Source of the DNA: Geodermatophilus saharensis
Lineage (GTDB): Bacteria; Actinomycetota; Actinomycetes; Mycobacteriales; Geodermatophilaceae
NCBI RefSeq assembly: GCF_900188205.1
Contig: NZ_FZOH01000002.1
Span: 310,001 to 374,000, forward strand
Reading direction: 5' to 3'
Length of the DNA: 64,000 nt
The translations under genes were made by a program, and so were the position numbers. The notes beneath the pieces were generated by a model, which had not been told where the DNA came from, searched no databases, and was given only the letters and a program-made list of their open reading frames with translations. Below, piece after piece: positions 1 to 64,000 of the stretch. The first letter of the stretch is position 1. Each line of letters begins with the position of its first letter.

Positions 1-399
1 GCCATGCTCGACGACCGCGGCACCGGCGACCCGCTGGCCACGCTCGCCCCGGTGGCCGACGCCGGCACGGTGCGCGCTCTCGTCGCCGCCGTCGGCACGC
101 TGCACGTCTCCGACGCGCTGCGCCGGTACGTCGTCGCGCTGGTCGAGGCCACCCGCCGCTCCCCCGACCTGCGCCTGGGCGCCTCGCCCCGGGCCGGCCT
201 GCAGCTGCTGCGCACCGCCCGGGCCTCGGCGGCGCTGGCCGGCCGCGACCACGTCCTGCCCGACGACGTCCAGGAGATGGCCCTGCCGGTGCTCGCCCAC
301 CGCCTGCTGCTCACCGCCGACGCCGCCGCCGCCCGGCGCACACCCGAGCAGGTGGTGCGCGGGCTGCTGGGCAGCGTGCCCGTCCTCCGCGGGCGCTGA
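1..399 (+). CDS. MoxR-family AAA+ ATPase, C-terminal part (5' end outside window)
   Basis: Only the last 132 codons are present; the reading frame is open to the first base. What remains is the helical lid after the AAA core, with the ASPRAGLQLLRTARA segment and the DHVLPDDVQEMALPVLAHRL segment typical of MoxR proteins. The Walker motifs must lie upstream, so ATPase function is inferred from the family. MoxR ATPases act as chaperone-like partners of the DUF58 protein encoded next to them, and the downstream gene begins three bases after this stop codon, so the two are almost surely co-transcribed. The ATG at base 4 is internal to the domain and is not a start. Confidence 0.88.
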   Translation, partial: AMLDDRGTGDPLATLAPVADAGTVRALVAAVGTLHVSDALRRYVVALVEATRRSPDLRLGASPRAGLQLLRTARASAALAGRDHVLPDDVQEMALPVLAHRLLLTADAAAARRTPEQVVRGLLGSVPVLRGR

Positions 400-402
400 G
401 CC

Positions 403-1785
403 GTGGCCGGCCCGCTCCGGACGGCGCTGACGTCACTGACGCTGCGCGGCCGCTGCCTGGTCGCCGCGGGGCTCACGCTGCTGGCGCTGGGCGCGCTGCT
501 CGGTGAGCGGCCCCTGGTGCAGATCGCCGTCTTCCTGCTCGCGCTGCCGCTGCTGTCGGCGGTCGCCGTCGCCCGCCAGCGGTTCCGGGTGGGCGTCCGG
601 CGCACGGTGACCCCGGCCCGCGTCCCCCGCGGGGAGGGCGCCGACGTGCTGCTCGAGGTCACCAACGCCGACCGGCGCACCGGCCGGCTGTGGCTGCTGT
701 CGGAGCAGCTGCCGGCCGAGCTGGGGCGCTCTCCCGGCTTCGTCGTCGAGCGGCTCCCCGGCGGGCGGGCCGCCGCGCTGCCCTACCGGGTGCACGGCGG
801 CCGCCGGGGCCGGTTCCGCCTCGGCCCGCTGCAGCTGCGGCTCGTCGACCCCTTCGGCCTGGTGCAGCGCACCACCAGCGGCAGCGACGGCACGCCGCTG
901 GTGGTCGTCCCCCGGGTGCGGCCGCTGGGTCCCGGCGGCCCGGCCGGCGGGCACGGTGGCGGGGGCGAGGGCGCCCGCCGCTCGATCGCGGTGCACGGCG
1001 AGGACGACGTCAGCACCCGCGCGTACCGGCACGGCGACGACCTGCGCAAGGTGCACTGGCGGGCGACGGCGCGCACCGGCGAGCTCATGGTGCGGATGGA
1101 GGAACGGCCGTGGCGGGCGCAGGCCGCGCTGCTGCTCGACACCCGGGTGCACGCCCACCTGCTCGTCCGGGCCGCGGGTCCGGGGCCGGCCGCCACACCC
1201 GCCGTGCCCGGGCCGCCGGGTGACCCCGCCCCGCCGCCGGACAGCCTCGAGTGGCTGGTCGAGGCCGCGGCCAGCATCGGCAGCGCGCTGGCCCGCCGCG
1301 GCTCGGCGCTGCGCGTGGTGACCGCCGAGGGCGAGCTGCGCCCGGCGGAGGGCACGGGCGGGCTGGGCCCCACCGAGCTGCTCGACCGGCTGGCCGTGCT
1401 CTCCCCGACCCGCGGGTCCTCGCTGCGGCCGGCCGTCGAGCAGCTGCGCCGGGTCGCCGGCGACGCGCCGGTGGTGGCGGTGCTCGGCGCGGTCGCCCCC
1501 GACGACCTCGCCGAACTGCTCGCGGCCCGCTCGGGCCCGCACAGCGACGTCGCCGTCCTCCTCGACGTGGCCAGCTGGGCCGAGGCCGGCGGCCGCACCC
1601 GCCGGGGCCTGTCGGCCACCGCCCGCGCGCACCTGGCCGCGCAGGTCGAGGAGTCCGCGTCGCTGCTGCGCGGCGCGGGCTGGCAGGTCACCGTCGCCGG
1701 CGCCGGCTCCTCGGTGGAGGCCGTGTGGGCCGAGCTCGCCGCGCAGCGCGGCACCGCCGCCCGTCCCGCGGGGGTGCCGGCATGA
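403..1785 (+). CDS. DUF58 domain membrane protein
   Basis: 460 residues. Two hydrophobic stretches near residues 17-50 anchor it in the membrane; the rest is soluble. Residues about 203-230 carry the DUF58 signature (YRHGDDLRKVHWRATARTG), and a von Willebrand A-like region follows. The GTG start is three bases after the moxR stop, and the end overlaps the next ATG by four bases (ATGA), so translation is coupled. MoxR, DUF58 and transglutaminase genes form a conserved bacterial trio thought to assemble or remodel envelope proteins. No enzymatic residue is known for this family, so the exact role is unknown. Confidence 0.9.
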   Translation: MAGPLRTALTSLTLRGRCLVAAGLTLLALGALLGERPLVQIAVFLLALPLLSAVAVARQRFRVGVRRTVTPARVPRGEGADVLLEVTNADRRTGRLWLLSEQLPAELGRSPGFVVERLPGGRAAALPYRVHGGRRGRFRLGPLQLRLVDPFGLVQRTTSGSDGTPLVVVPRVRPLGPGGPAGGHGGGGEGARRSIAVHGEDDVSTRAYRHGDDLRKVHWRATARTGELMVRMEERPWRAQAALLLDTRVHAHLLVRAAGPGPAATPAVPGPPGDPAPPPDSLEWLVEAAASIGSALARRGSALRVVTAEGELRPAEGTGGLGPTELLDRLAVLSPTRGSSLRPAVEQLRRVAGDAPVVAVLGAVAPDDLAELLAARSGPHSDVAVLLDVASWAEAGGRTRRGLSATARAHLAAQVEESASLLRGAGWQVTVAGAGSSVEAVWAELAAQRGTAARPAGVPA

Positions 1786-4223
1786 CGACGCTCGCCCCGC
1801 CGCCGGCGCCGTCGGCCCCGCTGCCGCCGCCCCGGCCGCCCACCCCCGCCGCCCGCCCGACCCCGGCGCGGCCGGCCGCGGCCGGGCAGCACGACGGCCC
1901 CACCACCCTCGCCGCCGCGGTGGCCACCGCGCTCGGCGCGTGCGCACTGCTGCCGGTCTTCACCCGCCCGGCGTGGCTGCCGCCGGCGCTGGCGGCGATC
2001 GCCGTCGTCGCGCTCACCGGGCTCGCGCTGCGCGCGGCCGGTCCGGCGCTGTGGGAGTGGGCGTCGGGCGGCCGGCCGGCGCCCGCCCGCGTCGCGGCCG
2101 CCGGCGTGCCGCTGGTCCCGCTGGCCCAGCTCGCCGCCCTCACCTCCCTCATGACGGCGCTGTTCGCCCCCGACCGCGCCCTCGCCGGGTGGCTGCCCAC
2201 CCCGCGCAGCCTCCGCGACCTCGCCGTGGTCCTCACCGACGGGTCGGCGGAGCTGCGCGAGCAGGCGACGCCGGCGCTGCCACTGACCGGCCTGCTCGCG
2301 CTGACCGTCCTGCTGGTCGGGATGGTCGCGGTCACCGTCGACCTGATCGCCGTCGGCGGGCGGCAGCCGGCGCTGGCCGGGCTGGGCCTGCTGGTCCTCT
2401 TCTGCGTGCCGGTCAGCACGGTCACCGGTGACGTCGGGCTGGTCGCGCTGGCCGCCCCGGCAGCCGGGCTGGCGCTGCTGCTGTGGTCGGACCAGGCGCG
2501 GCGGCTGACCCGCCGCGCCCGCCGGGCCGGCCGCGGCTCCGGGGCGGGCGCGGCGGCGGCCGCCGGCACCGCGCTGGCCGCGCTGGCGGCCGCCCTCGTC
2601 GTCGGCAGCCTCGTCCCCACCCTCCCCGAGGGCCGGCTGGCCGCCGGCTTCGGTCCCGGCGGCGGCGGGGGCGGGGCCACCGGCACCGCTCTCGACCCGG
2701 CCGCGGCGCTGCAGGGCCAGCTCACCCTGCCCGAGCCGATCGACCTGCTGCGCGTCGACGCCTCGGTCCCCGATCCCGGCTACCTGCGCGTGGTGACCCT
2801 CGACGCCTACGACGCCGAGCAGGGCTGGACCATCGGCAACCTCGACGGCGAGAGCTCGGTGGCGCAGTCGCAGGACCTCGCGCCGCTGCCCGGCCGGCGC
2901 GACGGACGGCGCGTCGAGGCGACCATCACCGCCATCGGGCACGACGACCGGTTCCTGCCGGTGCTCCCCTCCCCGCTGCGGGTGCAGATCGCCGACCCCG
3001 AGGCGTGGCGGTTCGACCCCGCCACCGGCACCGTCTTCGGCCGCGACGTGACCACCGCCCGCACCAGCTACCGGGTCGGCGCCGTGCAGGCCCAGCCCAG
3101 CGAGGAGGAGCTGCTCGAGGCCGGGCCGCTGGCACCCGGCAACCCGGTGCTCGAGCGCGGCACCGCGCTGCCGCCCCTGGACCCCGAGGTCACCGACCTG
3201 GTGGCCCGGCTGACCGCCGGCGCGGCGAGCCCGTACGAGGCCGTCCGCGCCATCCACGACCACTTCTCCCGGGCGAACGGCTTCGTCTACAGCCTGGCGA
3301 CCGCGCCGGGCACCGCCGGTGACGACCTGGCCCGCTTCCTCCGGTTCAAGCAGGGCTACTGCGAGCAGTACGCCGGGGCGATGGCGGCCATGGTCCGCGC
3401 CGCCGGCATCCCCGCGCGGGTGGCGCTGGGCTACACCCCCGGCCGGCTGCAGCCCGGCGGGAGCCGGTTGATCACCAGCGACGACGCCCACGCCTGGGTG
3501 GAGGTCTACTTCGACGACCTCGGCTGGATCCCGTTCGACCCGACGCCGATCGACAGCGACCGCGCCGTCGACCTGCCCTGGGCGCCGCGCCCGGCCGACC
3601 AGGAGGTCCTCGAGCGGCCGACCGACGTCCCGACCGCGCCGACCCCGGTCCAGCCCACCCCCGCGCCGCGGCAGGACCGGCTCGACGACGGCGCGCAGCA
3701 GGGGTCGGCGGCCGCCGGGCAGACGTCGTCGGCGCGGCCGGTGCTGGTCGGCGCCGGCGTGCTGCTCGGGCTGGCCGCGCTCGTGGCCACCCCGGCCGGC
3801 GCGCGGGCGCTGCAGCGCCGCCGCCGGGTGGCCGACGGCAGCCCGGGCGCGCTGTGGGACGAACTGGCCGCCACCGCCCGCGACCTCGGCCTGCCCTGGG
3901 ACCCCGCGCTGACCCCGCGCCGGCAGGCGGCGGCCCTGGCCCGCGCGCTCGGGCCCGGGCGCGGCGGGGGGTCCCGGCCGGGCGCGGGGGACGCGGTCGA
4001 GCGGCTGGCCCGCGCGGAGGAGGCCGCCCGCTACGGCCCTCCCGGCGCCGCCTCCGGCGATCCGGCCGCCGTGGCCGCGCTGCGGACGGCCCGGCACGGG
4101 CTGGTCGCGGCGGTCCCGGCCCGCACCCGGCTGCTGGCGCGGCTGTGGCCGGCCTCGCTGGTCGAGGGACTCGGGGGCACAGCCCGGGCACTGCTGGGCC
4201 GGCTCCCCCGCCGCACCGCCTGA
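1782..4223 (+). CDS. TgpA-like transglutaminase-domain membrane protein
   Basis: 813 residues. A Pro-rich N-terminus is followed by several membrane helices (about residues 45-270), then a large extracytoplasmic region with a transglutaminase core. The likely catalytic triad is visible: C527 in GYCEQYAG, H570 in DDAHAWVEV and D586 in PFDPTP. A further helix near residue 655 precedes a cytoplasmic tail resembling DUF4129. The ATG start at 1782 overlaps the DUF58 stop by four bases; longer readings of the frame are shadow sequence. The family is known in other bacteria as TgpA-type periplasmic-facing enzymes, and the substrate is unknown here. A palindromic terminator-like repeat begins two bases after the stop. 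Confidence 0.9.
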   Translation: MTTLAPPPAPSAPLPPPRPPTPAARPTPARPAAAGQHDGPTTLAAAVATALGACALLPVFTRPAWLPPALAAIAVVALTGLALRAAGPALWEWASGGRPAPARVAAAGVPLVPLAQLAALTSLMTALFAPDRALAGWLPTPRSLRDLAVVLTDGSAELREQATPALPLTGLLALTVLLVGMVAVTVDLIAVGGRQPALAGLGLLVLFCVPVSTVTGDVGLVALAAPAAGLALLLWSDQARRLTRRARRAGRGSGAGAAAAAGTALAALAAALVVGSLVPTLPEGRLAAGFGPGGGGGGATGTALDPAAALQGQLTLPEPIDLLRVDASVPDPGYLRVVTLDAYDAEQGWTIGNLDGESSVAQSQDLAPLPGRRDGRRVEATITAIGHDDRFLPVLPSPLRVQIADPEAWRFDPATGTVFGRDVTTARTSYRVGAVQAQPSEEELLEAGPLAPGNPVLERGTALPPLDPEVTDLVARLTAGAASPYEAVRAIHDHFSRANGFVYSLATAPGTAGDDLARFLRFKQGYCEQYAGAMAAMVRAAGIPARVALGYTPGRLQPGGSRLITSDDAHAWVEVYFDDLGWIPFDPTPIDSDRAVDLPWAPRPADQEVLERPTDVPTAPTPVQPTPAPRQDRLDDGAQQGSAAAGQTSSARPVLVGAGVLLGLAALVATPAGARALQRRRRVADGSPGALWDELAATARDLGLPWDPALTPRRQAAALARALGPGRGGGSRPGAGDAVERLARAEEAARYGPPGAASGDPAAVAALRTARHGLVAAVPARTRLLARLWPASLVEGLGGTARALLGRLPRRTA

Positions 4224-4224
4224 C

Positions 4225-4283
4225 GGAGGGCCCCCTTCCTCCCCGCCCTTCGCGAGCTCAGGGCGGGGCCCGGGGAGGGGGCC
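4225..4283. repeat. Dispersed palindromic element, subfamily B copy 1
   Basis: About 59 bases with GC-rich inverted arms around a TTCGCGAGCTCAGGGCGG core. Related copies are at 10254-10310 and 60647-60706. It lies directly after the tgpA-like stop codon and probably works as a terminator. Confidence 0.7.
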
Positions 4284-4389
4284 GTTCCGGCACGTCACCG
4301 GGCCGCCGGGCGTGTGCGCCGACGCCGCACGATCGGGACGGGGACGCCGCGCCGGCGCACACCGTCCGGGGAACGGGCCCGCCGAACGG

Positions 4390-4425
4390 CGACGGCCGCC
4401 GTCCCGGAGGGGACGGCGGCCGTCG
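4390..4425. terminator. Bidirectional hairpin terminator between convergent genes
   Basis: Two perfect 16-base arms (CGACGGCCGCCGTCCC and its complement) enclose a GGAG loop. It sits between the end of the plus-strand operon and the end of the minus-strand DUF3040 gene. A close relative occurs at 40446-40482, again between convergent genes. There is no U-tract, as is common in actinobacteria. Confidence 0.75.
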
Positions 4426-4439
4426 GCCGAGCGGAGGGG

Positions 4440-4841
4440 CTACTGGTCGTAGCGGCGGCGGAAGCGCTCCTCGAGGCGGTTCTTCAGCGGCTGACGGCGG
4501 GGCCGGCCGCCGCGGCCGCGGGCCGCGGTGCTCCCGCCGCGGGCGCCGACCGGGCCGGTCTCGACCGCGCCGGTGGCGCTGCGGTAGTTCAGCACGCCGA
4601 GCGCGGCACCGCCGAACATCACCAGGAACCCGAGGACCCCGAGGGGGACGGACGGGACGACCGCGCCACCGACGAGGACGGCCAGGCCCACGACCACCAG
4701 CAGCGCACCGAGTTGCAGCTTCCGCCGGGCCTTGAGCCTGCGGTCACCCGTGCGGACGGAGGAGGCGAACTTGGGATCGTCGTCGACGAGGGCGCGCTCG
4801 ATCTGCTCCAGCAGTCGCTGCTCGTGCTCGGAGAGCGGCAC
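4440..4841 (-). CDS. DUF3040 family membrane protein
   Basis: 133 residues. The GTG start at 4841 is chosen because GGAGG lies five bases upstream and the product then begins MPLSEHEQRLLEQIERAL, the characteristic DUF3040 opening; the longer reading from a TTG at 4862 adds seven residues with no support. Two adjacent membrane helices (about residues 43-85) follow a basic stretch, and the C-terminus is rich in Arg and Gly. The family is widespread in actinobacteria next to cell-division genes (Rv2169c in M. tuberculosis) and has no proven function. Confidence 0.9.
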   Translation of the reverse strand: MPLSEHEQRLLEQIERALVDDDPKFASSVRTGDRRLKARRKLQLGALLVVVGLAVLVGGAVVPSVPLGVLGFLVMFGGAALGVLNYRSATGAVETGPVGARGGSTAARGRGGRPRRQPLKNRLEERFRRRYDQ

Positions 4842-4868
4842 CGAGACCTCCAGATGGGCCAAGCCAAT

Positions 4869-4891
4869 ACCGCCGGGGTCACCCCGGCGGT
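4869..4891 (-). other. Perfect 11+1+11 hairpin at the mRNA 5' end of the DUF3040 gene
   Basis: ACCGCCGGGGT and its exact complement are separated by one base. The predicted transcription start (about 4892, from the -10 box at 4899-4904) would place this hairpin at the extreme 5' end of the message, some 28 bases before the GTG start. Confidence 0.55.
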
Positions 4892-4898
4892 GCCTCCG

Positions 4899-4904
4899 AG
4901 GATA
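4899..4904 (-). promoter_or_regulatory. -10 box for the DUF3040 gene
   Basis: TATCCT on the minus strand, placed so that transcription would begin just before the 4869-4891 hairpin. No clear -35 was seen. Confidence 0.45.
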
Positions 4905-4964
4905 CGAGCCGTTCGCGGGGTGCGAAAGGCGAGCGCGCGGCGACCCGCCGGTGATCGTCTCCGG

Positions 4965-6182
4965 TCACCCTCCCGGGCGGTCGCGCACCCGCCGGTCGCG
5001 GTCGCGGTGCAGCAGCGTGGCCGGCCGGACGGCCCCCGCGCCGAACCGGCGGGCGGCCCGGTCGGCGGCCAGCTCGGCGTCCCGGCGGCCGTGCTCGCGC
5101 TCGCCGAGCTGCAGCTGCCGGGGCGCCGACCCGGCCGGCACCAGCCGCTCGGCCCGCACGCCCACCAGCCGCAGCCGCGCCCGGTCCAGGCCGAGGGCGT
5201 CGAAGAGCGCGCGGGCGGTCTCGTAGAGGTCCTGCCCGACGTCGGTGGGGACGTCGAGGGTGCGGCTGCGGGTGATCGTGGTGAAGTCGGCGAAGCGGAC
5301 CTTGATGCTCACCGTGCGCGCCAGCCAGCCGCCCGCCCGCAGCCGGCCCGCCGTCCGCTCGGCCAGCCGCAGCAGCTCCCGGTGGACGACGGCGGGGTCG
5401 TCGACGTCGGTGGCGAAGGTCTCCTCGTGCCCGGTGGACCGCTCCGGCTCGTCGGGCACCACCCGGCGCGGGTCGCGGCCCCAGGACAGCTCGTGCAGGT
5501 GCGCGCCGGCCGCCGGGCCCACCGCCCGCTGCAGCGTGCGGACCGGCACGTGGGCCAGGTCGCCGATGGTGCGCAGCCCCAGCCGCAGCAGCAGCTCCTC
5601 GGTCTTCGCGCCGACGCCCCACAGCGCGCCCACCGGCAGCGGGTGCAGGAAGTCGATGACCTCGGCCGGGCGGACGACGAGCAGCCCGTCGGGTTTGGCG
5701 CGGGTGGAGGCGAGCTTGGCCACGAACTTGGTGCCGGCGACGCCGACCGAGCAGGTGATGCCCTGCTCGTCGTAGACGCGGGCGCGCAGGTACTCGCCGA
5801 CCTGCGCCGCGTCGCCCAGTCGGCGGCCGGCCCCCGACACGTCGAGGAACGCCTCGTCGAGGCTCAGCGGCTCCACCAGCGGGGTGACCGACCGGAACAG
5901 CGCCATGACCGAGCGGGAGACCTCGGCGTAGAGCGCCATGTCGCCGGGCAGCACGGTCGCCGTCGGGCACAGCCGCAGCGCCCGGGCCGTGGGCATGGCG
6001 GCGTGCACGCCGTACGCGCGCGCCTCGTAGGTGGCCGAGGTGACCACCCCGCGGTTGCCCGCGCCCCCGACGACGACCGGCGTGCCGGCCAGCTCGGGGC
6101 GCCGGCGCACCTCGACGCTGGCGAAGAAGGCGTCCATGTCGACGTGCAGCACCGTGCACCCCTCCGCCCGCCCCGCTGCCAC
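4965..6182 (-). CDS. dinB: DNA polymerase IV (Y-family translesion polymerase)
   Basis: 405 residues. The palm has both catalytic acid sites: HVDMDAFFASVE near the N-terminus and SLDEAFLDVSG about 90 residues later. It is therefore an active DinB rather than the ImuB type, which lacks them. Helix-hairpin-helix residues (LRLGLRTIGDLAHVP) and a little-finger domain follow. The GTG start at 6182 is preceded by GAGGGAGG; no other in-frame start fits so well. A LexA-type SOS box lies 11 bases upstream, so induction by DNA damage is expected. It copies past lesions with low fidelity and probably works with DnaE2 encoded 5.6 kb away, which has its own SOS box. Confidence 0.95.
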   Translation of the reverse strand: MAAGRAEGCTVLHVDMDAFFASVEVRRRPELAGTPVVVGGAGNRGVVTSATYEARAYGVHAAMPTARALRLCPTATVLPGDMALYAEVSRSVMALFRSVTPLVEPLSLDEAFLDVSGAGRRLGDAAQVGEYLRARVYDEQGITCSVGVAGTKFVAKLASTRAKPDGLLVVRPAEVIDFLHPLPVGALWGVGAKTEELLLRLGLRTIGDLAHVPVRTLQRAVGPAAGAHLHELSWGRDPRRVVPDEPERSTGHEETFATDVDDPAVVHRELLRLAERTAGRLRAGGWLARTVSIKVRFADFTTITRSRTLDVPTDVGQDLYETARALFDALGLDRARLRLVGVRAERLVPAGSAPRQLQLGEREHGRRDAELAADRAARRFGAGAVRPATLLHRDRDRRVRDRPGG

Positions 6183-6192
6183 GACCCCTCCC

Positions 6193-6208
6193 TCGAACAC
6201 CTGTTCGG
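6193..6208 (-). promoter_or_regulatory. LexA SOS box upstream of dinB
   Basis: TCGAACACCTGTTCGG; the core GAAC-N4-GTTC is at 6195-6206 and matches the actinobacterial consensus TCGAACNNNNGTTCGA in 15 of 16 positions counting N. It lies between the likely -10 box (TACCCT, 6221-6226, minus strand) and the ribosome binding site. Confidence 0.9.
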
Positions 6209-6220
6209 ACCGACCCGGGG

Positions 6221-6226
6221 AGGGTA
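6221..6226 (-). promoter_or_regulatory. -10 box for dinB
   Basis: TACCCT on the minus strand, about 15 bases before the SOS box. LexA bound at 6193-6208 would then sit just downstream of the transcription start. Confidence 0.5.
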
Positions 6227-6394
6227 ACGGTCCGGCCGGGTCCGTGGCGCGCGGTGCCGGCGGGCTCCCCGGCGTGTCCCGGAACGGCACGAACTCGCAG
6301 GTGGCCGCATGTGTGACCGCCCCGCGAACGAGGTAGGTGGGACACGACCGACCGCCGCCCGGCGGCCGGCGCCGATCAGCACCGGAGGAGCTCG

Positions 6395-6688
6395 ATGGCG
6401 CTCGACGACGACGACATGACCAGCGTGGAGGGTCCGGCCGACAGCGGTGCCGGCGAGGGCACGCCCGGCCAGCACGACGGCGGTGCCGACGGCGGTGCCG
6501 ATGGCGGCGCGGGCCACGACGGCGGCGCGGACGGCACGGCCGACGGCGGTGCCGGCCACGACGGGGGCGCGGACGGCGGTGCCGACGGCGGCGCCGGGCA
6601 CGGCCCGGCCGACGGCGGTGCGGCCGGTGGCGGCTCCGACGGCGGTGCCGACGGTGGTGCCGACGGCGGCGCGGACGGTTCGGCCTGA
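6395..6688 (+). CDS. DGGA-repeat acidic peptide, possible precursor of a modified product
   Basis: 97 residues with no hydrophobic or aromatic core and no Cys. Residues 1-27 form a distinct acidic leader (MALDDDDMTSVEGPADSG...). Then come three 14-residue repeats, DGGADGGADGGAGH with one GG-to-GT change in the second, at 28-41, 42-55 and 56-69. A spacer (70-81) and DGGADGGADGGADGSA (82-97) complete it. GGAGGAG seven bases before the ATG is one of the best ribosome binding sites in the window, so this is a real gene. Its TGA overlaps a CTG codon that probably starts the next gene, a JmjC-type oxygenase. I do not recognise the family. The repeat could be an oxygenase substrate, a metal-binding peptide (it faintly resembles RTX nonapeptides) or a structural protein. 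Confidence 0.8.
   Translation: MALDDDDMTSVEGPADSGAGEGTPGQHDGGADGGADGGAGHDGGADGTADGGAGHDGGADGGADGGAGHGPADGGAAGGGSDGGADGGADGGADGSA
6476..6685 (+). repeat. Tandem DGGA-coding repeat
   Basis: Three 42-base units (6476-6601) plus a variant tail, each unit built from 12-base DGGA-coding blocks and closed by GGAGH codons. Synonymous changes between units show the peptide sequence is kept while the DNA has drifted. Confidence 0.85.
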
Positions 6689-8097
6689 GCCAGGACCCGG
6701 CCGTCGCGGGGCCGGGCGGGGCTGACCCCCGCCCGGCCCTGCGCCGGTGCACCCACCTCGACCCCGCGGTCTTCGCCGAGCGGCACTGGTCGCGCCGCCC
6801 GCTGCTCACCCGCGCCGAGGACACCGGGGAGTCCTTCGCCGACCTGCTGACGCTGGCCGACGTCGACGAGCTGCTCTCCCGCCGCGGGCTGCGCACCCCG
6901 TTCCTGCGCATCGCCAAGGACGGCGCCGTCGTCGATGCGGCGCGGTTCACCACCTCCGGCGGCGCCGGCGCCGAGATCGCCGACCAGGTCTCCTCCGACG
7001 CCGTGCTGAGGCTGTTCGCCGACGGCAGCACCGTCGTCCTGCAGGGCCTGCACCGGCTCTGGCCGCCGCTGATCGAGTTCGCCGACCAGCTCGCCGCCGA
7101 CCTCGGGCACCCCACGCAGGTCAACGCGTACGTCACCCCGCCGTCCTCGCGCGGCTTCAGCCCGCACTACGACGTGCACGACGTCTTCGTGCTGCAGGTG
7201 GCCGGCGAGAAGCACTGGACGATCCACGAGCCGGTGCTCCCCGAGCCGCTGCGCAGCCAGCCGTGGAACGACCGCGCCGCCGAGGTCGCCGCGGCCGCGG
7301 AGCGCGAGCCGGTCATCGACGCGGTGCTGCGCCCCGGGGACGCCCTCTACCTGCCGCGCGGCTACCTGCACTCGGCGGTGGCGCTGGGGCAGACCAGCGC
7401 CCACCTGACCGTCGGCGTCCACTCGGTCACCCGCTGGTCGGCCGTCGAGGCGGCGCTGGACCTGGTGCGGGTGCTCGCCGCCGACGACGTCGAGCTGCGC
7501 CGGGCGCTGCCGCTGGGCGTGGACCTCGCCGACCCCGCGGCCCTGCGCGACGACGTCGCCGCCGTGGTCGGCGCGCTGCAGGGCTGGCTGGGCCGGGTCG
7601 ACCCCGACCGGGTCGCCGACCGGGTGCGCGGCCGCACGTGGGCGCAGGTGCGCCCGGAGCCGGTCGCGCCGCTGGCGCAGGCGACCGCCGCCGCGGCCCT
7701 GACCCCCGACACCGTGCTGCGGCTGCGCCGCCGCCTGCGGGTGTCCCTGCGTCCTTCCCCCGCCCACCCGGCCGGCGGCGACCGCGTCACCCTGATCGGC
7801 GGGCGCCGCACGCACGAGTTCCCGGCCACCACCCGCCCCGCGCTCGAGGCGCTGCTGACCGCCGGCGAGCTCGAGGTCGCCGACCTGGCCGGCCTCGACC
7901 CGGCCGACCGGCTCACCCTGGCCCGGCGGCTGGTGACCGAGTCGATCGTCGTGGTCGCCGACGCGCACGTCGACGGCTCGCCCGACGGGGTGCCGGCCAC
8001 CGCCCCCGAGCCGGGCCCGGCCGGACCGGGTGCCCCGGCCCCGGACGCGGGCGGGGACGATGGGGAGCGTGCCGACGCCCTCGGGACCGGGTCGTGA
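6685..8097 (+). CDS. JmjC-type cupin Fe(II)/2-oxoglutarate oxygenase
   Basis: 470 residues if started at CTG 6685. The cupin/JmjC core carries the iron triad H161 and D163 (SPHYDVHDVF) and H229 (PRGYLHSAV); the family resembles ribosomal-oxygenase-type protein hydroxylases. A winged-helix-like C-terminal half follows, as in ROXA/YcfD-like enzymes. There is no ATG, GTG or TTG in frame between the repeat peptide and the domain start. CTG 6685 overlaps the peptide's stop as CTGA, mimicking the ATGA/GTGA overlaps common here, so a coupled CTG start is the best guess; a later CTG in frame is possible. Context suggests it hydroxylates the repeat peptide, which is inference. Confidence 0.85.
   Translation: MSQDPAVAGPGGADPRPALRRCTHLDPAVFAERHWSRRPLLTRAEDTGESFADLLTLADVDELLSRRGLRTPFLRIAKDGAVVDAARFTTSGGAGAEIADQVSSDAVLRLFADGSTVVLQGLHRLWPPLIEFADQLAADLGHPTQVNAYVTPPSSRGFSPHYDVHDVFVLQVAGEKHWTIHEPVLPEPLRSQPWNDRAAEVAAAAEREPVIDAVLRPGDALYLPRGYLHSAVALGQTSAHLTVGVHSVTRWSAVEAALDLVRVLAADDVELRRALPLGVDLADPAALRDDVAAVVGALQGWLGRVDPDRVADRVRGRTWAQVRPEPVAPLAQATAAAALTPDTVLRLRRRLRVSLRPSPAHPAGGDRVTLIGGRRTHEFPATTRPALEALLTAGELEVADLAGLDPADRLTLARRLVTESIVVVADAHVDGSPDGVPATAPEPGPAGPGAPAPDAGGDDGERADALGTGS
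8056..8061 (+). promoter_or_regulatory. Possible -10 box for the ferredoxin-like gene
   Basis: GACGAT, seven bases before GTG 8069, inside the 3' end of the oxygenase gene. It would allow an extra leaderless transcript. Confidence 0.3.
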
Positions 8098-9067
8098 GCC
8101 CGCCGCCCTCCCCCGGGTGAGTACCGCGCCGGCGCAGCCCGACCCCTCCCCGACGTCCCGGCCGGTCCGCGTCGGCCGGCTGGACCCGACGCGCTGCTCG
8201 GTGACCGCCCTGGTCCGCGGCGACTCCCCCGTCGCCACGGCCGGGCCGGCGCAGCGCTGGCTGCTGGTCGAGCAGCCGGGGCCGTGGGGGCCCGACGCGC
8301 TCCTGCAGTCCCGCTTCGACGCCGCCGTCGCCCCGCGCCTGGCCGCCCGCGCCCGCGCCGAGGGCACCCGGGTGCTGCTGGTGCGCCGCCCCGGGGAGCG
8401 GCTGGCCGAGTCCGGGCACCGCTGGGCCTACGCCGACAGCAGGCCGGGCCGCGAGGGCCTGTGGTGGTCGACCCGCGAGACCGACGCCGACCTGCTCGAG
8501 GCGCCCTGGGACGGCTCGATGGGCGAGCGCGCCGACGGCCCCGTCTACCTGGTGTGCACCCACGGACAGCACGACGCCTGCTGCGCGCTGCGCGGCCGGC
8601 CGCTGGCCCGCGCGCTGCCCGCGCCCGACGTGTGGGAGTGCAGCCACCTCGGCGGCTGCCGGTTCGCCACCAACGTGCTGGTGCTGCCGCACGGCTTCGC
8701 CTACGCCCAGGTGCCCGGCGACGGCGCCGACCTCGTCACCGCGCACGCCCGCGGCGAGGTGGCCCTGCCCTGGCTGCGCGGACGGACCGGGCTGCCCATG
8801 CCGGCGCAGGCCGCCCAGCAGGCCGTCCGCGAGCGGCTGGGACTGCTCGGCGTCGACGACCTGCCGCTGCGCGGCACCCACCGGCTGCCGGGCACCGACG
8901 CCGAGGCCGCGGCCGGCATCGAGCGGGTCGAGGTGGTGCTCGTCGGCCCCGACGGCGACGTCGTCGTGCGGGTGGAGAGCCGGCCGACGGCGGAGGCGGC
9001 CCAGCTGACCTGCCGGGCCGTGCACCCCGCCCACCCCCGCGCGTGGACGGTGCTGTCGATCTCCTAG
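8069..9067 (+). CDS. Sucrase/ferredoxin-like (thioredoxin-like [2Fe-2S]) protein
   Basis: About 332 residues. The centre holds the cluster-binding signature of the Suc_Fer-like family: CTHGQHDACC followed by WECSHLGGCRF and PHGFAYAQV. Members (yeast Apd1, bacterial TLFs) fold like thioredoxin and bind a [2Fe-2S] cluster through Cys and His. The start is uncertain: GTG 8069 (preceded by a GACGAT -10-like box), ATG 8060 and GTG 8117 share the frame; codon use before 8117 is weak. It overlaps the end of the oxygenase gene by about 29 bases. An electron-transfer or redox-sensing role for the neighbouring iron enzyme is plausible. Its stop shares a CTAG with the convergent gene. Confidence 0.82.
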   Translation: MPTPSGPGREPAALPRVSTAPAQPDPSPTSRPVRVGRLDPTRCSVTALVRGDSPVATAGPAQRWLLVEQPGPWGPDALLQSRFDAAVAPRLAARARAEGTRVLLVRRPGERLAESGHRWAYADSRPGREGLWWSTRETDADLLEAPWDGSMGERADGPVYLVCTHGQHDACCALRGRPLARALPAPDVWECSHLGGCRFATNVLVLPHGFAYAQVPGDGADLVTAHARGEVALPWLRGRTGLPMPAQAAQQAVRERLGLLGVDDLPLRGTHRLPGTDAEAAAGIERVEVVLVGPDGDVVVRVESRPTAEAAQLTCRAVHPAHPRAWTVLSIS

Positions 9068-10326
9068 CTGCCCGTCCCCTCGAGCGCGCGCCCGCGGGCC
9101 AGCAGCAGCGGGATGGCGACCTCGGCGCCGGTCAGCGAGCCGTGGTAGGCCGCCAGCCGGCTCGGGCCGGGCTCGGTGGCCGACGCGGTGATCGCCCACG
9201 GGCCGCGGGCCAGCGCGACGACGTCGCCGATGCGGGCGGCGAGCGCGCCGTCGACGTCGCCGAAGACGCCGCTGGCCACCGCCTCGTCGCGGCCGACGAC
9301 CCAGGCGCGCTCGCCGAGGACGCCGCGCCAGGCGTCGAGGACGTCACCGGCGGCGCCGGGCAGGGCGTGCGCGTAGCGGGCCCGCGGCTCCCCGGCGAGC
9401 AGCGCGACGCCGTCGAGGAGGGCGGGCTCGTCGTCGACGTCGACGCGGGTGGTGGCGGGGACGTCGAGCATGCCGTGGTCGGCGGTGACCAGGAGCGCGG
9501 CGTCGTCGGGCAGGCCGGTGACCACCTGCTCGACGACGCGGTCGACCAGCGCCAGCTGCAGCCGCCAGCTGTCGGAGTCGACGCCGCGGACGTGGCCGGT
9601 GAGGTCGAGCTCGGGGGTGTAGCCGTAGACCAGGCCGGTGGGGGCCGCGGCCAGGGACTGCAGCAGCACCGCGGCGAGGTCGCCGGCGCTCACCGTCCCG
9701 GCGTAGCCGGCGCCCCGGTAGGCGGCGGTGGACAGCCCCGAGCCCCGGTAGGCGTAGGGGGCGACCGCGGTGACCGGCAGCCCGGCCGCGGCGGCCTGCT
9801 CGAAGACGGTCGGGCGGGGCTGCCAGTCGCGCGGGTCGGGGTCGTCGGCCCACTGGACGTGGTTGAGCAGCCGGCCCTCGCCCGGGACGGCGGTGACGAA
9901 GCCGAGGACGCCGTGCCCGCCGGGGGGCACGCCGGTGCCGAGGGTGGCGAGGCTGACCGGGGTGGTGCTCGGGCAGGGGGCGTCGAGGTCGCCCACTGGC
10001 GAGGCCAGCCCGGCGAGGGTGGGTGCGAGGGTGGCGTGCGCGCGCAGCAGCCGGGCGCCCAGGCCGTCGACGAGCAGGACGGCGACCCGCCGTGCCCCGG
10101 CCAGCGCGGCGGTGAGCCCGAGCGGGTCGGCGGGCAGGCCGGCGCGGTCGACGTCGACGCCCAGGGCGGTGGCCACGCCGGGCAGGACGTCGGCGAGGGT
10201 GGTCCGGCCGTAGGCGGGCAGGACCAGTCCTTCGGGCAGCGTCACGGGCGGTCGGAGGACCCCGTCCTCCCCACCCTTCGCAGGCTCAGGGCGGGACCCG
10301 GGACGGGGCCGGATCTGAGAGGACAT
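9064..10326 (-). CDS. Alkaline phosphatase superfamily phosphodiesterase/nucleotide pyrophosphatase
   Basis: About 420 residues from ATG 10326. Metal-binding features of the type I phosphodiesterase/nucleotide pyrophosphatase family are visible: LLVDGLGARLL, the nucleophile region CPSTTPVSLATLGTG, DLTGHVRGVDS and TADHGMLD, with a final AYHGSLTG. The ATG overlaps the upstream methyltransferase stop as TGATG, so translation is coupled. Oddly, residues about 6-25 are encoded by a copy of a dispersed palindromic repeat (10254-10310); GTG 10245, just before the conserved domain, is an alternative start that would exclude it. Substrate unknown; no signal peptide is seen, so it is probably cytoplasmic. 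Confidence 0.85.
   Translation of the reverse strand: MSSQIRPRPGSRPEPAKGGEDGVLRPPVTLPEGLVLPAYGRTTLADVLPGVATALGVDVDRAGLPADPLGLTAALAGARRVAVLLVDGLGARLLRAHATLAPTLAGLASPVGDLDAPCPSTTPVSLATLGTGVPPGGHGVLGFVTAVPGEGRLLNHVQWADDPDPRDWQPRPTVFEQAAAAGLPVTAVAPYAYRGSGLSTAAYRGAGYAGTVSAGDLAAVLLQSLAAAPTGLVYGYTPELDLTGHVRGVDSDSWRLQLALVDRVVEQVVTGLPDDAALLVTADHGMLDVPATTRVDVDDEPALLDGVALLAGEPRARYAHALPGAAGDVLDAWRGVLGERAWVVGRDEAVASGVFGDVDGALAARIGDVVALARGPWAITASATEPGPSRLAAYHGSLTGAEVAIPLLLARGRALEGTGS
10254..10310. repeat. Dispersed palindromic element, subfamily B copy 2
   Basis: Same family as 4225-4283 and 60647-60706 (TTCGCAGGCTCAGGGCGG core). Unlike the other copies it lies at or inside the 5' end of a coding region. 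Confidence 0.7.
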
Positions 10327-11078
10327 CAGGGCCGACTCGCCAGCACGTGCAGCCCGGCGGCGACGTCGCGGTAGGGCGAGGTGCCGGCCAGGGCGAGCTC
10401 GAGCCGGCGGACCGCGGCCGGGTCGGCGCCGGAGGCGGTGTCGAGCAGGTCGGCGACGACGGCGACGCCGCGCCACTCCCCCGCGCGCAGCCCGGCGCCC
10501 TCGACGAGCGCGAGCAGGTCGGCCGGGGTGAAGCGGCGGCGGGCGGGGCGGGTGCGGGCCGGCACCGGGTCGCGGTCCTCGAGCAGCGCGAGGGCCTCCT
10601 TCGGGTGGCCGCCGAGAGCGCGGGTGAGGACGGCGCCGGCCCGGTTGGCGGTCACCACGCTCACCCGGCCGCCGGGGCGCAGGGCGCGGGTGATCTCGCC
10701 GAGCGTGGTGGCCGGGTCGTCGACGACCTCGAGGACGGCGTGGCACAGGCCGAGGTCGTAGCCCTCGTCGTGGCCCTCGTCGAGGGGCAGCTCGTGCAGC
10801 TGGTCGCCGTCGCCCTGCAGGCCGCGGACCCGGCCGCCGACGCCGGCCGTGCGGGCCCGCCGCTCGAGGGTGGCCAGGGCGTCGGCGCTGGGGTCGACCA
10901 CGGTGACCTCGTGCCCGAGGCGGGCGAGCGGGACGGCGAACCCGCCGCTGCCGCCGCCGACGTCGAGCACCCGCAGCGGGGTGCCGGCGGCCACGAGGGG
11001 GTCCAGCGCGGCCCACACCGCGGCGGTCCGGACGGGCAGCTGCTCGCCGGAGGACGGGTCGGGCGGGGTCGGCGGCAC
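10326..11078 (-). CDS. Class I SAM-dependent methyltransferase
   Basis: 250 residues. The nucleotide-binding fold is clear: motif I LRVLDVGGGSGGFAVPLA (residues about 35-52), the acidic residue of motif II in VTVVDPS, motif III near CHAVLEVVDDP and RPGGRVSVV after it. GTG 11078 is preceded by TAGGGT seven bases upstream, a leaderless arrangement. It shares TGATG with the downstream phosphodiesterase. Substrate unknown; it resembles mycobacterial proteins annotated only as methyltransferases. Confidence 0.88.
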   Translation of the reverse strand: MPPTPPDPSSGEQLPVRTAAVWAALDPLVAAGTPLRVLDVGGGSGGFAVPLARLGHEVTVVDPSADALATLERRARTAGVGGRVRGLQGDGDQLHELPLDEGHDEGYDLGLCHAVLEVVDDPATTLGEITRALRPGGRVSVVTANRAGAVLTRALGGHPKEALALLEDRDPVPARTRPARRRFTPADLLALVEGAGLRAGEWRGVAVVADLLDTASGADPAAVRRLELALAGTSPYRDVAAGLHVLASRP

Positions 11079-11085
11079 CCGTCCG

Positions 11086-11091
11086 ACCCTA
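11086..11091 (-). promoter_or_regulatory. Leaderless -10 box for the methyltransferase gene
   Basis: TAGGGT on the minus strand, seven bases before GTG 11078. Confidence 0.6.
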
Positions 11092-11120
11092 GTGGCGGCC
11101 GGTCGGGCCCACCGGCCGGT

Positions 11121-11603
11121 TCAGGCGGAGACCGGGTCGGCGGCCCGCTCCAGGTCGGCGACGACGATCTTCCGCATCGTGAACACCGCCTCGACGGCGC
11201 GCCGGCGGCGCTCGGGGTCGGGGTCGTTCTGCAGCTCCAGCAGGCGGGTGGGCACGACCTGCCACGAGACGCCGAAGCGGTCCTGGAGCCACCCGCAGGG
11301 AGCCTCCTGTCCGCCGTCGGTGAGCCGGTCCCAGTAGTGGTCGACCTCGGCCTGGTCGGCGCACAGGACCTGGAAGGAGATCGCCTCGCTGAAGTGCCAG
11401 TCCTGCGGGCCGCCGTTGAGGCCGACGTACTCGGTGTCGCCGAGCCGCCAGCTGACGGTGAGGACCTGCCCCTCCCGCTCGGGGGTCTCGGAGCCGTGAC
11501 GGACGGTGCCGAGGATCTCGGAGTCCGGCCAGATCGACGTGTAGAACCGCGCGGCCTCCTCCGCCTCGGTGTCGAACCACAGGCACGGGATCTGCTTGGG
11601 CAC
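11121..11603 (-). CDS. PhnB-like VOC-family protein
   Basis: 160 residues. It begins VPKQIPCLWFDTEAEEAARFY, a typical opening of the PhnB / 3-demethylubiquinone-9 3-methyltransferase-like group of the vicinal oxygen chelate superfamily. YVGLNGGP, FSEAISFQVLC and WLQDRFGVSWQVVP are further family landmarks. GTG 11603 is chosen because GGAGGAGG lies six bases upstream and the product begins exactly at the domain. The family name overstates what is known: most members have no shown methyltransferase activity. It stands alone between two minus-strand units. Confidence 0.88.
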   Translation of the reverse strand: MPKQIPCLWFDTEAEEAARFYTSIWPDSEILGTVRHGSETPEREGQVLTVSWRLGDTEYVGLNGGPQDWHFSEAISFQVLCADQAEVDHYWDRLTDGGQEAPCGWLQDRFGVSWQVVPTRLLELQNDPDPERRRRAVEAVFTMRKIVVADLERAADPVSA

Positions 11604-11746
11604 GGCGTCCTCCTCCGGACCGGCCGGCGGGACACCGGCGCTCGCGGGTCCCGACCGCCTCCGCGCCCCGGACTCATCGGTGGTGAGGTGCTGGAACGGC
11701 CAAGCTGCAGGGCCCACCACGGACGCACGCCATCTCGGGTGCTTCC

Positions 11747-14700
11747 TCAGTGGCCGGAGCTGCCGGGGCTGGAGTGCCAGAGCTTGCGGGGCGCGGACGC
11801 CGCGGCGCGGCGGGCGGCGGTCCCGGCGTCGTCCCCGGCCGGTTTGATGTCGGCGTAGGGCGACATCCGGAAGCCGGTCGGGTGCACCAGCACCGGCTTG
11901 ACCACCACCGGCCGGGCACCGTGCGAGGCCGCCGCGCCGGCGATGGCCTGCTCGGTGAACTCCCCCGGCGCGGCCGTGTGCTCGGCCACCGCGGCCGGCC
12001 CGCCGGTCTCCCACGCCTCGTACAGCGCCGGCAGCTCCCAGGCCCCGGTGGCCCGGATCGACACCCCGCGCGGGCCGGTGCGGCGCAGCACCCCGCGGAT
12101 CACCAGCAGCCACGAGTGGAACACCGTCGCCGCGTAGGGGCCCTGCACGTCCTCGAAGAAGGTCGAGTCGGTGCAGCCGGTGCCGTCGTCGAGGGTCACG
12201 AACACCACCCGGCGCCCCGACCGGATCGGCGGCGTCTGGGTGGCCACCTTGACCCCGGCCACCAGCACCTCGGCGCCGCTGCGGCAGCCGAGCAGCTCCC
12301 CGGCCGGCACCGCGCCGACCGCGGCGAGGAACGGCCGGTAGAAGTCGACGACGTGCCGGCTGGCGTCGAGCCCCAGCACCTCCAGCTCGGCGCGCACCAG
12401 CTCGGCGTCGGTGAACTCGGGCAGCCCGGAGCCGGCCGCCCACTCGGGGCCGGGCACGCCACCGTCGTCCCCGGGGTCGGTCTCCCCGGGACCGGTCCCC
12501 TCCCCCGGGAGCTCCAGGCCGAGCAGGTCGAGGCTCAGCTGCCCCACCGACCCGGCGCGGGCCGCGCTGCGACTCCACCGGTCCAGCTCGCCGATCTGCA
12601 GCAGCAGGTCGCGGCGGGTCACCGACCGGCGGGAGCGGGTGGGCCGGCCGGCCTCGCGGTCGCGGACCCCGAAGCCGTAGAGGGAGTCGAACCCGCCGGC
12701 CAGCACCAGCCGCTCCACCACCGGCCGCGACACCGACGCCCGCGACCAGAAGTCGGTCAGCGACCGGTAGGGCTGACCGGCGACGACCCGCTCGACCTCG
12801 TCCTCGCCGATGCCCTTGACGTCGGTGAGCGACAGCCGGATCCCGTAGGCCGACGGGTCGGCCATCGCCGCCGGCATCCACTCCGGCCGCCGCCAGTCCG
12901 CCCGCCGGTCGGCGGGGGCGAGCCGCTCCACCCGGTAGCTGCCGGTCGAGGCGTTGACGTCGAGGCCCAGCACCCGGATGCCGAAGTTGCGGGCGTCGTC
13001 GAGGATCAGCCGCTTCGGGTACATGCCGGGGTCGTGGGTGAGCACCCCGGCGAGGAAGGCCGCGGGGTGGTGGGTCTTCAGCCACGCCGACTGGTAGGTC
13101 GGCAGCGCGAACGCCGCGGCGTGGGCCTTGCAGAAGCCGAACGAGCCGAAGGCGACCAGCACCTCCCACACCCGCTCGACCACCTCGACGGGGTAGCGCT
13201 GCAGCGCCTCGGGCATGAACCACGCCCGCACCTCCGGGTGCAGCTCCCGGTCCCCCAGCGCGCGGCGCGCCTCGTCGGCCTGGGCGAGGTCGCAGCCGGT
13301 CATCTGCGCCACGATCTGCAGCACCTGCTCGTGGAAGACGACGACGCCGGCGGTCTCCCGCAGGTACGGCGCGAGGTCCTCGTGCGGGTAGACCGGGTCC
13401 CGCCAGCCGTTCCGGGCCAGCAGGAACGGGGTGACCATGTCGCTCTTCACCGGCCCGGGCCGGAACAGCGAGATGTCGATGACGATGTCCTCGAACGACT
13501 CCGGCCCGAACTTGCCGACCAGTTCCCGCTGCCCCGGCGACTCGATCTGGAACATGCCGAGGGTGCGGGTGCTGCGGATCAGCTCGAAGGTGGTCGGGTC
13601 GTCGCGCGGGATCCCGTCGATGTCGACCCGCTCGCCGTCGACCCGGGCCACCTCGTCGAGGGCGTGCGCGATCGCCGACTGCATCCGGATGCCGAGCAGG
13701 TCGAGCTTGAGCAGCCCGAGCTCCTCGACGTCGTCCTTGTCGAACTGGCTCATCGGGTAGCCGAGGTAGCTGTTCTCCACCGGGGTGCGGTCGAGCAGCG
13801 TGGCGTCGGACAACAGCACCCCGCACGGGTGCAGCGCGATGTGCCGGGGCAGGCCGTCGAGCCGGGCGACGAGGTCGAAGAGCAGGTCGAGGTCGCCGGT
13901 GCCGCCGCCGCGCCGGGAGCCCAGCCGGCTGGCCTGCAGCTCCGGCAGGTCGCGCAGCGCGGCGTGCACCTGGCTGGCCCGGATGTGCGGGAAGGCCTTG
14001 GCGACGGCGTTGATCTCGGCCGGCGGCAGCCCGAGCGCGGCGCCGACGTCGCGGATGGCGTGGCGCACCCGGTAGGTGTCCATCATCGAGATGCAGCTGA
14101 CCCGGTGGGCGCCGAAGCGGGCGATCACCGCGTCGTAGACCTCCATCCGCCGGGCGGACTCCACGTCGATGTCGATGTCGGGCAGCTGGTGGCGCAGCGG
14201 GGACAGGAACCGCTCCATCAGCAGGCCGTAGCGGATCGGGTCGACGTCGGAGATGCCCAGCAGGTAGGTGACCAGGCTGCCCGCCCCCGACCCGCGCGCC
14301 GCAGCGCGGACCCGCAACCCCTTGATGAGGCCGACGACGTCGGCGACGGTGAGGAAGTAGGAGGGGTAGCCGAGGGAGTCGATGACGGCGAGCTCCTCCT
14401 CGAGCCGCCGGGTCACCGTCGCCGTGCGCACCATCCCGCGCCGGCCCAGCCCCGCCTCGCAGCGGGCCCGCAGCACCTCGGAGGGGTCCATCCCCTGCTC
14501 GCCCGGCGCGGTGACGACGTCGAGCTCCGGGTAGCGCACGGTGCCGATGCCGAGGTCGTCCCGGACGTCGACGGCGCACTGCTCGGCCAGCCGGGCGGTG
14601 CGCTCGGTCAGCCGCAGCGCCGCGTCGCGGTCGGGGCCGGCGATCTCCGCGGCGACCTCGGCCATCTCCTTGCCCGACTTCAGGTACCCCTCGGCGGTGC

Positions 14701-15523
14701 GCCGGTCGACGTGCCGGGTGTCGAGGGCGACCAGCCGCCGGGAGGCGTCGAGGACGTCGGCGGTGGGCGCGTCGAGGGCCTCGACGTAGCGGACGGCGTT
14801 GGTGAGCACCACCGGCACGCCCTCCTCCTCGGCGAAGCGCAGCAGCCGCTGGGCGCGGGAGCGGTCGCCCCGGCCGCGGTGGTGCACCAGCTCGACCACC
14901 AGCGAGCCCGGGCCGAACACCGACCGCCAGGCCGACAGCCGCGCCGCGGCGACGTCGGCCCGCCCGGCCGCCAGCGCCCGGCCCACCGGCGAGTCCGGCC
15001 CCAGCACCGCGACCAGCCCCGGGGCGTGCTCGGCGGCCAGCGCCAGCGAGGACACCGGCTCGCCGCGGGTGCCGCGCAGGTGGGTGGCGCTGGTCAGCCG
15101 GCACAGCGAGCGCCAGCCGGCGCCGTCGCGGGCGAGGAAGGTGACCCGCGGCAGCCGCGGGTCGACGGCGGCACCGCCGCGCACCGGGTTGCGCCGCGCG
15201 GGAGCGGTCCGGGAGCGTCCACCTGCCGTGCGCCGCGGCGACAGCTCGTCGTCCTCCCCCAGCACGTGCGCCCGCGCCGGGGGCACCGCGGTGTCCACCG
15301 CCGGGGCGACGGCGAGGTCGACCCCGAACAGCGGGCGCACCCCCGCCGACCGGCAGGCCAGCGCGAACTTGACCGCGCCGTAGAGACCGTCGCGGTCGGT
15401 CAGGGCGAGGGCACCCATGCCGTGCTCGGCGGCGCGGGCCACCAGGTCGGCCGGGTGGTTGGCCCCGTACCGCAGGGAGTAGCCGGAGGCGACGTGCAGG
15501 TGGACGAAGGGGTCGCCGCTCAC
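11747..15523 (-). CDS. dnaE2: Error-prone DNA polymerase III alpha subunit
   Basis: 1258 residues, the size expected for DnaE2. The N-terminal PHP domain opens FVHLHVASGYSLRYGAN and has LTDRDGLYG. The catalytic aspartates are in QLPDIDIDVESARR, preceded by GSGAGSLVTYLLGI, and helix-hairpin-helix and OB regions follow (VLVAGVKVATQTPP, FVTLDDGTG). GTG 15523 is fixed by its four-base GTGA overlap with the upstream stop; readings further upstream are out of register with that gene. It extends lesion-blocked primers after DNA damage and causes induced mutation. It is the last gene of an operon with a SAV_6107-type and a DUF6504 protein under an SOS box at 16431-16446. Confidence 0.96.
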   Translation of the reverse strand: MSGDPFVHLHVASGYSLRYGANHPADLVARAAEHGMGALALTDRDGLYGAVKFALACRSAGVRPLFGVDLAVAPAVDTAVPPARAHVLGEDDELSPRRTAGGRSRTAPARRNPVRGGAAVDPRLPRVTFLARDGAGWRSLCRLTSATHLRGTRGEPVSSLALAAEHAPGLVAVLGPDSPVGRALAAGRADVAAARLSAWRSVFGPGSLVVELVHHRGRGDRSRAQRLLRFAEEEGVPVVLTNAVRYVEALDAPTADVLDASRRLVALDTRHVDRRTAEGYLKSGKEMAEVAAEIAGPDRDAALRLTERTARLAEQCAVDVRDDLGIGTVRYPELDVVTAPGEQGMDPSEVLRARCEAGLGRRGMVRTATVTRRLEEELAVIDSLGYPSYFLTVADVVGLIKGLRVRAAARGSGAGSLVTYLLGISDVDPIRYGLLMERFLSPLRHQLPDIDIDVESARRMEVYDAVIARFGAHRVSCISMMDTYRVRHAIRDVGAALGLPPAEINAVAKAFPHIRASQVHAALRDLPELQASRLGSRRGGGTGDLDLLFDLVARLDGLPRHIALHPCGVLLSDATLLDRTPVENSYLGYPMSQFDKDDVEELGLLKLDLLGIRMQSAIAHALDEVARVDGERVDIDGIPRDDPTTFELIRSTRTLGMFQIESPGQRELVGKFGPESFEDIVIDISLFRPGPVKSDMVTPFLLARNGWRDPVYPHEDLAPYLRETAGVVVFHEQVLQIVAQMTGCDLAQADEARRALGDRELHPEVRAWFMPEALQRYPVEVVERVWEVLVAFGSFGFCKAHAAAFALPTYQSAWLKTHHPAAFLAGVLTHDPGMYPKRLILDDARNFGIRVLGLDVNASTGSYRVERLAPADRRADWRRPEWMPAAMADPSAYGIRLSLTDVKGIGEDEVERVVAGQPYRSLTDFWSRASVSRPVVERLVLAGGFDSLYGFGVRDREAGRPTRSRRSVTRRDLLLQIGELDRWSRSAARAGSVGQLSLDLLGLELPGEGTGPGETDPGDDGGVPGPEWAAGSGLPEFTDAELVRAELEVLGLDASRHVVDFYRPFLAAVGAVPAGELLGCRSGAEVLVAGVKVATQTPPIRSGRRVVFVTLDDGTGCTDSTFFEDVQGPYAATVFHSWLLVIRGVLRRTGPRGVSIRATGAWELPALYEAWETGGPAAVAEHTAAPGEFTEQAIAGAAASHGARPVVVKPVLVHPTGFRMSPYADIKPAGDDAGTAARRAAASAPRKLWHSSPGSSGH

Positions 15524-16011
15524 CGCCCGCGGGCGGGACGGTGCGCGGTGCCACCCACTACGCGTGGCCGGGGTACGGGCTCGGGGGTGCTGGCGAGCAC
15601 GCTGTCGACCACGGTGAGGAAGGCCCCGACGTCGCGGACCAGGTCGTCGGCCTCGCGCTCGGTGACCGCGCGGGACAGCCCCGCCTCGGCCGCGGCGCGC
15701 TTGGCGGCGCCGGCGGCGAAGAAGGCGGCCCACTCCCCCAGCTCCGGGGCGACCTGCTCGAGCAGCACCCAGGCGCTGCGCGGCCGGCGGCGGCCGCTCT
15801 CGGGCCGGGTGCGGGCGGCCAGCACCGCCGCCGCCGCGCGCAGCGCGCCCAGGTGGGCGGTGGCGTAGCGCCGGCACGCGTCGGGGGCGCGTCGGGCCTC
15901 GGCCAGCGCGCGGGTGGCCTGGTCGAGCAGCTGGGTCGCCGCCGCCGGCAGCGGCGGGGGCAGCGGCAGCTGGTCGGCCGGGTGGTGGGTCATGGCGTAC
16001 GCGGCGCCCAT
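15520..16011 (-). CDS. SAV_6107 family HEPN-like protein
   Basis: 163 residues, almost all helical. It has the RYATAHLGALRAAAAVLAAR segment and a C-terminal ADDLVRDVGAFLTVVDSVL segment typical of the SAV_6107 family, which NCBI models call HEPN-domain. The ATG start at 16011 shares one base with the stop of the DUF6504 gene (TGATG), and its own stop overlaps the dnaE2 start, so all three are translationally coupled. The family occurs beside dnaE2 in many actinobacteria. Function is unknown; a helper of error-prone replication is a reasonable guess. Confidence 0.85.
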   Translation of the reverse strand: MGAAYAMTHHPADQLPLPPPLPAAATQLLDQATRALAEARRAPDACRRYATAHLGALRAAAAVLAARTRPESGRRRPRSAWVLLEQVAPELGEWAAFFAAGAAKRAAAEAGLSRAVTEREADDLVRDVGAFLTVVDSVLASTPEPVPRPRVVGGTAHRPARGR

Positions 16012-16337
16012 CAGTCGTGCACCCGCACGAGCGACCAGCGGTTGTCCGCCGCGTCCCAGCACAGGTCGTAGACCCCGGCGAAGCTCATCCGCGAGCGCCC
16101 GGCCCGCACCGCCTCGACCCGGTAGACCTCGCGCGGGGCGACCAGGTCGGCCGAGGCGCCGCCGGGGACGTCGGCCGGCCGCTGCCACCACGGCGCGGTC
16201 TCGACCCAGGAGTCGAGCAGCTCGCCGACGACGTAGCGCCACTGCCCGCGCCAGAACTGCGCCGGCCCGAGCGGCCCGCGCTCGACCTGCACCTCCTCGC
16301 CGACCCGCTCGCCGACGTCACCCAGCACCCGGCTCAT
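16011..16337 (-). CDS. DUF6504 family protein
   Basis: 108 residues from ATG 16337, chosen because GGGGAG lies seven bases upstream; the longer frame adds 17 residues resembling noncoding sequence. Core landmarks: FWRGQWRYVVGELLDSWVE, WWQR, REVYRVEA and a C-terminal VYDLCWDAADNRWSLVRV. First gene of the operon leading to dnaE2, about 95 bases after the SOS box. DUF6504 proteins are found with Y-family polymerases or DnaE2 in actinobacteria, which suggests a role in damage-induced mutagenesis. No catalytic motif is known. Confidence 0.85.
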   Translation of the reverse strand: MSRVLGDVGERVGEEVQVERGPLGPAQFWRGQWRYVVGELLDSWVETAPWWQRPADVPGGASADLVAPREVYRVEAVRAGRSRMSFAGVYDLCWDAADNRWSLVRVHD

Positions 16338-16430
16338 GCCCGACTCCCCACCCCGTGCCCGCTGACCGGCCGACCCGACCCACCGCACCGGGTGGGGAAG
16401 GACCCGGGTGCGGTGGGAGGCCGGCGGCGT

Positions 16431-16446
16431 TCGAACGTCTGTTCGA
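16431..16446 (-). promoter_or_regulatory. LexA SOS box of the DUF6504-SAV_6107-dnaE2 operon
   Basis: TCGAACGTCTGTTCGA matches the actinobacterial SOS consensus TCGAACNNNNGTTCGA completely. It is the second such box in the window. Confidence 0.93.
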
Positions 16447-16552
16447 ACGAGTCGAGTAGACCCGATCGCGCCGGTCCCGTCAAGCCGGGCGCCCGGCGAG
16501 CCCCTCCCCGTCCGCTGCGGCGGACGGTACGGCGGGGCACCGACAGCGGTGG

Positions 16553-16558
16553 CAGGAT
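16553..16558 (+). promoter_or_regulatory. Leaderless -10 box for the YbaK-like gene
   Basis: CAGGAT, six bases before ATG 16565. There is no ribosome binding site. Confidence 0.5.
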
Positions 16559-16564
16559 CGGCGC

Positions 16565-17101
16565 ATGAGCCGACCCGACCACCCCCGGGTGGCCGCCCTC
16601 GCCGAGCTGCTCGCCGCGGCCGGCGTGCGCGGGGAGGTCCGCGGGATCCCGTCGGGGGCGCGCACCGCCGCGGAGGCCGCCGCCGGGCTCGGCGTCCCGG
16701 TCGGCGCCATCGCCAACAGCCTGGTCTTCGACGTCGGCGGGCAGCCGCTGCTGGTGCTCACCAGCGGCGCGCACCGGGTCGACACCGCCAGGGTCGCCGA
16801 CCTGCTCGGCGTCCCGGAGGTGCGCCGGGCCCCGGCCGACTTCGTCCGCGAGCACACCGGCCAGCCCATCGGCGGGGTCGCCCCGGTCGGCCACCCCGCG
16901 CCGATCGGCACCCTGGTCGACGTCGAGCTGGCCCGCTACGAGCAGGTCTGGGCCGCCGCCGGCCACCCGTCGGCCGTCTTCCCCACCACCTACGACGAGC
17001 TGCTCCGGCTGACCGGGGGCACCCCCGCCGAGGTCGGCGACGGCCCGGCCGGCGTCGCCTCGGTGACCGCGCAGCCCCCCGCCGCCCCGGTGGGTCCGTG
17101 A
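16565..17101 (+). CDS. YbaK/EbsC-type aminoacyl-tRNA deacylase
   Basis: 178 residues. The whole length matches the YbaK/ProX editing fold: RTAAEAAAGLGVPVGAIANSL, LVLTSGAHRVD and the conserved GGVAPVGHPAP loop with a nearby TLVD. Such proteins hydrolyse mischarged tRNAs (Cys-tRNA-Pro or Ala-tRNA-Pro) in the cytoplasm. The ATG at 16565 has a -10-like CAGGAT six bases upstream. Which amino acid it clears cannot be read from the sequence. The next gene follows after 13 bases. Confidence 0.9.
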   Translation: MSRPDHPRVAALAELLAAAGVRGEVRGIPSGARTAAEAAAGLGVPVGAIANSLVFDVGGQPLLVLTSGAHRVDTARVADLLGVPEVRRAPADFVREHTGQPIGGVAPVGHPAPIGTLVDVELARYEQVWAAAGHPSAVFPTTYDELLRLTGGTPAEVGDGPAGVASVTAQPPAAPVGP

Positions 17102-17114
17102 GCGAGGAGAGACA

Positions 17115-17696
17115 GTGACCGGCACGACGCCCGCGGCCCGGGTGACCGAGCTGCCCGCCGGCTGGCTGCGCGACCACATGCACGAGGCGCTGGCCATCTA
17201 CGGCGCGGCCATGGGCTACGACGCCTCGGTGGTGGCCGGCCGCTACGGCTACGCGATCCAGCACACCGAGCGCCCCGGCTTCCGCGCCGTCGGCGCCTTC
17301 GCGCCCGGCCCCGACGGCGAGCAGCTGACCGGGTTCGGCTACGGCTACCTCGTCGCCCCGGGCCAGTGGTGGCACGACCAGGTGCGCGCGGCGCTGGACC
17401 GGCGCACCGCCAAGCGGTGGCTGCCCGGCGCCTTCGAGGTGTGCGAGCTGCACGTGCACCCCGACGCGCAGAGCCGGGGGCTGGGCCGGCGGCTGCTGCA
17501 CGCGCTGGTCGAGGGCGTCGACGCACCCGCCGCGCTGCTGTCCACGCCCGACGCCGACACCAAGGCCTTCCGGCTCTACCACGCCGACGGCTTCGTCGAC
17601 CTCGCCCGCGGCCACCACTTCCCCGGCGACACCCGGCCCTTCGCCATCCTCGGCGCCCGGCTGCCGCTGCGGCCGGTGCCGGGCAGCGGCGCCTGA
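17115..17696 (+). CDS. GNAT family N-acetyltransferase
   Basis: 193 residues. The acetyl-CoA-binding motif A is FEVCELHVHPDAQSRGLGRRLLHAL (Q/R-x-x-G-x-G form at about residues 121-131), followed by LYHADGFVDLAR, the usual end of the fold. GTG 17115 has GAGGAGA four bases upstream. It ends two bases before the start of the carotenoid gene crtO, so it may share its transcript. It could be the counterpart of Rv2170 by position near the DUF3040 gene; substrate not readable. Confidence 0.87.
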   Translation: MTGTTPAARVTELPAGWLRDHMHEALAIYGAAMGYDASVVAGRYGYAIQHTERPGFRAVGAFAPGPDGEQLTGFGYGYLVAPGQWWHDQVRAALDRRTAKRWLPGAFEVCELHVHPDAQSRGLGRRLLHALVEGVDAPAALLSTPDADTKAFRLYHADGFVDLARGHHFPGDTRPFAILGARLPLRPVPGSGA

Positions 17697-17698
17697 GC

Positions 17699-19354
17699 GT
17701 GCCCGGTTCCACCACCGCCGACGCCGTCGTCGTCGGCGCCGGCCACAACGGCCTGGTCGCGGCCTGCTACCTCGCGCGCGCCGGGCTGCACGTCGAGGTG
17801 GTCGAGCGCGACGAGGTGCTCGGCGGGGCGGTGTCCACCGTCGAGCGCTGGCCGGGGGTCCGGGTCGACCGCGGCTCGAGCGCGCACGTCATCGTCCGGC
17901 ACAGCGGCGTCGTCGAGGAACTCGACCTGGCCGCGCACGGGCTGCGCTACCTCGACTGCGACCCGTGGGGCTTCGCACCGGCCCCGGCGCCCGGCGACCC
18001 CGGCCCCGACGGCCGCCCGCTGGTGTTCTCCGTCGACCTCGACGCCACCTGCGCCTCGATCGCCGCCGCCTGCGGGGAGGACGACGCCCGGGCCTACCGC
18101 CGGTTCGTCGGCGTCTGGGGGCCGCGCAGCCGCGCCGTCGTCGACTCCTTCGGCCGCCGGCCGACCCCGCTGGGCCTGGCCCGCGCGTTCTGGCCGCTGG
18201 GCGCCCCCACCGGCGACGGCCCGCGCACCCCCGGCGGCGACCTCGCCGTCGACTTCCTCGGCTCCGGCGACGCGCTGCTCGACCGCTGGTTCACCAGCGA
18301 GCGGCTCAAGGCGGCGCTGGCCTGGTTCGGCGCGCAGTCCGGGCCGCCGATGAGCGAGCCGGGCACCGCCGCGATGGTCGCGTGGGTGGCGCTGCTGCAC
18401 GACACCCCGCCGGGCCACCCGGTGGGCGGCTCCGGCGGCCTCACCGAGGCGCTGCGTCGCCGGCTGGAGTCCGACGGCGGGCGCGTCACCCTCGGCGACG
18501 GCGCCGCGCGGCTGCTCGTCGACGGCGGCCCGGACGGCGGCCGGGTGACCGGCGTCGAGACCGTCTCCGGACGGCGGATCGCGGCGCCGGTCGTCGTCGC
18601 CGCCTGTCACGTCCTGGCCACCCGCGACCTCGCCGGCGCGTCCGCCCCGCCCGCGCTGGCCGACGCCGCCCCGCCGGTGGGCAACGGCTTCGGCCTGGTG
18701 CTGCGCTGCCTGACCGACGCGCTGCCGGCCTACCCCGGCGTCGACCCCGCGGTCTCCGCGCAGGGCCTGCAGCTGCTGTGCACCGACCGGGCGCAGCTGG
18801 CCGCCGCGCACGGCGACTGGCTGGCCGGCCGGCTGCCGCGCGAGCCGGTGCCGCTGGCGATGTCGTTCTCCGCGAGCGACGACACCCTGGCCCCGCCCGG
18901 GCGGCACGTGGTCACCGTGTGGGGGCAGTGGTACCCCTACGACCTCGCCGACGGCGGCGACTGGGACGCCCTCGCCGACGCGGAGGCGCAGCGGCTGGTG
19001 GCCGCCGTCGACCGGTTCGCGCCCGGCTTCGCCGGCTCGGTGCACGACGTCCACGTGCAGACGCCGCTGCTGCTGGAGCGGGAACTGTCACTGCTGCGCG
19101 GCAACGTCATGCACGTGGAGATGGGGCTGGCCAGCATGTTCGCCTTCCGGCCGACGCCGGCGCTGGCGGGCTACCGGGTGCCCGGCCTCGACGGGCTGTA
19201 CCTGGCCGGCGCCTCGACCCACCCCGGCGGCGGGGTGTCGGGCAACTCCGGGCGCACGGCGGCGCGCGTGGTCCTCACCGACCGCCGTCCGCTGGCCCGG
19301 GCGCGCACCCGCGTGCAGGACGTCGCCGGCCGGCTGCTGCGGGCGGGCCGGTGA
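17699..19354 (+). CDS. crtO: CrtO-like carotenoid ketolase/FAD-dependent oxidoreductase
   Basis: 551 residues. The FAD-binding start is VVVGAGHNGLVAACYLARAG with VVERDEVLGG after it; the C-terminal FAD contact is GLYLAGASTHPGGGVSGNSGR. This pattern fits the CrtO / phytoene-desaturase-like group better than CrtI proper, which is encoded separately at 31.6 kb. GTG 17699 lies three bases after the GNAT stop and the end overlaps cruF (GTGA). CrtO enzymes introduce 4-keto groups on carotenoid rings. Since no cyclase is visible, another oxidation or desaturation on an acyclic carotenoid is possible. Assignment to crtO rests on motif form and neighbours. Confidence 0.8.
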   Translation: MPGSTTADAVVVGAGHNGLVAACYLARAGLHVEVVERDEVLGGAVSTVERWPGVRVDRGSSAHVIVRHSGVVEELDLAAHGLRYLDCDPWGFAPAPAPGDPGPDGRPLVFSVDLDATCASIAAACGEDDARAYRRFVGVWGPRSRAVVDSFGRRPTPLGLARAFWPLGAPTGDGPRTPGGDLAVDFLGSGDALLDRWFTSERLKAALAWFGAQSGPPMSEPGTAAMVAWVALLHDTPPGHPVGGSGGLTEALRRRLESDGGRVTLGDGAARLLVDGGPDGGRVTGVETVSGRRIAAPVVVAACHVLATRDLAGASAPPALADAAPPVGNGFGLVLRCLTDALPAYPGVDPAVSAQGLQLLCTDRAQLAAAHGDWLAGRLPREPVPLAMSFSASDDTLAPPGRHVVTVWGQWYPYDLADGGDWDALADAEAQRLVAAVDRFAPGFAGSVHDVHVQTPLLLERELSLLRGNVMHVEMGLASMFAFRPTPALAGYRVPGLDGLYLAGASTHPGGGVSGNSGRTAARVVLTDRRPLARARTRVQDVAGRLLRAGR

Positions 19355-20169
19355 GCGCCGGGGTGGACTCGGGGCCGGCGGCGCTGCGGCGGGCGGGCCT
19401 GCCCGCGCGGGTGCCGCTGGTCCTCGCGGTGCTGCTGGTGCTGGCCGCGATCGCCTACCCGCTCAGCGACGGCGGCGCCCGCGACGCGGTGTCCTGGACG
19501 ATCGTGCTGCTGGGCTCGGGCGTCTCGGTCACCGCCGCGGCCGCGGCGCACGGCGCGCGCACCGGCGCCGCGGTGCTGGCCCTCGTCGTGGTCACCGCGG
19601 TGGTGTTCGAGTCGGTCGGGCTGGCCACCGGCTTCCCCTACGGCGAGTACACCTACAGCGACGTGCTCGGCCCGACGCTGCTCGGCGTCCCGTTCCTCGT
19701 GCCGCTGGCCTGGCTGATGATGGCCTGGCCGAGCCGGGTGCTCGCCGGCCTGCTCACCCGCCGGGTGCGGGAGGGGCGGCGGCGGGCCGCGCGGGTCGCC
19801 GTCGCCGCGGCGGTGTTCGCCGGCTGGGACGTCGTCCTCGACCCGCAGCTGGTGCAGGCCGGCTACTGGACGTGGGCGCACCCCGCCCCGGGGCTGCCGG
19901 GCATCGACACCGTGCCGCTGACCAACCTGGCCGGGTGGCTGCTCGCCGGGCTGGTGCTCATGGCGCTGCTCGAGGTCGCCGTGGCACGCACCGCGGTGCC
20001 CGGTGGGCCGCCGGTCACGGCCGCGCCGCTGCTGGTCATCGCGTGGATGGTCCCCGGCGGGGCGCTGGCGCACGCGCTGTGGCTGGACCTGCCCGGCTCG
20101 GCGGCGTGGGGGGCGGCGCTGTCGGCGGGAGTGCTGGCGGTGCTCGCGCTGCAGGCCCGCCGGCGGTGA
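19351..20169 (+). CDS. cruF: Carotenoid 1,2-hydratase-like membrane protein CruF
   Basis: 272 residues with seven or eight hydrophobic helices. The family landmarks FPYGEYTYSD and WDVVLDPQLVQAGYWTW are both present. CruF adds water across the terminal double bond of the carotenoid psi-end, giving a tertiary hydroxyl group. GTG 19351 overlaps the crtO stop as GTGA and the end overlaps cruG the same way. Together with CruG it would give a hydroxylated, glycosylated carotenoid end. It acts in the membrane, where the pigment is dissolved. Confidence 0.9.
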   Translation: MSAGVDSGPAALRRAGLPARVPLVLAVLLVLAAIAYPLSDGGARDAVSWTIVLLGSGVSVTAAAAAHGARTGAAVLALVVVTAVVFESVGLATGFPYGEYTYSDVLGPTLLGVPFLVPLAWLMMAWPSRVLAGLLTRRVREGRRRAARVAVAAAVFAGWDVVLDPQLVQAGYWTWAHPAPGLPGIDTVPLTNLAGWLLAGLVLMALLEVAVARTAVPGGPPVTAAPLLVIAWMVPGGALAHALWLDLPGSAAWGAALSAGVLAVLALQARRR

Positions 20170-21269
20170 GCGGCGCGGTCGTCCGGGCCCTGTCGGGCCT
20201 GGCCGTCGCCGGCGCCGTGCACGCCGGGGTCAACGCGCTCCTGCTGCGCCGCCCGCCGGCCGCCCCGCCCGAGGTGCGCCTCCCGGTCACCGTCGTCGTC
20301 CCGGTGCGCGACGAGGAGGCCCAGGTGGGCGGCTGCCTGGCCGCGGTGCTGGCCTCGCGCGGGGTGCCCGACCTGCGGGTGGTGGTCGTCGACGACGGCT
20401 CCACCGACGGCACCGCCGACGTCGTGCGCGGGATCGCCGACCCGCGGGTGCGGCTGGTGCCCGCGGGCGCCGTCCCGGAGGGCTGGCTGGGCAAGCCGCA
20501 CGCCTGCTGGGTCGGAGCGCAGACCGCCCCCCGCGACGGCGGGTACCTCGTGTTCGTCGACGCCGACGTGCGGCTCGCCCCCGACGCCGTGGCCGCCGCG
20601 GTGGCGCTGCTCGACGCGCACGGCCTCGACCTGGTCTCACCGTGGCCCCGGCCGGTGACCGGCAGCCCGGCCGAGCGGCTGGTGCAGCCGCTCTCCCCCT
20701 GGCTGTGGCTGACGACGCTGCCGCTGCGGGTCGCCGAGCGCTCCCCGCGGCCGTCGCTGACCGCGGCCAACGGCCAGTTCCTCGCGCTCCCCGTCCGCGG
20801 CTACCTGCGCGCCCGCGGGCACGCGGCGGTGCGCGAGGAGGTCGTGGAGGACGTCGCGCTGGCCCGCGCGGTGAAGCGCTCGGGCGGGCGGGCGGTGCCC
20901 GTGGCCGGCGCGGCGCTGGCGCAGTGCCGCATGTACGACGGCTGGGCGGCGATGCGGGAGGGCTACGGCAAGTCGCTGTGGGCCTCGGTCGGCGGCTCCC
21001 CGGCGGCTTCGCTGGCCGCCGCGGCGGTGCTCACCGCGGTCGGCGTCGTCCCGCCGCTGGCCGCGCTGCGCGGCTCGCGGGCCGGGCTGGCCGGCTGGGC
21101 GGCCGGGGTGGCCGGCCGGGCGGTGAGCGCCGCGGTGACCGGCGGGCGGGTGTGGCCCGACGCGCTGGCCCACCCGGCGTCGCTGCTGGCCCTCGACGTG
21201 CTGCTGGTGCGGTCGGTGGCCGGGCACCGGCGGGGCACGCTGACCTGGCGCGGGCGCGCCGTCGGCTGA
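20166..21269 (+). CDS. cruG: Carotenoid glycosyltransferase CruG (GT2)
   Basis: 367 residues. GT2 core: VTVVVPVRDEEAQVGGCLAAV, VVVDDGSTDGTADV, the metal-binding DAD in LVFVDADVRLA, and an acceptor region TAANGQFLAL then EEVVEDVALAR (ED motif). Hydrophobic segments at both ends tie it to the membrane. GTG 20166 overlaps the cruF stop by four bases. CruG adds a sugar to the hydroxyl made by CruF; the sugar cannot be told. The cluster ends here: the next gene has its own likely promoter. Confidence 0.88.
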   Translation: MSGAVVRALSGLAVAGAVHAGVNALLLRRPPAAPPEVRLPVTVVVPVRDEEAQVGGCLAAVLASRGVPDLRVVVVDDGSTDGTADVVRGIADPRVRLVPAGAVPEGWLGKPHACWVGAQTAPRDGGYLVFVDADVRLAPDAVAAAVALLDAHGLDLVSPWPRPVTGSPAERLVQPLSPWLWLTTLPLRVAERSPRPSLTAANGQFLALPVRGYLRARGHAAVREEVVEDVALARAVKRSGGRAVPVAGAALAQCRMYDGWAAMREGYGKSLWASVGGSPAASLAAAAVLTAVGVVPPLAALRGSRAGLAGWAAGVAGRAVSAAVTGGRVWPDALAHPASLLALDVLLVRSVAGHRRGTLTWRGRAVG

Positions 21270-21277
21270 GCCCGGGC

Positions 21278-21283
21278 GAGTAT
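21278..21283 (+). promoter_or_regulatory. Possible leaderless -10 box for the flavin reductase gene
   Basis: GAGTAT, five bases before GTG 21289. Confidence 0.35.
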
Positions 21284-21288
21284 GGGGT

Positions 21289-21999
21289 GTGACCTCCCCC
21301 GAGACCGGCCGCCCGCGCACGTCCTTCGACCCGGCGGCGATGCGCCCGAGGGACTTCTACCGGGTGGTGAACTCGATCGTCGTGCCGCGGCCGATCGCGT
21401 GGGTGCTGACCCGCTCGGCCGAGGGGGTGCACAACCTGGCGCCGCACTCGTTCTACACGGTCGCCTGCGTGGAGCCGCCGATCGTGCAGTTCACCTCGGT
21501 GGGCCGCAAGGACTCGCTGACCAACGTCGAGGCCACCGGCGAGTTCACCGTGAACCTGGTGCCGGAGGAGCTGTTCGAGCAGGCCAACGCCACCGGCACC
21601 GACTTCCCGCCCGACCAGAGCGAGGCCGACGCCGCCGGCATCCGGCTCGAGCGCAGCGAGAAGGTGGGCGCGATGCGGGTGGCGCAGTCCCCGGTGAGCG
21701 TGGAGTGCACGCTGCACTCCACGCTGCGGCTCGGCGACAGCACCGTCGTCTTCGGCCGCGTGGAGTGGGTGAGCGTGGTCAGCGAGGCCGTGCGCGACGG
21801 CCGGCCCCGCATCGAGGCGCTGCGGCCGCTGGCCCGGCTCGGCGGCAACGAGTGGTGCACCGTGGGCGAGGTCCGCACCATCCCGCGGATCCCCTACGCG
21901 ACCTGGGCCGGGGACCCCTCCATCGGCGAGCGCGTCCGCGGCGGCGAGGCACGGGACACGGAGGCACGGGACACGGAGGCACGGGACACGGAGGCATAG
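21289..21999 (+). CDS. Flavin reductase-like (split-barrel FMN) protein
   Basis: 236 residues. Typical of the DIM6/NTAB flavin reductase family: RPIAWVLTRSAEGVHNLAPHSFY, FTSVGRKDSLTNVEATGEFTVNL and an AQSPVSVECTL segment. It should bind FMN and reduce it or act as an FMN-dependent oxidoreductase; partner unknown. The last 15 residues or so (ARDTE repeated three times) are coded by a 15-base tandem repeat that continues past the stop codon. The stop lies in the fourth repeat unit, where CGG has become TAG. The tail is thus probably recent and not part of the fold. Confidence 0.87.
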   Translation: MTSPETGRPRTSFDPAAMRPRDFYRVVNSIVVPRPIAWVLTRSAEGVHNLAPHSFYTVACVEPPIVQFTSVGRKDSLTNVEATGEFTVNLVPEELFEQANATGTDFPPDQSEADAAGIRLERSEKVGAMRVAQSPVSVECTLHSTLRLGDSTVVFGRVEWVSVVSEAVRDGRPRIEALRPLARLGGNEWCTVGEVRTIPRIPYATWAGDPSIGERVRGGEARDTEARDTEARDTEA

Positions 22000-22031
22000 G
22001 ACACGGGGGCATAGGACACGGAGGCACGGGA
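21946..22031 (+). repeat. 15-base tandem repeat across the flavin reductase stop codon
   Basis: Five full units of GAGGCACGGGACACG (21946-22020) plus a partial sixth. Units 4 and 5 carry CATAGG instead of CACGGG; the TAG in unit 4 ends the gene. Confidence 0.9.
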
Positions 22032-22082
22032 AGCTGTCCGCACGTCCCGGCGCCCACGACGTGCCGATGGCTTCCCATGCCT
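22023..22082. terminator. Degenerate copy of the GGAAGCTCTCCGCACGTC hairpin family
   Basis: GGCACGGGAAGCTGTCCGCACGTC is matched by a worn complementary arm ending GGCTTCCCATGCC. Better copies lie at 34036-34090 and 40493-40552. Probable terminator of the flavin reductase gene. A 34-codon reading frame (22077-22181) overlaps its right arm. Confidence 0.55.
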
Positions 22083-22204
22083 CGCACACCCGGGGACGGG
22101 TCGTACCCGTGGCGGGAGGACCTGCCGGCGGGGCCGCCGTGGCCGGCGGCGACGCGCGACCGGATCGACGCCGGCCCCTGAGGGCGCCGCCCGCGACGCG
22201 CCGG

Positions 22205-23182
22205 TCAGGCCGGCAGGTGCTCGGCCACCTCGGCGGCGGCGGCGTCGCCGAAGGCCGCGGCGAACCGCTCGAGGAAGGGCTCCCGGCGCAGCTCGTACTC
22301 CTGGGTGCCGACGACCTCGACGGCCTCGGTGGCCACCGCCGAGCCGAGCTGGGTGGCCCGCTCCAGTCCCAGGCCCCACGTGCGGCCGGCGATGAAGCCC
22401 GCGCGCAGCGCGTCACCGCCCCCGGTGGGCTCCACCGGCTTGGTCTCCGGGACGGCGATGACCTCGATCGGGTCGGCGCCGTCCTGACGCACGAGCACGC
22501 CCTGCGCGGCGCGCGTGGTCACCCAGGTGCCGACGCGGCGCAGCACCTCCGGGGCGTCCCAGCCGGTCTTCTGCATGAGCAGGGCCGACTCGTACTCGTT
22601 GGTGAACAGCAGGTCGGCGCCGTCGACCAGCTCGCGGATCATCTCGCCGTCGGCCCAGGCCAGCTGCTGGCTGGGGTCGGCGGCGAAGGCGTAGCCGCGT
22701 TCGCGGCACTCCTGGGTGTGCCGGACCATCGCCTTCGGGTCGTTGGGCCCGACGACGACGAGGTCGGGGGCGCCCACCCGGTTGCACACCGGGCCGAGCT
22801 CGATCTCACCGGCCTCGCTCATCGCGCCCGAGTAGAACGACGCGATCTGGTTGTTGACCGCGTCGGTGGTGCACACGAAGCGGGCGGTGTGCTTGAGCTC
22901 GGACCACCGCACGTCGCGGGTGTCCACGCCGTGGCGGGTCAGCCAGGCGTCGTAGTCGGCGAAGTCGCTGCCCACCGAGCCCACCAGCACCGGCGCGAGG
23001 CCGAGCAGGCCGAGGCCGTAGGCCATGTTGGCGCCGGCGCCGCCGCGGTGCTGGATGAGGTCGTCGACCAGGAACGACAGCGAGACGTTCTCCATCTGTC
23101 CCTCGACGAACTGCTCGGTGAACCGGCCGGGGAACGTCATCAGGTGGTCGGTGGCGATGGAGCCGGTGACGAGGACGGGCAC
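22205..23182 (-). CDS. adoK: Adenosine kinase-type PfkB carbohydrate kinase
   Basis: 325 residues. It begins VPVLVTGSIATDHLMTFPGRF, very like mycobacterial AdoK (Rv2202c, 324 residues). LSFLVDDLIQHRGGAGANMAYGLG follows, then the PfkB C-terminal signature EPTGGGDALRAGFIAG with the catalytic Asp. AdoK phosphorylates adenosine to AMP in purine salvage. GTG 23182 has AGGAG five bases upstream and a TAGGGT -10 box 41 bases upstream. In M. tuberculosis the gene lies near the ctaC-qcr region; here it is about 39 kb from ctaE. Confidence 0.9.
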   Translation of the reverse strand: MPVLVTGSIATDHLMTFPGRFTEQFVEGQMENVSLSFLVDDLIQHRGGAGANMAYGLGLLGLAPVLVGSVGSDFADYDAWLTRHGVDTRDVRWSELKHTARFVCTTDAVNNQIASFYSGAMSEAGEIELGPVCNRVGAPDLVVVGPNDPKAMVRHTQECRERGYAFAADPSQQLAWADGEMIRELVDGADLLFTNEYESALLMQKTGWDAPEVLRRVGTWVTTRAAQGVLVRQDGADPIEVIAVPETKPVEPTGGGDALRAGFIAGRTWGLGLERATQLGSAVATEAVEVVGTQEYELRREPFLERFAAAFGDAAAAEVAEHLPA

Positions 23183-23223
23183 GGGGGCTCCTGGGGTGGG
23201 GCGGGCCGACGGCGGGCAGCGCA

Positions 23224-23229
23224 ACCCTA
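23224..23229 (-). promoter_or_regulatory. -10 box for adoK
   Basis: TAGGGT on the minus strand, 41 bases before the GTG, giving a short leader with an AGGAG site. Confidence 0.5.
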
Positions 23230-23262
23230 AGAGGCGCGCCGGGCCGCCCGCGCCCCGGCGGG

Positions 23263-23934
23263 TCAGTCGGCCAGCGCCCGCCGCAGCGAGACGCCGAGCT
23301 GGGCGGTGCCGACGAGCCCCAGCAGGCAGCCGACGGCGGTGCCGGCGGTGACCACGGCCCCGGGTCCGGCGAGCTGGTCGAGCCCGGTCACGGCGACGAT
23401 CCCGGCGCCGCCGACGGTGAAGCCGGTCATCGCCACCCGGGTGGGGCGCTCCCACACCGAGATGGACCCGGTCTCGGCGACCCCGGCCTGCCCGGCGCGG
23501 GCGCGCAGGTAGTCGGGCAGCCAGCACAGCGCCCCGAAGGCGGCGGCCAGCCAGCCCGGCGCCCCGGCCGCCCACAGCGCCGTCGCGTAACCGGCCTCGG
23601 TCAGCCGGTCGACGGCGGAGTCGAGCACGTAGCCGCGGCGCGAGGCCCGCCCGCCGGCCAGCGCGAGCGCCCCGTCGAGGGAGTCGAGCAGGCCGGAGAG
23701 CCCGACCAGCAGCCCGGCGGCCACCAGCCATCCCCCGCCGGCCAGCGCCGGGCCGATCGCCGACAGCGCCACGAGCAGGCCCAGCGCGGTCGCGGCGACC
23801 GGCGGCAGCCAGGACAGCGCGCGGGCGAGCGTGTAGGCCAGCGTCAGCCAGCCGTGCACCAGGCGGCTGTCCGCGGGATCGGTGCCGCCGTGCCACCGCG
23901 ACCACTCGGCGAGGTACTCGTCGCGGCTCAGCAC
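23263..23934 (-). CDS. CDP-alcohol phosphatidyltransferase family membrane protein
   Basis: 223 residues, about six membrane helices. The family motif spans D84 to D109: D84xxD87G88, A91, G101, D105, D109 are all in register (canonical DGxxAR-x8-G-x3-D-x3-D). The usual Arg after the Ala is Leu (L92). Such enzymes transfer a phosphoalcohol from CDP-activated lipid to an acceptor in the inner membrane; the product here cannot be told. GTG 23934 is taken with a weak GGGGGAG 10 bases upstream. It is divergent from the lipase gene, whose start is 56 bases away. Confidence 0.85.
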   Translation of the reverse strand: MLSRDEYLAEWSRWHGGTDPADSRLVHGWLTLAYTLARALSWLPPVAATALGLLVALSAIGPALAGGGWLVAAGLLVGLSGLLDSLDGALALAGGRASRRGYVLDSAVDRLTEAGYATALWAAGAPGWLAAAFGALCWLPDYLRARAGQAGVAETGSISVWERPTRVAMTGFTVGGAGIVAVTGLDQLAGPGAVVTAGTAVGCLLGLVGTAQLGVSLRRALAD

Positions 23935-23978
23935 GGGCGCAGTCTCCCCCAGCGGCGCCGCCGGCCGGCCGGACCGGG

Positions 23979-23984
23979 GACAGT
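23979..23984 (+). promoter_or_regulatory. Leaderless -10 box for the lipase gene
   Basis: GACAGT, six bases before GTG 23991. Confidence 0.4.
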
Positions 23985-23990
23985 GGAGCC

Positions 23991-24800
23991 GTGCTCGCCG
24001 GCCTCGCCCCCGCCCGCCGCCGCCTGCTGCTCGTCCTGCTCGCCCTCGTCGTCGCGGCCGCCGTCGCCGCGACCGGGCTGCTGCTCGCCGGGCGGGGTGA
24101 GGACGCCGCGCCGGCGGCTCCGGTGTCGCAGGAGGAGCCCGGCCCGGTGCTGCTCGTGCCCGGCTACGGCGGCGGCACCGGGTCGCTGACGTCACTGGGC
24201 GACCGGCTGACCGCCGAGGGCCGCGACGCCACCGTCGTCACGCTGCCCGGCGACGGCACCGGTGACCTCGCCGCGGCGGCCGATGCGCTGGGCGAGGCCG
24301 TCGACGCGGCGCTGGCGCGCACCGGCGCGGGCAGCGTCGACGTCGTCGGCTACTCCGCCGGCGGGGTGGTCGCCCGGCTGTGGGCCGCCGACGGCGGCGC
24401 CGGCGTCGCCCGGCGGGTGGTCACCCTCGGCTCGCCGCACCACGGCACCACGCTCGCCGACCTCGCCCTCACCCTCGCCCCCGGCCAGTGCCCGGACGCG
24501 TGCCGGCAGCTGGCCACCGACAGCGAGCTGCTCGCCGCGCTCAACGCGGGGGACGAGACGCCGGACGGGCCGACCTGGGTATCGATCTGGACGGCGCAGG
24601 ACGAGACGGTCACCCCGCCGGAGTCCGCCCGCCTCGACGGCGCGCTCGGGCTGGCGGTGCAGTCGGTGTGCAGCGGCGCGCAAGTGGGGCACGGCGACCT
24701 GCCGCGCGACCCGCTGGTGCAGGCGATGGTGCTGGCCGAGCTCGCGCCGGGCGACCCCGTGCCGCTCGGCCCCGCCGACTGCGCCCGCCTCGGCGGCTGA
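23991..24800 (+). CDS. Secreted or membrane-anchored lipase/esterase (alpha/beta hydrolase)
   Basis: 269 residues. A basic N-terminus and one hydrophobic helix (about residues 11-34) form an uncleaved anchor or signal peptide. The domain follows: oxyanion region VLLVPGYGGGTGSL, nucleophile GYSAGG (about residue 123), SPHHGT and a late His in VGHGDLP. This is the triacylglycerol lipase/EstA-like pattern. Cys pairs near the end suggest disulphides outside the cell. GTG 23991 has a GACAGT -10-like box six bases upstream. Natural substrate unknown. Confidence 0.85.
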   Translation: MLAGLAPARRRLLLVLLALVVAAAVAATGLLLAGRGEDAAPAAPVSQEEPGPVLLVPGYGGGTGSLTSLGDRLTAEGRDATVVTLPGDGTGDLAAAADALGEAVDAALARTGAGSVDVVGYSAGGVVARLWAADGGAGVARRVVTLGSPHHGTTLADLALTLAPGQCPDACRQLATDSELLAALNAGDETPDGPTWVSIWTAQDETVTPPESARLDGALGLAVQSVCSGAQVGHGDLPRDPLVQAMVLAELAPGDPVPLGPADCARLGG

Positions 24801-24812
24801 CGGCGGTGGTCG

Positions 24813-24841
24813 CCGCACGGTCGGGGAACCCGATCGTGCGG
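24813..24841 (+). terminator. Hairpin after the lipase gene
   Basis: Arms CCGCACGGTCGGG and CCCGATCGTGCGG (one G-U pair) with a GAA loop, 13 bases after the stop. A second, weaker inverted pair (GTCCTGG/CCAGGAC) follows at 24843-24874. Confidence 0.65.
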
Positions 24842-24985
24842 CGTCCTGGGTCAGCGTCGGCGGCGAGCCAGGACGCGCGGAGGTGGGCCAGGACGGCGCC
24901 CCGTGTCGACGTGCGGCCGACCGCCGTCACGTGACCGGCGACGCCGAGGTGGCCGAGGTGCGGGCCCGGCCGGCCGCCGCGAGCC

Positions 24986-25795
24986 TCAGCTCGTGACGTC
25001 CTTGGTGGTGAAGTTGGCCCACGCCGCGGTCAGCAGCACGCCGACGTAGACCCCCTGCAGCGCCAGGCCGCGGACGACGTCGCGCCACAGCACGGGGTCG
25101 CGGAAGAGGTCGACGAAGGCCAGCCAGTAGCGCGTGGGCAGGTACGGCGCGATCGGTGAGGCGGCGTCGAGGGTGAACAGCAGCGACGAGGTGACCAGCA
25201 CCGCCAGCGCGCCGAGCGCGGCGGCCAGCGGCGAGTCGGTGAGCGTGGAGAAGAACAGCCCGAACGCGGCGACGCCGAGCATCGACACCGCGACGTAGCC
25301 GATGGCCAGCAGCGTCCGGCCGGCCAGCTCCTCGGTGGTCAGCGACGTCCCCGACACCGACGTCCCGGCCGCCGGCCGCGCCTCGAACAGCACCGAGCCG
25401 ACGGCGTAGCCGACGAGCGCCACCACGACGACGGTGACGAGGACGAAGGCCATCACCGCGACGAGCTTGGCCACCAGCAGCCGCGTGCGGCCGACGGGAC
25501 GCGCGAGCAGGTAGCGCAGCGTCCCGGCCTGCGCCTCCCCCGCGACGGCGTCCCCGCTCACCACCGCGACGGCGATCGGCAGGAACAGCGGCAGCACGAT
25601 CGCCAGCGCCGCGAGCGGGAACAGCGCCCCGTTGGTCAGCACCGCCGAGAGAAACGGCGGCCCCTCGCCCGGCCGCGGCGCGAGGTCGGTCAGCCGCAGC
25701 AGCACGGCCACCAGCACCGGCAGCGCGTTGAGGACGGCGATGGTGACCCAGGTGCGGGGCCGGCCGAAGGTCTTGCGCAGCTCCGTGCCGATCAC
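24986..25795 (-). CDS. ABC transporter permease (ABC-2 type)
   Basis: 269 residues with six membrane helices. It starts VIGTELRKTFGRPRTWVTI, has the large loop GEAQAGTLRYLLARPVGRTRLLVAK typical of ABC-2 permeases, and ends NFTTKDVTS. GTG 25795 has GGGAG five bases upstream and lies 16 bases after the ATPase gene. It is the membrane half of an exporter whose ATPase and LolA-like partner precede it in the same transcript. Substrate unknown. Confidence 0.9.
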   Translation of the reverse strand: MIGTELRKTFGRPRTWVTIAVLNALPVLVAVLLRLTDLAPRPGEGPPFLSAVLTNGALFPLAALAIVLPLFLPIAVAVVSGDAVAGEAQAGTLRYLLARPVGRTRLLVAKLVAVMAFVLVTVVVVALVGYAVGSVLFEARPAAGTSVSGTSLTTEELAGRTLLAIGYVAVSMLGVAAFGLFFSTLTDSPLAAALGALAVLVTSSLLFTLDAASPIAPYLPTRYWLAFVDLFRDPVLWRDVVRGLALQGVYVGVLLTAAWANFTTKDVTS

Positions 25796-25811
25796 ACCAG
25801 CTCCCTGCCGA

Positions 25812-26729
25812 TCACGGCCGCTCCACCCGGTCGGCGCTGGTGCCCGCCGCGGCGAGCACCACCTCCTCCAGCGTCGGCCGCTGCAGCGCCAGCCCGCGCA
25901 CCGGGACGCCGGCGCCCACCAGCAGCGCGTTGACCTCCGCCGGGTCCGGCCCGCGCACCACGACGCGGCCGCCGTCGGCGGCGAGCACCCGCCCGTCGAG
26001 CACCGCGCGCACCCGCTCCGGTGCCGGGGTGTCGACGACGGTGGCGCCGGTGGGCGCGGTCAGCCGGGCCAGCTCGTCCTGCAGCACCAGCCGGCCGCGG
26101 TCGAGCACGCCGACCCGGGTGCACAGCTGCTCGACCTCGGCGAGCAGGTGGCTGGAGAGGAACACCGTCGTCCCGCCGCGGTGCAGGTCGAGCAGCAGCG
26201 CGCGGACCTCGGCGATGCCCTGCGGGTCCAGGCCGTTGGTCGGCTCGTCGAGGACCAGCAGCTCCGGGCGGCGCAGCAGCGCACCGGCCAGGCCCAGCCG
26301 CTGCCGCATGCCGAGGGAGTAGGCGCCCACCGGCCGCCGGCCCACCCCGCCGAGGCCGACCTGGTCGAGGGCCTCGGCGATCCGCCGCCGGCGGTCGCGC
26401 CGGCGCCCGCCCGGCCCGGCGGCGTCGAGCAGCGCCAGGTTGGCCGCGCCGGACAGGTGCCGGTGGTGCGCCGGGCCCTCGATCAGCGCGCCCACCCGCG
26501 GCAGCACCCGCCGGCCGGCGCGCGGCATGCGGCCGCCGAGCAGCTCGACCTCACCGCGGGTGGGCAGCACCAGCCCGAGCAGCATCCGCACCGTCGTCGT
26601 CTTGCCCGAGCCGTTGGCGCCGAGGAAGCCGTAGACGTCGCCGGCGCGGACGTCGAGGTCGATCCCGTCGACGGCGCGCACCCGGCCGAACTGCTTGACC
26701 AGCCCCCGGGTGCTGACGACCGCGGTCAC
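25812..26729 (-). CDS. ABC transporter ATP-binding protein
   Basis: 305 residues. Walker A GANGSGKTT, Q-loop region, signature YSLGMRQRLGLA, Walker B LLVLDEPTNGLDP and switch His in SSHLLAEVEQ. The C-terminal extension resembles drug or peptide exporters of the CcmA/BcrA type. GTG 26729 overlaps the stop of the upstream LolA-like gene as GTGA. The unit is LolA-like protein, ATPase, permease. Confidence 0.92.
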   Translation of the reverse strand: MTAVVSTRGLVKQFGRVRAVDGIDLDVRAGDVYGFLGANGSGKTTTVRMLLGLVLPTRGEVELLGGRMPRAGRRVLPRVGALIEGPAHHRHLSGAANLALLDAAGPGGRRRDRRRRIAEALDQVGLGGVGRRPVGAYSLGMRQRLGLAGALLRRPELLVLDEPTNGLDPQGIAEVRALLLDLHRGGTTVFLSSHLLAEVEQLCTRVGVLDRGRLVLQDELARLTAPTGATVVDTPAPERVRAVLDGRVLAADGGRVVVRGPDPAEVNALLVGAGVPVRGLALQRPTLEEVVLAAAGTSADRVERP

Positions 26730-27826
26730 GGCGCCCCGCCGGGCACCTGCCCGGCGGCCTCGGCGAGCGCGTCGAGCGTCACCGTCCCGGTGAGGACGTA
26801 GGTGCCCCGACCGGGCCGCTCGACCAGCATCAGCCCCAGCGGCCCGGCCGCCAGGCGCACGCCCCGGCGGTCGACGAGGGCGTCGGGGCTGGCCCGGACG
26901 GCCGCCTGCAGCCCCCGGGCGAGCCGGGCCGGGACGGGGGCGACGGCGAGCAGCGTGACCCCGCGGCCGTACACCCCGACCGACGACGGTGCGCCCGCGA
27001 GCGTGCGCCGCGGCAGCCCGGCCAGCTCGGCGGGCAGCGGCACCGCGGTCAGCCGGCGGTCGGCCTCGGCCAGCAGCCCCCCGGCGTCGCGGCCGGGCCG
27101 CACCCGCGCGCCGTCCGGCGGGGTGAACGCCACGACGGCGGCCGGGGGCGGGGTCGGGTCGAGGTCGAGGAAGCGGGTGTCGAGCGCGGGGACCGACGCG
27201 CCGTCGGCCACCACCTGCACCGCCAGCGGCAGGCCGGTCGCCGCGTCGGCCCAGACGTCGACCCGCGCCACCGACGCCGCCGGCGCGGCGGGCACCAGCC
27301 GCAGGCCGAGCGCGTCGCGGCCGGCGACCCGGCGCGCGCCGATGCGCGACAGCTCGTCGTCGGCGGCCTCCGACAGCAGCCGCCGGCCCAGCGCGGCGGG
27401 GACCAGGTCCGGCGGGGCGGGCAGCGCGAGCGGCGCGGGCCCGGTGCGCTCGGCGGTGGCCGACTCGAACTCCCAGGTCCACGTGCCGGCGGGGTCGACG
27501 TGCACGCCGGTCTCCCCCGCCGCGGTGACGACGTCGACCCGGTGCTCGTCCTCCCCGCGCCACCACACCCGCAGCTGCACCCGGTCGCTGAGCAGGTCGG
27601 CGACGGCGGGCAGCTGGTCGCTCACCGGCAGGGTCAGCCCGCCGGCCGAGACGGCGTAGCCGGAGAACCCGACGCCGGCGCTGGCCAGCACGGCGTCGCG
27701 CAGGGCGGTGGCGGGGACGTCGGCGTCGTCGGCCGGGAGCGCGGCGACGACGGCGGGCAGGGCGCACAGGCCGGCGACCAGTGCGGCGAGCACCGCCCAC
27801 CGTCGGCCGCGGCCGTACCCCGACAT
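26726..27826 (-). CDS. LolA/RseB-like exported protein
   Basis: 366 residues. A signal peptide or anchor lies at residues about 8-30 (RRWAVLAALVAGLCALPAVVAAL). The rest resembles the lipoprotein-carrier fold of LolA/RseB domains: VQLRVWWRGEDEHRVDVVTAAGETGVHVDP and WADAATGLPLAVQVVADG. ATG 27826 is chosen over an upstream frame because TAGCGT lies seven bases before it. It is first in an operon with an ABC exporter, an arrangement common in actinobacteria; it may bind lipid or sense envelope stress. Function inferred. Confidence 0.78.
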   Translation of the reverse strand: MSGYGRGRRWAVLAALVAGLCALPAVVAALPADDADVPATALRDAVLASAGVGFSGYAVSAGGLTLPVSDQLPAVADLLSDRVQLRVWWRGEDEHRVDVVTAAGETGVHVDPAGTWTWEFESATAERTGPAPLALPAPPDLVPAALGRRLLSEAADDELSRIGARRVAGRDALGLRLVPAAPAASVARVDVWADAATGLPLAVQVVADGASVPALDTRFLDLDPTPPPAAVVAFTPPDGARVRPGRDAGGLLAEADRRLTAVPLPAELAGLPRRTLAGAPSSVGVYGRGVTLLAVAPVPARLARGLQAAVRASPDALVDRRGVRLAAGPLGLMLVERPGRGTYVLTGTVTLDALAEAAGQVPGGAP

Positions 27827-27833
27827 GCCGGCC

Positions 27834-27839
27834 ACGCTA
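27834..27839 (-). promoter_or_regulatory. Leaderless -10 box for the LolA-like operon
   Basis: TAGCGT on the minus strand, seven bases before ATG 27826. Confidence 0.6.
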
Positions 27840-27868
27840 CGAGCGCCCCGCAACCGGCGACCCGGGGC

Positions 27869-27927
27869 GACGGCGTGCGCGGACGCGCGCTCCTGCGGCC
27901 CGGGACCGCAGGTCCGCGCACGCCGTC
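27869..27927. terminator. Long nested hairpin after vapC
   Basis: Outer arms GACGGCGTGCGCGGAC and its exact complement (27869-27884, 27912-27927). Inside, CCTGCGG and CCGCAGG flank CCCGGGA. It separates vapC from the promoter of the LolA-like operon. Confidence 0.7.
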
Positions 27928-27946
27928 CACCTCCGAGGCGCAGCGG

Positions 27947-28336
27947 TCACACCACCTCGACGCGGACCTCGTGTCCGGGCGTGCGGGCGAGCCGTGCGTC
28001 GCGGGTGAGCAGCGGGCACTGCAGCGCCTCCGCGAGGGCCACGTAGGCAGCGTCGTACGCCGACACGTTCTCCCGCAGGGTCCACGCACGGCGGCGGAGC
28101 GCTCCGAGCGCCGGCCACCGCTCCAGCGCCAGGTCCTCGAAGTCGGCCAGGGCAGCCGCGCCCCGGGACGCGCTGAGACTCCCGCGGAGGACGAGGTGCC
28201 GGAGCGCGGAGACGACCTCGTAGTCGAGCAGCGCGGGCGCGTGGAGGTCCTCGACGGCCAGACGGGCGCGCAGGCGGTCACTGCCCTCGACGCCGGTGAG
28301 GACGTCGACCACGGCAGCGCAGTCGACGACGATCAC
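27947..28336 (-). CDS. vapC: VapC-type PIN-domain toxin
   Basis: 129 residues. PIN acids are visible: D5 in VIVVDCAAVVDVL, a Glu in LLDYEVVSAL, and Asp residues in SAYDAAYVALAEAL and LLTRDARLA. PIN toxins cleave RNA with magnesium. GTG 28336 overlaps the antitoxin stop by four bases (GTGA), the classical antitoxin-first order. The RNA target is unknown. Confidence 0.92.
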   Translation of the reverse strand: MIVVDCAAVVDVLTGVEGSDRLRARLAVEDLHAPALLDYEVVSALRHLVLRGSLSASRGAAALADFEDLALERWPALGALRRRAWTLRENVSAYDAAYVALAEALQCPLLTRDARLARTPGHEVRVEVV

Positions 28337-28593
28337 CGTGCCTGCCCGGCTCTCCCGAGGTGGTCGTCCCGCTCCTCCCGCGCCTCCTGCACGGCGACGA
28401 GCGCGGACTCGGTGGCCGGGCCGGCTCGTCGAGCAGCGCGATCGAGGACCTCCTGCACGGTGGGCCGTGCGGCATCCCGCTCCAGGAGACCGAGCAGGTA
28501 GCGGTTCAGCGACTCCCCGCGGGCCGCGGCCCGTTCCTTGAGGGCGCGGCGGACGTCGTCCGGCACGTCCCTGATCTGCAGCAGCGACCCCAT
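28333..28593 (-). CDS. vapB: VapB/FitA-type antitoxin
   Basis: 86 residues. N-terminal ribbon-helix-helix: LLQIRDVPDDVRRALKERAAARGESLNRYLLGLL. The C-terminal part would block the toxin. ATG 28593 has no ribosome binding site but has TAGCGT six bases upstream, so a leaderless, autoregulated transcript is likely. The toxin gene overlaps its end. Confidence 0.92.
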   Translation of the reverse strand: MGSLLQIRDVPDDVRRALKERAAARGESLNRYLLGLLERDAARPTVQEVLDRAARRAGPATESALVAVQEAREERDDHLGRAGQAR

Positions 28594-28599
28594 GGGCGC

Positions 28600-28605
28600 A
28601 CGCTA
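28600..28605 (-). promoter_or_regulatory. Leaderless -10 box for vapBC
   Basis: TAGCGT on the minus strand, six bases before ATG 28593; the same hexamer starts the LolA-like operon. Confidence 0.6.
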
Positions 28606-28682
28606 CCCGGAGTGGGATGCACTGTGTATTGATCCGGCGCCGTCGCGCATGGATGCGCTGCACCGCCGGGTACCTCCGCCGC

Positions 28683-29324
28683 ATGGCTCCTCCCCTCAGC
28701 GACGCCGTCGTCGTCGACGTCCTGCGCCGGCTCGACCGGCTCACCGCGCCCCTGGTGCAGCGGCTGGGCCGCCCGCCCGAGCTGCCGCCCGCCGAGCGGG
28801 ACGACTGGTGGGCCGAGCGGGCGTCGCGGGTGGCCGCGGCCGCGGGCGGGCTGCCGCGGCTGGCCGGGCGGCTGGCCGACCTGCTGCCGCTGCAGAACAC
28901 CGTCGGGACGGCGGTGCAGTCGCTGGTGGTGCTGGGTGTCGCCGGCGAGCACGGGGTGACCGACCCGGCCGAGCGGGTGGCGCTGCTGTCGCGGGTGCTG
29001 CTCGCCCGCGACCTGCCGCCGGAGAGGGTCCGGCCCCTGCTGGAACGGGTGCGCGGCGCCTACACCGAGGCCGCCCTCGGCGCCCGCGAGGAGCGGGCGG
29101 GGTTCACCGGGGCGGTGCGCACCATCTGGCGCGCGGCCCGGCTGCTGTCCCGCATCGACGAGGCGCTCGACGCCCGCCCCAAGGGCCGCCTGGGCGCCCG
29201 GGCGCTGGCCCAGCTGCCCGTCGTCGGCGTCGTCGGCGGCTACGCGGCCGAGCGGGTGGCTCTGCGGCGCGCGGCGCGGATGACGGCGGACCTGCTCGAG
29301 CCCGGCCGGCCCGTGTCCGTCTGA
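28683..29324 (+). CDS. Unrecognised protein, possibly EcsC-like
   Basis: 213 residues. Features: a basic helical N-terminus, a central LADLLPLQNTVGTAVQSLVVLGVAGEHGV stretch, and a C-terminal LPVVGVVGGYAAERVALRRAARMTADLL stretch. The last resembles the Gly-rich end of EcsC-family proteins, but the match is weak. ATG 28683 is taken as start; no clear ribosome site precedes it and a GTG/ATG slightly upstream cannot be excluded. It is divergent from vapBC and convergent with metF (11 bases apart). No function is assigned. Confidence 0.65.
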   Translation: MAPPLSDAVVVDVLRRLDRLTAPLVQRLGRPPELPPAERDDWWAERASRVAAAAGGLPRLAGRLADLLPLQNTVGTAVQSLVVLGVAGEHGVTDPAERVALLSRVLLARDLPPERVRPLLERVRGAYTEAALGAREERAGFTGAVRTIWRAARLLSRIDEALDARPKGRLGARALAQLPVVGVVGGYAAERVALRRAARMTADLLEPGRPVSV

Positions 29325-29334
29325 GCGACCGTGC

Positions 29335-30267
29335 TCAGGTGCTCGCGGCCAGCGTCGAGGGCACCGAGGTGCCGGTGCCCCGGTCGGTGAGGTTGGCGTA
29401 CACCTCACGGGTCGCCGTCGACCGGTTCATGGTGATGAAGTGGATGCCCGGCACGCCCTCGTCGAGCAGCCGCCGGCACATCGCCGTCGCCACCTCGACG
29501 CCGAAGGCGCGCACCGCCGCCTTGTCCTCCGGGCGGTCGCCGTCGAGCTCGGCGAAGCGGGCGGCGAGGTCCTCGGGGAACGCCTGGCCCGACAGCTGCA
29601 CGATCCGGGTGATCTGCCGGACGTTGGTCACCGGCATCACCCCGGCGATCACCGGGACGTCGCAGTCGCGGGCGGCCACCCGGTCGCGCAGCCGCAGGTA
29701 GTCCTCGACCCGGAAGAACATCTGGGTGATGGCGAAGTCCGCGCCGGCGCGGCACTTGCGCACGAACATCTCGACGTCGGTGTCGAAGTCCGGCGACCGC
29801 GGGTGCCGCTCGGGGAAGGCCGCCACGCCGACGGAGAAGTCGCCCATCGACCGGATGAGCTCCACCAGCTCCGAGGCGTACTCCAGCCCCTGCGGGTGGC
29901 GCACCCACTCGGCCTGCGGGTCGGCGCCGGGCGGGTCGCCGCGCAGCGCCAGCAGGTTGCGCACGCCGGCGGCGGCCAGCCGGCTGACCACGTGCCGCAG
30001 CTCGGCGACCGAGTGGTCGACGGCGGTCAGGTGCGCCAGCGGGGTCATCGTCGTCTCCGCGGCGATCCGCTCGGTGACGGCGACGGTGCCCTCCCGCGTC
30101 GAGCCGCCGGCGCCGTAGGTGACCGACACGAACGACGGCCGCAGCGACTCCAGCCGGCGCAGCGCCGTCCACAGCTGGGCCTCGCCCTCGGGCGTCTTCG
30201 CGGGGAAGAACTCGAACGACCAGGTCGGCCGTGAGGTCGCGAGCAGCTCGCGGACGCTGGCGGTCAC
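29335..30267 (-). CDS. metF: Methylenetetrahydrofolate reductase
   Basis: 310 residues. FAD-linked barrel with the catalytic Glu in [14 protein letters not shown], then [29 protein letters not shown] and [11 protein letters not shown]. It reduces 5,10-methylene-THF to 5-methyl-THF for methionine synthesis. GTG 30267 starts the product at the conserved edge; no strong ribosome site is seen. It is divergent from crtE. M. tuberculosis has a MetF-like protein (Rv2172c) next to a prenyl synthase in the same place. Confidence 0.93.
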
Positions 30268-30409
30268 GGGGTCCGAGGGTACGGGCGTCCCCGGCCGCTG
30301 CTCTGCATCCGTCCGTGCCGTCCGGGGGGAAGGGATCCGGTACCGGTCCGAACGGCAGGAGGCCCCCATGGCTGGAGACCCGAACAGGACGCGCGCGACT
30401 CGGTGGGGC

Positions 30410-30415
30410 GATACT
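30410..30415 (+). promoter_or_regulatory. Leaderless -10 box for crtE
   Basis: GATACT, six bases before GTG 30422. Confidence 0.45.
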
Positions 30416-30421
30416 GGCCGG

Positions 30422-31558
30422 GTGATCAGCGGCGCTGCGCAGCAGCGGGGGTCCGTGGTCCGGCCGCTGCCGCCCTCGCTGGCGGCTGCCGACCTCGACC
30501 GCATCCGGGGCGCGGTCTCGGCCGCGCTCACCGGGTTCCTGGAGGAGCAGCGGGCCACCCTGGCCGGGATGGACCGCTCGCTCACCCCGGTCGTCGACGA
30601 GGTCTGCGCCCTGGCCGACGGCGGCAAGCGGCTGCGCCCGGCCTTCGCCTACTGGGGCTGGCGCGGGGTCGCCGAGGACGTCACCGGCCCGGCCGAGGAC
30701 GACGCCGCGGTGCTGCGCGCCGTCGCCGCCCTGGAGTTCGTGCACGCCAGCGCGCTGGTCCACGACGACGTCATGGACGGCGCGCTGACCCGCCGCGGCC
30801 GCCCCGCCACGCACGTCGGCTTCGCCACCCGCCACGGCGACGGCGGCCTGTCCGGTGACGGCGACGCCTTCGGCGTCGGCGCGGCGATCCTCGTCGGCGA
30901 CCTCGCGCTGGTCTGGTCCGACGAGCTGCTGCGCCGCTCCGGCGTCTCCGGGCCGGCGCTGGCCCGCGCCCGCTCGGTCTGGGACACCATGCGCACCGAG
31001 GTCACCGCCGGGCAGTACCTCGACCTGCTGCGCGCCGCCGGCGGGCTGCCCGGCCCGCAGGGCGCGCTCACGGTCGCCCGCTACAAGAGCGCCGGCTACA
31101 CGGTGCAGCGCCCGCTGCAGCTCGGTGCCGCGCTGGCCGGCGCCGGTCCGCGCGCCGCCGACGTCTACACCGCGATCGGCCTGCCGCTGGGCGAGGCGTT
31201 CCAGCTGCGCGACGACGTCCTCGGCGTCTTCGGCGACCCGGCGGTCACCGGCAAGTCCGCCGACGACGACCTGCGCGAGGGCAAGCAGACGCTGCTCATC
31301 GCGCTCGCCGAGGAGCGCGCCGACGAGCAGGGGCTGCGGCTGCTGCGCGAGTGCCTCGGCGACCCCGACTGCGACGACGCCGCGCTGGACGCGCTGCGCC
31401 GGCTCATCGAGGACACCGGTGCCCGCGCCCGGGTGGAGGAGCGCATCACCGAGCGCACCGCCACCGCCCGCGCCGCGATCGCCGACGCCCCCATCGCCGC
31501 GGAGGCCCGCGCCGCCCTCGACGCGCTCGCCGTGGCCGCGACCTCCCGGACCGCCTGA
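30422..31558 (+). CDS. crtE: Geranylgeranyl diphosphate synthase
   Basis: 378 residues from GTG 30422. First Asp-rich motif in [20 protein letters not shown], second in [21 protein letters not shown] binds the substrate. It makes C20 diphosphate for CrtB. Two starts compete: ATG 30368 has AGGAGG seven bases upstream, but the 18 codons between contain GCT, GGA, ACT and GAT, unlike the gene body, whereas GTG 30422 has GATACT six bases upstream. The later start is preferred. It leads crtI by two bases, so crtE-crtI-crtB form an operon. Confidence 0.92.
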
Positions 31559-31560
31559 GC

Positions 31561-33120
31561 GTGCGCACCGTCCCCGGGACGACCGACCGGGTCGTCGTGA
31601 TCGGCGCGGGCCTGGCCGGGCTCGCGACGGCGCTGCGGCTGCGCGGCGCCGGCCGTGAGGTCACCGTCGTCGAGCGCGCCGGCGGGCCCGGCGGGCGGGC
31701 CGGCGTCGTCGCCCGCGACGGGTACGTCCTCGACACCGGGCCGTCGGTGTTCACCGCGCCGGAGCTGGTGGCCGACACGCTGGCCGCCGTCGGCGAGCGG
31801 CTGGAGGACCGGCTGACGCTGGTCCCCCTGCAGACCACCTACCGGGCGCAGTTCGCCGACGGCTCGCACCTCGACGTGCACGCCGACGTCGACGCCTTCG
31901 CCGCGGAGGTCGAGGCGCTGGCCGGCCCGGCCGAGGCCGCCGCGCTGCGCCGCTACCTCGCCGACCTCGCCGAGCTGTACCGGCTGCAGCTGACCACGTT
32001 CATCGACCGCAACCTCGACACCCCGCTGGACCTGCTCGGCCCCGAGCTGTGGGCGCTCGCCCGGCGCGGCGGGTTCGGCCGGCTGTCGAGCCACGTCGCC
32101 CGCTTCTTCGACGACGACCGGCTGCGGCGGCTGTTCAGCTTCCAGGCGCTCTACGCCGGGGTCTCGCCGTTCCGGGCCATCGCCGCCTACGCGGTCATCG
32201 CCCAGCTCGACATCGGCGCCGGCGTCTGGCACCCCGTCGGCGGGATCGGCGCGGTGCCGCGGGCCATGGCCGCCGCCGCGGCCGACGCCGGCGTCGTCTT
32301 CCGCCACGGCGCGACCGTCGAGCAGCTGGAGCTGCGCGGCCGGCGGGTGACCGGCGTGTGCCTCGAGGGCGGGGAGCGGCTGCCCGCCGACGCCGTCGTC
32401 GTCACCACCGACGCCCCCGAGCGGCTGGTGCCCGGCCTCGCCCGCCGCCGCCGGCCGGTCTACTCGCCGTCGTGCGTGACCCTCCACCTGGGCGTGCGCA
32501 GCGAGCTGCCCGGCCAGGCGCACCACACGATCAGCTTCGGGGCGGCCTGGCGGGAGGTGTTCGACGAGCTCACCCGTGACGGCCGGCCGATGAGCGACCC
32601 GAGCCTGCTGGTGAGCATGCCGTCGGTCACCGACCGGTCGCTCGCCCCCGACGGCGGGCAGGTGCTCAGCGTGGTCGCGCCCGCGCCGAACCTCGACCCG
32701 CACTCGGGCGGCAACCCCGGCATCGACTGGGACGGGCTGACCCCGCGCTACCGCGAGGAGGTGCTCGGCGTGCTGGAGGCCCGCGGCTGGACCGGACTGA
32801 CCGACGCGATCGAGGTGGAGCACGTGGACACCCCGCTGACCTGGGCCCGGCAGGGCATGGCCGCCGGCACGCCGTTCGCGCTGGCCCACACCTTCGGGCA
32901 GACCGGCCCGTTCCGGACGCCCACGCTGCCCCGCCGCGGGCCGGAGAACGTGGTGCTGGCCGGCTCGTCGGTGCAGCCCGGCGTCGGCGTGCCCATGGTG
33001 GTCATCTCCGGCCGGCTGGCCGCCGAGCGGATCACCGGGCCGGCACCGGGCCGCCCCGGGCACGTCCGCGGAGGTGCCCGGGCCGGCTCTCCGGACGTGT
33101 CCCCGGAGGGGGCCCGGTGA
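31561..33120 (+). CDS. crtI: Phytoene desaturase
   Basis: 519 residues. FAD site VVVIGAGLAGLATALRLRGAG with GGPGGRAG, and the CrtI C-terminal signature NVVLAGSSVQPGVGVPMVVISGR. It desaturates phytoene towards neurosporene or lycopene at the membrane; the number of steps cannot be told. GTG 31561 follows crtE by two bases and the end overlaps crtB as GTGA. The last 30 residues are a Gly/Arg/Pro-rich tail beyond the family's usual end. Confidence 0.94.
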   Translation: MRTVPGTTDRVVVIGAGLAGLATALRLRGAGREVTVVERAGGPGGRAGVVARDGYVLDTGPSVFTAPELVADTLAAVGERLEDRLTLVPLQTTYRAQFADGSHLDVHADVDAFAAEVEALAGPAEAAALRRYLADLAELYRLQLTTFIDRNLDTPLDLLGPELWALARRGGFGRLSSHVARFFDDDRLRRLFSFQALYAGVSPFRAIAAYAVIAQLDIGAGVWHPVGGIGAVPRAMAAAAADAGVVFRHGATVEQLELRGRRVTGVCLEGGERLPADAVVVTTDAPERLVPGLARRRRPVYSPSCVTLHLGVRSELPGQAHHTISFGAAWREVFDELTRDGRPMSDPSLLVSMPSVTDRSLAPDGGQVLSVVAPAPNLDPHSGGNPGIDWDGLTPRYREEVLGVLEARGWTGLTDAIEVEHVDTPLTWARQGMAAGTPFALAHTFGQTGPFRTPTLPRRGPENVVLAGSSVQPGVGVPMVVISGRLAAERITGPAPGRPGHVRGGARAGSPDVSPEGAR

Positions 33121-34040
33121 CGGCGACCCGGCGGCCGCTCACCCAGGCCGAGCGGCAGGCCCGCCTCGACGCCGCCTACCGGTACTGCGCGGCGGTCAAC
33201 GCCGAGCACGGCAAGAGCTACCACCTGGCCACCCGGCTGCTCACCGCCGACCGGCGCCCGGCGATCCACGCGCTCTACGCCGCCGCGCGCACCGCCGACG
33301 ACCTCGTCGACCACCCCGGCGCCGACCCCGAGGCCGACCTCGCCGACTGGTCGCGGGCGCTGCTGGCCGAGCTCGAGGCCGGCTGGTCCGACGACCCGGT
33401 GCGGCTGGCCACCGTGCACACCTACCGCCGGTACGCCATCCCGGTCGAGCACCTCGTCGACTTCCTCGCCGCGATGACCAGCGACCTCACCGTCACCGGC
33501 TACGCCGACATGGACGCCCTCGACCGGTACATGTGGGGCTCGGCGTCGGTGATCGGCCTGCAGGTGCTCCCCGTGCTGGGCACCGCGCCCGGCGTCACGC
33601 AGGAGGAGGCCGCGCCGCACGCCATCGCGCTGGGCGAGGCCTTCCAGCTGACCAACTTCCTGCGCGACGTCGCCGAGGACGCCGACCGCGGCCGGGTCTA
33701 CCTGCCCGCCGACGTCATGGCCGCCCACGGCGTGACCCGCGAGCAGATCGAGGCCAAGCGGTACGACGCCCGGTTCCGGGCGCTGATGCAGGAGATGGTC
33801 GCGATCGTGCGCCGCCGCTACGACGACGCCGCCCCCGGGACGCCGATGCTCGCGCCGGAGTCCCGCGACTGCGTGCGCGCCGCCACCGCGCTCTACGGCG
33901 GCATCCTCACCGAGATCGAGCGCGCCGACCACCGGGTGCTCGACCGCCGGGTGACGGTGTCCAAGCCGCGCCGGCTCGGCATCTTCGCCCGCCGCCTGGC
34001 GAGCGCCCAGGCCGTCCGCCTCCGCCCCCGCTCGGCATAG
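33117..34040 (+). CDS. crtB: Phytoene synthase
   Basis: 307 residues. First Asp motif in ARTADDLVDHPG, second in TNFLRDVAEDADRGRVYLP. It joins two geranylgeranyl diphosphates head to head. GTG 33117 overlaps the crtI stop. The TAG stop lies inside the stem of a 55-base hairpin terminator, so ribosomes finish at the terminator itself. Confidence 0.95.
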   Translation: MTATRRPLTQAERQARLDAAYRYCAAVNAEHGKSYHLATRLLTADRRPAIHALYAAARTADDLVDHPGADPEADLADWSRALLAELEAGWSDDPVRLATVHTYRRYAIPVEHLVDFLAAMTSDLTVTGYADMDALDRYMWGSASVIGLQVLPVLGTAPGVTQEEAAPHAIALGEAFQLTNFLRDVAEDADRGRVYLPADVMAAHGVTREQIEAKRYDARFRALMQEMVAIVRRRYDDAAPGTPMLAPESRDCVRAATALYGGILTEIERADHRVLDRRVTVSKPRRLGIFARRLASAQAVRLRPRSA

Positions 34041-34090
34041 GAAGCTCTCCGCACGTCTGCGCCGCCGAGACGTGCGGGGAGCTTCCTGTG
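34036..34090. terminator. GGAAGCTC-family hairpin at the end of crtB
   Basis: Twenty-base arms, AGGAAGCTCTCCGCACGTCT and a complement with one G-U pair, around a nine-base loop. It lies between convergent crtB and the Rv2175c-like gene. Same family as 40493-40552. Confidence 0.8.
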
Positions 34091-34099
34091 CCTCGCCGG

Positions 34100-34438
34100 T
34101 CAGAAGGCGAGGGCCTGCGCGCGCCGGGTGACCTCGGTGTGCCGGTCGTCGCGCAGCGCCTGGACCGGCGTCCCCGGCAGCGACTCGTCGGCGCGGAAGA
34201 GCCACTCGAACACCTCGGCGTCGCTGAACCCGCCGTCGCGCAGGACGGTGATCAGCCCCGGCAGGTGCTTGAGGACGGCCCCGTCCTGGAGGAAGTCGGC
34301 GGGGATGCGGCTGTTGCCGCTGCCGGGCACGGCCATCAGCTTCCCCTCGCGGACGAGCTGGCGGACCTTGTTGGGCGAGACCCCCAGGACGCCGGCCACC
34401 TCGGCCGGCGTCATCGTCTGCATCTGGTCGGACTGCAC
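34100..34438 (-). CDS. Rv2175c-family DNA-binding protein
   Basis: 112 residues. N-terminal helix-turn-helix MTPAEVAGVLGVSPNKVRQLVREGKL, then VPGSGNSRIPADFL and a C-terminal helical part (GLITVLRDGGFSDAEVFEWLF). In M. tuberculosis Rv2175c binds DNA and is a substrate of the kinase PknL, encoded beside it. Here the kinase gene is also near (36.2 kb) with glyA in between. GTG 34438 has TAGGCT six bases upstream, so the mRNA is probably leaderless. Confidence 0.92.
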   Translation of the reverse strand: MQSDQMQTMTPAEVAGVLGVSPNKVRQLVREGKLMAVPGSGNSRIPADFLQDGAVLKHLPGLITVLRDGGFSDAEVFEWLFRADESLPGTPVQALRDDRHTEVTRRAQALAF

Positions 34439-34444
34439 GCCACG

Positions 34445-34450
34445 AGCCTA
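34445..34450 (-). promoter_or_regulatory. Leaderless -10 box for the Rv2175c-like gene
   Basis: TAGGCT on the minus strand, six bases before GTG 34438. Confidence 0.6.
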
Positions 34451-34468
34451 GGACGCCGGCCGGGCGGC

Positions 34469-34474
34469 TAGGAT
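34469..34474 (+). promoter_or_regulatory. -10 box for the glyA riboswitch transcript
   Basis: TAGGAT; transcription would begin near 34481, exactly where the riboswitch starts. Confidence 0.65.
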
Positions 34475-34480
34475 CGGCGG

Positions 34481-34560
34481 CGGGCCGTGACTGGCGCATC
34501 GAGGTGGGGCACCACCGGGGAGCGGCCCGCACTCCCCCGCCGGGCGCCTGGGCAGAGCCG
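34481..34560 (+). ncRNA. ZTP (pfl) riboswitch upstream of glyA
   Basis: Conserved blocks of the pfl motif appear in order: CCGTGACTGGCG, then CACCACCGGGGAGC, a variable stem, and CGCCTGGGCA. The class senses ZTP/ZMP, which accumulates when 10-formyl-THF is short, and turns on one-carbon genes; glyA is a frequent target. It ends about 27 bases before the ATG, so control is probably at ribosome access or early termination. Confidence 0.9.
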
Positions 34561-34586
34561 ACCACCGACCGCGCAGGAGCCCTCGC

Positions 34587-36044
34587 ATGACCGACGTGAC
34601 CCCCGCCTTCGACGCCACCGCCGCCTCGACCGCCTACCGCAGCGCGCTGTCGGTCATCGCCGAGGTGGAGCCGCGGGTCGCCGACGCGATCGGCGCCGAG
34701 CTCGCCGACCAGCGCGCCTCGCTCAAGCTGATCGCCAGCGAGAACTACGCCTCGCCGGCGGTGCTGCTGACCATGGGCACCTGGCTGTCGGACAAGTACG
34801 CCGAGGGCACCGTCGGCCACCGCTTCTACGCCGGCTGCCAGAACGTCGACACCGTCGAGGGGCTGGCCGCCGAGCACGCCCGCGAGCTCTTCGGCGCCCC
34901 GCACGCCTACGTGCAGCCCCACTCGGGCATCGACGCCAACCTGGTCGCCTTCTGGGCGGTGCTGGCCCAGCGGATCGAGTCCCCCGCGCTCGAGCGCGCC
35001 GGCGTGCGCCACGTCAACGACCTCACCGACGAGGACTGGGCCACGCTGCGGCACGCCCTGGGCGACCAGCGGATGCTCGGCATGAGCCTCGACGCCGGCG
35101 GCCACCTGACTCACGGGTTCCGCCCGAACATCAGCGGCAAGATGTTCGCCCAGTCCTCCTACGGCACCGACCCGGAGACCGGGCTGCTCGACTACGACGC
35201 CGTCCGCGCCCGCGCGCGGGAGTTCCGCCCGCTGATCCTCATGGCCGGCTACTCCGCCTACCCGCGCCGGGTCGACTTCGCGAAGATGCGCGAGATCGCC
35301 GACGAGGTCGGCGCCACCCTCGTCGTCGACATGGCGCACTTCGCCGGCCTGGTCGCCGGGAAGGTGTTCACCGGCGACTTCGACCCGGTGCCGCACGCCC
35401 ACGTGGTCACCAGCACCAGCCACAAGTCGCTGCGCGGTCCGCGTGGCGGGTTCGTGCTCTGCCAGCCCGAGTACGCCGACGCCGTCGACCGCGGCTGCCC
35501 GATGGTGCTCGGCGGGCCGCTGCCGCACGTCATGGCCGCCAAGGCGGTCGCCTTCGCCGAGGCCCGCCGCCCGCAGTTCGCCGGCTACGCACAGACCGTC
35601 GTCGACAACGCCGTCGCCCTGGCCGAGGGACTGTCCCGCCGCGGCGCCCGGCTGGTCACCGGCGGCACCGAGAACCACCTCGTGCTGCTCGACGTCTCGA
35701 CCTTCGGGCTCACCGGGCGCCAGGCGGAGTCCGCGCTGCTCGACGCCGGCATCGTCACCAACCGCAACGCGATCCCGGCCGACCCCAACGGCGCCTGGTA
35801 CACCTCCGGCGTCCGGCTGGGCACCCCCGCGCTGACCACCCGCGGCTTCGGCGCCGCGGAGTTCGACCGCACCGCCGAGCTCGTCGTCGACGTGCTGTCC
35901 CACACCAGCCCGACGGCGACGCGGGACGGGTCACCCTCGAAGGCGAAGTACGCCGTCGACGGCGGGGTGGCCGACAAGACCCGCGCGGCCGCCGCCGAGC
36001 TGGTCGCCGCCCACCCGCTCTACCCGGGCCTCGACCTCGCCTGA
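34587..36044 (+). CDS. glyA: Serine hydroxymethyltransferase
   Basis: 485 residues. PLP enzyme fold type [22 protein letters not shown] at the start, [16 protein letters not shown], and the PLP lysine in [16 protein letters not shown]. It converts serine and THF to glycine and 5,10-methylene-THF. It is longer than the usual 420 residues because of an insertion around residues 130-180. ATG 34587 has GCAGGAG upstream. It sits behind a ZTP riboswitch, which fits its folate role. Confidence 0.95.
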
Positions 36045-36053
36045 GCCCGGCGA

Positions 36054-36091
36054 CCACACCCTCCCGTGACCCGTGTGACGGGAGGGTGTGG
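36054..36091 (+). terminator. Terminator hairpin of glyA
   Basis: Perfect 14-base arms (CCACACCCTCCCGT and complement) with a 10-base loop, nine bases after the stop codon. Confidence 0.85.
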
Positions 36092-36140
36092 CCGACCGCT
36101 CCCCTGCGCGTCTGCCGACCGCTCCAGCGGAGGTCGCTCC

Positions 36141-36146
36141 TAGACT
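36141..36146 (+). promoter_or_regulatory. Leaderless -10 box for the PASTA kinase gene
   Basis: TAGACT, six bases before GTG 36153. Confidence 0.65.
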
Positions 36147-36152
36147 CGGCGT

Positions 36153-38138
36153 GTGGACACCGCCGTGACCGACCCCGTGGTCGGCTGCGTCCTCGAGGGG
36201 CGCTACCGCCTCGAGGAGCGGCTGGCGCGCGGCGGCATGTCCACCGTCTACGCCGCCACCGACCTGCGGCTGCACCGCACCGTCGCGGTCAAGGTCATGG
36301 CCGAGCACCTCGCCCACGACCCGACGTTCGTGGGCCGCTTCACCCGCGAGGCGCGCGCCGCGGCGATGCTCAGCCACCCCAACGTCGTCTCGGTCAGCGA
36401 CCAGGGCAGCGACCAGGGGCTGGTCTTCCTCGTCATGGAGCTGGTCCGCGGCCGCACGCTGCGCGACCTGCTGCAGGCCCGCGGCCGGCTCACCGTCGCC
36501 GAGGCGTTCGCCGTCCTCGAGCCGGTGCTCTCCGGGCTGGCCGCCGCCCACCGCGCCGGCATCGTGCACCGCGACGTCAAGCCGGAGAACGTGCTCATCG
36601 GCCACGACGGCACCGTCAAGGTCGCCGACTTCGGCCTCGCGCGCGCCGTCGTCGGCACCGGCCAGACCAGCCACACCGGCGGGATGCTCATCGGCACCGT
36701 CGCCTACCTCTCCCCCGAGCAGCTCGAGCGCGGCCGCGCCGACGCCCGCAGCGACGTCTACGCCGCCGGCCTGGTGCTGTTCGAGATGCTCACCGGCCAC
36801 CCGCCCTACGGCGGCGACACCCCGCTGGCGGTGGCCTACCAGCACGTGCACCACGACGTCCCCGTGCCGTCGGCGGAGGTGCCCGGCGTGCCGTGGCAGG
36901 TCGACGAGCTGGTCACCCGCACCACCCGCCGCGAGCCCGCCGTCCGGCCGCTGGACGCCGGGGCGTTCCTCGCCGACCTCGAGGACGTGCGCACCGACCT
37001 GGGCCTGGCCCGGGTGCCGGTGCCCACCGGCCGCAGCTCCGCCGGTCCGGCCACCATCCGACCGACCAACCGGCCCCCCCGCCGCCAGCAGACCGAGCCG
37101 GGCGCCGCCGACCCGGGCACCGAGGTGCTCGGCAGCGGCCGGCCCGCGCGCGGCGGGCGCACCAGCATGCTGCCCGGCATGGGCGCCGGCCCGACCACCG
37201 ACGTCGGCGGGCGCCGGCCGGCCCCCGCCGTGCGCCCGGGCCTGGCCCCGCACTTGCGCCGGCGCCGCGCGCGGCTGGCGCTGGCGGTCGTGCTGCTGCT
37301 GGCGGTCACCGTGGGCGCGGTCGGCTGGTGGATGGGCTCGGGCCGCTGGACGCAGGTGCCCTCGCTCGTCGGCGCCGACCGCGCGGCGGCCGAGGACCTG
37401 CTGCAGGGCGCGGGCCTGGACCCGGTGTTCCTCGACGAGCAGTTCAGCGAGACCGTGCCCGAGGGCGAGGTCATCTCCGCCGACCCCGACGGCGGGGAGG
37501 CCATCCGCGGCACCGACGTCGAGCTGGTCGTGTCCCGGGGCCCCGAGCGCTTCACCGTCCCGCCCGAGCTCGTCGGCCAGCCGATCGAGGCGGTGCGCGG
37601 GGCGCTGCAGGGCATCGCCGTCGTCCCGACCGAGGTGCCCGACTACGACGACGAGGTGCCGGTCGGGTCGGTCACCGGCTTCGACCCCGAGCCCGGCACC
37701 GAGCTGCGCCGCGACCAGCCGGTCACCGTCTACGTCAGCCGCGGCCGCGCGCCGGTCGACGTGCCGAACGTGATCGGCCAGGCCGCCGACGCCGCGCAGT
37801 CCAACCTGGAGTCGCTGGGCTTCACCGTCGCCCGCACCGAGGGCCGCAGCGCCGACGTCGGCACCGGCCAGGTCATGGCGGTGACCCCGGCGCCGGGGCA
37901 GGAGGCGCCCTACGGCAGCGAGGTCACCATCCAGGTGTCGATCGGCGTGCCGCAGGTCACCGTCCCCGACGTCACCGGTCAGCGCGCCTCCGACGCGGTC
38001 GCCGCGCTGGAGGCGGCAGGGCTGGAGGTGACCACGTCGACCTTCATCACCGGCGACCGGGTCTACCGGCAGAGCCCGGGCGGGGGCACCGTCGTCGACC
38101 AGGGCAGCGAGGTCAGCCTGCTGCTCAGCTTCGGGTGA
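36153..38138 (+). CDS. pknL: PknL-like Ser/Thr protein kinase with four PASTA domains
   Basis: 661 residues. Kinase domain (about 10-285): Gly-rich loop LARGGMSTVY, VAVKVMAEH, VHRDVKPENVL, VADFGLAR and SPEQLERGRADARSDVYAAG. A Pro-rich linker leads to one membrane helix (about 373-393) and four PASTA repeats to the end, outside the cell. PASTA domains bind peptidoglycan fragments, so it should report cell-wall state. The position near the Rv2175c-like gene suggests PknL; mycobacterial PknL lacks PASTA repeats, so orthology is by context. GTG 36153 has TAGACT six bases upstream. The end overlaps nfo. Confidence 0.93.
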   Translation: MDTAVTDPVVGCVLEGRYRLEERLARGGMSTVYAATDLRLHRTVAVKVMAEHLAHDPTFVGRFTREARAAAMLSHPNVVSVSDQGSDQGLVFLVMELVRGRTLRDLLQARGRLTVAEAFAVLEPVLSGLAAAHRAGIVHRDVKPENVLIGHDGTVKVADFGLARAVVGTGQTSHTGGMLIGTVAYLSPEQLERGRADARSDVYAAGLVLFEMLTGHPPYGGDTPLAVAYQHVHHDVPVPSAEVPGVPWQVDELVTRTTRREPAVRPLDAGAFLADLEDVRTDLGLARVPVPTGRSSAGPATIRPTNRPPRRQQTEPGAADPGTEVLGSGRPARGGRTSMLPGMGAGPTTDVGGRRPAPAVRPGLAPHLRRRRARLALAVVLLLAVTVGAVGWWMGSGRWTQVPSLVGADRAAAEDLLQGAGLDPVFLDEQFSETVPEGEVISADPDGGEAIRGTDVELVVSRGPERFTVPPELVGQPIEAVRGALQGIAVVPTEVPDYDDEVPVGSVTGFDPEPGTELRRDQPVTVYVSRGRAPVDVPNVIGQAADAAQSNLESLGFTVARTEGRSADVGTGQVMAVTPAPGQEAPYGSEVTIQVSIGVPQVTVPDVTGQRASDAVAALEAAGLEVTTSTFITGDRVYRQSPGGGTVVDQGSEVSLLLSFG

Positions 38139-39010
38139 GCGCGACCCCCGTCGGCGCGCACGTCCAGGTGGCCGGCGGCCTGGCCACCGGCGGGCTGCGC
38201 TACACCGACGACGTCGGCGCGCAGGCCGTGCAGGTCTTCGTCGGCAACCCGCGCGGCTGGAGGCGCAGCGCCGGCGACCCCGCACAGGACGCCGCCTTCG
38301 TCGAGGGCCTGGCCGAGCGCGGCGTGCCCTCGTTCGTGCACACGCCGTTCCTGGTCAACGTCGGCTCCCCGACGCCGGCCACCGTCGACCGCTCGATCGA
38401 GACCGTCGCCGCCGACCTCGCCCGCGGCGTGCAGCTCGGCGTGCGCGGCGTCGTCGTCCACGCGGGGTCGGCCGTCGACGAGGACCGCTACGAGGCCGCA
38501 CTGCGGCAGCTGCACGAGCGGCTGCTGCCGGTGCTCGACGCCCTCCCCGACGACGGCCCGCGGCTGCTGGTCGAGCCCACCGCCGGCGGCGGCCGGTCGC
38601 TCGCGGCCACCGTCGAGGACCTCGGGCCCTACCTCGCCGCGCTCGACTGGCACCCGCGCGTCGGCGTCTGCCTGGACACCTGCCACGCGTGGGCGGCCGG
38701 GCACGACCTGGCCACCCCCGGCGGGACGACGGCCACCCTCGACGCGCTCGAGGCCACCGTCGGCCGGGGCCGGCTCGGGCTGGTGCACGCCAACGACTCC
38801 CTCGACGAGCGCGGGTCCCGGCGCGACCGGCACACCACGATCGGCGCGGGCTCGATCGGGGTGGCCGCCTTCGCCGAGCTCATGGGACACCCGTCGCTGG
38901 CCGGGGTGCCGGTCGTCGTCGAGACCCCCAGCGCCGACGGCGGCCACGCCCGCGACATCGCCCTGCTCCGCGCCCTGCGCGACGGCCACCCGCTGCCCGA
39001 AGCGGCCTGA
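38135..39010 (+). CDS. nfo: Endonuclease IV (AP endonuclease)
   Basis: 291 residues. TIM-barrel zinc enzyme: VGAHVQVAGGL, SFVHTPFLVNVGSP, VVHAGSA, LLVEPTAGGG (the expected E-x-T/N variant), GVCLDTCHAWAAGHDL, LVHANDSLDERGSRRDRH and VVVETPS supply metal ligands. It cuts DNA at abasic sites in base excision repair. GTG 38135 overlaps the kinase stop (GTGA), so the two are co-transcribed. Confidence 0.94.
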   Translation: MSATPVGAHVQVAGGLATGGLRYTDDVGAQAVQVFVGNPRGWRRSAGDPAQDAAFVEGLAERGVPSFVHTPFLVNVGSPTPATVDRSIETVAADLARGVQLGVRGVVVHAGSAVDEDRYEAALRQLHERLLPVLDALPDDGPRLLVEPTAGGGRSLAATVEDLGPYLAALDWHPRVGVCLDTCHAWAAGHDLATPGGTTATLDALEATVGRGRLGLVHANDSLDERGSRRDRHTTIGAGSIGVAAFAELMGHPSLAGVPVVVETPSADGGHARDIALLRALRDGHPLPEAA

Positions 39011-39026
39011 GCCCGCCGCTCCTCCC

Positions 39027-39089
39027 GTCGAGATCGCGTGATCTCGACGCCCAGGCGCCCCGGAGGCGTCGAGATCCCGTGATCTCGAC
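39027..39089. repeat. Two tandem GTCGAGATC hairpins
   Basis: GTCGAGATC-GCGT-GATCTCGAC (39027-39048) and the same arms around CCGT (39068-39089), 19 bases apart, just after nfo. Terminator role is likely. Confidence 0.75.
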
Positions 39090-39162
39090 GGGCACCGGCG
39101 GGGACACCGCCGCGGCGCGCCCGGGGAGCAGGACACGCCGCGCTCACGCTGCGGGTTCGCCG

Positions 39163-39179
39163 CATCACTTGCGGTGATG
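39163..39179 (+). promoter_or_regulatory. Small dyad upstream of the subtilase gene
   Basis: CATCAC-TTGCG-GTGATG, about 70 bases before the start codon; could be an operator. No regulator is known. Confidence 0.35.
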
Positions 39180-39249
39180 TGCGACACCGCGTTGGCTCGG
39201 AACACCTCGCGGCCGCCCGGCCGCGGGGAGCCTCACCGAGGAGCCGTCC

Positions 39250-40431
39250 TTGCCCACTCGTCGCACCCTGGCCGTCGGGATCGTCGCCGTCCTGGCGACC
39301 GCCGGCCTCGGCGTCACCGCGAGCCCCGCCGCGGCCGCACCGCCCGACGGCGGCCCGCGCGCCACCTACGTCGTCACCGTCGACGGCTCGGCCCTCCCCG
39401 CCCAGGCGGCCGAGCGCGCCCGCGGGCTCGGCGGGCGGGTCGACCACGTCTACACCGCCGCGCTGACCGGCTACGCCGTGACCCTGCCGGAGGCCGCCGC
39501 GAGCCGGCTGGCGGAGCTGCCGGGCGTGGTCTCCGTGGAGCGCGACCAGGTGGTCACCACCGGGGCCACGCAGTCGGACGCGCCGTGGGGCCTGGACCGC
39601 ACCGACCAGCGTGACCTGCCGCTGAGCACGACCTACGGCTACACCGCGACCGGCAGCGGCGTCACCGCCTACGTCATCGACACCGGGATCGACGTCGCGC
39701 ACACCGACTTCGGCGGCCGGGCGGTGTCCGGCTACGACGCCGTCGACGGCGGGTCGGCCGACGACTGCAACGGGCACGGCACCCACGTCGCGGGCACCGT
39801 CGGTGGCACGCGGTACGGCGTGGCCAAGGGCGTGAGCCTGGTCGGCGTCCGGGTGCTCGGCTGCGACGGCAGCGGCACCACCTCCGGCGTCGTCGCGGGC
39901 ATCGACTGGGTGACCGCCCACCACCAGGCCGGCGCCCCCGCGGTGGCCAACATGAGCCTCGGCGGCGGCGCGAGCACCGCGATCGACACCGCGGTGCGCA
40001 ACTCGATCGCCGACGGCGTCACCTACGCGGTCGCGGCGGGCAACGGCAACTCCGCCGGCGTCGCGCAGGACGCCTGCACCTCCTCCCCCGCGCGGGTGCC
40101 CGCGGCGCTCACGGTGGGGGCGACCGACCGCACCGACACGGCGGCGTCGTTCAGCAACTACGGCTCCTGCGTCGACCTGCTCGCCCCCGGCGTCGCGATC
40201 ACCAGCGCCTGGCACACCGGCACGACGGCGACCAACACGATCAGCGGGACGTCGATGGCCACGCCGCACGTGGCCGGGGTCGCCGCGCTGTACCTGTCGG
40301 TGAACCGGTCCGCGACGCCCGCCGCGGTGGCCACCCAGCTGAACGGCACGGCCACGACGAACCACGTGAAGCTCTCCCGCACGGCCGAGCGGGCCGGCAC
40401 GCCGAACCGGCTGCTGTTCGGCGCCTACTGA
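39250..40431 (+). CDS. Secreted subtilisin-like (S8) serine protease
   Basis: 393 residues. Signal peptide at residues 1-29 (basic start, hydrophobic core, ASPAAAA end), then an I9-type propeptide ([11 protein letters not shown] to VVSVERDQ), then the catalytic domain with triad D144 (VIDTGID), H176 (NGHGTHVAG) and S335 ([12 protein letters not shown]). Oxyanion Asn lies in [10 protein letters not shown]. It is exported and self-activating, and probably degrades extracellular protein. TTG 39250 is the start because GAGGAG lies six bases upstream and the signal peptide begins there. It stands alone between terminators. Confidence 0.93.
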
Positions 40432-40445
40432 CCCGCGGTACGACG

Positions 40446-40482
40446 GCGGCCGCCGTCCCCACCAGGGGGACGGCGGCCGTCG
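40446..40482. terminator. Hairpin after the subtilase gene
   Basis: GGCGGCCGCCGTCCCC and a nearly exact complement around ACCAG. Same core as 4390-4425. Confidence 0.75.
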
Positions 40483-40492
40483 GCACGTGTAC

Positions 40493-40552
40493 GGCACAGG
40501 AAGCTCTCCGCACGTCCCCGGGGCCGGGACGTGCGGAGAGCTCCCTGTGCCC
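40493..40552. terminator. GGAAGCTC-family hairpin between convergent genes
   Basis: Twenty-six-base arms starting GGCACAGGAAGCTCTCC with one mismatch and an eight-base loop, four bases before the ltaE stop. Second strong copy of the family at 34036-34090. Confidence 0.85.
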
Positions 40553-40555
40553 CGG

Positions 40556-41566
<1,011 letters not shown>

Positions 41567-41581
41567 CCCGTCACTCTTCCC

Positions 41582-41638
41582 GGCCCCGCTGCAGGGGCCC
41601 GCCGTGAGCGTGCGAACGGTGGGGGGCAGCGGGGTCCT

Positions 41639-41640
<2 letters not shown>
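41582..41640. repeat. Dispersed palindromic element, subfamily A copy 1
   Basis: Reads on the minus strand as AAGGACCCCGCTGCCCCCC...GCAGCGGGGCC with a short GCTCAC-type centre. It covers the last bases of aroG and probably ends its transcript. Confidence 0.8.
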
Positions 41641-43018
<1,378 letters not shown>

Positions 43019-44041
43019 TCAGCCGAAGAAGACCTCCGCCTCCCGGTAGCGCTCCAGCGGCACCAGCTTGAGCGCCGCGGTGGCCTCGCTGATCGGCACC
43101 GGCACCACGTCGGTGCCGCGCAGCGCCACCATCACCCCGGACAGCCCCGCGTCGACGGCGTCGACGGCGGCCAGGCCGAAGCGGGTGGCCAGCACCCGGT
43201 CGAACGCCGACGGGGTGCCGCCGCGCTGGATGTGCCCGAGGACCACCGCGCGCGACTCCCGGCCGGTCCGCTCCTCCAGGACGGCGGCCAGCGCGGCGCC
43301 GATCCCGCCCAGCCGCACGTGCCCGAAGGCGTCGGTCTGCCCGGTGGAGGTGACCAGCGCGCCGTCGGCCGGCCGCGCCCCCTCCGAGACGACGACGATC
43401 GGCGAGTACCCGGACTCGAAGCGGTGCAGGCAGTGGGCCACGACCGCGTCGACGTCGAAGGGCCGCTCGGGCACCAGCACCACGGTGGCGCCGCCGGCCA
43501 TCCCGGCGTGCAGCGCGATCCAGCCGGCGTGCCGGCCCATCACCTCCACCACCAGCGTGCGGTGGTGGCTGTCGCCGGTGGTGTGCAGCCGGTCGATGGC
43601 CTCCATGGCGACGCCGACGGCGGTGTCGAAGCCGAAGGTGTAGTCGGTGCCGTCGAGGTCGTTGTCGATGGTCTTCGGCACGCCCACCACGCGCAGCCCG
43701 CCCTCCGACAGCTTCGCCGCGACGCCGAGGGTGTCCTCGCCCCCGACCGGCACCAGCGCGTCGATGCGGTGCCGCTCGAGGGTGGCCAGCACGCGCTCGG
43801 GGCCGCCGTCGAGGGCGTAGGGGTTGGTGCGGGAGGTGCCGAGCACGGTGCCGCCGCGGGGCAGCAGCCCGCGCACGGCGGTGAGGTCCAGCGGCACGGC
43901 GTCGTCCTCCAGCACGCCGCGCCACCCGTCCCGGAAGCCGACGACCTCGGCACCGGACCCGGTGGCCTTCCGCACCACCGCGCGGATGACCGCGTTGAGG
44001 CCCGGGCAGTCCCCACCGCCGGTCAGGATCCCGATGCGCAC
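43019..44041 (-). CDS. pfkA: 6-phosphofructokinase, probably pyrophosphate-dependent
   Basis: 340 residues. Phosphofructokinase landmarks: GILTGGGDCPGLNAVIR, GGEDTLGVA, PKTIDNDLDGTDYTFGFDTAV, EVMGRHAGWIAL and LGHIQRGGTPSAFDR. The residues that decide the phosphoryl donor are D103 (in GGED) and K123 (in PKTIDND), the pair found in pyrophosphate-dependent enzymes such as that of Amycolatopsis methanolica; ATP enzymes have Gly at the first site. GTG 44041 has GGGAGG upstream and a CAGGAT -10 box. If PPi-dependent, the reaction is reversible and could serve both glycolysis and gluconeogenesis. Confidence 0.93.
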   Translation of the reverse strand: MRIGILTGGGDCPGLNAVIRAVVRKATGSGAEVVGFRDGWRGVLEDDAVPLDLTAVRGLLPRGGTVLGTSRTNPYALDGGPERVLATLERHRIDALVPVGGEDTLGVAAKLSEGGLRVVGVPKTIDNDLDGTDYTFGFDTAVGVAMEAIDRLHTTGDSHHRTLVVEVMGRHAGWIALHAGMAGGATVVLVPERPFDVDAVVAHCLHRFESGYSPIVVVSEGARPADGALVTSTGQTDAFGHVRLGGIGAALAAVLEERTGRESRAVVLGHIQRGGTPSAFDRVLATRFGLAAVDAVDAGLSGVMVALRGTDVVPVPISEATAALKLVPLERYREAEVFFG

Positions 44042-44077
44042 GACGCCTCCCAGAGGACGAACCGCAGGTCAGCGCCG

Positions 44078-44083
44078 ATCCTG
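44078..44083 (-). promoter_or_regulatory. -10 box for pfkA
   Basis: CAGGAT on the minus strand, in CGGCAGGATCG, mirrored by the same sequence for the divergent gene at 44118-44123. Confidence 0.5.
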
Positions 44084-44117
44084 CCGTAGCCGGACCGCGC
44101 GAGGAATCACCTGGCGG

Positions 44118-44123
44118 CAGGAT
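44118..44123 (+). promoter_or_regulatory. Leaderless -10 box for the thioesterase gene
   Basis: CAGGAT, six bases before GTG 44130, in the sequence CGGCAGGATCG. Confidence 0.55.
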
Positions 44124-44129
44124 CGTCGC

Positions 44130-44534
44130 GTGGACGCCGCCGACCTGCTCGCCGCCATGCCCTTCGCCGTCGCCACCGGCGTCGAGCTCGACTCCGCCGC
44201 CCCCGGGGAGGTGGTCGGCCGGCTGCCCTGGGCCCCGCACCGCTGCACCGCCGGCGGGGTGCTGCACGGCGGCGCGCTGATGACCCTGGCGGACTCGGTC
44301 GGCGCCGTCTGCGCGTTCCTGAACCTGCCGCCGGGCGCCTCGACGGCGACGCTGGCCTCGGCCACCTCGCTGCTGCGCGCCGTCCGGGGCGGCACCGCGC
44401 ACGCCACCGCCCGGCCGCTGCACGTGGGGGGCACCACCGTCGTCGTCCTCACCGAGGTCACCGACGACGACGGCCGGGCGGTCGCCTCGATCACCCAGAC
44501 GCAGGCCGTGCTCGGCGCCCGTCCCGCGGGCTGA
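44130..44534 (+). CDS. PaaI-type hotdog thioesterase
   Basis: 134 residues, one hotdog domain. The characteristic CTAGGVLHGGALMTLADSVGAVCA segment holds the active-site Asp region, followed by TLASATSLLRAVRGG and a VASITQTQAV end. Such enzymes hydrolyse acyl-CoA thioesters, often phenylacetyl- or hydroxybenzoyl-type. GTG 44130 is set by CAGGAT six bases upstream. Its last 44 bases overlap the end of the convergent exoribonuclease gene. Substrate unknown. Confidence 0.88.
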   Translation: MDAADLLAAMPFAVATGVELDSAAPGEVVGRLPWAPHRCTAGGVLHGGALMTLADSVGAVCAFLNLPPGASTATLASATSLLRAVRGGTAHATARPLHVGGTTVVVLTEVTDDDGRAVASITQTQAVLGARPAG

Positions 44535-45018
44535 CGACCCGGGCGGCCTCCATCGCCCGCCAGCGGGCGAGGTTGTAGCGGGCGTCGACGAGCGCGTCGT
44601 GGGTCCCGGTGGGCTTCGGCGGGAGCTCGGGCTGCCCGAGGTCGTCCCAGCGCTGCCGCAGCTCCCGGGTGAAGCGCGGCACCGCCCGCGGCAGCGCCGT
44701 CATCGGGCCCCACAGCTGGGCCATCGCCACGTGGTCGTAGGCGGCGAACCACGCCCACAGCTCCACCTCCTCGCCCGGGCCGGTGAGGAAGGCCAGCAGG
44801 TCTTCGCGGATGCGCCGGCGGCTGCGCCAGGCCCGGTCGGCCGGCGGCGGGAGCTGGTCGAGCACGTTGCGGCGCACCCAGGGGATGGCCCGGCGCTCGT
44901 CGAACTCCGTGCTGACCGCGTAGAACTCGCGGCCGGTCTCGTCGACGACGCCGATGGAGACCAGGTCGATGGTGGTCCCGTCCTCGATGAACTCGGTGTC
45001 GTAGAAGAACCGCCGCAC
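44491..45018 (-). CDS. Rv2179c-like 3'-5' exoribonuclease
   Basis: 175 residues. RNase T-like DEDD fold: FFYDTEFIEDGTTIDLVSIGVVDETG gives DxE at the N-terminus, WAWFAAYDHVAMAQLWG supplies the second Asp, and GTHDALVDARYNLARWRAM the last His and Asp. Rv2179c is a 3'-5' exoribonuclease that favours double-stranded RNA with overhangs. GTG 45018 is chosen at the conserved start; a longer frame runs into a palindrome. Its neighbours aroG and the acyltransferase keep the mycobacterial order. Confidence 0.9.
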   Translation of the reverse strand: MRRFFYDTEFIEDGTTIDLVSIGVVDETGREFYAVSTEFDERRAIPWVRRNVLDQLPPPADRAWRSRRRIREDLLAFLTGPGEEVELWAWFAAYDHVAMAQLWGPMTALPRAVPRFTRELRQRWDDLGQPELPPKPTGTHDALVDARYNLARWRAMEAARVVSPRDGRRARPASG

Positions 45019-45041
45019 GCGCCCACCGTAGGCGGGGCGGC

Positions 45042-45071
45042 GTCCGTGCACTTCCGCGGAAGTGCACGGAC
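45042..45071. terminator. Perfect 30-base palindrome between acyltransferase and exoribonuclease genes
   Basis: GTCCGTGCACTTCCG followed directly by its exact complement, centred at 45056.5. It begins five bases after the acyltransferase stop, so terminator is the likely role; with no loop it could also extrude as a cruciform or bind a dimer. Confidence 0.7.
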
Positions 45072-45076
45072 CGTGG

Positions 45077-45838
45077 TCAGCCGGCGAGGGAGTCCGGTGC
45101 GCGGTCGCCGGCCTCGTCGGCGGGCGGCTCGAGCCGGCTGACGACGTCGGAGGCGCTGGCGCCGGTGGCGTCCATCCGCTTCTTCACCTGGGCGCCGTAG
45201 ACGTCGACGTACTCCTGGCCCGACAGCGTCATGATCTCGTACATGATCTCGTCGGTGATCGACCGCTCGACGAAGCGGTCCCCGGCCAGCCCCTCGTAGC
45301 GGGAGAAGTCCAGCGGCTCACCGAAGCGGACGTGCACCCGCACCAGCTTCCGGCCGAAGGGCATCCGGCGCGGGGTGTAGGTCATCGCCACCGGCACCAC
45401 CGGGGCGCCGGTCTCCAGCGCCATCCGGGCCACGCCGGTCTTGCCGCGGTAGAGCCGGCCGTCGGGCGAGCGGGTGCCCTCGGGGTAGATGCCCAGGAGC
45501 CGGCCCTGCTCGAGCATGCGGATGCCGGTGCGGATCGCGCCCTCGGCGGCGGTGGCGCTGGACCGGTCGATGGGCACCTGGCCGGCGCCGGAGAAGAAGA
45601 GCCGCCGCAGCAGGCCCTTCACGCCGCGGCCGGTGAAGTACTCCGCCTTGGCCAGGAAGGTCACCCGGCGGCGCAGGGACAGCGGCATGAACACCCAGTC
45701 GGAGGCCGCCAGGTGGTTGCTCGCCAGGATCGCCGCCCCCTGGGCCGGCACGTGCTCGCGGCCCTCGGCGCGCGGCCGGAAGGCCAGCTTCGCGAGCGGC
45801 CCGATCGCCACGAACTTGAGGAACCAGTAGAACAACAC
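45077..45838 (-). CDS. 1-acyl-glycerol-3-phosphate acyltransferase family protein
   Basis: 253 residues. An N-terminal hydrophobic stretch (FYWFLKFVAIGPLAKLAF) is followed by the acyltransferase motifs: NHLAASD (HX4D), then GIYPEGTRSPDG and a VVPVAMTY segment. It attaches an acyl chain to lysophosphatidate or a related acceptor in membrane lipid synthesis (Rv2182c by position). GTG 45838 has AGGGAGG five bases upstream and TAGTCT 19 bases upstream. It ends beside a 30-base palindrome. Confidence 0.9.
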   Translation of the reverse strand: MLFYWFLKFVAIGPLAKLAFRPRAEGREHVPAQGAAILASNHLAASDWVFMPLSLRRRVTFLAKAEYFTGRGVKGLLRRLFFSGAGQVPIDRSSATAAEGAIRTGIRMLEQGRLLGIYPEGTRSPDGRLYRGKTGVARMALETGAPVVPVAMTYTPRRMPFGRKLVRVHVRFGEPLDFSRYEGLAGDRFVERSITDEIMYEIMTLSGQEYVDVYGAQVKKRMDATGASASDVVSRLEPPADEAGDRAPDSLAG

Positions 45839-45857
45839 GCCTCCCTGTGGAACTGCC

Positions 45858-45863
45858 AGACTA
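45858..45863 (-). promoter_or_regulatory. -10 box for the acyltransferase gene
   Basis: TAGTCT on the minus strand, 19 bases before GTG 45838, leaving just room for the AGGGAGG site. Confidence 0.5.
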
Positions 45864-45955
45864 GGGAGCCCCGCGCCCGGGCGACAATCGGCCCCTCCGG
45901 CCGCGCGCGTCGCCCGTCCGCCGGCCCCCATCCGCCGTCCGCCGAGGAGGACCCC

Positions 45956-46009
45956 GTGGCCGCACCGCCCGTCCCGGCCCGGGTGCCCCCCGGTGGGGTA
46001 CCCCGATGA
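45956..46009 (+). CDS. 17-residue proline-rich upstream ORF (possible leader peptide)
   Basis: GTG start with GAGGAGG five bases upstream; product MAAPPVPARVPPGGVPR, with six prolines. Its TGA overlaps the ATG of the next gene (ATGA, 46006-46009). The strong ribosome site and the overlap suggest it is translated and couples or tunes the downstream gene. It could instead be a chance frame whose ribosome site serves nothing. No homologue known to me. Confidence 0.5.
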   Translation: MAAPPVPARVPPGGVPR

Positions 46010-46701
46010 CCGGGCCGCGACGCGGACGGGGACGGCGCGACAACGGCCTCGACGCCCCGCTGTGGGCACCGCTGTGCGACGTCGACCCGCGGGTCGGCGA
46101 GCACCTGCTCGACGTGCTGCGCGAGGCCGGCATCGCCGCCTACCTGGAGCCGGCCACCGACGTCGGCCCCTACACCCGCACCGTCTTCCTCCCCAGCCCG
46201 CCGGCCGACCGGCTCTTCGTCGACCGGGCACGGCTGCGCGAGGGCCGCTCGCTGGTCGACCGGCACGCCGACGAGCACGCCCCCGCGGGCGGGCCGGCCG
46301 CCGAGCGGCGCTCCACCCGCCGCGACCTCGACGAGGACGCCGAGTGGGCGCGGATCGTGGCCGCCTACGAGGCCGAGCACGGCCGCACCGTCGTCGAGGA
46401 CGCCGCCCCCGCACCCGTTCCCGCCCCCACCGAGGACGCCTCCCACCCCGACGAGCTCGAGGACGAGCACTACGAGCCGCCGCCGGCCCCGCCGGTCCCG
46501 GTGCCCTCGCCCTCGACGCTGTACGCGGTGCTGCTGGCCGCGGCCGGGGTGGTGCTGGTCGGGGCGCCCGGGGTGCTGGGCCTGACCACCGACACCGGCC
46601 TGGTGCTCGGCGTGGCCGCGCTGGTCGGCAGCGCGGGGCTGTTCCTCTCCCGCATGCGCGAGCGCTCCACCGACGACGGCGACGACGGCGCGGTCGTCTA
46701 G
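46006..46701 (+). CDS. Conserved actinobacterial membrane protein of unknown function
   Basis: 231 residues. The N-terminal half is soluble (APLCDVDPRVGEHLLDVLREAGIAAYLEP, then DRLFVDRARL), with DEDAEWARIVAAYEAEH after it. A Pro/Glu-rich linker leads to two membrane helices (about residues 170-212) and a short acidic tail. I recognise it only as a protein often found near glk and plsC in actinobacteria. The ATG has no ribosome site of its own except the coupled 17-residue upstream frame. Function unknown. Confidence 0.75.
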   Translation: MTGPRRGRGRRDNGLDAPLWAPLCDVDPRVGEHLLDVLREAGIAAYLEPATDVGPYTRTVFLPSPPADRLFVDRARLREGRSLVDRHADEHAPAGGPAAERRSTRRDLDEDAEWARIVAAYEAEHGRTVVEDAAPAPVPAPTEDASHPDELEDEHYEPPPAPPVPVPSPSTLYAVLLAAAGVVLVGAPGVLGLTTDTGLVLGVAALVGSAGLFLSRMRERSTDDGDDGAVV

Positions 46702-46705
46702 AGAC

Positions 46706-46763
46706 GAGGACCTCCCTGCCCCCCACCGCTCGCAGGCTCGCGGCGGGCCCCTGCAGCGAGGCC
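46706..46763. repeat. Dispersed palindromic element, subfamily A copy 2
   Basis: GAGGACCTCCCTGCCCCCC...GGCCCCTGCAGCGAGGCC between convergent genes. Confidence 0.8.
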
Positions 46764-46789
46764 GTGGACAGCCGGAACCGATGCCCTTC

Positions 46790-47743
46790 TCAGGCGGCCA
46801 TCTCGCGGGCGAGGTCGGCGGCACCGACCAGCCCCGACTGCGCGCCCAGCGCCGCGGCGACCACCCGCGGCACCGGCCGGAACCCGCGGCCGGGCAGCAC
46901 CCGCTCCAGCCGCTCGCGCGCCGGCCGCAGCACCATCTCCCCGAGCACGCTCACCCCGCCGCCGATGACGACGACGTCGGGGTCGAGGACCGCCGCCAGG
47001 TCGGCGATGCCCTGCCCGAGCCACTCGCCGACGTCGCTGACCAGGGCCAGCGCCACCGGGTCCCCGTCGGCCGCGGCCCGGGCGACGACCTCCCCGGTCA
47101 GCCGGGACGCGTCGCCGTCGACGCGGTCGAGCAGCCGTGCCGCCGCGGCCGGCGAGCGGGTGGCCACCTCGCGCGCGGTGGTGGCCAGCGCGGTGCCGCT
47201 GGCGTACTGCTCCCAGCAGCCGCGGTTGCCGCAGGCGCACAGCCGCCCGTCGGGGACCACCCGCACGTGCCCCCACTCCCCCGCCACCCCGTGCGCGCCG
47301 CGCTGCAGCCGGCCGCCGGCGACGATCCCGCCGCCGATGCCGGTGCCGAGGGTGACGCACAGCGCGAGGTCGGCACCCCGCGCGGCGCCGAAGCGGTACT
47401 CGGCCCAGGCCGCGGCGTCGGCGTCGTTGCCCACCCACACCGGCCGCTGCAGGCGGGCAGCGAGGTCGCGTCGCAGCGAGGAGTGCCGCCAGGCCAGGTG
47501 GGGGCTGAACAGGACGACGTCACCGGTGCGGTCGAACCAGCCCGCCGCCCCGACGCCGACGGCCGCCAGCTGCCCGCCGTGCCACAGGGCGAGCTCCTCG
47601 ACCACCGCGGCGATCGCCGTCTCGGTCTCCTCCACCGACGCGGTCGGCGTCGAGCGGCGGGCGGTGGCCAGCACGGTGCCGTCGGGCGCCACGACGCCAC
47701 CGGCGACCTTCGTGCCACCGACGTCGACGCCCAGCGCCGGCAG
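46790..47743 (-). CDS. glk: ROK-family glucokinase
   Basis: 317 residues from CTG 47743. Phosphate-binding start GVDVGGTKVAGGVV, then GNDADAAAWAEYRFG, VTLGTGIGGGIV, and the zinc motif CACGNRGCWEQYASG. It phosphorylates glucose. No ATG, GTG or TTG exists between the preceding in-frame TGA (the upstream gene's stop) and the essential DVGGTK loop, but GAGGAGG stands eight bases before CTG 47743. The first GTG (47692) would delete the ATP-binding loop. Transcribed after the DUF-like gene 28 bases upstream. Confidence 0.92.
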   Translation of the reverse strand: MPALGVDVGGTKVAGGVVAPDGTVLATARRSTPTASVEETETAIAAVVEELALWHGGQLAAVGVGAAGWFDRTGDVVLFSPHLAWRHSSLRRDLAARLQRPVWVGNDADAAAWAEYRFGAARGADLALCVTLGTGIGGGIVAGGRLQRGAHGVAGEWGHVRVVPDGRLCACGNRGCWEQYASGTALATTAREVATRSPAAAARLLDRVDGDASRLTGEVVARAAADGDPVALALVSDVGEWLGQGIADLAAVLDPDVVVIGGGVSVLGEMVLRPARERLERVLPGRGFRPVPRVVAAALGAQSGLVGAADLAREMAA

Positions 47744-47770
47744 CGCGGACGCCTCCTCGCCCGACGTCGC

Positions 47771-48127
47771 TCAGCCGATCTCGATGTGCTGGACCGGCGC
47801 GGGCGGCGGCGCGACCGGCTCCTCCGGCGCCTCCTGCGGCGCGGCGGCGTCCTCGCGCGCGGCGGACTCGGCCGCCGCCGCGGCCAGGGCCCGCAGCGCG
47901 GTGGCGGCGCCGACCAGCGCGTCGGCGAGCGCCTCGGTGACCTCCGGCCGCCGGGCGACCGCGGCGAACTGGCACACCGGGCACCAGCGGCAGTCCCCGC
48001 CGGGGAGGTGCCCGTCCGCGCGGACCTCCGCCCACACCCGCCCCAGACCGCCCTCGCCGAGGCCGCCCTGCCCCAGGCCGGCGACCAGCCGGCGCGCCTG
48101 CTCGACCCAGTCGGTCGTCTCGCTCAC
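47771..48127 (-). CDS. Small conserved protein of unknown function
   Basis: 118 residues. N-terminal helix TDWVEQARRLVAGL, then a HLPGGDCRWCPVCQF segment with three Cys that could bind metal, then helical PEVTEALADALVGAATALRALAAAA and a Pro/Glu-rich tail. GTG 48127 overlaps the ArsA-like stop (GTGA), so the two are coupled. Seen in actinobacteria next to the same ArsA-like gene. Function unknown. Confidence 0.75.
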   Translation of the reverse strand: MSETTDWVEQARRLVAGLGQGGLGEGGLGRVWAEVRADGHLPGGDCRWCPVCQFAAVARRPEVTEALADALVGAATALRALAAAAAESAAREDAAAPQEAPEEPVAPPPAPVQHIEIG

Positions 48128-49335
48128 GGCGTCCCCCCAGTGTCCGTGCCCGTCTCCCCGCCCGTGTGCCCGCCCGTGTCCGCCGCGACCGCCGCCAGCA
48201 GGTCGGCCGGCCACAGCTGCGGGTCCGCCACGAACCCGACCTCCAGCCGCGCCGCGGGCGTACCCGGGGCGGCGAGACTGCCCGCGGTGACCACGCACCG
48301 GCGCAGCAGCGCGTCCAGGCGCAGCGACCGCCGGGTGCCGGCGGCGCTCACCACCAGGTCGTCCGCCCAGCGGGTCAGCGTCACGTCGGCCCGCTCGGCG
48401 AAGGGCAGCGGCAGCGCCAGCCGCCAGCCGCCCTCCACCCGCTCGGGTGCCGGCAGCGGCGGGGCCGCCGGCGCACCGGCCGGGACCGGCACCTCGGGCA
48501 GCAGCGCGGCCAGCGCCCCGGCGCCGGCCGGTGCCCGCGGGGACTCCGCGACGGTCTCCAGCGGCGCGACCCCGGCGAGCGCGGCCAGCTCGGCCTCCTG
48601 CTCGGCGGCCCGCGCCGCCCACCAGCCGCCGGCACCCGCCGGCGGGTCGGGGAGCACCCGGGCGAGCACGCCCACCGGCCGCTGCCCGTGCACGGCCAGC
48701 GCCGTGGTCGCCCGGCGCAGCGCGGCAGCGGCGCCGGGCCGGGGCACCGCGACCAGCCGGACGGCGGTGGCGCCGGGGTCGGCGAGGGCGAGCCGGCCGA
48801 GCAGGTCCTCCAGCGCGGGGACGCCGTCGAGCGCGACGTCGACGGCGCCCCGCCGCACGGTGCCGGCGCGGACGGCGGCGGTGCGCACGGCGCCGAGCAT
48901 CCGCAGCCGGGTGGGCAGCGCCTGCTCCAGCCACCAGCGCAGCGCGCCGGGCAGCGCGACCAGCCCGGTCGCCGCCGCCGGCGGCCCGGCGTCGAGGACC
49001 ACCAGGTCGGCCCCCGAGCCGGCGGCGCGGCCGAGGGCGGCCAGCAGCGCGAGCTCCCCGGCGCCGGGCAGCGGCACGACCGAGGTGGCCGGCGGCAGGT
49101 CCAGGTCGGGGACGGCGGCGGCCAGCTGCCCGCTCCACCCGGCCCACAGCCGCTCCAGCCCGGACCGCGGGTCGGCCCGCACCACCTCGACGCCGTCGTC
49201 GGCGGTCCCGGCGGGGGGCTCCTCGGCGCTCACCAGCAGCACGCGCCGGCCGGTCCGGGCGGCGCGGACGGCGGCGGCCGCCGCGACGGTCGTGGTGCCG
49301 GCGCCGCCGGGCCCGGTGAACAGGAGGGTCTGCAC
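48124..49335 (-). CDS. ArsA-like P-loop protein with altered Walker A
   Basis: 403 residues. ArsA/GET3-like layout: P-loop region at residues 8-16, VLLVSAEEPP, DLVVLDAGPPAAATGLVALPGALRWW (Walker B), RLVAVPRP and a C-terminal all-beta region. The Walker A reads GPGGAGTTT: the signature Lys at position 9 and the catalytic Lys at position 14 of GKGGVGKTT are Pro and Thr. ATP hydrolysis is thus doubtful. Position corresponds to Rv2184c. GTG 49335 follows the SRPBCC stop by four bases. Role unknown. Confidence 0.85.
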   Translation of the reverse strand: MQTLLFTGPGGAGTTTVAAAAAVRAARTGRRVLLVSAEEPPAGTADDGVEVVRADPRSGLERLWAGWSGQLAAAVPDLDLPPATSVVPLPGAGELALLAALGRAAGSGADLVVLDAGPPAAATGLVALPGALRWWLEQALPTRLRMLGAVRTAAVRAGTVRRGAVDVALDGVPALEDLLGRLALADPGATAVRLVAVPRPGAAAALRRATTALAVHGQRPVGVLARVLPDPPAGAGGWWAARAAEQEAELAALAGVAPLETVAESPRAPAGAGALAALLPEVPVPAGAPAAPPLPAPERVEGGWRLALPLPFAERADVTLTRWADDLVVSAAGTRRSLRLDALLRRCVVTAGSLAAPGTPAARLEVGFVADPQLWPADLLAAVAADTGGHTGGETGTDTGGTP

Positions 49336-49339
49336 GCGC

Positions 49340-49771
49340 TCAGCCCTCGACGCGCTTCTTGAGCTCCTTGAGCGCGGTGTCGAGGATGACCTTCTCCGCC
49401 CGCCGCTTGAGCATCCCGATCATCGGCACCGCCATGTCGACGGTGAGCCGGTAGGTGACCTCGGTCCCGCCGTCGGTCGCGGTCAGCGTGTACGAGCCGT
49501 CCTGCCGCTTCATGATCTTGCTCTGGACGAGGCTCCAGGAGACCTGCCGGTCGTCGTCCCACGTGTAGTCGAGGACGTACTCGTCGGTGAGGACGGTGGC
49601 GTCGATGACGAAGCGCACGCGGCGGGCGCGTCCGCCGGGACCGGGCTCGACCACCTCGACGGTGCGGGCCGCCCTCACCCACCGCGGATAGGCCTCGAAG
49701 TCGGCGATCACCGCCATGACGTCGGCCGCCGGGGCGGCGACGACGATCGACTGGGTGGACTGCTCGGCCAT
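49340..49771 (-). CDS. SRPBCC (START-like) family protein
   Basis: 143 residues. Matches the polyketide-cyclase/dehydrase-like SRPBCC group: SIVVAAPAADVMAVIADFEAYPRWV, YVLDYTWDDDRQVSWSLVQSKIMKRQDGSY, and VTYRLTVDMAVPMIGMLKRRAEKVI. A hydrophobic pocket for lipid-like ligands is expected. Position corresponds to Rv2185c. ATG 49771 has TAGCCT six bases upstream. First gene of a unit running to glk. Confidence 0.88.
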   Translation of the reverse strand: MAEQSTQSIVVAAPAADVMAVIADFEAYPRWVRAARTVEVVEPGPGGRARRVRFVIDATVLTDEYVLDYTWDDDRQVSWSLVQSKIMKRQDGSYTLTATDGGTEVTYRLTVDMAVPMIGMLKRRAEKVILDTALKELKKRVEG

Positions 49772-49777
49772 GGGCTG

Positions 49778-49783
49778 AGGCTA
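49778..49783 (-). promoter_or_regulatory. Leaderless -10 box for the SRPBCC gene
   Basis: TAGCCT on the minus strand, six bases before ATG 49771. Confidence 0.55.
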
Positions 49784-49849
49784 GCCGCTGCAGTTCCGCC
49801 CGCCGGGTGGACGTCGGGCACGCCGCTACTCACCGGTAGGGCCAGCCGG

Positions 49850-49855
49850 TAGATT
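49850..49855 (+). promoter_or_regulatory. -10 box for the fadD gene
   Basis: TAGATT, about 70 bases before GTG 49925; gives a leader carrying AGGAAGG. Confidence 0.5.
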
Positions 49856-49924
49856 CGCCGCGACGTGTCCCGCCGCGGACCGCGGGCACCGGCGCCCTGG
49901 CCGAGCGGGCAGGAAGGACCGAGC

Positions 49925-51718
49925 GTGCGCGAGTACAGCGTCCCGGCGACGACCGAGGTGGGCCCCGGCGCCGCCCTGACCGACATGCTGACGGAGAACG
50001 TCGAGAAGCACGGCGACGACGTCGGCCTGCGGGTGCAGCGGAACGGCCGGTGGGAGGACGTCACCTGGCGGGAGTTCGGCGAGCAGGTCGCCGGCGTCGC
50101 CAAGGGCCTCGTCGCCGCGGGCGTGCAGCCCGGCGACCGGGTCGCCCTGCAGGCCAAGACCCGCTACGAGTGGCCGCTGCTGGACTTCGCGATCTGGACG
50201 GCGGGGGCGGTGACCGTCCCGGTCTACGAGACCTCCAGCCCCGACCAGGTGGCCTGGATCCTCGCCGACTCCGGCGCCGTGGCAGCGGTCGTGGAGCGCG
50301 CCGAGCACGCCGCCGCCGTCGACTCGGTGCGCGAGCAGGCCCCCGACCTCGGCCCGCTCTACGTCATCGAGGACGACGCCGTCGCCACCCTCACCGCCGC
50401 CGGCGCCGCCGTCCCCGACAGCGAGCTCACCGCCCGCCGCGCGACGCTGGACGCCGACAGCCTGGCCACGCTCATCTACACCTCGGGCACCACCGGCCGC
50501 CCCAAGGGCTGCGAGCTCACCCACGGCAACTTCCTGTTCGAGATCGACAACGGCATCACCCTGCTCGAGCGGTTCCTCGGGAAGGACGGCTCGGTGCTGC
50601 TGTTCATCCCGCTCGCGCACGTGCTCGCCCGCGTCCTGCAGGTCGGCGCGGTCAAGACCCGCACGGTCACCGGCCACACGCCGGACGTGAAGAACCTGCT
50701 GGAGGACCTCGGCGCCTTCCGGCCGTCGTTCGTCCTCGCCGTCCCGCGGGTCTTCGAGAAGGTCTACAACTCCGCGAAGGCCAAGGCGGAGGCCGACGGC
50801 AAGGGCAGGATCTTCGACCGTGCGGCCACGGTCGCCGTCGAGTGGTCCCGCGCCCAGGACACCGGCGGCGCCGGGCTCGGGCTGCGGATCCAGCACGCGC
50901 TGTTCGACCGGCTCGTCTACGGCAAGCTGCGCGCCGCCCTCGGCGGCCGCTGCCAGGGCGCCATCTCCGGCGGCGCGCCGCTCGGCGAGCGCCTGGGGCA
51001 CTTCTTCCGCGGCATCGGCGTGACCGTCTACGAGGGCTACGGCCTGACCGAGACCACGGCGGCGGCGTCGGTCAACCACGACGACGCGCTGCGCATCGGC
51101 ACCGTGGGGCGCCCGCTGCCGGGCGTGTCCTTCCGCATCGCCGACGACGGCGAGATCCTCATCCGCGGCGGCGTGGTCATGCGCGGCTACTGGCGCAACG
51201 AGCAGGCCACCGCCGAGGCGATCGACGGCGAGGGCTGGTTCCACACCGGCGACATCGGCGAGATCGACGCCGACGGGTTCCTGCGCATCACCGGGCGCAA
51301 GAAGGAGATCCTGGTGACCGCCGGCGGCAAGAACGTCGCCCCCGCGGTCCTCGAGGACCGGCTGCGCGCCCACCGGCTGGTCAGCCAGTGCATCGTCGTC
51401 GGCGACCAGCGGCCCTTCATCGCCGCACTGATCACCCTCGACGCCGAGGCGCTGCCGCTGTGGCTGGAGTCCAAGGGCAAGCCGGCCGACACCCCGGTCG
51501 CCCGGCTCGTCGACGACCCCGATGTCCGGGCCGAGCTCGACGCCGCGGTCGCCGACGCGAACCGGGCCGTCTCGCAGGCCGAGGCCATCAAGAAGTACCG
51601 GGTGCTGGCCACGGACTTCACCGAGGAGAACGGGATGCTGACCCCGAGCCTCAAGCTCAAGCGCTCGGTGGTCGTCAAGGAGTTCGACGCCGAGGTCGAG
51701 GCCCTCTACGCCCGCTGA
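49925..51718 (+). CDS. fadD15: Long-chain fatty acid-CoA ligase
   Basis: 597 residues. Adenylate-forming enzyme: LIYTSGTTGRPKGCELTHGN, YEGYGLTETTAAAS, GWFHTGDIGEIDADGFLRITGRKKEILVTAGGKNVAP and a C-terminal catalytic Lys in TPSLKLKRSVV. It activates long-chain fatty acids to acyl-CoA with ATP. GTG 49925 has AGGAAGG seven bases upstream; a longer frame from 49865 uses codons unlike the gene. It matches Rv2187 (fadD15) by position. Confidence 0.92.
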   Translation: MREYSVPATTEVGPGAALTDMLTENVEKHGDDVGLRVQRNGRWEDVTWREFGEQVAGVAKGLVAAGVQPGDRVALQAKTRYEWPLLDFAIWTAGAVTVPVYETSSPDQVAWILADSGAVAAVVERAEHAAAVDSVREQAPDLGPLYVIEDDAVATLTAAGAAVPDSELTARRATLDADSLATLIYTSGTTGRPKGCELTHGNFLFEIDNGITLLERFLGKDGSVLLFIPLAHVLARVLQVGAVKTRTVTGHTPDVKNLLEDLGAFRPSFVLAVPRVFEKVYNSAKAKAEADGKGRIFDRAATVAVEWSRAQDTGGAGLGLRIQHALFDRLVYGKLRAALGGRCQGAISGGAPLGERLGHFFRGIGVTVYEGYGLTETTAAASVNHDDALRIGTVGRPLPGVSFRIADDGEILIRGGVVMRGYWRNEQATAEAIDGEGWFHTGDIGEIDADGFLRITGRKKEILVTAGGKNVAPAVLEDRLRAHRLVSQCIVVGDQRPFIAALITLDAEALPLWLESKGKPADTPVARLVDDPDVRAELDAAVADANRAVSQAEAIKKYRVLATDFTEENGMLTPSLKLKRSVVVKEFDAEVEALYAR

Positions 51719-51720
51719 TC

Positions 51721-51778
51721 AAGGACCCCTTGCCCCCCACCGCTCGCGAGCTCGCGGCGGGCCCCTGCACGGGGGCCG
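51721..51778. repeat. Dispersed palindromic element, subfamily A copy 3
   Basis: AAGGACCCCTTGCCCCCC...CCCCTGCACGGGGGCC, between convergent fadD and pimB. Confidence 0.8.
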
Positions 51779-51787
51779 CCGCGGGCC

Positions 51788-52912
51788 TCAGGGCTCCAGC
51801 AGACGGGTGAAGTCGGCGGCGATCGTCGTCCAGGACCAGCGGCGCTCGACCCACGCCCGCCCGGCCGCGCCCATCGCCAGGGCCCGGCTGGGGTCGTCGA
51901 GCAGCGCGGTGACCGCGGCGGCCACCGCCCCCGGCGAGCGCGGGTCGCCGACCACCGTGCCGGTCTCGCCCTCGCGGACCGCCTCCGGCGCCCCGCCGGA
52001 GGTGCCCGCGACCACCGGCAGCCCGCACGCCGCGGCCTCCAGGTACACCATCCCCAGCCCCTCGACGTCGAGGCCGCCGCGGCGGGTGCGGCAGGGCATC
52101 GCGAACACGTCACCGGCGGCGTAGTGCTCGGGCAGCTGCGCCGTCGGCACCGCGCCGGTGAACACGACCGACGCCTGCAGCCCGCGGGCGGTCACCGCCC
52201 GGCGCAGCCGCGTCTCGTCGGGTCCCCCGCCGACCAGCAGCAGCCGGGCGCCCGGGTGGCGCCGCAGCACCCGCGGCCACCCCGCCACCAGCACGTCCTG
52301 CCCCTTGCGGCGCACCAGCCGGGACACGCAGACCACCACCGGCCCCTCCCCCAGCCCGTACCGGCGGCGCACCGCGGTCCCGTCCGCGGCCGGGCCGAAC
52401 CGGTCGACGTCGACGCCGGGTGAGAGCTGCGCGAGCCGGGTGCGCCCGCCGAGGGCCGGCTCCAGGCGGCTGCGCGTGTAGTCGCTGATGTAGGTCAGCA
52501 CGTCCAGGCCGCCGGCGATCCGCTGCAGGAGCTGCCGGGCGCCGGGCAGCGCCACCCAGCCCGTCTCGTGCCCGTGCGTGGCGCCCACCAGGTGCCGCAC
52601 CCCGGCCGCGCGCAGGCCGGGGGCGAGCAGACCCAGCGGAGCGGCGGCACCGAAGAAGGCGGTGTCGCAGCCGTGCTCGGCGACCAGCCCGGCGGCGGCG
52701 CGCGCGGTGGCGGGCGTGGGCAGGAGCATGCCCGTCGGGTGGCGGACCACCCGGTAGGGCAGCCCCGCGTCGTGCGCCTCCCAGCCCGGCGAGCGGGAGG
52801 CGAGCACCACGAGGGAGTCGGGCGGGCGGCGCTCCAGCAGCGCGGCGACGAAGGTCTGGATGCCGCCCTGCCGCGGCGGGAAGTCGTTGGTGACGACGAG
52901 CGTACGGCTCAC
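51788..52912 (-). CDS. pimB: Phosphatidylinositol mannosyltransferase PimB-like (GT4)
   Basis: 374 residues. GT-B fold: FPPRQGGIQTFVAALLERR at the start, GATHGHETGWVALPGARQLL, VSRLVRRKGQDVLV, and the EX7E motif in DVEGLGMVYLEAAACGLPVV. PimB adds the second mannose to phosphatidylinositol monomannoside (Rv2188c by position). It acts at the cytoplasmic face of the membrane. GTG 52912 overlaps the protease gene's stop as GTGA. Confidence 0.92.
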   Translation of the reverse strand: MSRTLVVTNDFPPRQGGIQTFVAALLERRPPDSLVVLASRSPGWEAHDAGLPYRVVRHPTGMLLPTPATARAAAGLVAEHGCDTAFFGAAAPLGLLAPGLRAAGVRHLVGATHGHETGWVALPGARQLLQRIAGGLDVLTYISDYTRSRLEPALGGRTRLAQLSPGVDVDRFGPAADGTAVRRRYGLGEGPVVVCVSRLVRRKGQDVLVAGWPRVLRRHPGARLLLVGGGPDETRLRRAVTARGLQASVVFTGAVPTAQLPEHYAAGDVFAMPCRTRRGGLDVEGLGMVYLEAAACGLPVVAGTSGGAPEAVREGETGTVVGDPRSPGAVAAAVTALLDDPSRALAMGAAGRAWVERRWSWTTIAADFTRLLEP

Positions 52913-54192
52913 CGCTCACCCAGCCGCAGCCAGTCCTGCGCCATCGCGACCCGCTCCGCCGGCGTCGGGTGGGAGCCGAAGAACCACTGCCACAGCGCCG
53001 GCGGGCTGGGGTCGGACACGTTGGTCTCCGACAGCCGCCGCTGCACCCCGGTGAAGGCCTCCGCGTCGCCGGTGAGGTCGAGGGCGTACAGGTCGGCGCG
53101 GGCCTCCACGTGGCGCGACACCAGGTTCTGCACCGGCGTGGCCACCAGCGACCCGACGGCGCTCAGCAGCAGCACCAGCGGCACCACGCGCGGGTCGGCC
53201 GCGGATCCCGCGCCGGCGCGGCGCAGCAGTGGCGTCCAGGACAGCAGCCACCCGAGCAGCGCCACCGCCGCGGCGGCACCGAGCGCGCCCAGCAGCGTGC
53301 CGGTGAGGACGTCGTCGTTGGCCACGTGCCCGAGCTCGTGGGCGACGATGGACTTGATCTCCTCGTCGGGCACCTCGGCCAGCAGGGTGTCGTAGACGAC
53401 GACGCGGCGGGTGGAGCCGAAGCCGGAGACGTAGGCGTTCAGCGACGTCGTCCGGCGCGAGGCGTCGGCGACGAGGACGTCCTGGACCGGGTTGCCGCTG
53501 TCGGCGGCCAGCTCCAGCAGGTCGGTCCGCAGCTGGCTCGCCGGCAGCGACTCGAACCGGTTGAACGCCGGCTCGATGACCACCGGGTACAGGAAGGAGC
53601 CGGCGACCACCAGGCCCGCCGCCCCGGCCGCGGCCCACGCCCACCAGGTGCGCGGCGCCCGCCGGGCGAGGGTCACCAGGGCGAGCAGGGCGAGTGCGGT
53701 CAGGCCGGCGTCGATGGCGGTGGAGAGGGCGACGTCGCGCAGCCACAGCGGCCACGACCGGGTCGACAGCCCGTAGCGGTGCCGCACGACCTCCCCGTAG
53801 GCCGACAGCGGCAGCGTGACCAGCCGGCCGACGACGACCAGGACGACCGCGCCCAGGAGCACCGTGAGAGGCCACCGGCGGCCGACGAGGCGGCCCACGG
53901 CCGTGACCAGGCGGCTGCCGAGAGGGGTGAGACCGAGCACCGCGGAGACGGCGAGCCCGAGGACCAGGCCGGTGAGCGAGGCGGGGCGGAGGGCGGCGAC
54001 GAACGCCTCGGCCCGGCGCACCGCCTCGACCGGCAGGCCGGCGTCGGCACTGAGCGGCGTCGCGCCCCCGGGCGGCGTGGGCAGCGGCGCCCAGGGGGTG
54101 CGGACGGCGACGACGACCACGAACGCCGCGCCCAGCACGGCCGCGACCAGCAGGGCCGCCCGGCGGGTCCCCGACCCGCCCGCCCAGCTCAC
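52909..54192 (-). CDS. M48 (Ste24-like) membrane metalloprotease
   Basis: 427 residues. Four or five membrane helices at the start, then the zinc motif SIVAHELGHVANDD and the third ligand in SRHVEARADLYALD; the VADASRRTTSLNAYVSGFGSTRRVVVYDTLL segment is typical of CaaX-protease-like M48 enzymes. It probably degrades membrane or envelope proteins. GTG 54192 is set by AGGATCGG upstream. It overlaps pimB by four bases. Confidence 0.9.
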   Translation of the reverse strand: MSWAGGSGTRRAALLVAAVLGAAFVVVVAVRTPWAPLPTPPGGATPLSADAGLPVEAVRRAEAFVAALRPASLTGLVLGLAVSAVLGLTPLGSRLVTAVGRLVGRRWPLTVLLGAVVLVVVGRLVTLPLSAYGEVVRHRYGLSTRSWPLWLRDVALSTAIDAGLTALALLALVTLARRAPRTWWAWAAAGAAGLVVAGSFLYPVVIEPAFNRFESLPASQLRTDLLELAADSGNPVQDVLVADASRRTTSLNAYVSGFGSTRRVVVYDTLLAEVPDEEIKSIVAHELGHVANDDVLTGTLLGALGAAAAVALLGWLLSWTPLLRRAGAGSAADPRVVPLVLLLSAVGSLVATPVQNLVSRHVEARADLYALDLTGDAEAFTGVQRRLSETNVSDPSPPALWQWFFGSHPTPAERVAMAQDWLRLGER

Positions 54193-54270
54193 CCCGCCGA
54201 TCCTAGGCGCGCGGGCCTCCCGCCCGTCCGGGCCCTGCGGGGACGACGAGGGCCGGCGACCCGTGCGGAC

Positions 54271-54357
54271 GGAGGACCCCTGCCCCCCACCACTCGCACG
54301 CTCGCGGTGGGACCCTGCAGCGGGGCCGGGTCCCACCGCGAGGTGGGAGGTGGTCCT
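54271..54357. repeat. Dispersed palindromic element, subfamily A copy 4, with extra hairpin
   Basis: GGAGGACCCCTGCCCCCC...GACCCTGCAGCGGGGCC, followed by TCCCACC-GCGA-GGTGGGA. It lies at the 3' end of the NlpC gene. Confidence 0.8.
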
Positions 54358-54360
54358 TCG

Positions 54361-55599
54361 TCAGGCGATGCGGCGCATGGCGGTGATGCCGCCCATCGAG
54401 TCGACGGAGACGACCTTCACCGGCACGCCGGAGGTGGAGGCGTGCACCATCTGCCCGTTGCCGATGTACATCGAGACGTGGCTGACCGGGCTGTAGTAGA
54501 AGATCAGGTCACCGGGCTGCAGCTCCGAGCGGGAGACCGCGGTGCCCATCTGCGACTGCATCTTGCTGGAGTGCGGGAGGCTGATCCCGGCCGCCGCATA
54601 GGCGTACTGGGTCAGTCCCGAGCAGTCGAACGCGTCCGGCCCGCCGGCGCCCCACACGTAGGGGTCGCCGACCTGCGCGAGCGCCGTCTGCACCGCCGTC
54701 TGCGCGGCGCCGCTGCCCCCGCCGGCCGCGGAGACCGACGGCGCCGGAGCCGCGGCCGCCGGCGCCGCGGCGGCCGGAGCGGCCGCGGCGGGCGCCCCGC
54801 CGGCCGGCGCGGCCGGGGCCTCGGCGGCGGCGGGGGCACCGGCTGAGGCGGCCGCCTCGGCCGCCTCGGCCGCCGCGGCCTCGGCGCCGGCCTGCGCGGC
54901 CAGGGCCGCCTGCCGCTCGGCCTCGGTGAGGGCGTCGAACTGGGCCCGGTAGTCGGCGATGTCGTCCTCGAGCCGCTGCTCCTGGGCGGTGAGGTCGCCG
55001 AGCGTCGCCTCGGCCTCGGCCTCGGCGGTGTCGGCGTCGCGCTGGGCCTGCTGCGCGGCGGCGGCGGCCTCGCCGACCCGGGCGAGGACGTCGGTGGTGT
55101 GCCCGGCGATGCGGTCGAGGGTGGCCAGCGAGCTCACGAACTCCTCCGCGGAGTCGCTGGTCATCAGCAGGTCCAGCTGCGCGAAGGTGTCGTTGCTGCT
55201 GGTGTAGGCGCTGCGGGCGACCTCGCGGATCTGCCCGTCGAGGGCCTGCAGCTGCGCCTGCGCGTCGGCGAGGGCGCGGTCGGCGGCCTCGGCGGCGGCC
55301 TGCTGCCGGGTGAGCACCTCGCGGGCCTCGTTGACCCGCTCGCTGACCGCCTCGAGCCGGCGGCCGGCGTCGGCGGCGAGCTGGGCGGCCTGCTCGGAGG
55401 TGGTGGCCCGCTCGGGGTCGGCGACCGCGGTGCCGGGCAGCAGGGCCACGGTCAGGGCGGCGGCGGTGCCGGCGAGGGCGACCCGGCCGAGGAGCCGGTG
55501 GCGGGAGGGGCGGTGCGGACCGGCGATCCGGGCGGTCGCGGGTGCGGAGGAGGTGGACTGTGCGCGGGCATGCCCCAGGGAGGGGCGGGGGGTCGCCAC
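54361..55599 (-). CDS. NlpC/P60 peptidoglycan endopeptidase with coiled coil
   Basis: 412 residues. Signal peptide about 32-61 (LLGRVALAGTAAALTVALLPGTAVA), a long coiled coil (about 65-235) rich in Ala/Glu/Gln, an Ala/Pro linker, and the NlpC/P60 domain with C326 (FDCSGLTQY), H374 (SHVSMYIG) and H386 (VHAST). It cleaves the stem peptide between D-Glu and DAP. Position matches Rv2190c. GTG 55599 has GGAGAG upstream. A c-di-AMP riboswitch in its leader should set expression by c-di-AMP level, linking wall hydrolysis to turgor. Confidence 0.93.
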   Translation of the reverse strand: MATPRPSLGHARAQSTSSAPATARIAGPHRPSRHRLLGRVALAGTAAALTVALLPGTAVADPERATTSEQAAQLAADAGRRLEAVSERVNEAREVLTRQQAAAEAADRALADAQAQLQALDGQIREVARSAYTSSNDTFAQLDLLMTSDSAEEFVSSLATLDRIAGHTTDVLARVGEAAAAAQQAQRDADTAEAEAEATLGDLTAQEQRLEDDIADYRAQFDALTEAERQAALAAQAGAEAAAAEAAEAAASAGAPAAAEAPAAPAGGAPAAAAPAAAAPAAAAPAPSVSAAGGGSGAAQTAVQTALAQVGDPYVWGAGGPDAFDCSGLTQYAYAAAGISLPHSSKMQSQMGTAVSRSELQPGDLIFYYSPVSHVSMYIGNGQMVHASTSGVPVKVVSVDSMGGITAMRRIA

Positions 55600-55619
55600 G
55601 GGCGGCGGCTCTCCGTTTC

Positions 55620-55776
55620 TTCCTCAGCAACCGCCTACCGAGTTAGCTGACGGGTTCGGGCTGGGAAGACGTGCCCTATCCGCGTGCCCCGGTGAACCGG
55701 TGCACGCGAGAACTCACCCCAGTGCTGCGGTGGGTCCCCGGCTCACCTCGCGCGCACCCGCAGGCGGCGTCCGGTG
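55620..55776 (-). ncRNA. c-di-AMP (ydaO-yuaA) riboswitch upstream of the NlpC gene
   Basis: On the minus strand the conserved blocks appear in order: CGCCGCCTGCGGG, GAGCCGGGGACCCA, GGGGTGAG, GATAGGGCA, CTTCCCAGCCCGAACCCG, TCAGCTAACTCGGTAGGCGG. This is the signature of RF00379-type RNAs, which bind c-di-AMP and in actinobacteria often control wall hydrolases such as NlpC and Rpf genes. Confidence 0.93.
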
Positions 55777-55797
55777 ACTCGGCGGTCTCCAGCCGAG

Positions 55798-55817
55798 GTC
55801 ACCTCACGTGAGGTGAC
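55798..55817. promoter_or_regulatory. Perfect 20-base palindrome between promoter and riboswitch
   Basis: GTCACCTCACGTGAGGTGAC, exact over all 20 bases, at about +16 to +35 of the predicted transcript. An operator for a dimeric repressor or an extra RNA hairpin before the riboswitch. Confidence 0.7.
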
Positions 55818-55839
55818 GACCACCCGGCCGGCCGCGGCC

Positions 55840-55868
55840 ACACTACGGACGTGGTGAGGTCGTGACAA
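55840..55868 (-). promoter_or_regulatory. Sigma-A-type promoter of the NlpC riboswitch transcript
   Basis: TTGTCA (55863-55868) and TAGTGT (55840-55845) on the minus strand, separated by 17 bases. The clearest two-box promoter in the window. Confidence 0.75.
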
Positions 55869-55953
55869 ACGGGCCCCCTGCGGTTTGTGAGAACACGCAC
55901 AGTGAGCCACGACGCCACTCCGGTGTGTACCCCGCCCGGTGTCCACCTGCGGC

Positions 55954-56247
55954 TCAGCCGGTGCGGCGCCGCCCGTCGGGACGTCCCCCGCCGGCCGGAC
56001 GGTGACGCAGCGGAGGCACCAGGCCGCCCTCGGCCAGCGCCCGCACCGCACGCCGCTCGACGTCGTCGAGGTCCACCACCACACCCGCTCGCGCGACGAC
56101 GGCGTCCTCGGCGGCGGGGACGGGCGGGACCGGCAGGAACACCGGCGCAGTGGCCCGCCGCGCCGGTGGCGCGCCCAGCAGGACGGTGACGACGCAGTCG
56201 GCACACCCGGTGCCGCGCGCGGTGCAGCTGTCGCAGTCGATGAGCAT
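55954..56247 (-). CDS. Small double-CxxC protein
   Basis: 97 residues. Starts MLIDCDSCTARGTGCADCVVTVLLG: two CxxC pairs eight residues apart form a likely zinc or iron ribbon. After a linker comes DDVERRAVRALAEGGLVPPLR. ATG 56247 has GGAGGGA seven bases upstream, so it is a real gene despite its size. Similar short proteins occur in many actinobacteria next to NlpC genes, as I recall, with no known function. Confidence 0.82.
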   Translation of the reverse strand: MLIDCDSCTARGTGCADCVVTVLLGAPPARRATAPVFLPVPPVPAAEDAVVARAGVVVDLDDVERRAVRALAEGGLVPPLRHRPAGGGRPDGRRRTG

Positions 56248-56353
56248 GGCCTGTCCCTCCGGTGCCCCGGCCGCCCCGGGGAACGGGTCGCGGCCGGGAC
56301 GGGTCTGCCTGTCGGTCGTCGCGCACGCTAGGGACGGCCACCGACAGTCCCGG

Positions 56354-58093
56354 TCAGCTGCCCGCGTACTCCCAGTGCCAGGGCTCCTCGCGGCCGTTGC
56401 CGGGGTCGGCCCAGGTGGGGTGCAGCCAGCCGAACCGGCCGGCGTTGGCCACCATCCACGCGTACTGCGCGGTGCCGAAGGTCTGGATGCCCCCGCACAG
56501 GTCGACCGCCAGCCCCCAGCCGTGGTTGCTGGTGCCCGGGACCGCGGCCAGGGCCGGCTTCTCGCCGTAGAGCCGGACCTGGCCGGCGTAGGTGCGGTAG
56601 GAGTCGGTGATGCAGATCGGCTCGCCGAACTGCGCCGCGAACGCCCCGCTCATCGCCCGGTAGGCCGCCGCGGCGTCGCAGCGCAGGGAGTGCCCGCCGA
56701 CCCCCAGCGGGCACAGCGCGCTCGGCGGGATCAGGCCGTTGGGGTACCCGCCCCACGACCGGCCCTCGACGGAGCTCGGCGGGTACACGGTGTTGCCGCA
56801 CTCGACGCGCAGCGCGCCGTCCGACGGCCCGGGGGCGGGCACCTCCGGGCGCGTGCCGAGGCTCGGCCGCCCGACGTGCAGCACCTCGTCGGCCGGCAGC
56901 CGGCGGACGACGACCGCGCCGGCCCGCGCGTCGGCGGCCAGCATCGTGTCGCGGTCCAGGGCGATGCCGACGTGACCGAGACCGGACTCCGGCGTCCCGA
57001 GGAACACCAGGTCGCCGGGCAGGACGTCGGCGAGGTCGACCGGCACGGTGACGGCGAACAGCCCGGCCTGGTCGGCGGGCAGGGGAACGCCGGCCCGGCC
57101 GTAGACCGTCGAGACCAGCGAGCCGCAGTCCCACGAGTCCGGGCCGGCCGTCCCGGGGGCGTAGGGCCGCCCCAGGGCGTCCATGGCCGCGGTCACGGCG
57201 GCGACCGTCTCCGCCGGCAGCACGAGCAGCGACGTCGGCTCCCGGGGGAACTGCGCCGCACCGCGCTGGGCGGCCCCCGCCGCGGACCCGACCGGCACCA
57301 GCCCGGGCGGCAGCGCGCCCGCGGGGTCGAGCAGGTCCGCCGCCGGCGGCGGGGCCACCCCCGCCGCGGCGAGCTGGTCGAGGTAGGCGCGCCAGTTGGC
57401 CGCCGTCTGCCGGTTCACGTCGAGCTGCTGCTGCTGCAGGTCCGACAGCTGCCGGTCGACGTCGCTCAGCGCGGCGTCGAGCTCACCGGTGACCGCGTCC
57501 GCGGCGGCCTCGAGGTCGCGGACCTGGGCGCCGAGCGCGTCGGTCCGCTGCTGCGCCTCGGCGAGGGCGGCGTCGGCGGTGGCCTGCTCGGCGACGGCGG
57601 TCCGGCGCTGGCGCTCCGCGGCGGTGACCACCGCGGCGGCGTGGTCGTCGACGGCGTCCAGGTAGCCCAGCGCGGCGGCGAGGTCGCCGGGGTCGCCGCC
57701 GGAGAGCAGGACGCTCAGCGGAGAGAGCGTGCCGCCGTCGCGGTAGGCCGCCGAGGCGTACCGCGCGACGTCGTCCTGGTGGCGCGCCAGCTCCTCCTCG
57801 GCGGCGGTCACCGCGGCCCGGGCGGCGTCGACGTCGGCCTGCGCGTCGGCCAGCGCCTGCTGCGCGGCCGCGACCTCGGTCTGCCGCTGCCGCAGGTCGG
57901 CCTGCACCTCGGCGGCCCGCTGCTGCAGCCGGTCGAGGGCCTCGCTGTCGAGGACGCCGCTGGTGCCGCCGGGCTGGTCGCTGGGGGTCGCCGCGGCCGG
58001 CCCGGCGAGCGGCAGCGCCACCAGCACCGCCGCGGTCACCAGCGCCAGCGGCGCGGCCCGGCGCAGCGTGCGCGACCGGGACCACAGGCGCAC
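56354..58093 (-). CDS. Bifunctional NlpC/P60 and VanY-type peptidase
   Basis: 579 residues. Signal peptide about 10-34 (ending GPAAA), then a coiled coil (about 45-235), an NlpC/P60 domain (Cys in SWDCGSLVSTVYG, His in GHVGIALD), and a C-terminal M15B D,D-carboxypeptidase domain (ITDSYRTYAGQVRLY, SNHGWGLAVDL, EPWHWEY supply zinc ligands). So one exported protein could cut both within and at the end of the stem peptide. GTG 58093 has a G-rich stretch upstream; no riboswitch is seen. Divergent from the exonuclease gene. Confidence 0.9.
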   Translation of the reverse strand: MRLWSRSRTLRRAAPLALVTAAVLVALPLAGPAAATPSDQPGGTSGVLDSEALDRLQQRAAEVQADLRQRQTEVAAAQQALADAQADVDAARAAVTAAEEELARHQDDVARYASAAYRDGGTLSPLSVLLSGGDPGDLAAALGYLDAVDDHAAAVVTAAERQRRTAVAEQATADAALAEAQQRTDALGAQVRDLEAAADAVTGELDAALSDVDRQLSDLQQQQLDVNRQTAANWRAYLDQLAAAGVAPPPAADLLDPAGALPPGLVPVGSAAGAAQRGAAQFPREPTSLLVLPAETVAAVTAAMDALGRPYAPGTAGPDSWDCGSLVSTVYGRAGVPLPADQAGLFAVTVPVDLADVLPGDLVFLGTPESGLGHVGIALDRDTMLAADARAGAVVVRRLPADEVLHVGRPSLGTRPEVPAPGPSDGALRVECGNTVYPPSSVEGRSWGGYPNGLIPPSALCPLGVGGHSLRCDAAAAYRAMSGAFAAQFGEPICITDSYRTYAGQVRLYGEKPALAAVPGTSNHGWGLAVDLCGGIQTFGTAQYAWMVANAGRFGWLHPTWADPGNGREEPWHWEYAGS

Positions 58094-58281
58094 CGCACCA
58101 CCCCCCGCGAGACCGGACCGTGCGGTCCGCCCGGGGATCGTCGTCCGCGCCGCCGTCGTCCCGCAAGCGTTCCGCGCGCCGCTCCTCCCCCCGGTCCGGC
58201 CGCCCGGCGCGTCGCCCGGCGCGTCGCCCGGGAACGGCCGCCGGCGGCCCCCTCCTCCCCGGGACTGTCCGACCCCCGGCC

Positions 58282-58287
58282 TACCGT
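58282..58287 (+). promoter_or_regulatory. Leaderless -10 box for the DEDDh/GIY-YIG gene
   Basis: TACCGT, six bases before GTG 58294. Confidence 0.55.
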
Positions 58288-58293
58288 CCCGCC

Positions 58294-60183
58294 GTGCTCT
58301 TCCCCGCCGACGGCGCCGGGTCCCGGTCGCCGCGACACGCACAGGCACCCGCCCACGGCGACCGCCCGCTCCCCCGCTCCGGCCCGGCCCCGCACGAGCC
58401 GCTGCCGCCCGTGCAGACCACCATCGACGAGCTCGGCACCCCGCTGGCCGGCGTCACGTTCGTCGTGGTCGACCTCGAGACCACCGGGGGGTCGCCGAAG
58501 GACTGCGCGATCACCGAGATCGGTGCGGTGAAGGTGCGTGGCGGTGAGGTGCTCGGGGAGTTCCAGACGCTGGTCGACCCCGGCTGCGAGGTGCCGCCCT
58601 ACATCAGCGTGCTGACCGGCATCACGACGGCGATGGTGGCCACCGCCCCGCGCATCGGGGCGGTGCTGCCGGCCTTCCTCGAGTTCGCCCGCGGCGCCGT
58701 CCTGGTGGCCCACAACGCGCCGTTCGACCTCGGCTTCCTCCGGGCCGCCTGCGAGCAGACCGGCACCGTCTGGCCCGCGGTCACCTCGGTCGACACCGCC
58801 GTCCTCGCCCGTCGGCTGCTCTCCCGCGACGAGGTGCCCAACTGCAAGCTGGCCACCCTCGCGCCGTACTTCTCCGCCTCCACCGCGCCGTGCCACCGCG
58901 CCCTCGACGACGCCCGCGCCACCGTCGACGTCCTGCACGGCCTGTTCGAGCGGCTCGGCCCGCTCGGGGTGACCTCGCTGGAGGAGCTCACCGGCCTGAC
59001 CCGCCAGGTCGACCCGGAGCGGCGCCGCAAGCGGCACCTGGCCGACGCGGTGCCCTCCGGGCCGGGGGTGTACGTCTTCCGCGGCCCGCGCGACGAGCCG
59101 CTGTACGTGGGCACGAGCAACGACCTGCGCACCCGGGTCCGCAGCTACTTCACCTCCGGGGAGCAGCGCAGCCGGATGACCGAGATGGTGGCGCTGGCCC
59201 AGCGGGTCGACGCCGTCCCCTGCGCGCACGACCTCGAGGCCGCCGTCCGGGAGCTGCGGCTGATCGCCGAGCACAAACCGCGCTACAACCGCCGCTCGCG
59301 CTTCCCCGAGCGCGCGCTGTGGCTGCGGCTCACCGAGGAGCCCTTCCCCCGGCTGTCGGCGGTGCGCCGGGTGGGGCCCGGGGCCGGCGTCTTCCTCGGC
59401 CCCTTCGCCGACCGGCGGGCCGCCGACATGGCGATGGCGGCCATCCACGAGTCCCTGCCGCTGCGGCAGTGCACCGCCCGCCTGTCCCCGCGGGTGCGCA
59501 CCGGCGCCTGCGCGCTGTCGGGGATGGGCCGCTGCGGCGCGCCGTGCACCGGCGCGCAGTCGGTCGAGGAGTACGCGGAGGTCGCCGAGGTGCTGCGCGG
59601 CGCGGTGGCCGGCGACCCGCGGGCGCTGGTCGAGCCGCTGCTCGCCCGCGTCGACCGGCTCGCCGCCGAGGAGCGCTACGAGGACGCCGCGGTGCTGCGC
59701 GACCGGGTGGCGGTCCTGGTGCGGGCGGTCCGCCGCCGGCAGCGGCTGCAGACGCTGGCCGCCGTCCCCGAGTTCGTCCTGGCCCGGCCCGACGGCGACG
59801 GCGGCTGGCACCTGACGGTGGTGCGCCGCGGCCGGCTGGTGTCGGCCGGCTGCGCCCCGCGGGGGACGTCGGTGCGCGACACCCTGGCCGTCCTGCGGGC
59901 CACCGCCGAGACCGTCCCCGGCGCCGACGGTGAGCTGGCCGCCTCGGTCGACGAGACCGAGCTGGTGCTGCGCTGGATGGAGAAGCCCGGCTCCCGGCTG
60001 GTCGAGGTGGAGGGCACCCTGGCCTGCGCGGCGCCGGGCACCGGCGGGTTCAGCGGCTTCCTCGCGCGGGTCGACGCCGGCCGGGCGCTGCGCGACCCCT
60101 TCGCCGACGACCGTCAGCTCGGCACCCGCGCCCGCCCCGAGCGCATCGTCGCCGCCGCATCGGCCACCGGCGGCCCGGGATGA
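58294..60183 (+). CDS. DEDDh exonuclease fused to a UvrC-like GIY-YIG nuclease
   Basis: 629 residues. Residues about 50-215 form a DnaQ-like exonuclease (VVDLETTGGSP, HNAPFDLGFL, CHRALDDARAT). From about 250 a GIY-YIG domain follows (GPGVYVFRGPRDEPLYVGTSNDLRTRVRSYF), with a UvrC-like RYNRRSRFPE region and Cys-rich CALSGMGRCGAPC. The order matches Rv2191. Two starts are possible: GTG 58294 with TACCGT six bases upstream, or GTG 58411 close to the domain. Repair of DNA is likely; the exact substrate is unknown. Confidence 0.92.
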   Translation: MLFPADGAGSRSPRHAQAPAHGDRPLPRSGPAPHEPLPPVQTTIDELGTPLAGVTFVVVDLETTGGSPKDCAITEIGAVKVRGGEVLGEFQTLVDPGCEVPPYISVLTGITTAMVATAPRIGAVLPAFLEFARGAVLVAHNAPFDLGFLRAACEQTGTVWPAVTSVDTAVLARRLLSRDEVPNCKLATLAPYFSASTAPCHRALDDARATVDVLHGLFERLGPLGVTSLEELTGLTRQVDPERRRKRHLADAVPSGPGVYVFRGPRDEPLYVGTSNDLRTRVRSYFTSGEQRSRMTEMVALAQRVDAVPCAHDLEAAVRELRLIAEHKPRYNRRSRFPERALWLRLTEEPFPRLSAVRRVGPGAGVFLGPFADRRAADMAMAAIHESLPLRQCTARLSPRVRTGACALSGMGRCGAPCTGAQSVEEYAEVAEVLRGAVAGDPRALVEPLLARVDRLAAEERYEDAAVLRDRVAVLVRAVRRRQRLQTLAAVPEFVLARPDGDGGWHLTVVRRGRLVSAGCAPRGTSVRDTLAVLRATAETVPGADGELAASVDETELVLRWMEKPGSRLVEVEGTLACAAPGTGGFSGFLARVDAGRALRDPFADDRQLGTRARPERIVAAASATGGPG

Positions 60184-60344
60184 CGTGCGGGAACGGCCCT
60201 CCTGCAGGGACCCGCCACGAGCCGGTGACGTGCTGGAACGGCCCTCCTGCAGGGGCCCGCCACGAGCCGGTGTCGTGCTGGCGCGGCCCTCCTGCAGGGG
60301 CCCGCCACGAGCGCAGCGAGTGGTGGGGGGCAGCGGGGTCCTTC
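60182..60344. repeat. Triplicated dispersed element (3 x 45 bases plus right half)
   Basis: Units at 60182-60226, 60227-60271 and 60272-60316 share GGCCCTCCTGCAGG and CCCGCCACGAG. The last continues into the complementary half ending GCAGCGGGGTCCTTC, completing a subfamily A palindrome. Placed after the nuclease gene. Confidence 0.88.
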
Positions 60345-60350
60345 TAGCAT
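60345..60350 (+). promoter_or_regulatory. Leaderless -10 box for the Lrp-type gene
   Basis: TAGCAT, seven bases before GTG 60358, immediately after the triplicated repeat. Confidence 0.65.
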
Positions 60351-60357
60351 CGCCGGC

Positions 60358-60645
60358 GTGATCACCGCCATCGTGATGGTCGACGCCGCCACCGACGCGA
60401 TCCCCGAGGTGGCGGCCGCGATCGCCGAGCTCGACGGCGTCAGCGAGGTCTACTCGACCGCCGGGGAGGTCGACCTCGTCGCGATCGTGCGGGTCCGCGA
60501 GTTCGACCAGGTGGCCGAGGTGATCGCCGGGCGGATCAACAAGGTGCCCGGCGTGCTGGAGACCGAGACGCACATCGCCTTCCGCGCCTACTCGCGGCAC
60601 GACCTCGAGGCCGCCTTCTCCCTCGGCCTCGAGTCCGGCGCCTGA
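60358..60645 (+). CDS. Lrp/AsnC ligand-binding domain protein (no DNA-binding domain)
   Basis: 95 residues. Only the RAM (AsnC_trans_reg) domain is present: MITAIVMVDAATDAIPEVAAAIAEL, VSEVYSTAGEVDLVAIVRV and PGVLETETHIAFRAYS. Without a helix-turn-helix it probably forms oligomers that sense an amino acid. GTG 60358 has TAGCAT seven bases upstream. Convergent with trpD, though no link is shown. Confidence 0.9.
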   Translation: MITAIVMVDAATDAIPEVAAAIAELDGVSEVYSTAGEVDLVAIVRVREFDQVAEVIAGRINKVPGVLETETHIAFRAYSRHDLEAAFSLGLESGA

Positions 60646-60646
60646 G

Positions 60647-60706
60647 GGAGGACCACCCTCCTCCCCGCCTCGCGGGCTCGGCGCGGGTCCCCGGAGGGGT
60701 GGCCGT
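60647..60706. repeat. Dispersed palindromic element, subfamily B copy 3
   Basis: GGAGGACCACCCTCCTCCCC...GGAGGGGTGGCC between convergent genes. Confidence 0.7.
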
Positions 60707-60728
60707 CCCGGCACCTCGCGACGGGAGC

Positions 60729-61787
60729 TCAGCGACCGGCGGCCTCCTGGCTGACGGCGACCCAGCGCTCGAGCAGCGCGGCGGCCCGGCCGTCGTCGAC
60801 GGCGGCCGCGGCCCGCGCCGTGCCGTCGGCCAGCGCGGCGGTCAGGTCACCCCCGCGCTCGTCGGCGGCGGCCAGTGCCGCGGCGGCGTTGAGCAGCACG
60901 GCGTCGCGCACCGCCCCCCGCTCCCCGGCGAGCACCCGCCGGAAGACCTCGGCGTTGCGCGCGGGGGTCCCGCCGCGCAGCGCGTCGGGGCCGGCGGTGG
61001 CGATGCCCAGCTCACCGGGGTCGACCACCCCGGCGGTGACCGCGCCGTCGCGCGCCACCCACACGCGCGACGTCGTCGCGGTGGTGAGCTCGTCGAGGCC
61101 GTCGTCGCCGCGGAACACCAGTGCGCGGCTGCCGCGCGCGGCGACCACCTCGGCCAGCACCGGCGCCATCCGCAGGTCGGCGCAGCCGATCGCCGCGGCC
61201 ACCGGCCGGGCCGGGTTGGTCAGCGGGCCGAGGAAGTTGAAGACCGTGCCGATGCCCATCTCCCGCCGCGGCGCCGCGGTGTGCCGGTAGCCGGGGTGGA
61301 AGACCGGCGCGAAGAAGAAGCCGATGCCGGCCTCCTGGACGCAGTGCGCCACGGCCGCGGCGGGCAGGTCGATGACCACCCCCAGCGCCTCGAGCACGTC
61401 GGCGGCCCCCGACGAGGAGGAGGCGGCGCGGTTGCCGTGCTTGGCCACCGGGACGCCGGCGGCCGCGGTGACGACGGCGGCCATCGTGGAGATGTTGACG
61501 GTGTGCGCCCCGTCGCCGCCGGTCCCGACGACGTCGACCGTGGCGACGGGCAGGTCGACCGGTGTGGCCCGCTCCAGCATCGTCGCGGCCAGCCCGGCGA
61601 CCTCGGCCGGCGCCTCGCCCTTGGCCCGCAGCGCCACGGCGAAGGCGGCGATCTGGGCCGGCGTGGCCTCGCCGGTCATCACCTCGCGCATCGCCCAGGC
61701 GGTGTCGTCGGCGGCGAGGTCCTCACCGGCGAGCAGGCGCGACAGCAGGCCGGGCCACGTGGGTCCGGCGGCGGGGCGGGCGCTCAC
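60729..61787 (-). CDS. trpD: Anthranilate phosphoribosyltransferase
   Basis: 352 residues. Landmarks: [19 protein letters not shown] (PRPP site), [32 protein letters not shown] and [10 protein letters not shown]. It joins anthranilate with PRPP in tryptophan synthesis. No other trp gene is near. GTG 61787 overlaps the upstream stop as GTGA. Matches Rv2192c. Confidence 0.95.
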
Positions 61788-62209
61788 CGGCGGGCGGGAC
61801 GGGCCTGCGGGCCGCGGGCGGCCCGCTCGCGCAGCAGGCCGGCCACGACCTCGGGAGCGGTCAGCGGGTCGATCGGCAGGGCCAGCGTGGCGTCGGCCTG
61901 CGACCAGTGGGCCAGCCACCGGTCGGGCTGGCGGGCGATGAGCACGCAGATCGCCGGGCGGTCGGCGACCTCGACGACCAGCTGCCGCGACAGCGCGAGG
62001 CCCCCGGTCGGCTGCGCCTCGCCGTCCAGGACCACGAGGTCCACCCCGCCGCCGTCGACGGTGTCGACGACGTCCTCCCCGGTGGCGCACTCGATCCACC
62101 GCAGGGGGCCCACGTCGGGCGCCGGGCGGCGGCCCACCGCGGTGCGGACGGCCTCGCGGACCTCGGGCCGGGAGCTGTAGACGAGGACGGTGGCCGGCGC
62201 GTCGATCAC
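61784..62209 (-). CDS. Receiver-like protein of unknown function
   Basis: 141 residues. It opens [21 protein letters not shown] and contains [22 protein letters not shown], so it looks like a response-regulator receiver fold: D in VVLDGEA would be the phospho-acceptor. But the acidic pair near the N-terminus is missing and there is no output domain. GTG 62209 has TAGGCT seven bases upstream. It is coupled to trpD and divergent from ctaE. Confidence 0.75.
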
Positions 62210-62216
62210 GCCCGGC

Positions 62217-62222
62217 AGCCTA
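62217..62222 (-). promoter_or_regulatory. Leaderless -10 box for the receiver-like/trpD unit
   Basis: TAGGCT on the minus strand, seven bases before GTG 62209. Confidence 0.6.
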
Positions 62223-62338
62223 GTGCCCGGCCGGGGCCGCTCCGGGGGACGCGACGCCCGTCCGGGGGACGGTCTCGGCCTGGTCACGGCGCAGGCACGC
62301 CGTGCCACCCACGGTCGGTGCACGTCGTCGACCGATGC

Positions 62339-62344
62339 CATGAT
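62339..62344 (+). promoter_or_regulatory. Leaderless -10 box for ctaE
   Basis: CATGAT, seven bases before GTG 62352. Confidence 0.45.
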
Positions 62345-62351
62345 GGACGTC

Positions 62352-62966
62352 GTGACAACGGCCCCCGTGGCGAGCAGCACCTTCGACACCTCGCGGGTGC
62401 ACTCCCTGACCCGACCGAACATGGTCAGCGTCGGCACGATCATCTGGCTCTCCAGCGAGCTGATGTTCTTCGCCGGGCTGTTCGCCATGTACTTCACCGC
62501 GCGCGCCCGCGCGACCGAGGGCTGGCCCCCGGAACCGACCGAACTGAACCTGCCCTACGCGCTGTTCTTCACGCTGATCCTGGTGGCGTCCTCGGTCACC
62601 TGCCAGATCGGCGTGTTCGCGGCGGAGAGCGGCAACGTCTACGGCCTGCGCCGGTGGTTCACGATCACCTTCGTCATGGGCCTGGTCTTCGTGCTGGCCC
62701 AGTTCAACGAGTACCGGGTGCTGGTCACCGAGCACGGGACGTCCATCTCGAGCTCGACGTACGGCTCGGTCTTCTACCTGACGACCGGCTTCCACGCGCT
62801 GCACGTCATCGGCGGCCTGGTCGCGTTCGTCTACGTGCTCATCCGGTCCACCATGGGCCGTTTCACGCCGGCACAGGCGACCTCGGCGATCGTGGTCTCC
62901 TACTACTGGCACTTCGTCGACGTCGTGTGGGTCGGGCTCTTCGCCACGATCTACCTGATCCGCTAG
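62352..62966 (+). CDS. ctaE: Cytochrome c oxidase subunit III
   Basis: 204 residues with five membrane helices. [35 protein letters not shown] and the C-terminal [12 protein letters not shown]...[14 protein letters not shown] are near-identical in pattern to mycobacterial CtaE. It is part of the aa3 oxidase in the bc1-aa3 supercomplex. GTG 62352 is preferred to ATG 62340 or 62343 because it gives the usual N-terminus and has CATGAT seven bases upstream. It leads qcrC by seven bases. Confidence 0.95.
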
Positions 62967-62973
62967 GGAACCG

Positions 62974-63852
62974 GTGTCCACTCCGAACCCGCACTCCGAC
63001 ACCCAGCCCGTCGAGGGCGCGCGCCGGTCCCGCTGGTCGCGCCGTCCTGCCGAGGGCACCCCGGCCGCGGCGGCCCGCGTCCGCCGCCGCTCCAAGCAGC
63101 GGCGGCGGCTGGGCAACGTCGCCGGCCTGATGGCCGGCCTCGTCCTCACCGGCGCCCTGTACTCCGTCGTCGCCCCCGGCGCGCTGGCCGCACCCGAGGG
63201 CAGCGAGTCCAGCGCGGAGGCCGCCGGCCGGGAGCTGTACGAGCGCAGCTGCATCAGCTGCCACGGCGAGAACCTCGAGGGCGTGCCCAACCGCGGGCCG
63301 TCGCTCATCGGTGTCGGCGAGGCCGCCGTGTACTTCCAGGTCCACACCGGCCGCATGCCGCTGGTGCGCCAGGACGCGCAGGCCCCCGACAAGCCGGCGG
63401 TCTTCTCCGACGAGGAGATCGACCAGCTGATGGCCTACGTGCAGGCCAACGGCGGCGGCCCGACGCTCCCCTCCGGCGACCTGCGCGACGGCGACCTCGC
63501 CGCCGGCGGTGAGCTGTTCCGGCTCAACTGCGCCTCCTGCCACAACTTCGTCGGCGAGGGCGGCGCGCTGTCCTCGGGCAAGTACGCCCCGAGCCTCGAG
63601 GACGCCAACGACCTCGAGATCTACACGGCCATGCTGACCGGCCCGGAGAACATGCCGGTGTTCGGGGACAACCAGCTCACCCCCGAGGACAAGCGCTCGA
63701 TCATCAACTACATCCAGACCGTCACCGACATGCCCGACCCGGGCGGTGCCGGCATCGGCCGCATCGGGCCGGTGGGCGAGGGCGTCGTGATCTGGGTCGT
63801 CGGCATCTCCGCGCTGATGTTCGGGATCTTCTGGATGGGGAGCAAGGCGTGA
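62974..63852 (+). CDS. qcrC: Menaquinol-cytochrome c reductase, dihaem cytochrome c subunit
   Basis: 292 residues. A basic N-terminus and a membrane helix (about 46-68) are followed by two c-type haem sites, C93-I-S-C96-H97 and C186-A-S-C189-H190, and a C-terminal helix (GVVIWVVGISALMFGIFWM). The two haems carry electrons straight to the oxidase, replacing soluble cytochrome c. GTG 62974 has AGGGAA upstream. The end overlaps qcrA by four bases. Confidence 0.95.
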   Translation: MSTPNPHSDTQPVEGARRSRWSRRPAEGTPAAAARVRRRSKQRRRLGNVAGLMAGLVLTGALYSVVAPGALAAPEGSESSAEAAGRELYERSCISCHGENLEGVPNRGPSLIGVGEAAVYFQVHTGRMPLVRQDAQAPDKPAVFSDEEIDQLMAYVQANGGGPTLPSGDLRDGDLAAGGELFRLNCASCHNFVGEGGALSSGKYAPSLEDANDLEIYTAMLTGPENMPVFGDNQLTPEDKRSIINYIQTVTDMPDPGGAGIGRIGPVGEGVVIWVVGISALMFGIFWMGSKA

Positions 63853-64000
63853 CCACGCACGACACCCGGCCCGGCAGCACCGGCGGGTCGGACACCCCCG
63901 GCCCGCTCTACGGCGGCCCGGACGACGACTACACGCCGGAGCAGCTCGCGGCGATGCCCCGCGAGGACCTCGACCGGCTCGGCGCCCGCTACGACCACGT
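63849..64000 (+). CDS. qcrA: Rieske iron-sulphur subunit, N-terminal part (3' end outside window)
   Basis: Only the first 50 codons are present: a hydrophilic start (TTHDTRPGSTGGSDTPG) and an LYGGPDDDYTPEQLAAMPREDLDRLG stretch seen before the membrane helices of actinobacterial QcrA. GTG 63849 overlaps the qcrC stop as GTGA. The iron-sulphur site lies beyond the edge; identity rests on order and the N-terminus. Confidence 0.85.
   Translation, partial: MTTHDTRPGSTGGSDTPGPLYGGPDDDYTPEQLAAMPREDLDRLGARYDH

Follow-up and report, generated by a model that had tools for sequence, protein, structure and literature searches.

JmjC enzymes of the PF08007 family include the ribosomal oxygenases NO66, MINA and RoxA, whose known substrates are ribosomal proteins; to our knowledge, none of them is encoded together with a repeat peptide or needs one. 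More generally, 2-oxoglutarate (2OG) oxygenases catalyse many kinds of oxidation, and genes for leader removal or export are usual, albeit not universal, in RiPP loci. A JmjC enzyme that hydroxylates a ribosomal precursor is known from biphenomycin biosynthesis: BipG is an ornithine hydroxylase that, like the enzyme studied here, is a JmjC-domain Fe(II)/2OG protein co-encoded with its precursor peptide, but its target lies in a short core and its cluster also contains an MNIO, a radical SAM enzyme, a transporter and a peptidase (PMC12707348). Furthermore, among bacterial JmjC proteins, those most closely related to eukaryotic RRE-JmjC fusions are reported to occur in RiPP-like genomic contexts, and the accessible part of that work, which includes PF08007 proteins with RRE-like folds, describes no peptide family, repeat, chemistry or lineage (PMC12710340). 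Among the papers listed by our literature searches, none gave a name, product or function for the peptide-JmjC pair, and a search for the peptide motifs gave nothing relevant, with one accidental letter match.

In contrast to the BipG cluster, the locus that we analysed consists of two or three genes; its multi-core peptide is long and built on Asp-Gly-Gly-Ala, and partners of the BipG kind do not recur beside it. It lies in a 64,000-nucleotide stretch of DNA from the soil-type actinobacterium Geodermatophilus saharensis (the window), with the following features:

6384..6390, forward strand: Shine-Dalgarno-like GGAGGAG, separated by 4 nt from the ATG at 6395, as read from the sequence
6395..6688, forward strand: precursor-like peptide of 97 amino acids, with an acidic leader (MALDDDDMTSVEGPAD) followed by DGGA-type repeats and the end ADGSA
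6473..6672, forward strand: repeat array (core) with a 42-nt period, from Tandem Repeats Finder
6685..8097, forward strand: JmjC_2 (PF08007) Fe(II)/2OG oxygenase, with a probable CTG start within the CTGA overlap and conserved H161, D163, H229 and K176
8030..9067, forward strand: putative Suc_Fer-like thioredoxin-fold ferredoxin (PF06999), with C176-X8-C185...H206 numbered from 8030, the start of the ORF being uncertain

The ORF of the peptide, whose translation begins with MALDDDDMTSVEGPADSGAG, ends at a TGA (6686-6688) and overlaps the JmjC frame at 6685 by four bases, and both this CTGA coupling and the strong ribosome site claimed in the sequence-only reading were recovered. Three 14-residue repeats had also been described; there are indeed three, but only two are exact (DGGADGGADGGAGH), the middle one being DGGADGTADGGAGH. 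Tandem Repeats Finder assigned 4.9 copies to the array, with a score of 218. A search of its own genome with the peptide gave a single strong match, at E 1e-42, besides two weak matches (E 0.40 and 0.52), and neither the Pfam and NCBIfam profile searches nor the phage records searched gave any match. Shine-Dalgarno-like sites of a comparable kind were also seen, though not counted, ahead of many homologous peptides.

The downstream protein matched the PF08007 profile with an E value of 1.5e-28 (99.3 bits against a cut-off of 22). Counting the CTG as residue 1, the iron triad HxD...H, which had been read as intact, was nearly invariant across 192 aligned rows (H161 and H229 in all, D163 in 191), and K176 aligned with a lysine of NO66 that we take to have a 2OG role. 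On profile, triad and lysine, the protein is predicted to be a JmjC_2 Fe(II)/2OG oxygenase. Its closest solved relatives in the PDB were NO66, MINA and the L16 arginine hydroxylase, the molecule names of the NO66/MINA-type entries giving ribosomal proteins as substrates, and its C-terminal domain could be aligned with that of NO66. This domain had no Pfam match, and its comparison with the PqqD profile as an RRE test yielded hhalign probabilities of 0.5% (local) and 0.2% (global). The similarity is not significant and speaks against a PqqD-like leader-binding domain. NCBIfam searches of the oxygenase and of the Suc_Fer-like protein returned no match.

Homologous oxygenases that consistently lack the peptide had been named as the finding that would speak against a dedicated system, and this is not what we observed. 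A tblastn search with the JmjC protein gave 220 matches, reduced to 206 and then to 205 non-redundant loci, 189 of which scored at least 250 bits; 178 of these had at least 400 nt of upstream sequence and were considered testable, and a DGGA peptide lay upstream of the oxygenase in 174 of these orthologous loci. The other four carried an Asp-rich variant (L095 and L096) or an acidic peptide without DGGA repeats (L212 and L213, both of which fall inside the DGGA clade). The 16 loci that scored below 250 bits had no DGGA ORF. In a control scan, 59 of 60 loci had a DGGA-like ORF at the true position, versus 9 of 2400 random stretches from the same loci; in L144, the one exception, the peptide lies farther upstream. 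Of the 57 genomes sampled from the Geodermatophilus family, 53 had the oxygenase, 52 of them as a single match, and an ortholog occurred in 113 of 199 genomes of the order, where the peptide profile matched 97 of the 113 genomes with an ortholog versus none of the 86 without. Outside the family there were 78 candidate orthologs, of which 55 were fetched along with 5 distant paralogs; the 23 left out belong largely to family f14, which is over-sampled, and G114, one of these 23, was added afterwards. From matches to named loci, we take the numbered families f14 and f29 to be Micromonosporaceae and Streptomycetaceae, respectively. The pairing of peptide and JmjC enzyme is strongly supported by this context, and the occurrence of the gene pair in many actinobacteria points to a widespread peptide-modification system: a dedicated enzyme gene sits beside the precursor gene, and the enzyme probably modifies the peptide.

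Peptide statistics were drawn from 170 peptides that had been called automatically, in some cases with the wrong start; each contained 4 to 24 D..A units. Adjacent repeat units differed 2387 times at codon position 3 versus 333 times at position 1 and 239 times at position 2, and 2176 codon changes were synonymous versus 402 non-synonymous. The peptide is under protein-level selection. This synonymous bias, together with the random-stretch control, rules out a chance GC-rich ORF. Repeat number varied across homologous loci and the leader was more constant, both as had been anticipated. A crude rule recognised a leader motif in 142 of 174 ORFs. Among the ORFs that escaped the rule some were mis-anchored, but in several lineages the leader is short and lacks DDD. 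Judged on these features, the peptide has the conserved leader and separable core expected of a ribosomally encoded RiPP precursor. The exact four-base overlap, found in 38 of the 174 DGGA loci, could instead suggest that the repeat ORF acts at the level of DNA or of translation attenuation, as a CTGA-coupled leader ORF that merely tunes JmjC expression. We regard this as highly improbable given the strong synonymous bias between units, the recurrence of the leader and the many other lineages in which a gap separates the two genes (median 28.5 nt from the peptide stop to the aligned JmjC start).

Among distant JmjC homologs, most of those sampled have short Asp-rich peptides of other types, with DADxTD, DGDATD, SDGND, DGTD(S/G)SSDFI or DPxDP cores; no peptide was found for the distant homologs L099, L100, L102, L218 and L258. 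The core type tracks the JmjC clade, with 9 changes versus a shuffled mean of 35.7. This bears on whether the JmjC protein is simply a ribosomal oxygenase like NO66, MINA or RoxA and the peptide a separate small protein, such as an activator, inhibitor or iron chaperone of the enzyme, instead of its substrate. The nearest solved structures of the enzyme and its wide presence in the family would suit such a role, but known ribosomal oxygenases manage without a repeat peptide, the core type changes together with the enzyme clade, and the repeated cores resemble what an iterative enzyme would act on. We consider a ribosomal substrate quite unlikely; that the peptide is the substrate of the oxygenase is a strong inference.

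As to the residue modified, the sequence-only reading had offered both Asp and His. Asp is common to all core types, whereas His is found in 147 of the 170 called DGGA peptides (with HDGG in 109 of the 170) and is absent from two of the three Asp-rich sister peptides counted. These counts rule out His as the defining target, and Asp is the better candidate because His is not universal; our confidence in Asp is moderate. It is also conceivable that the peptide is modified otherwise, by crosslinking, desaturation or another oxidation, or by His hydroxylation where His is present. The catalytic breadth of 2OG oxygenases and the frequency of His in DGGA peptides would allow this, but crosslink partners are few, as Cys is absent from 161 of the 170 called peptides and aromatic residues beyond position 20 from 149, and most of the sister peptides counted lack His; we deem such chemistry unlikely, if somewhat less so than a ribosomal substrate.

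The third gene proved less constant. Its product matched PF06999 (E 8.2e-14), and C176, C185 and H206 were invariant in 155 rows. It resembles Aim32/Apd1 in belonging to a sucrase/ferredoxin-like family with C-X8-C...H; the motif of those proteins is CX8CXnHX3H (PMC8482512), whereas in our 155 rows the last His is replaced by Asp (129), Cys (25, including the protein of the window) or Glu (1). The gene lay on the same strand in 148 of 185 loci, and no match was found in 14 of 21 genomes searched, including all 12 of family f14, which rules it out as an obligatory part. Of the undescribed set that had been proposed, the leader/core peptide and its dedicated JmjC enzyme stand as a conserved pair with a more constant leader, but the ferredoxin is a frequent, dispensable partner. 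Clustering of neighbouring ORFs of at least 90 aa in about 6 kb of flanking sequence at 48 loci yielded 25 clusters with at least 5 loci; none besides the oxygenase and the ferredoxin recurred across lineages, the remaining clusters being confined to related loci, with only some lineage-specific neighbours identified. In particular, no exporter, protease/peptidase, transporter or immunity gene recurred beside the pair across lineages in these 48 loci, so the leader-removal or export genes usual in RiPP loci were not seen as a recurring part of this one.

On balance, we favour a RiPP-like system in which the neighbouring JmjC enzyme hydroxylates the Asp residues of a multi-core precursor, with a product that perhaps binds iron. 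The acidic leader, DDDD(M/I)xTT, would be held by the JmjC protein, perhaps via its C-terminal NO66-type domain, although charge complementarity between the two showed a weak trend only. The Asp-Gly-Gly-Ala repeats would then be fed into the iron/2OG active site and Asp hydroxylated, probably at the beta carbon, giving a flexible chain with about one hydroxy-aspartate per four residues that would suit iron or another hard metal. The Suc_Fer ferredoxin, where present, may supply electrons that keep the iron ferrous. The more speculative of these steps are that the C-terminal domain binds the leader, that the product binds metal and that the ferredoxin acts in this way. Since nearly all sampled family members have a single copy of the oxygenase, and genes for export, proteolysis or immunity do not recur beside the pair across lineages, an internal housekeeping role, such as metal buffering or an oxygen/iron-dependent signal, seems likelier than an antibiotic. 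More tentatively, and with less expectation of being right than wrong, ribosomal repeat peptides throughout the Actinomycetota might be turned by a JmjC enzyme into poly-hydroxyaspartyl chains serving as internal ligands of iron or another metal, with each of several sister cores (DGGA, DADGTD, SDGND and DGTDSSSDFI) matched to an enzyme clade of its own; if true, this would be a metal-binding polymer with a housekeeping role that is encoded in the genome. Should the peptide be the substrate, the locus would represent a very widespread actinobacterial peptide-modification gene pair and would provide a physiological substrate for bacterial NO66-like JmjC enzymes.

The window (G000:C11:310001-374000) belongs to a genome of 4.9 Mb, and its nearest named loci are from Geodermatophilus. 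Its three genes of interest are:

6395–6688, + strand: 97-residue DGGA peptide frame, ATG at 6395 with a GGAGGAG site, TGA stop at 6686–6688
6685–8097, + strand: JmjC_2 oxygenase
8030–9067, + strand: PF06999 protein, Suc_Fer-like ferredoxin

The peptide begins with MALDDDDMTSVEGPADSGAGEGTPGQHDGGADGGADGGAGH, ends in ADGSA and has as its core an array with a 42-nt period and 4.9 copies. Of the three 14-residue repeats described in the sequence-only reading, two units are exact, but the middle one deviates (DGGADGTADGGAGH). The ribosome site and the coupling to the oxygenase were both recovered, with GGAGGAG preceding the ATG at 6395 and the JmjC frame overlapping the peptide's terminal CTGA (start at 6685–6687). 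Because exact four-base overlaps read CTGA in 36 of 37 loci with a JmjC tblastn score of at least 500 bits, and GTGA in one, CTG is the likely JmjC start codon in the window; it is a candidate conserved non-standard start codon. Tandem repeats also occur at 60181–60312 (45 nt, nearly perfect, 2.9 copies, 94% match, each copy holding CGGCCCTCCTGCAGGG) and at 21946–22031 (15 nt, GAGGCACGGGACACG, 5.7 copies, 91% match).

A DGGA peptide was found upstream of the oxygenase in 29 of 30 fetched family loci, the sole exception (L030) having just 114 nt of upstream sequence. Homologous oxygenases consistently without a nearby repeat peptide would, according to the earlier reading, speak against the pairing; when the sample was widened to the order, the class and named genomes (205 non-redundant loci), the DGGA ORF was present in 174 of the 178 testable loci (at least 250 bits and at least 400 nt upstream) and in 0 of 16 loci under 250 bits. 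Scanning 620-nt stretches of 60 loci gave a DGGA ORF at 59 of 60 true positions versus 9 of 2400 random places of the same loci, by which chance pairing was rejected, and an SD-led ORF with at least 15% Asp at 43 of 60 versus 16 of 2400. Order-wide, with cut-offs of E <= 1e-6 for the peptide profile and E <= 1e-70 for the JmjC ortholog, the profile matched 97 of 113 genomes having the ortholog and 0 of 86 without it (199 genomes; Fisher p 2.7e-40, which is no independent-sample probability because the genomes are related). Judged by eye, each genome's best peptide match adjoins the oxygenase, except in G122 and G019 (contig breaks) and in G222, where the two lie on different contigs. The 16 ortholog genomes lacking a profile match comprise 11 whose fetched locus does contain a DGGA peptide, four with an Asp-rich variant and one that is cut off. 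Within the DGGA clade, two true exceptions, L212 and L213, carry an acidic non-repeat peptide. One relative, L019, has a second DGGA-repeat peptide (MTTIPENDPPRGGTPLDDAMAG to EEDPRFA) upstream of its main one; it ends 316 nt before the JmjC start and is possibly a duplicated precursor.

Each repeat unit was compared with its neighbour, the only requirements being DGGA in the first unit and an initial Asp in the second. Third codon positions account for 2387 differences, first positions for 333 and second positions for 239. Every Gly and Ala codon (four each) is in use, and the codon changes are synonymous in 2176 cases versus 402 non-synonymous; the peptide is therefore maintained at the protein level. 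The 170 automatically called peptides have a median of 94.5 residues, are composed to about 71% of G, A and D, and contain between 4 and 24 D..A units (median 14), so that repeat number does vary among relatives, as the sequence-only reading had proposed to check.

For most JmjC homologs beyond the DGGA clade, the sequence immediately upstream likewise encodes a small peptide, with a different Asp-rich core.

Core types of peptides beside distant JmjC homologs (L-numbers, loci compared)
GDADQxDS or DADTTDSG, with DED(I)/DDD(I)xTT leader: L095–L098, L214
DGDATDTT and DADSTDA: L217, L221, L222
DADGTDGDATD and similar: L249–L256 (8/8), other actinobacterial families
SDGGGTGRSDGND-like: L223, L259, L261–L263, L272 (named S. 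albidoflavus plasmid locus)
DGTD(S/G)SSDFI: L219, L220, L260, L265, L266
ADNDGND: L101, L103
SDGxxxD: L267, L268
IADNDPSDPPIAIADPDPFDP: L269, S. clavuligerus, annotated hypothetical protein

A batch of 20 of these loci yielded such an Asp-rich peptide in 17 and none at L258, upstream sequence being too short to judge at L257 and L264; no upstream peptide was found at L099, L100, L102 and L218. With eight core-type labels assigned by the author, core type changes nine times on an 88-protein JmjC tree versus a shuffled mean of 35.7, a clustering that indicates co-inheritance, not interaction, because vertical descent alone also produces it. On the S. albidoflavus plasmid (L272, 2738–5802), genes for the SDGGGTGRSDGND peptide, a cupin/JmjC protein, an aldo/keto reductase and a hypothetical protein follow one another; this could be an expanded form of the system. 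An arrangement that may be of interest occurs on the small mobilizable E. coli plasmid pEC6868-2 (L270, 577–2567), where an ABC transporter precedes a distant cupin protein that shares 23.5% identity with the query along part of its sequence.

The peptide motif strings were not found in the searched literature, apart from one accidental match, and the relevant items among the matches listed for JmjC with RiPP terms were biphenomycin-type clusters and an RRE survey. The DGGA class appears undescribed within the searchable literature, as had been suggested for the whole gene set, but there is precedent for a JmjC enzyme coupled to a ribosomal peptide.

The oxygenase matches PF08007 (E 1.5e-28), its closest solved structures are NO66 and MINA, and a 28-ortholog profile aligns with NO66 chain 4y4r, C-terminal domain included (profile positions 24–412). 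This C-terminal domain may read the peptide leader; by profile, it gave no significant match to PqqD. A 2025 survey reports that eukaryotic PF08007 proteins can have RRE-like folds and that bacterial homologs appear in RiPP-like contexts (PMC12710340).

The ferredoxin, which has C176, C185 and H206 invariant (155 rows), only partly holds as the proposed third member: of 185 loci that extend far enough downstream, 148 have it on the same strand, but 14 of the 21 genomes searched for it gave no match, including all 12 of family f14 (taken as Micromonosporaceae). In four genomes of family f37, the sole match sits on a different contig or about 400 kb away. Judging from gene content, the ferredoxin is perhaps helpful but not essential.

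Asp is common to all cores seen, often with Gly or Ala adjacent, but His is absent from several core types, which leaves Asp as the better supported of the two targets suggested earlier. JmjC-fold enzymes are established protein hydroxylases, and the related structure entries bear the PDB names NO66, MINA and L16 arginine hydroxylase. The related enzyme FIH has Asn, Asp and His residues of ankyrin repeats as its targets. As at the DGGA loci, a JmjC enzyme is paired with a ribosomal peptide in the case of BipG, which is able to hydroxylate a RiPP precursor (PMC12707348). Because of the shared Asp, the JmjC-fold hydroxylases and the BipG precedent, we propose that the enzyme would hydroxylate the peptide's Asp residues iteratively.

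When neighbouring ORFs (90 aa or longer) of 48 loci were clustered, 25 clusters covered five or more loci; of these, just the JmjC enzyme (all 48 loci) and, with 23 loci by this ORF-clustering method, the ferredoxin recur across lineages. The remaining clusters, some of which were looked into, are confined to related loci, and a lineage-specific peptidase or transporter may lie near the pair. In the family sample, the oxygenase is present in 53 of 57 genomes, with a single match in 52 of these 53. Siderophores use beta-hydroxyaspartate, and for this reason we infer that the hydroxylated product might bind iron. The lack of further recurring neighbours and the single-copy oxygenase in the family speak for a product that would be housekeeping rather than antibiotic.
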